Origin: Candidatus Auribacterota bacterium
Lineage (GTDB): Bacteria > Auribacterota > JAFGBW01
Length of the DNA stretch: 15,780 nucleotides
NCBI GenBank assembly: GCA_016932965.1
Contig: JAFGBW010000271.1
Span: 1 to 15,780 of the forward strand
Reading direction: 5' to 3'
A program made the position numbers and the translations under genes. Below the pieces are notes generated by a model. That model saw nothing but the letters and a program-made list of their open reading frames with translations, searched no databases and was not told where the DNA came from. Numbering within the stretch: the first letter of the stretch is position 1; every line of letters begins with the position of its first letter. Positions 1 to 15,780 of the stretch are shown one piece after another.

Positions 1-1476
1 AAACTGGGATATACCGCTGAGAAGATATCGGACATCATTTTTTACGCACTGGGAAGGGGGTCCCTGGAAGACAGTCCGTTTATCAACATGGCCAGTCTGA
101 AAGAAAAAGGATTTACCGGGGAACTGCTGGCCAAAATCAATCAAATACTTCCGTCGGTTTTTGATGTCCGGTTTGCTTTTAACGTGAGTACCCTGGGCAG
201 GGATTTTTGCGTCCAGGTCCTTAAAATCAGCGAAGATCAGCTGAACGATCCTCATTTTTCGGTTTTGGAATATCTGCAGTTCACCCCGGATCAGATCAAA
301 GAAGCCAATGATTATATCTGCGGCACCATGACATTAGAGGGGGCACCTCACCTCAAGGACGAACATCTGCCGATTTTTGACTGCGCCAACAAATGCGGGA
401 AATACGGCAGACGCTTCATCCGCCCCCATGCGCATATTTACATGATGGCTTCGGCTCAGCCGTTTATTTCCGGGGCCATTTCGAAAACCATCAATCTTCC
501 GCATGAAGCTTCCATAGAGGACGTCAAAGCCTCATACCTGCTTTCCTGGAAACTGGGGCTCAAAGCGATTGCGCTTTACAGGGATATGTCCAAGCTCAGC
601 CAGCCGTTGAATATTAAAACGGAGACGGAGGAATCCAAAAAGGAAACGGGTCCGGTTTCTTCTGATTTAAAAGCTCAAGGGAAGATCACGGAAAAAATCA
701 TCCATCGTTATATCGCTAAAAGAAAAAAGCTGCCTGAACGGAGAGCCGGTTACACGCAAAAGGCGAAAATGGGCGGGCACACGATTTACTTAAGGACAGG
801 GGAATATGACACAGGGGAATTGGGAGAGATATTTCTGGACATGCACCGGGAAGGGGCTGCTTTCCGGTCACTGATGAACTGTTTTGCCATTGCGGTTTCC
901 CTGGGGCTTCAGTATGGGGTGCCGCTGGAGGAATTTGTGGAGGCCTTTGTGTTCACTAAATTCGAGCCCAGCGGGATGGTGCAGGGGAACAAGCACATCA
1001 AGATGTCCACTTCAGTCATTGATTATATTTTCCGTGAGCTGGCGATCACTTATCTTGGCCGGTCGGACCTGGCCCATGTCAAACCTGAAGATCTTGAGGA
1101 GCAGGGTCCGATGAATAAAGAACCTGAATTCGAAGAAGAAGAGCTTATTTCGACCCGGATTGTCGAAGACGCAAAACAAATCCATTTGCCCTTGAAAATG
1201 AATCCGCGAGCCGTGAGCCTGGGGTTAAAAAAAGCAGAAAAAATAAAGGAAGATTCCCTTCCCGGAGGCGGAAATGGGAACGGTAACGGCAGTCATAAGG
1301 ATAAAGGAAAGACTTTGGTTTTGGAGGAAGGTCAGCAGACAAAAGTTCTGATCAAAGAAGCGCGCATGAAAGGATACGAAGGAGACCCTTGTCCTGAGTG
1401 CCAGCAGTTCACGATGGTGAGGAACGGTTCTTGTCTTAAATGCATGAACTGTGGTGCTACTTCCGGATGCTCTTAA
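1..1476 (+). CDS. nrdJ: Adenosylcobalamin-dependent (class II) ribonucleotide reductase, C-terminal part
   Basis: This is the C-terminal 491 residues of a vitamin B12-dependent ribonucleotide reductase, which reduces ribonucleotides to deoxyribonucleotides in the cytoplasm using a cobalamin-generated thiyl radical. The reading frame is open from base 1, so the true start lies to the left and the ATG at 88 is internal. Features matching the NrdJ family are the stretch with [11 protein letters not shown] near 480-515, then [12 protein letters not shown] at about 772-807, then [10 protein letters not shown] and the [10 protein letters not shown] segment at about 850-990. A Gly/Asn-rich linker (about 1261-1296) leads to a C-terminal cysteine cluster with Cys codons at 1390, 1399, 1432, 1441, 1450 and 1468. 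In this family such a tail is thought to bind zinc and shuttle reducing equivalents to the active site. It appears intact at its 3' end. The next gene starts 835 bases later, so it is not in the pilus operon. Confidence 0.93.
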
Positions 1477-1876
1477 TAATCAAGAATACAGAATTCTGGA
1501 GTCAGGAGACAGAATGGCTGCAAGTTTTTTTCTGTCTTTAATTAATCCGGTAAACCACCGCCTCACGTGGCGGACTAGCCTGCTTTTCTCACAGGGTTTC
1601 GTCATGAGGTTGCGGAATGCCTGGTAGATTCGAGGATAGAAGATGAAAAACGGATGGGCATATTGCCCGTAGGACAGGTAGCCTTTGGTATGATGCAACG
1701 TACTGTAAGAATTGAAGTGATTACTTTGTGTTGGAAATAATTGGGAACCCCACCTTGGGGTGTCGAAGTCGTTTTTCATCTTCGACGCAGAAGATACCGG
1801 CAGTCTGCAACCGTAATAGAAAATAGTGTGAGAAAATGCGGGCCAGTCAAGCGGGGAGTATCTTAAAAGATAATTA

Positions 1877-2100
1877 TCACCACGAAGGGCACGAAGAGAA
1901 CGAAGAAAATTAGAAAAAATTTTGCGTTGTGAGTGTTGACTCGAAGCCTTTTATGGCGAAGAGGGACGGCTTGAGTCGCCCGCAAGGGCAAGGGCAACGA
2001 TGCCCGCAGTCCAGTTATGAGTTAACAAATAAAATCCCATTTAAACTCAACACTCATAACTTTTTATTACCCTTCGTGCTCTTCGTGTCCTTCGTGGTGA
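1877..2100. repeat. 224-bp MITE-like element with inverted period-9 'CACGAAG' arms
   Basis: The outer arms are 29 nt each (1877-1905 and 2072-2100) and are reverse complements at 27 of 29 positions. Each begins TCACCACGAAGG and repeats the unit ACGAAGnnC with a period of nine. A second inner pair, TGAGTGTTGA at 1930-1939 and its exact complement at 2047-2056, extends the inverted arrangement. The core holds small GC-rich hairpins (1978-1981/1986-1989 and 1992-1996/2001-2005). No transposase is inside. I have seen similar CACGAAG period-9 sequences scattered in environmental bacterial genomes, which suggests a non-autonomous mobile or amplified repeat. That identity is inference. The structure itself is read directly from the sequence. 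Confidence 0.7.
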
Positions 2101-2204
2101 CATCTTATAAAAAAGATGAAGGGGTTCCTATTTTAAAGCGGCTGGTTTTGCCGCAGTCTGTTTACGTTATGTGTGAAAATCGTAAAAAGTTGCCACCTAT
2201 ATTC

Positions 2205-2233
2205 TTGACAGTAGCTAAGCCTGCCGATATATT
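2205..2233 (+). promoter_or_regulatory. Predicted sigma70-type promoter of the pilus operon
   Basis: A perfect -35 box TTGACA (2205-2210) is followed after exactly 17 bases by TATATT (2228-2233), one mismatch from the consensus -10. Transcription would start near 2240, giving a leader of about 70 nt before the first pilus gene. It is the best promoter match I found in the window and the only good one upstream of 2312. This placement implies that 2312-8787 can be expressed independently of the upstream reductase gene. Confidence 0.7.
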
Positions 2234-2244
2234 CGGTTTTCAGA

Positions 2245-2290
2245 ATAATGAGGATACGGAATTTTATTAGATAATGAGGGATACAGAAAT
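2245..2290 (+). repeat. Two-copy tandem repeat in the pilus operon leader
   Basis: The sequence ATAATGAGGATACGGAAT at 2245-2262 recurs as ATAATGAGGGATACAGAAAT at 2271-2290, a period of 26 with one inserted base and small changes. It lies between the predicted transcription start and the ribosome binding site (AAAAAGGAAG, about 2295-2304) of the first gene. Its function is unknown. It could be a protein or RNA binding site, or a chance remnant of the repeat-rich upstream DNA. Confidence 0.5.
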
Positions 2291-2311
2291 ATTAAAAAAG
2301 GAAGAATCCAT

Positions 2312-2950
2312 ATGATTAAGTCAAAAAAAATACGGCAATTCATACTTCTTTTAACCATGATGTCCTTTATTTCACCTTTCTGCGGATTAGCGGCTCCTGT
2401 TCAGAAAAAGATGGAGATTTCGAAGGTGATTTACACGACAAAATCAGGGATGGCAAAATCCATGATGATTGGCGCTTCCACAGGCGGCGGATCGAATAAA
2501 GACTTCCCATGGGGAAAAATCGAAGTGGATTATTCCAGTGTGATGGAGTGGGCGGATGATGTTCAAATCAGAGTGTATGTGCTGTTGTTCAATAAGAATC
2601 AGGATAAAAAGGCACAACAGATGCAGGCTTCTCCTTTTACCATGCTTACTGGTCAGGTTGTGTACTCAAATGTTCCACAGGGCAGGGACAATAAAGCCAT
2701 GTTTTTTATTCATCCTTACGCGCTGAAAAGATATGGGGATATAAAACAGATTCATGTTGAACTTGCGCACAGAGGGCTTGTACAAAGCAAAATGGATCAG
2801 GATTTATCATCCACAAGGGAGAAGAAAGAATGGGATCTCAGGGAGTGGTGGACGCGTGTTCCTCCTTTGAGCGGTCAGATTTTAAATCATACGCAGACGC
2901 CATTTTTATTTGATTCGGATAATCCCTTAACTCTGATTAAATCCACCTGA
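2312..2950 (+). CDS. Exported pilus-associated protein, Amuc_1102-like
   Basis: This is a 212-residue protein of unknown biochemical role. A classic signal peptide occupies residues 1-27 (basic IKSKKIRQ, hydrophobic core, cleavage near LAA). The mature part is mixed beta-rich sequence with segments such as KIEVDYSSVMEWADDVQIRV and no catalytic motif I recognise. It is first in the pilus operon, behind a good ribosome binding site (AAAAAGGAAG, 8 nt before the ATG), and ends 4 nt before the PilM-like gene. Its size, signal peptide and position next to a PilM-like gene match Amuc_1102 of Akkermansia, described as a pilus-locus protein with an immunoglobulin-like fold. The family assignment rests mainly on this context. 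It may be a pilus subunit or a periplasmic accessory factor. Confidence 0.65.
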   Translation: MIKSKKIRQFILLLTMMSFISPFCGLAAPVQKKMEISKVIYTTKSGMAKSMMIGASTGGGSNKDFPWGKIEVDYSSVMEWADDVQIRVYVLLFNKNQDKKAQQMQASPFTMLTGQVVYSNVPQGRDNKAMFFIHPYALKRYGDIKQIHVELAHRGLVQSKMDQDLSSTREKKEWDLREWWTRVPPLSGQILNHTQTPFLFDSDNPLTLIKST

Positions 2951-2954
2951 TTTC

Positions 2955-4604
2955 ATGTTAAAATCGAAAACAGTTCTTGGCATCAATATCGGCACACTCA
3001 CAATCAAGTTAGTGGAAATGGAACGGAGAAAATCCGGACCTGTGATTGTGAATTACGCTGTTGCGCCGATTCCGGATGCTTTTGAACTGAATGAAAGAAA
3101 CGCTGTTGCTGAACGGAATACCCGCATCAGGGACCTCCTGAAAAGCATTTTAAAGGAAAAAAAAATCAAAGGCGAAATGGCGGCCGTTTCTGTTTCAAAC
3201 CAGTCTGTGTTCACCCGTTTCGTCAAAATGCCTTTTTCGGAAAGCAAGAAGCTGGAAAAACTGATCGCCTTTGAAGCCCAGCAGCAGATCCCCTTTCCTT
3301 TAGAAGAGGTGTCCTGGGATTATCAGGTAGTCGGGAATAAGGAGGGCGAGTCTGAAGTCCTGATTGCTGCCATCAAGCAGGATTCCCTGAATGAACAATT
3401 GCAGGTCTTTCAAAATACGCCCATCATTCCTCATATTGTTGATATTGGAGCCATGGCTTTATATTCCGCCCTTTTGCAGGGGCAGATTCAGCCCAATGAA
3501 AGAGTCATCATTCTGGACATCGGGGCCAGTCCCGCCACGCTTCTCATCCATCACCCGGAAGGATACTGGGTCAGAACGCTGCCTTATTCCAGCCTGAGTC
3601 TCACCCAGAGTCTCATGCGTAATTTTGAGTTGTCCTATGAAGAGGCCGAATCGTTGAAATTCAAGGGTTTCATCATGAATGAATCCTCGTTTTCCAGACC
3701 CTCCGATGACATCAATTACAAGATCAACCATTTGATCACCACGGGCGCCAAGAAACTCCATGCGGAAATCACCCGGACGCTGAATTTTTACAAGACACAA
3801 TTCAATGACATTGAATTTGACCGGATCATTTTAGGGGGAGGCGGCTCCCGTCTGGATGATTTAAAAGCATACTTGAGTTCCAAATTCAGGGTCACCGTGG
3901 ATTCGGCATGTCCTCTTCAGGGAATTGAAGTCAGTTCGGATCTCGATACGAAGGAAATCAGCGAGGTGGCCTATCTTTTTTCAGAAGCGGTCGGCCTGGC
4001 TCTTCGTCAGATCGGCGATTGTAAAGTCAAACTCAACCTCATGACTGTCGCGGCGAACGTGGAATCGTCCATCAAGAAATATTTAAAATATTTTTATATT
4101 TTATGCCTCATAGTGGGACTCGGTCTCGGAATGGCCAGTTTTTTTACTTATAACAAACTTCAGGATTTGTCTGCCCGGAAAGATGAGATCATTGATGAAG
4201 ACGCACGGCTTCAGAGTCTGAAAACCAAAATAAAATATGAAGCGGATAACAACGTCAAACTCGAAAGAGAAGCCAGGCTGATTAAAAGCATTTCTAAAAA
4301 TCGGAACAACTGGCTGAGATTTTATCTGAATTTGAATCTCGTGATTCCGCCCGAGATTTATTTATCCGGTTTTTCGACCTATTCTTCTGAAGGAAAGAAA
4401 ATCGAAAAATCATCCTCAAAACAGGTGCTCATATCCGGCATGGCGCCTAATAGGAGCGTCCTGGATAAATTCCAGGAAAAACTGGCCTCTTTGGAATACG
4501 TCCAGAGTGTGGAAATGCCCAAGGCCAATTTTTTACCGGACAGTTCCAATTACATTGACTTCCAGTTTTTGCTGACTCTTAACAACGATCAGGACCCTGA
4601 ATGA
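2955..4604 (+). CDS. Fused PilM-PilN type IV pilus alignment protein (Amuc_1101-like)
   Basis: The 549 residues combine two normally separate alignment-complex parts. Residues 1-355 are a PilM-type actin-like domain. The phosphate loop is VLGINIGTLTIKLVE (7-21), the second phosphate motif is VIILDIGASPATLLI (184-198), and the adenosine motif is IILGGGGSRLDD (291-302). A short KLNL segment (359-362) resembles the PilN leader that docks onto PilM. It is followed by a membrane helix at about 378-399, a coiled coil (about 400-450) and a periplasmic PilN-like domain to the end. The fusion would tether the cytoplasmic ATP-binding ring covalently to the inner membrane. I see no strong ribosome binding site, so translation is probably coupled to the gene ending 4 nt upstream. 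Its stop overlaps the next start (ATGA, 4601-4604). Amuc_1101 of Akkermansia is the closest relative I know of. Confidence 0.87.
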   Translation: MLKSKTVLGINIGTLTIKLVEMERRKSGPVIVNYAVAPIPDAFELNERNAVAERNTRIRDLLKSILKEKKIKGEMAAVSVSNQSVFTRFVKMPFSESKKLEKLIAFEAQQQIPFPLEEVSWDYQVVGNKEGESEVLIAAIKQDSLNEQLQVFQNTPIIPHIVDIGAMALYSALLQGQIQPNERVIILDIGASPATLLIHHPEGYWVRTLPYSSLSLTQSLMRNFELSYEEAESLKFKGFIMNESSFSRPSDDINYKINHLITTGAKKLHAEITRTLNFYKTQFNDIEFDRIILGGGGSRLDDLKAYLSSKFRVTVDSACPLQGIEVSSDLDTKEISEVAYLFSEAVGLALRQIGDCKVKLNLMTVAANVESSIKKYLKYFYILCLIVGLGLGMASFFTYNKLQDLSARKDEIIDEDARLQSLKTKIKYEADNNVKLEREARLIKSISKNRNNWLRFYLNLNLVIPPEIYLSGFSTYSSEGKKIEKSSSKQVLISGMAPNRSVLDKFQEKLASLEYVQSVEMPKANFLPDSSNYIDFQFLLTLNNDQDPE

Positions 4605-5353
4605 ACCAGATAAAAAAATATAAAGTGGCCGTGATACCTTTGATCTGTCTTCTTATCCTCTTGGGGGAATGCGCGGCTTACTTTTCTGTATCCGGCCGGT
4701 ATCAAACCATGTGCAAGCAGGTCGAAGATGCGTTGATTAACTTAAAGACCTATCACAAGGATCCGAAAAGCATTCCCAGTGAGAAACAACTGAAGGAGAT
4801 ACTTGACTACCGGGATGCGCTTCAGAAATTATTCAATCAGACTCTTTATACTTATAAAAGCATGGTCGTTCACGAAACTCCGTTGAAACCATTGGAATTC
4901 AAGGAAAAATTGATCAGCTTGAATGAGAATTACGGAAAATACAAAATACCCATTCAGAGCGGACTGAGTTTCAAAGAATACGTGGGGGCGATTCTTCCAT
5001 CTCCGTCTGCGCTGCCCCAATTGACCCGGCAGCTTTCCTTAGTGACTCAAATCGTGGACCTTTTGATTGAAAACCGGGTGGAAGCCATATCGGAAATAAA
5101 AAGACTGGAAGTCGACAACATAAAAAGCACCCTTTCCGATAAAGTTCTTTTTCAGGTATTTCATCTGGGATTATCCTATAAAATTGACCATAAAAATCTG
5201 CTGTCTTTTTTAAATACCATCACCCTTCTTCCCTCGCTTTGGAAAATCGAAGGTTTGAGCATCAAAAGTAATTATCAGAAAGGGGATTCTTCCATTGAGG
5301 CTCAGCTGCTTACCGTGAATTTGGATCTTTCTTTGACGGAGTATACAGAATGA
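4601..5353 (+). CDS. PilO-like inner-membrane pilus protein (Amuc_1100-like)
   Basis: A 250-residue bitopic protein. A short basic cytoplasmic N-terminus (MNQIKKYK) is followed by one membrane helix at about 9-28, a helical coiled-coil-prone segment to about 80, and a periplasmic C-terminal domain. The segment LPQLTRQLSLVTQIVDLL (about 139-156) and the alternating beta/alpha C-terminus fit the ferredoxin-like fold of PilO/GspM proteins. These form heterodimers with PilN to couple the inner-membrane machine to the secretin. It overlaps both neighbours by ATGA (4601-4604 and 5350-5353), so it is almost certainly co-translated. Amuc_1100 of Akkermansia occupies the equivalent slot. Sequence similarity within this family is weak, so the call rests on topology and context. 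Confidence 0.75.
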   Translation: MNQIKKYKVAVIPLICLLILLGECAAYFSVSGRYQTMCKQVEDALINLKTYHKDPKSIPSEKQLKEILDYRDALQKLFNQTLYTYKSMVVHETPLKPLEFKEKLISLNENYGKYKIPIQSGLSFKEYVGAILPSPSALPQLTRQLSLVTQIVDLLIENRVEAISEIKRLEVDNIKSTLSDKVLFQVFHLGLSYKIDHKNLLSFLNTITLLPSLWKIEGLSIKSNYQKGDSSIEAQLLTVNLDLSLTEYTE

Positions 5354-6372
5354 AATTTTCCTTATCCATTGAGCGGATTCTTCAGGGGGCAGTCGGTATT
5401 GTTTTTTGTATGTGCACCGTATTTGCGTACCGTGCCATTGTTGCCAGTCCCCCTGATACCGCCTGGAACAAGGTGGAATCCAGCTGGCAGGGAAACAAGG
5501 AAGGGGAAAATATGATCAAGGCGCTGGATAAAAATCTGGAGAGAATCAGACAGCCCGAAGTGCTTGTGACAGAAGAAAAAATCAGCAATTTGAGGAATGT
5601 TTTCACCCCCCCATTAGTCAATCCTAATCCTAAAGACTGGTTTTGCGAGGAATGCGGAGGAGCCAACAAAGGGGATATGATGGTCTGCAGGCATTGCGGT
5701 GCCATACGGCCGCCTTCTGAAGATATTGACAGTGATAATGACGGTATGCCTGATTATTGGGAGGTAAAATACGGTTTTGATCCGCAGGATCCGTCCGACG
5801 CCAGTCTGGACGCGGATAATGACGGCAGTTCCAATGTGGAAGAATACAGAAAAGGAACCAATCCCCGCGGAGGATCAGAGCCGGTAGAGCAGTCGCTTCC
5901 GTTTTATCTTGTTAAAACTTATCAGAAACCTATTCAGATCCTTTTCATGGGCTATATTCTTCATCCGGATGGTCATTATGCAATAGAAATCAACTGGGCC
6001 GGAAGAACGGAGTTTTACAAATTAGGTGATGAAGTGAGAGGGTATGAGATCAAGGAATTTAATAAAGTGATTGAGGACAAACCGATGCCAACAGGCGTTA
6101 TACTTTCGGTGGACAAATCATACATTGTATGTCAAAAGAAGAAATTTCCCCCTAAAACTTTTATCAAACAGCAGCTGGTCACGGACAATGATGTTTTTGC
6201 AAAAGTCCGTTTTACCGAAGATCAGGAACCCATAGAAGTTAACATCGATTCGGTGATTGAACCGCCGGGAAGCGGAAAAATGTTTAAAGTGACAGACATA
6301 GGATTAACTCCCCAAAAGATTATTGTTGTCGATGAAACAAAAAAAACATACACTGTCCGTATAGAAAAATAA
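5350..6372 (+). CDS. PilP-position pilus protein with zinc ribbon and calcium-loop repeats (Amuc_1099-like)
   Basis: A 340-residue protein anchored by an N-terminal membrane helix (about 10-31). A linker follows, then a four-cysteine ribbon with Cys at 99, 102, 113 and 116 (CEEC and CRHC). After that come two 12-residue acidic loops of the DxDxDG type, at 127-138 (DSDNDGMPDYWE) and 154-165 (DADNDGSSNVEE), ending in the YRKGTNP signature typical of thrombospondin type-3-like calcium repeats. The C-terminal half (about 184-340) is beta-rich, with YAIEINWAGRTEFYKLGDEV resembling the beta domain of PilP/GspC proteins that contact the secretin. Its place between the PilO-like gene and the secretin supports a linker role. 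The ribbon and calcium loops are unusual for a PilP. Metal binding is inferred from spacing only. Translation is coupled by ATGA overlap. Confidence 0.72.
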   Translation: MKFSLSIERILQGAVGIVFCMCTVFAYRAIVASPPDTAWNKVESSWQGNKEGENMIKALDKNLERIRQPEVLVTEEKISNLRNVFTPPLVNPNPKDWFCEECGGANKGDMMVCRHCGAIRPPSEDIDSDNDGMPDYWEVKYGFDPQDPSDASLDADNDGSSNVEEYRKGTNPRGGSEPVEQSLPFYLVKTYQKPIQILFMGYILHPDGHYAIEINWAGRTEFYKLGDEVRGYEIKEFNKVIEDKPMPTGVILSVDKSYIVCQKKKFPPKTFIKQQLVTDNDVFAKVRFTEDQEPIEVNIDSVIEPPGSGKMFKVTDIGLTPQKIIVVDETKKTYTVRIEK

Positions 6373-6429
6373 ATGTCAAATGGTTATCATATAGTTTTTA
6401 TTAAGTAGTTTATAGAAGAGGAGGAATTC

Positions 6430-8787
6430 ATGCTTAAAGGCACTTTTAAAAAACAAGGAATGGTGGGGATGGCGTTATTCATGCTGTTAGGCTCTCTGGT
6501 GGTGACAGCGGATGAAGCTTCTGATCTGGCAGCGGAAGTCGCCAGCAGAAAAAAGGTCTATGCTGAGGAAAGCAGGATCATAGCCGAGCAGCATTTCAAA
6601 TTGGGAAAAGAATATCTGGATGAAGGGAATTACGACCGGGCGTTAGATGAGTTTAAGACAGTCCTGGAACTGGATCCGAATCACGTCAGCGCAAAAAAAT
6701 ACAGATTGAAAGCCATTGAAGCCATTGCCGGTGTTTCCGGATCAGCAAAAGAGGGGGCCGGGGAAGCGTCGCCATTTTTTGACGTCGCCGGATACAATCC
6801 CCAGGGCGCGTTTCAGGCCTATCAGAGAGGCGTGGATTTTTACAATAAAGGGAATCTGGAAAAAGCCATAAAAGAATTTCATTTGTCGATGCGAATGAAT
6901 CCGCATTATGTTCCGGCGAAACGTTTTATAAACAGGATCCTCTGTAAAGAGAGGGAATCCTTGGCCAGAGATGAAGAGATAGCATTAAAGAAACGGATCA
7001 TTGAAGTGGACCAGGCCTGGCTGCCGCCTGAGAAAGCGGATAAACTCACGATTCGCGGAGCGGTATCCTCTCCCGAGATCATCACGGAAGCAAAAAGAAA
7101 AATGATGCAGGCATCCAAGCAGGTCATTCCGGAAATCAATTTTACACAGGCCCATTTGAGGGATGTTCTTCAATATCTTTCAAAGATAACGGGGGTCAAC
7201 ATCATTTTAGATGAACGGGTGTTTGAAACAGCAGCCATGCCAATGGCACCTGGAGGAGATGCCGGTGGAATGGATGCGGAAAGAGCAGTGATGAGTGCGC
7301 CTCTTTCGGAAACCATCACCATTTCTCTTACCAATATCCCCCTCATAGAAGCCCTGCGTTATATTTTAAAGGTCAAGGGATTGAAATATCGTATTGATGA
7401 TTATGCGATCATGGTATCCACCCCTGAAGGGATCGGCGACGAAGAAATGGAAACCCGCTATTACACTCTGAGTTCCGGTATAGCGGATTTCACGGAATTC
7501 AAATTGAACGAGGATGCCACTAATGTAGGCGGAGTGAAGGCCGGTGGATCCAGCGGAAGCAGCAGCTTCGGAGGGCTGGGAATGTCTTCGCCTGATATGG
7601 AAAAAACGTCTGTCAAAGACATTTTGATGAATTCCGGCGTTCCTTTTCCGCCCGGATCCAATGTGTTCATGGATAGAAGAACAGGAACCCTGATTGTTCA
7701 CAATACGCCGGAGAACCTGGCCATGGTGGAAAAAATTCTGGACATCATCGACAAGCCGCCTTTCCAGGTCAATATCCAGGCCAAATTCATTCACATCAAT
7801 CAGACGGACCTCGATGAACTGGGCTTTGAATGGCTGTTGATGAGTCCGATCCGTGTCGGCACACACAGCCAGATGAATGCAGACGGGACCCAGACCAACC
7901 GTATGCAGATTAATTCGAATTTTCTTAATTCGGGGTATAGCCCGTCCACCTGGGGTGTCACGGATGAATTCGGAGATCCTATCAATCAAGGGGTCTTTTT
8001 AAATAATGCATTAGGCGCTGTAGCCGGTCTGGAGGATCAGTATGCCGGCGCTGTAAGCGGAGTATTGACCAAAGGGGATCAGATGCCCAATTACATTTCT
8101 AACGGCGGGATCCTTTCTTTGTCAGGTATTTTGACGGATCCTCAGTTCAACATGGTCATGCATGCCCTGGATAAAAGCGGAAACGCAGATCTTCTTTCAG
8201 CTCCCCAGGTGACAACCGTGAACAACCAGCAGGCCCAGATCGAGCTGGTCACGGAAATCATTTATCCGGGTAAATATGAAGTGGTTCAGCCGGTTGTATC
8301 AAACGGCACCCAGACCACTCCGGGTTATACGGTTCCGGCTGATTTTATTACAAGAGATGTGGGAGTGATCCTGAATGTAACACCGTCTGTCGGTGCTGAC
8401 AGAAAAACCATCACCCTCACGCTGATTCCTGAAGTCTCCGAATATTTAAGGGACATTGACTGGGGGTATGATCTGCCGGTGGCCGGAAGTACTTTAAAAA
8501 CACATATGTCCATCAAACAGCCGATTTTTAAAACATCGAATGTTTCAACAACGGTGATTGTGAATGACGGGGAAACGATCGTGCTTGGCGGCTTGATTGA
8601 AGAGGCCAAGACAAAAATCCGTGATAAAATTCCCTTTTTGGGCAGTATCCCGCTCCTGGGGCGTTTGTTCAGGCATGATCTGGATGAGACAAGAAAAGTG
8701 AATCTCATGATTTTTGTGACAGCTAAATTGATCACGGCAGACGGAGACGATCTGCATTCGTCCAAGAAAGAGATCGCTCAGGCATAA
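6430..8787 (+). CDS. pilQ: Type IV pilus/type II secretion secretin with TPR N-terminus (PilQ, Amuc_1098-like)
   Basis: The outer-membrane channel of the pilus, 785 residues. The N-terminus is a signal peptide (1-27, cleavage near VTA). Two TPR-like units follow at about 53-91 (LDEGNYDRALDEFKTVLELDP) and 127-172 (FYNKGNLEKAIKEFHLSMRMNP). A secretin N0/STN-type domain spans about 233-331, with a Met/Gly-rich insert at 268-290. A ring-building N1-type domain lies around 415-450, preceded by a Gly/Ser-rich loop at 367-386. The C-terminal secretin domain runs from about 585 to 770 and includes LLSAPQVTTVNNQQAQI, DVGVILNVTP and the hallmark IPFLGSIPLLGRLFR (734-748). AGGAGG at 6419-6424 lies 5 nt before the ATG. 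A 57-bp gap from the previous gene leaves room for separate control. Built-in TPRs are known in the PVC-type secretin family and may replace a separate pilotin. Confidence 0.92.
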   Translation: MLKGTFKKQGMVGMALFMLLGSLVVTADEASDLAAEVASRKKVYAEESRIIAEQHFKLGKEYLDEGNYDRALDEFKTVLELDPNHVSAKKYRLKAIEAIAGVSGSAKEGAGEASPFFDVAGYNPQGAFQAYQRGVDFYNKGNLEKAIKEFHLSMRMNPHYVPAKRFINRILCKERESLARDEEIALKKRIIEVDQAWLPPEKADKLTIRGAVSSPEIITEAKRKMMQASKQVIPEINFTQAHLRDVLQYLSKITGVNIILDERVFETAAMPMAPGGDAGGMDAERAVMSAPLSETITISLTNIPLIEALRYILKVKGLKYRIDDYAIMVSTPEGIGDEEMETRYYTLSSGIADFTEFKLNEDATNVGGVKAGGSSGSSSFGGLGMSSPDMEKTSVKDILMNSGVPFPPGSNVFMDRRTGTLIVHNTPENLAMVEKILDIIDKPPFQVNIQAKFIHINQTDLDELGFEWLLMSPIRVGTHSQMNADGTQTNRMQINSNFLNSGYSPSTWGVTDEFGDPINQGVFLNNALGAVAGLEDQYAGAVSGVLTKGDQMPNYISNGGILSLSGILTDPQFNMVMHALDKSGNADLLSAPQVTTVNNQQAQIELVTEIIYPGKYEVVQPVVSNGTQTTPGYTVPADFITRDVGVILNVTPSVGADRKTITLTLIPEVSEYLRDIDWGYDLPVAGSTLKTHMSIKQPIFKTSNVSTTVIVNDGETIVLGGLIEEAKTKIRDKIPFLGSIPLLGRLFRHDLDETRKVNLMIFVTAKLITADGDDLHSSKKEIAQA

Positions 8788-8798
8788 TGAAATAAAAT

Positions 8799-8844
8799 TG
8801 AGAATAACACAACAAAACACCTGTATTTTGTTGTGTTATTCTCA
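8799..8844 (+). terminator. Perfect 19-bp stem-loop after the secretin gene
   Basis: Bases 8799-8817 are exactly complementary to 8826-8844, with an 8-nt loop (CACCTGTA), starting 12 nt after the secretin stop. The stem is AT-rich in its loop-proximal part. No run of T follows (the next bases are GATTTCG), so it is not a textbook intrinsic terminator. It may act as a 3' barrier that protects the pilus mRNA, as a terminator without a U tract, or as a site of a different kind. It marks the end of the pilus operon. Confidence 0.6.
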
Positions 8845-9053
8845 GATTTCGTCCTTATTATTTGATAATCAAAAGATATTCCTGACTCGCCTGTTTTTTA
8901 AATTCTTTTGAGGAGACAACATTTTTTTATTCCCTGTTTGATTTCTCTTTACCAAATTCTCCATTCCCGATTCCTCGTTGGATCGTGATTTACGGTATAT
9001 AACCTCCCATAACTGAATCATTACTTCGTTAATAGAAATACGATAATATCATC
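8845..9053. other. AT-rich spacer before coaE
   Basis: No gene is visible. The stretch is AT-rich, with short oligo-T runs. A TATATAAC sequence at 8996-9003 could serve as a -10 element, but I find no acceptable -35 at the right distance. The promoter of the coaE-rho run should lie here because the preceding stem-loop separates it from the pilus operon, yet I cannot place it with confidence. Confidence 0.4.
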
Positions 9054-9665
9054 TTGAACGTTGGCGTCACAGGCGGTTTTTCAAGCGGGAAAAGCACATT
9101 TGCTTTTCTGCTTTCAAAAAAATTGAAATATCATTTTTTTTCATGTGATGATTTCATCAAGGGACTTTATAAAAAAAAGACGCTTCGAAAAATAATGATA
9201 GACAAGTTCGGGCATCAACTGTATAAAAGGGGCATCTTACAAAAAAGACTTTTATCTGAATTGGTTTTTAATTCAGAAGAATCTCTTCGCAAACTAGAAT
9301 CTATCATACATCCAATAGTTGAATCTGAAATAAAAAAACGAGTAACATCTGTTCCAGCAAACACGGTTTTTGAAATCCCTCTTTTATATGAAAAAAATTA
9401 TCAAACTCTGATGGATTTATGTGTGTTGGTTGTTTGCAATCGGGAGAAACAGCTTGAGAGGGCATTGAATCGTGGATTCTCAAAAAAAGAATTCAACCGG
9501 AGAATCCGTTTTCAGCTGAGTGATAGAGATAAAATAAAAAGAGAACCTGTTGTCGTCATGAATAATGATTCCATACATGATCTGAAACAAGAAGTACTGA
9601 GGGTAACGAATCTGATCTTACCCATTAAAAAATCCAGCCGGGTACAACGAACGAAAGGAAAATAA
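9054..9665 (+). CDS. coaE: Dephospho-CoA kinase
   Basis: Catalyses the last step of coenzyme A synthesis, phosphorylating dephospho-CoA at the 3' hydroxyl with ATP, in the cytoplasm. The 203 residues fit the family length. The P-loop GGFSSGKS is at 7-14, an acidic CDD pair at 31-33 fits the substrate/metal site, IIHP is at 84-87, EIPLLYE at 107-113, and a lid/C-terminal region contains [15 protein letters not shown] and VVMNND. The start must be the TTG at 9054, because a TAG lies in frame at 9033-9035 and no ATG or GTG falls between. The gene is markedly AT-rich: bases 9121-9180 have 13 G/C in 60, against 33 in 60 in a matching stretch of rho. Rho starts 4 nt after its stop, so they form one unit. 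As I recall, Chlamydiae also have coaE next to rho. Confidence 0.9.
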
Positions 9666-9669
9666 AAAG

Positions 9670-11403
9670 ATGGTAAAAAACATCAGTGAAGAGGAATTCT
9701 CTGCAATGGCTACAGAACCGGGCACGTTAGATATGGACCACTCCAAATCTCCCCGCCTAATGTCTTCCCAAACTATAACGCCCAGACGCAATCCGGGGAA
9801 GAATGCAAAAGAAGAAATCAACAATGAACCTGAATTGATTCCAATCGATCAGAAGGCAGATCATGGAAAAGCAGTTCCTGAAAAAGATCAACAACCGGAA
9901 AAAAACGGAGAGAACATGAGAAAAGAAAGTTATTCCAAACGAGGGAGAAACGGCGGCAACTATCGGTCTTCCATTTATCGTCCCCGGCATAAAGAAAATA
10001 TGGGCTATTCGAGAGACCATGCTTTTAAATCCGATGATTCTATTGCTAATAATGGAGGACAGGAAAACGGCGGGAGGAGACCATCCAGGAGTGATCGTTC
10101 CTATGACGACACCCCTGCTGATGCCTATGAATTAAAATTGAAAGGCGATGAGCAAATCATCAATATCAATGACCTGCAGAAGCTGAATATCGTGGATTTG
10201 ACCGAGGAAGCAAGAAAAATCGGTTTGGAAAGCATTGCGGGGAAAAAGAGACAGGAAATCATTTTCAGTATATTAAAGGCTTATGGGGATAAGGAAGCCA
10301 TCATGATGGCTGAAGGCGTGTTGGAGATCCTCCCGGATGGTTTCGGTTTTCTGAGGACACCCCAGTATAATTATCTTCCCTGTCCGGAAGACATTTATGT
10401 TTCACCGGCCCAGATAAGAAAATTCGAAATCCGGACCGGTGATACCATTCGCGGGCAGATCCGGCCGCCCAAGGATAAGGAGCGCTATTTTGCTCTCGTG
10501 AAAGTGGAAAGCATCAATTCAGATCCTCCTGAAAAGGTCAGGATGCGTATTTCTTTTGATAATTTGACGCCGTATTATCCGCAAAAACGTTTCATTCTGG
10601 AATATCCTCAGAGTCCCATTTCAATGAGGGTGATGGACTTGATGACTCCGATCGGCAAAGGTCAAAGGGGATTGATTGTGGCGCCTCCCAGAACGGGGAA
10701 AACCGTTCTCATGCAGCAGATTGCGAATTCGATCACCATGAACAATCCGGATGTGCATTTATTTGTGCTCCTCATTGATGAGCGTCCGGAAGAGGTAACG
10801 GATATGGAGCGTACCGTTAAAGGGGAAGTGGTCAGCTCCACTTTTGATGAACCCGCTGAAAGGCATATTCAAGTCGCGGAAATTGTGATCGAAAAAGCCA
10901 GACGTCTCGTTGAGCATAATCAGGACGTGGTGATTTTATTGGATTCCATCACTCGTCTTGCCCGTGCCTACAATTCTGTCCAGCCCGCTTCAGGAAAAAT
11001 TCTCTCCGGAGGAGTGGACGCCAATGCCCTGCAGAAACCCAAGCGTTTTTTTGGTTCAGCCAGAAATATCGAGGGCGGAGGGTCATTGACCATCATTGCC
11101 ACTGCCCTGGTGGATACGGGGTCTCGAATGGATGATGTCATTTTTGAAGAATTCAAGGGCACGGGAAACATGGAGATCGCCCTGGACAGAAGACTCATGG
11201 ATAAACGTATTTTTCCCACCATGGACATAGAGCGTTCCGGCACCAGAAAAGAAGAGCTTCTTCTTCATCCTGATGAACTGGCTAAAGTCTGGATTTTAAG
11301 AAAAGCATTGAGCGGAATGGATCTGGTGGAAGTGATGGAAAAAGTCACGGAAAGAATGAAGAAAAGTAACTCCAATGCGGAGTTTTTATTATCGTTAAAA
11401 TGA
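9670..11403 (+). CDS. rho: Transcription termination factor Rho with a disordered N-terminal insert
   Basis: A hexameric RNA helicase that ends transcription of untranslated RNA. It has 577 residues against about 420 in E. coli. Residues 20-150 are low-complexity and rich in Asn, Arg, Gly, Ser and charged residues ([21 protein letters not shown]). The canonical protein begins at about 163 ([18 protein letters not shown], the Rho N-terminal helix bundle). The RNA-binding cold-shock domain has DGFGFLRTP (223-231). The Walker A motif is APPRTGKT (338-345), Walker B is [16 protein letters not shown] (420-435), and the Q and R loops are in [13 protein letters not shown] (445-457) and [11 protein letters not shown] (493-503). 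The P-loop has Arg where E. coli has Lys181. AAAGGAAAA precedes the ATG by about 8 nt. The stop overlaps the next start (ATGA, 11400-11403). Confidence 0.96.
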
Positions 11404-12452
11404 ACCGGGTCTACTTTCATTTTTTACAATTGGTTTTGCCGTTTGTTTTATCATGCCCCATGACGGCTTTCTCGCAGGAGAACAATCCGGAGAATCCTGC
11501 AGGTTCAGGCCGGACGCAGGAATTAGTATTAAATCCCCAAACGGTCCTGGCATCTGTCAATGGAAAAGAGATTGTTTTCCGGGAAATCAGCGAGCAATAT
11601 CATAAAGGCCTGGAAGACATGAATAGACAGGAAATAGATCCCTCTCCTGTCATGCAAAAATTTTTATTGCTCAGACTGATCCATGAAAAAATTGAGGAAA
11701 TCCTTTTTCTGGAGGAGTCAGAAAAAAGAGCGGTCCTGGTTTCCCAGGATGAGTTTCAGAAGGCATTTTCTCATGTCAGGGAAAAATTCAGGGAAGAAGC
11801 CGATTATCAGTCTTTTTTGAAAAAGAATGAGATCTCTGATGAAAAATTGAAGGAAAGGATTCTGGACCGGCTTAAAGTCAAGAATCTTCAGGATCAGTTG
11901 TTGAAGGATGTCGCGCCTGTCTCTGATCAGGATGTGGAGTCGTTCTATGAGGAGCATCAAAATGAGATCTATCCTCCGGAAGGGTATCATCTCAGTCAGA
12001 TCCTTCTTTATTTCCCGGAGCATCCTTCTGAAATGGCCCGGAAAGAGATCAGAAATAAAATGGACCATATCCGCAAGGATATCCTTCTGAAAAAAGCGGA
12101 TTTTGAAAGGATGGCTCGGCTGTATTCTCAGGGGTATTCAGCTCCGTCAGGCGGGCTTATTGGATGGATCGGGAATTCATCCTCCATCGACCCTGTGTTG
12201 TACGAGGAAGTCAAAAAAATCAAGCCCGGGGAGATTTCTTCCGTTGTTTCCACGGAGCAGGCCGCGCATCTGTTGAAATTGAATGAATATCGTCCCCCTT
12301 CTTCCAGGGATAATGAAATGGAAGTGAAGGAAACGATCAGGAAAGATCTCGTTAAAGCCAGAAAGATGGAAGTCCTTCGCCAATTTCTTGAAGGTTGCTC
12401 CAAGAACGCGGACATAAAGATTTTTGTCACGTTGCCCCAATCGGAGAAATAA
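11400..12452 (+). CDS. Periplasmic peptidyl-prolyl isomerase of the SurA/PrsA/parvulin type
   Basis: A 350-residue exported chaperone and prolyl isomerase. The signal peptide spans about 1-25 (hydrophobic [17 protein letters not shown], cleavage near AFS). Residues about 47-170 resemble the SurA/PpiD N-terminal chaperone domain ([19 protein letters not shown], then long amphipathic helices). A single parvulin domain lies at about 192-298, with [33 protein letters not shown] and the [14 protein letters not shown] segment, ending [12 protein letters not shown] basic helical tail follows. Such proteins help fold outer-membrane proteins, so a role in assembling the secretin or other outer-membrane proteins is plausible but inferred. 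The ATG overlaps the rho stop. Cys19 lies within the leader, so a lipoprotein is possible, but the residues before it (VLSC) would put the cut early. Confidence 0.87.
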
Positions 12453-12491
12453 TATATGTTGTTTCCGGATGCTGAGATTCTTCCCGGACCG

Positions 12492-12511
12492 CACAGGAAA
12501 TTTTTCCTGTG
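12492..12511 (+). promoter_or_regulatory. Hairpin covering the start codon of the first pseudopilin gene
   Basis: CACAGGAA (12492-12499) pairs perfectly with TTCCTGTG (12504-12511) across a 4-nt ATTT loop. The left arm contains the only ribosome-binding-site-like sequence (AGGAA) and the right arm contains the GTG start codon (12509-12511). In the folded mRNA both would be hidden, so translation would depend on opening the helix. The helix is seen directly. A regulatory role is inference. Confidence 0.5.
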
Positions 12512-12886
12512 AAAAGGGAATGGATAGTCAAAATAAAACGCGGTTTTTCGTTTCTGGAAATGATGGGGGTGATTTTATTATTGAGCGGCGGTCTGTTCAT
12601 GGTTTTTCCTGTGATCCAGACGATTCAATCCAGTCAAGGTGATCTCTTTTTTCATTTTAAGGCTTTGAAGATTGCTGAAAATCATCTCATGGAACTTCTG
12701 GAAAACTCAATCCCTGCGGCCGGGGAATCAGAGAAAACCGTAGCAGACAGCGATAAAACATATCACTTATTCTGTTCCGTCTGTGCTGAACAAACAGGGG
12801 GAAGGCAGATTCATGTAAAGGTCAAATATGTTACGGGGAAAAATCATGAAACAGCGGTCTTTTTGTCCACTTTTGTTTACCCGTAG
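12509..12886 (+). CDS. Minor pseudopilin, GspI/PilV-like
   Basis: A 125-residue type IV pilin-like protein. A short basic leader (KREWIVKIKRG) ends in the prepilin peptidase site G12|F13, giving GFSFLEMM with the conserved Glu at +5 (E17) and a hydrophobic helix at about 13-36. The segment KALKIAENHLMELLE (about 49-63) resembles the GspI/PilV signature of minor pseudopilins, which sit at the fibre tip and help start assembly. The C-terminal part is short and has two cysteines (SVCAE and the preceding FC). I use the GTG at 12509. The ATG at 12520 is out of frame, and the first in-frame ATG lies inside the membrane helix. The gene overlaps the next one by 41 nt. Confidence 0.72.
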   Translation: MKREWIVKIKRGFSFLEMMGVILLLSGGLFMVFPVIQTIQSSQGDLFFHFKALKIAENHLMELLENSIPAAGESEKTVADSDKTYHLFCSVCAEQTGGRQIHVKVKYVTGKNHETAVFLSTFVYP

Positions 12887-13388
12887 TCAAAAGGGCTTTA
12901 CCCTGATGGAAGTTCTTTTGACGTCGTTTCTCATCACGTATGTGATCGTTTCCACGGTAGAGACTTTTCTTTTCATTTCCCGTGTATTGGAGTATGCCAG
13001 GTCAGAGAGGGAGTTCCTTCATCAGATCATCCTGACGGATCAGATGCTGAAAAATGTCGTTCTTTCTTCCACGAGGATCGGGCCGGGTTCCGACGGATCG
13101 GGCATCCATATTTCTGGTCATAAAAATCATCTGTTATCTTTGGATAAAAAGAGCGCCCCCCCATTTTCCTTTTCTTTATTATTGAGCGAATGGGACGGCA
13201 AACAACAAAATCATCATGCGGGAAGGCTTCTTCTATCCGGGCTTAAAACAGGTGAGACGAGAATCAAAGCAGATTCAAGCGGCCGGCATGTTTCCTGTTA
13301 TTTTGTACATCAAAATGATTTCTCTTTTCGTCTGAATTATGCATTGCTTCCCTTATTTCAGGATATCCGCTGGAGGAGGATCCGATGA
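12846..13388 (+). CDS. Minor pseudopilin, GspJ/PilW-like
   Basis: A protein of about 180 residues with a type III signal. The leader MKQRSFCPLLFTRSQKG is cut at G17|F18, giving GFTLMEVLL with Glu at +5 (E22), then a membrane helix to about residue 42. A beta-rich domain follows, as in GspJ/PilW minor pseudopilins. I place the start at the ATG of 12846, which has GGGGA about 6-10 nt upstream. The earlier in-frame ATG at 12828 would only add six residues. The gene begins inside the previous pseudopilin gene and ends with ATGA shared with the next, so the three are translationally linked. There is no major pilin nearby, so the pair probably primes or caps a fibre encoded elsewhere. Confidence 0.7.
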   Translation: MKQRSFCPLLFTRSQKGFTLMEVLLTSFLITYVIVSTVETFLFISRVLEYARSEREFLHQIILTDQMLKNVVLSSTRIGPGSDGSGIHISGHKNHLLSLDKKSAPPFSFSLLLSEWDGKQQNHHAGRLLLSGLKTGETRIKADSSGRHVSCYFVHQNDFSFRLNYALLPLFQDIRWRRIR

Positions 13389-13690
13389 AAAAACGTTCCG
13401 CCCGGAACGGGGTTTCTTTCAAGGGGAAAATCAAGACCGAGCATGCGATCATAGAAGGGCTCTTTGATAAGCTGCAGATTCTGGCTTCCTGGGACGAGGT
13501 GCATAGCGTTATTCCAGGCCGGATCATGCGGAGAGGAAGCGCTCTTCCTCACCCGACTCTTACCTTGACGATCCCGACTTCTTCCGGATGGAAGGCGCTG
13601 GGAAAAAGCAAAGGTTCCACTCAGGAGATTTTTATCATCACAAACGAGCCTGAAACGGTGCGAAATAAATTCCGGGAGAAGGCATTCTGA
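13385..13690 (+). CDS. Small conserved-looking protein of unknown function, possibly DUF2103-like
   Basis: A 101-residue soluble basic protein with no signal peptide or membrane helix. It has a very good ribosome binding site (GGAGGAGGA, 13373-13381) just before its ATG, which overlaps the preceding stop by 4 nt. The sequence shows IIEGLFDKLQIL, then VIPGRIMRRG, then TLTIPTSSGWKALGKSKGSTQEIFIITNEPE. This pattern (short helix, PGRI, Gly-Trp-Lys, then QE-[VI]-F-[VI]-[VI]-T) reminds me of the small DUF2103 family, but I could not check. It may have nothing to do with pili despite the tight coupling. It is the last gene of the run. Confidence 0.6.
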   Translation: MKKRSARNGVSFKGKIKTEHAIIEGLFDKLQILASWDEVHSVIPGRIMRRGSALPHPTLTLTIPTSSGWKALGKSKGSTQEIFIITNEPETVRNKFREKAF

Positions 13691-13798
13691 ATCTGATAAA
13701 CCTCTATCGCAGGTTTGGGAAGGATGAGTCCGTACTGCACCATACGGGCCTACTTTGGCGGCCGAAATCAAATCGGATTGGAAATTGTGTTTTTACTT
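13691..13798. other. Convergent-gene spacer with weak hairpins
   Basis: This spacer separates plus-strand genes from the minus-strand lipoprotein gene. AAACCT/AGGTTT (13698-13703/13711-13716) and CCGTA/TACGG (13730-13734/13743-13747) could form small stems, and a T-rich stretch ends the spacer. No stem is directly followed by a T run on the plus strand, so no intrinsic terminator is called. With rho present, factor-dependent termination is possible. Confidence 0.35.
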
Positions 13799-13945
13799 TT
13801 AATCTCTTACAGGTACGGGAGTTTTATCCTGCTCCATTACAGGAGGTTTTGAGCCCGCCTTCTTCTCCGGCTTTTTTGAACAACCGATTTGAAGAACCAT
13901 TACCGCTGCAAGTGCCAGCAAGATTTTGCAATATTTTTTTTTCAT
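13799..13945 (-). CDS. 48-residue putative lipoprotein
   Basis: A small gene read on the minus strand from the ATG at 13945 to a TAA at 13799-13801. The product begins MKKKYCKILLALAAVMVLQIGC, a basic start and hydrophobic core ending at Cys22, followed by a short Lys/Pro-rich tail (SKKPEKKAGSKPPVMEQDKT). This is the usual layout of tiny bacterial lipoproteins. The lipobox LQIGC has Gly at -1 and Ile at -2, but Gln at -3 is not standard. A ribosome binding site GAAAGGG lies about 6 nt upstream of the ATG. It sits downstream of apt in the same orientation, 262 bp away, so it may have its own promoter. The role is unknown. Such peptides are often outer-membrane or entericidin-like lipoproteins. 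Confidence 0.62.
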   Translation of the reverse strand: MKKKYCKILLALAAVMVLQIGCSKKPEKKAGSKPPVMEQDKTPVPVRD

Positions 13946-14207
13946 GTACACCCTTTCTTTATTTTTAAAAGATAAAAATTTGTCAGCCAGGCAGAAAATG
14001 ATTCGATTAAAAAAATAATATAATACTGTTAATCATGAGATTCTCTTTAAGCTGGGCAGTGTTTCAAGAATGATATTATGTATATGAAAGGTCATGACTG
14101 GCCGCTTTAATTTTTTTATTTTTTGTCTGGATATCCCCTGGTTCAAATCTTCATTCTTATTAATGATGATACTTTCTCCGGGAGAAAGAATTATTCCTAT
14201 CCGTGAT
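13946..14207. other. AT-rich spacer between the lipoprotein gene and apt
   Basis: This 262-bp spacer has no convincing gene. It is AT-rich, with a run of A and T around 14008-14030. Apart from the small hairpin near the apt stop, nothing stands out. A promoter for the lipoprotein gene should be here, but I see no confident -35/-10 pair. Confidence 0.4.
14172..14188 (-). terminator. Small hairpin after apt, possible terminator
   Basis: CTTTCTC and GAGAAAG form a 7-bp stem with a 3-nt loop, about 20 nt past the apt stop codon. No T run follows on the minus strand, so it is a weak candidate and may only mark the 3' end of the transcript. Confidence 0.3.
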
Positions 14208-14732
14208 TCATTCCGAGTCATAGACGATGACGGAATGAACTGGGGGCCCCTGGAGTTTAGCTCTGCCTGATAAAAAGGCGAGTTCAATGAGAAAACTGAC
14301 CCCGACGATTTTCCCTTTAAGTTGTTCTATCAGTTTTATGACCGCCCCGACAGTGCCTCCTGTGGCCAACAGATCATCCACGATCAGGATTTTATCTCCG
14401 GGTTTGATGGCGTCCTTGTGGATTTCTAACGTATCGGTGCCGTATTCCAGGTTGTAAGTTTCAGAAATGGTTTCATACGGGAGTTTTCCTTTTTTCCGGA
14501 CCGGCACAAAACCTGTGCCGAGTGTCGCCGCCATACCGGCGGCAAAAATAAAACCGCGTGATTCAATTCCCACTACCGTTTGAATATCCGCTCTTTTGAA
14601 AGGGTCCAGCATTTTACGGATGGCTTCCCTGAATAAAATTCTGTCCTGCAGCAACGGTGTAATGTCTTTGAAAACAATCCCCTTTTTGGGATAATCGATG
14701 ACATCCCGAATTTTATTTTTTAAATCCGGCAT
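14208..14732 (-). CDS. apt: Adenine phosphoribosyltransferase
   Basis: Converts adenine and PRPP to AMP in purine salvage, a cytoplasmic enzyme. The 174 residues match the family size. Hallmarks are the N-terminal IRDVIDYPKKGIVFKDITPLL (8-28), the ESRGF segment (57-61), the flexible loop RKKGKLPYET (79-88), and the PRPP-binding motif ILIVDDLLATGGT (115-127). The ribosome binding site AAAAGGAGA lies just upstream of the ATG. It begins 14 nt after the sigma factor gene, in the same orientation, so the two are probably co-transcribed. Confidence 0.96.
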   Translation of the reverse strand: MPDLKNKIRDVIDYPKKGIVFKDITPLLQDRILFREAIRKMLDPFKRADIQTVVGIESRGFIFAAGMAATLGTGFVPVRKKGKLPYETISETYNLEYGTDTLEIHKDAIKPGDKILIVDDLLATGGTVGAVIKLIEQLKGKIVGVSFLIELAFLSGRAKLQGPPVHSVIVYDSE

Positions 14733-14746
14733 AGGGTCTCCTTTTA

Positions 14747-15580
14747 TTAGAAATCATGAAAATGATGTTTCTTTTTGATAAGCGCTTTTTTCATTTTTTC
14801 GATGGCCGCTTTTTCCAGTTGCCTAACCCGTTCCCGTGTGATGTTCATTTTGTCTCCGATTTGCTCGAGCGTCATCATCGGGTTATTAAAAAGGCCGAAT
14901 CGATTGATGATGAGTTTCACTTCCCTTTCGTTCAGAACATCCAACAGATCGATGATTTCCTCCCGGATCATGGAGGTGGCCACTCTGGAAGAAGGAGGTT
15001 GTGCCAAAGGGTCCTCAATCAGGTCTAACAGCTCGGTATCTCCGTCTTCCCCTACAGGCATGCTTAACGATGTGATGTATTGTCCGCATTCCAGGGCCTC
15101 CTTGACCTGTTCAGGCTCCAGATGAGTTTCTTTTGCAATCAATTCAACATCCGGATTCTCTGTGAATCCGTTTTTCAGCTTGTTTTTCACGCGGCGGACT
15201 AACAGCATCCTGTCGATCATGTATGCCGGGATACGGATCATCTTGGCCTGATTGGACAGACCGCGCATGATTCTTTGTTTGATCCACCATGCCGCATAGG
15301 TTGCAAACCGGCAATCATGTTTCAGATTGTATTTTTCTGATGCTTTGATGAGTCCGATATTGCCTTCTTCGATCAGATCAAGAAAAGAAAGCCCCATGTT
15401 GCAGTATTTCCTGGCAATCGAAACAACGAGCCTCAAGTTCGAGCGGATCATTTCCGCCCGTGCCTTCTCATCCCCTTTCTGGATCCGTTTTGCCAGGGCG
15501 TATTCTTCTTCAGATGTTAGGGGCGTGATGTCGCCGATTTCCTCAAGATATAACTCCAGGCAATCTTTTCCAGACGACAT
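14747..15580 (-). CDS. Sigma-70 family RNA polymerase sigma factor without region 1.1
   Basis: A 277-residue factor of the RpoD/RpoS type (sigma groups 1-2). Region 1.2 is at about 7-35 (LELYLEEIGDITPLTSEEE). Region 2 is at about 43-108, including the core-binding and -10 recognition stretch DLIEEGNIGLIKASEKY to FATYAAWWIKQRIMRG. Region 3 is at about 115-190, and region 4 with its helix-turn-helix is at about 215-265 (TLEQIGDKMNITRERVRQLE). It lacks the acidic region 1.1 and the non-conserved insert of full-size RpoD, so it resembles RpoS or the short principal-like sigma factors common in uncultured phyla. I prefer the ATG at 15580, which has GAGGAA 8 nt upstream. A TTG six bases earlier is possible but too close to the binding site. 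It lies downstream of ppdK and upstream of apt. Confidence 0.9.
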   Translation of the reverse strand: MSSGKDCLELYLEEIGDITPLTSEEEYALAKRIQKGDEKARAEMIRSNLRLVVSIARKYCNMGLSFLDLIEEGNIGLIKASEKYNLKHDCRFATYAAWWIKQRIMRGLSNQAKMIRIPAYMIDRMLLVRRVKNKLKNGFTENPDVELIAKETHLEPEQVKEALECGQYITSLSMPVGEDGDTELLDLIEDPLAQPPSSRVATSMIREEIIDLLDVLNEREVKLIINRFGLFNNPMMTLEQIGDKMNITRERVRQLEKAAIEKMKKALIKKKHHFHDF

Positions 15581-15646
15581 GAGCAAGGTTCCTCTTAAAA
15601 TGAAAAGCCTTCCGGTTTATTAGTTAAACGGACAGCTATTATTACA

Positions 15647-15780
15647 TTATTTTTTCTTTTTAGTCTTGGATTTTTTCGCTGGTTTGCCTATCTGCTTTTC
15701 TTTAATGACCGCCTGAGCAGCAGCCAGGCGGGCGATAGGCACCCTGAAAGGCGAACAGGAAACATAATTCATGCCTGCTT
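15647..15780 (-). CDS. ppdK: Pyruvate, phosphate dikinase, C-terminal end
   Basis: The last 43 residues of a minus-strand gene that runs off the right edge. The visible part, [20 protein letters not shown] and onward, is the well-known C-terminal signature of pyruvate phosphate dikinase, which interconverts pyruvate, ATP and phosphate with PEP, AMP and pyrophosphate. The catalytic cysteine of the PEP site lies upstream and is not visible. After the conserved AAAQA it carries an extra Lys-rich tail ending SKTKKKK, somewhat longer than in the enzymes I remember. The stop TAA is at 15647-15649, 66 bp before the sigma factor start. Confidence 0.88.

Follow-up and report, generated by a model that had tools for sequence, protein, structure and literature searches.

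The closest described counterpart of the locus analyzed here is the Amuc_1098–1102 gene cluster of Akkermansia muciniphila, also designated MUL2, in which five protein families are encoded in one order (PMC5332112, PMC13174399). In Akkermansia, mucin transport and processing are reportedly mediated by MUL2 (PMC13174399), the Akkermansiaceae MUL2 locus has genes for dephospho-CoA kinase and rho as its neighbours (PMC13174399), and in these two papers conservation of the cluster is described within Verrucomicrobiota only (PMC5332112, PMC13174399). The cluster includes the much-studied Amuc_1100, while two of its parts, 1099 among those so listed, have been described as uncharacterised. Two further systems share individual components with the locus, i.e., the type IVa pilus (PilMNOPQ, PilB, PilT and PilC) and the type II secretion system (GspC-D-E-F-G-H-I-J-K-L-M). 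According to a published classification, PilT is a component of the type IVa pilus that was lost in type II secretion (PMC6668835).

The DNA under study, hereafter the window, is a stretch of 15,780 nucleotides from a draft genome of Candidatus Auribacterota. Our literature search found no paper that ties Auribacterota to type IV pili, and no experiment in this lineage.

Gene layout and flanking signals

Positions 2312–8787 of the window hold five minimally spaced same-strand ORFs in one tightly coupled run: the first two are 4 nt apart, the next two junctions are 4-nt overlaps, and 57 nt separate the last two (Table 1). These ORFs are the five-gene block that a first-pass annotation had delineated, and the families it had proposed are borne out by profile, fold and synteny. 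The same annotation credited the block with a strong promoter of its own and with a stem-loop at its end, of which each was upheld in part. A putative sigma-70-like promoter does precede the first gene, and when the 413-nt upstream region was shuffled (first order), 0.3% of the trials gave an equally good match, although the word ‘strong’ reflects a sequence match only. The stem-loop is likewise real and occurs as a single copy in the whole genome, but its T-run is confined to the minus strand, the coding strand having none, and it is therefore no textbook terminator for the block operon. As had been noted, no motor ATPase, platform protein or major pilin is located beside the block; prepilin-like genes are encountered only 3.7 kb downstream, where two of them may specify pilins of the block system and are regarded as candidates only.

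Table 1. Features of the block and of its surroundings, in coordinates of the window
Feature	Position	Strand	Length	Remarks
Sigma-70-like promoter, TTGACA-17-TATATT	2205-2233	+		Putative, sequence match; 11/12 consensus positions; 78 nt before first start codon
Amuc_1102-like ORF	2312-2950	+	212 aa	
PilM-PilN fusion ORF (Amuc_1101/MUL2B-like)	2955-4604	+	549 aa	
Amuc_1100-like ORF	4601-5353	+	250 aa	
Amuc_1099-like ORF	5350-6372	+	340 aa	
Amuc_1098-like secretin ORF	6430-8787	+	785 aa	
Stem-loop	8799-8844	.	20 bp	3' of secretin gene
coaE (dephospho-CoA kinase)	9054-9665	+		Conserved block neighbour; identified by sequence
rho (transcription termination factor)	9670-11403	+		Conserved block neighbour; identified by sequence
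Prepilin-like gene, GspI-like by eye	12509-12886	+		PilD-type N-terminus GFSFLEM; weak N_methyl and ComGE matches
Prepilin-like gene, GspJ-like by eye	12828-13388	+		GFTLMEV; TIGR02532 16.3 bits, at cut-off

Just upstream of the promoter, positions 1877–2100 form an element of 224 bp whose 40-nt terminal inverted repeats are 83% complementary. Its end motif, CTTCGTGTCCTTCGTGGT, is found in 27 copies in the genome when up to one mismatch is allowed, against 0 in the reversed control, and several of the copies form inverted pairs 120–220 bp apart, which suggests that the element is MITE-like.

Family assignment of the five products

Searches with the NCBIfam models, which the first-pass annotation had put forward as one way to check its proposal, returned a match to the corresponding family for each of the five products (E-values from 7e-6 to 9e-108), yet every score lay below the curated cut-off: 25.7 bits against 55 for Amuc_1102 (E 7e-6), 306 against 650 for Amuc_1101 (E 5e-91), 36 against 180 for Amuc_1100 (E 4e-9), 29 against 50 for Amuc_1099 (E 6e-7) and 361 against 750 for Amuc_1098 (E 9e-108). 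For the 1099 product, only residues 131–173, a calcium-motif-like stretch, were aligned, and the Amuc_1099 model ranked second to a generic TSP3-type match. Judged by sequence, the five block proteins are homologues of the Amuc families, not NCBIfam equivalogs.

The homology of the small proteins was settled by means of family profiles, each built from 14–15 relatives. Searched against the PDB, the 1102 profile retrieved the solved Amuc_1102 structure (7dsz; E 4.6e-8), while the 1100 profile retrieved the Amuc_1100 structures 6kny and 6lad (E 1.8e-11), with PilO structures far behind; a single 1100-like sequence had returned nothing relevant from the same database. The small proteins thus do match the Amuc families, a lack of which the first-pass annotation had named as grounds for abandoning its proposal.

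The AlphaFold model of the 1102 product (pLDDT 84) aligns to 7dsz with a Z-score of 15.5 over 158 residues (Foldseek E 8.6e-8), and as modelled the protein encoded by 2312–2950 is an exported, Amuc_1102/MUL2A-like protein with an Ig-like fold. Foldseek also related this model to the Ig-like domains of glycosidases, a resemblance which was taken to reflect the common Ig-like fold and not function.

The second product scores 187.6 bits against the TIGR01175 pilM model, i.e., above the cut-off of 133, while its cytoplasmic domain hardly matches T2SSL. An NLLP-like motif of the PilN type (LNLMT, residue 360) directly follows the PilM part and is succeeded by one predicted transmembrane (TM) stretch, indicating that PilM and PilN are fused. 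Elsewhere, this genome encodes a third PilM-N-like protein, which is highly divergent and has the start of a secretin-like gene downstream of it (L112, contig C10, 3960–5609).

The product of 4601–5353 is, on the strength of its profile match, assigned as a PilO/GspM-like inner-membrane protein of the Amuc_1100 type. This homology implies that Amuc_1100 itself would serve in alignment at the inner membrane, a role that agrees poorly with accounts of it as part of the pilus fibre.

The secretin consists of a signal peptide, N-terminal TPRs (residues 52–160), an N0/STN domain, one Secretin_N domain and the secretin domain proper (579–768), with Pfam matches to Secretin (4e-40), TPR_2, STN and Secretin_N; the domain search found no AMIN domain in this protein. 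The fused TPRs resemble pilotin-type proteins (PilW/Tgl), and a pilotin may therefore be built in. In Omnitrophota loci (among L136, L138, L160 and L168) and in L163, three tandem secretin-like ORFs, mostly of ~350–380 aa, replace the single secretin gene.

The 1099 product as a predicted link to the secretin

The 1099 product is composed of an N-terminal TM helix, a Cys4 zinc ribbon (approximately residues 94–120), a TSP3/DxDxDG motif (127–170), a predicted HR domain (194–275) and a C-terminal beta domain (281–340). Its sequence gave chance matches only against the PDB, and its AlphaFold model (pLDDT 86.6) gave no significant E-value in Foldseek; it was a second structural aligner that ranked HR domains clearly, residues 194–275 matching those of GspC (3oss, Z 9.0) and PilP (2y4y, Z 8.3; 2lc4, Z 8.2), with the next unrelated structure at 4.9. 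The PilP scores lie within one Z unit of the GspC score. The protein has no lipobox, and no PDZ domain was found in it; it is a TM-anchored putative HR protein at the PilP position, a label which the first-pass annotation had applied from gene order and which the predicted HR domain now backs. The HR-domain match leads us to predict that 1099 is the PilP/GspC equivalent, linking the inner membrane to the outer-membrane secretin, and this family is thereby given a concrete predicted role.

The zinc ribbon, of the RanBP type and adjoining the TSP3-like calcium motif, is part of a predicted periplasmic protein; a CxxC...CxxC pattern is present in nine of fifteen aligned Auribacterota sequences. 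The 1099 proteins of family f4 (L094, 6467–8071; L096, 6213–7817) are interrupted within the HR region by a long insert which by eye resembles ComEA-type helix-hairpin-helix repeats.

Synteny and origin of the block

Of 80 named loci, which almost without exception are labelled as PVC bacteria, 46 keep the order PilMN-1100-1099-secretin and 24 of these have 1102 in first place; the block order is kept in closer relatives as well. A polA-type exonuclease, coaE or rho gene lies 3' of the block in 22 of the 28 loci with enough downstream DNA. In the window, the order 1102-PilM-like-1100-1099-secretin is followed by coaE and rho as in the published Akkermansia locus, and the block is therefore most likely the same locus, i.e., MUL2. 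In the PilM tree, furthermore, the block PilMs of all PVC phyla sampled group together (98/98) and exclude the standard PilM that contig C127 of this genome encodes; on this tree we reject the standard pilMNOPQ origin, which the first-pass annotation had named as the other way in which its proposal could fail. The simplest reading is vertical inheritance of one old locus, the sequence comparisons indicating that the block is most likely Amuc_1098–1102 as passed down in Candidatus Auribacterota, a further phylum of the PVC group. Apart from its occurrence in a different phylum, the block differs from MUL2 of Akkermansia in that its five proteins score under the NCBIfam cut-offs and its 1099 bears the Cys4 zinc ribbon, whereas gene order, the two neighbouring genes and the fold of 1102 agree. 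The known range of the locus is thus extended to a second phylum, in which its synteny is retained.

Motor, platform and pilin genes

The genome search for pilB, pilT and pilC suggested by the first-pass annotation identified four long PilB/GspE-like ATPases (in addition to the 3' end of a PilB gene on contig C8), one TadA and five PilT-like ATPases, five single-chain platform proteins, five secretins, two prepilin peptidases and ~30 prepilins. Contig C8 reads PilB (3' end)-PilT-PilB-PilC, and this module is the probable match of the block. Its PilT scores 452 bits (pilT cut-off 319) and carries AIQNLIRE; the strict AIRNLIRE pattern is absent from it. Block and module are on separate contigs; linkage is not visible here because the genome is a draft with short contigs.

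Such linkage is apparent in relatives. The PilB-PilT-PilB-PilC module directly precedes the block in G006 and L163, a PilC gene lies 0.7 kb before 1102 in L153, PilC-PilB is found just downstream of the block in L124, and PilT is divergent to 1102 in L122. The C8 PilB forms a clade with the block-adjacent PilBs of G006 and L163 (100/100), and the C8 PilC a clade with all block-linked PilCs (99/99), none of which groups with other sets. In both trees C8 groups with a genome of the same order (G001), which speaks against contamination. Among 44 genomes of the phylum Auribacterota, a C8-type PilC (599 bits or more) is present in all 14 that carry a clear 1102 gene as opposed to 2 of the other 30 (Fisher p 1e-9, shared ancestry being ignored); five of the 14 had contributed to the PilC profile, and the other nine alone give p 2.6e-7. 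One of the two exceptions, G015, does possess the block, though without a recognised 1102. On one contig and one strand, this genome encodes PilB-PilT-PilB-PilC, five prepilins (GspG-, G-, H-, I- and J-like), a GspK-like protein of 881 aa (NF037980, E 1.9e-18), PilMN, 1100, 1099 and the secretin. The block motor and platform are accordingly most likely encoded by the C8 module, the nomination of which, with its retraction ATPase, turns ‘pilus or secretion?’ into a question about particular genes.

In G007, G014 and G021 the module is likewise followed by pilins of this kind, and a GspK-like gene precedes the PilM-N gene in G015 and G022, the GspK-like proteins of G015, G007 and G022 all scoring below cut-off. 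No GspK-like protein was found within the window, and BLAST searches of this genome with the G/H/I/J/K-like pilins of relatives returned several weak candidates (C280, C202 and C141) and no clear orthologue set. The H/I/J/K-like pilins of relatives also weakly match proteins D, B, C and A of the Verru_Chthon cassette (TIGR02596/02598/02599/02600), but all of these matches are far below cut-off, and no such cassette was found in the window itself. Separately from this system, the phylum has another type IVa pilus, of the standard kind, encoded on G006 contig C56 as PilB-PilC-(sensor, regulator)-pilin-PilM-N-O, with counterparts here on C9, C127 and C7. A separate, GspG-bearing and type II secretion-like cluster is found on C141.

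Proposed machine and alternative readings

From the homology, gene order, synteny, phylogeny, co-occurrence and predicted folds that the computation yielded, we infer the assembly of these parts into one machine, its retraction and its cargo. The reading which we consider probable is that this cross-phylum MUL2 counterpart encodes those components of a type IV filament machine that span the envelope, the C8 motor most likely driving the machine by extending and retracting a GspG–K-like filament. The PilM-PilN fusion and the PilO-like protein would form a cytoplasmic and inner-membrane ring, the HR-domain protein 1099 should dock on the secretin, the secretin would act as the channel, and the Ig-like 1102 would be an exported accessory. 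Driven by PilB, a thin filament made up of GspG/H/I/J/K-like pilins would grow out through the secretin; with its retraction by PilT, the machine would bind extracellular material and pull it in rather than only export protein. This uptake function is proposed on the basis of the parts list and of what has been reported on mucin transport by MUL2.

The best reading is, then, a retractable machine that mixes features of the type IVa pilus and of type II secretion. With the former it shares the PilM-like actin fold, a PilO-like protein, a predicted HR domain as in PilP, a secretin and, in the probable C8 module, PilT, but it lacks the separate PilM and PilN and the lipoprotein PilP by which that pilus is defined, its secretin differs in that no AMIN domain was found, and it has the Ig-like 1102 and, in relatives, a GspK-like pilin in addition. 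With the latter it shares a GspL-like fusion, the GspC-like topology of 1099 with its predicted HR domain and, in one relative, G-H-I-J-K-like pilins before the L-like gene, but it differs in the retraction ATPase PilT of the module, in the PilM-type cytoplasmic domain and in a 1099 in which no PDZ domain was found. As it fits neither definition fully, the system is filed as neither.

The alternative that survives best, albeit an unlikely one, is a type II secretion system proper, in which PilM-N would be GspL, 1100 GspM, 1099 GspC and the secretin GspD, a short pseudopilus would pump proteins out, and the nearby PilT would serve another pilus. GspL is itself a fusion of PilM- and PilN-like parts, and the classical gene order of these systems is G-H-I-J-K-L-M, to which the GspK-like gene ahead of PilM-N in two relatives conforms; that pilin and the GspL-like fusion point to secretion rather than to a long pilus, and the TM helix and predicted HR domain of 1099 resemble those of GspC. 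Against this, all members examined have PilT within their PilB-PilT-PilB-PilC module, and in G006, L163 and G015 it belongs to a contiguous locus that includes the block. Moreover, the cytoplasmic domain is recognised as PilM and hardly as T2SSL, the secretin shows one Secretin_N domain, and the C141 cluster already provides this genome with a type II secretion-like set.

It is quite improbable that the block is served by another motor and platform set (C9, C135, C239 or C50) and that the C8 module belongs elsewhere. The genome does hold several unlinked sets and other secretins, between which cross-use is conceivable, but C9-type PilB and PilC are linked to a standard PilM-N-O in G006, the counterpart of which is C127 here, no block-linked PilC groups with the other sets, and the co-occurrence favours C8. 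That the block is an ordinary pilMNOPQ cluster of a type IVa pilus is scarcely credible, for although PilM exceeds the TIGR01175 cut-off and the associated module includes PilT, the block has a PilM-PilN fusion, a TM helix with extra domains instead of a lipobox at the PilP position and an additional Amuc_1102 gene, and the PilM tree sets it apart.

Returning to the retractable machine, a broader reading is possible, although we lean against it: the PVC superphylum may harbour an ancient, vertically inherited class of filament, distinct from both the type IVa pilus and the type II secretion system and characterized by PilB-PilT-PilB-PilC, GspG–K-like pilins, a fusion of PilM and PilN resembling GspL and an Ig-like 1102, which would pull polysaccharides to or through the secretin, mucin uptake by Akkermansia being one specialised use.

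Elsewhere in this genome (L048, contig C239, 11133–19998), a PilB-PilC pair shares a single run with genes that by eye are CheA-, CheB-, CheW-, CheY- and CheR-like, which suggests a chemosensory-controlled filament.
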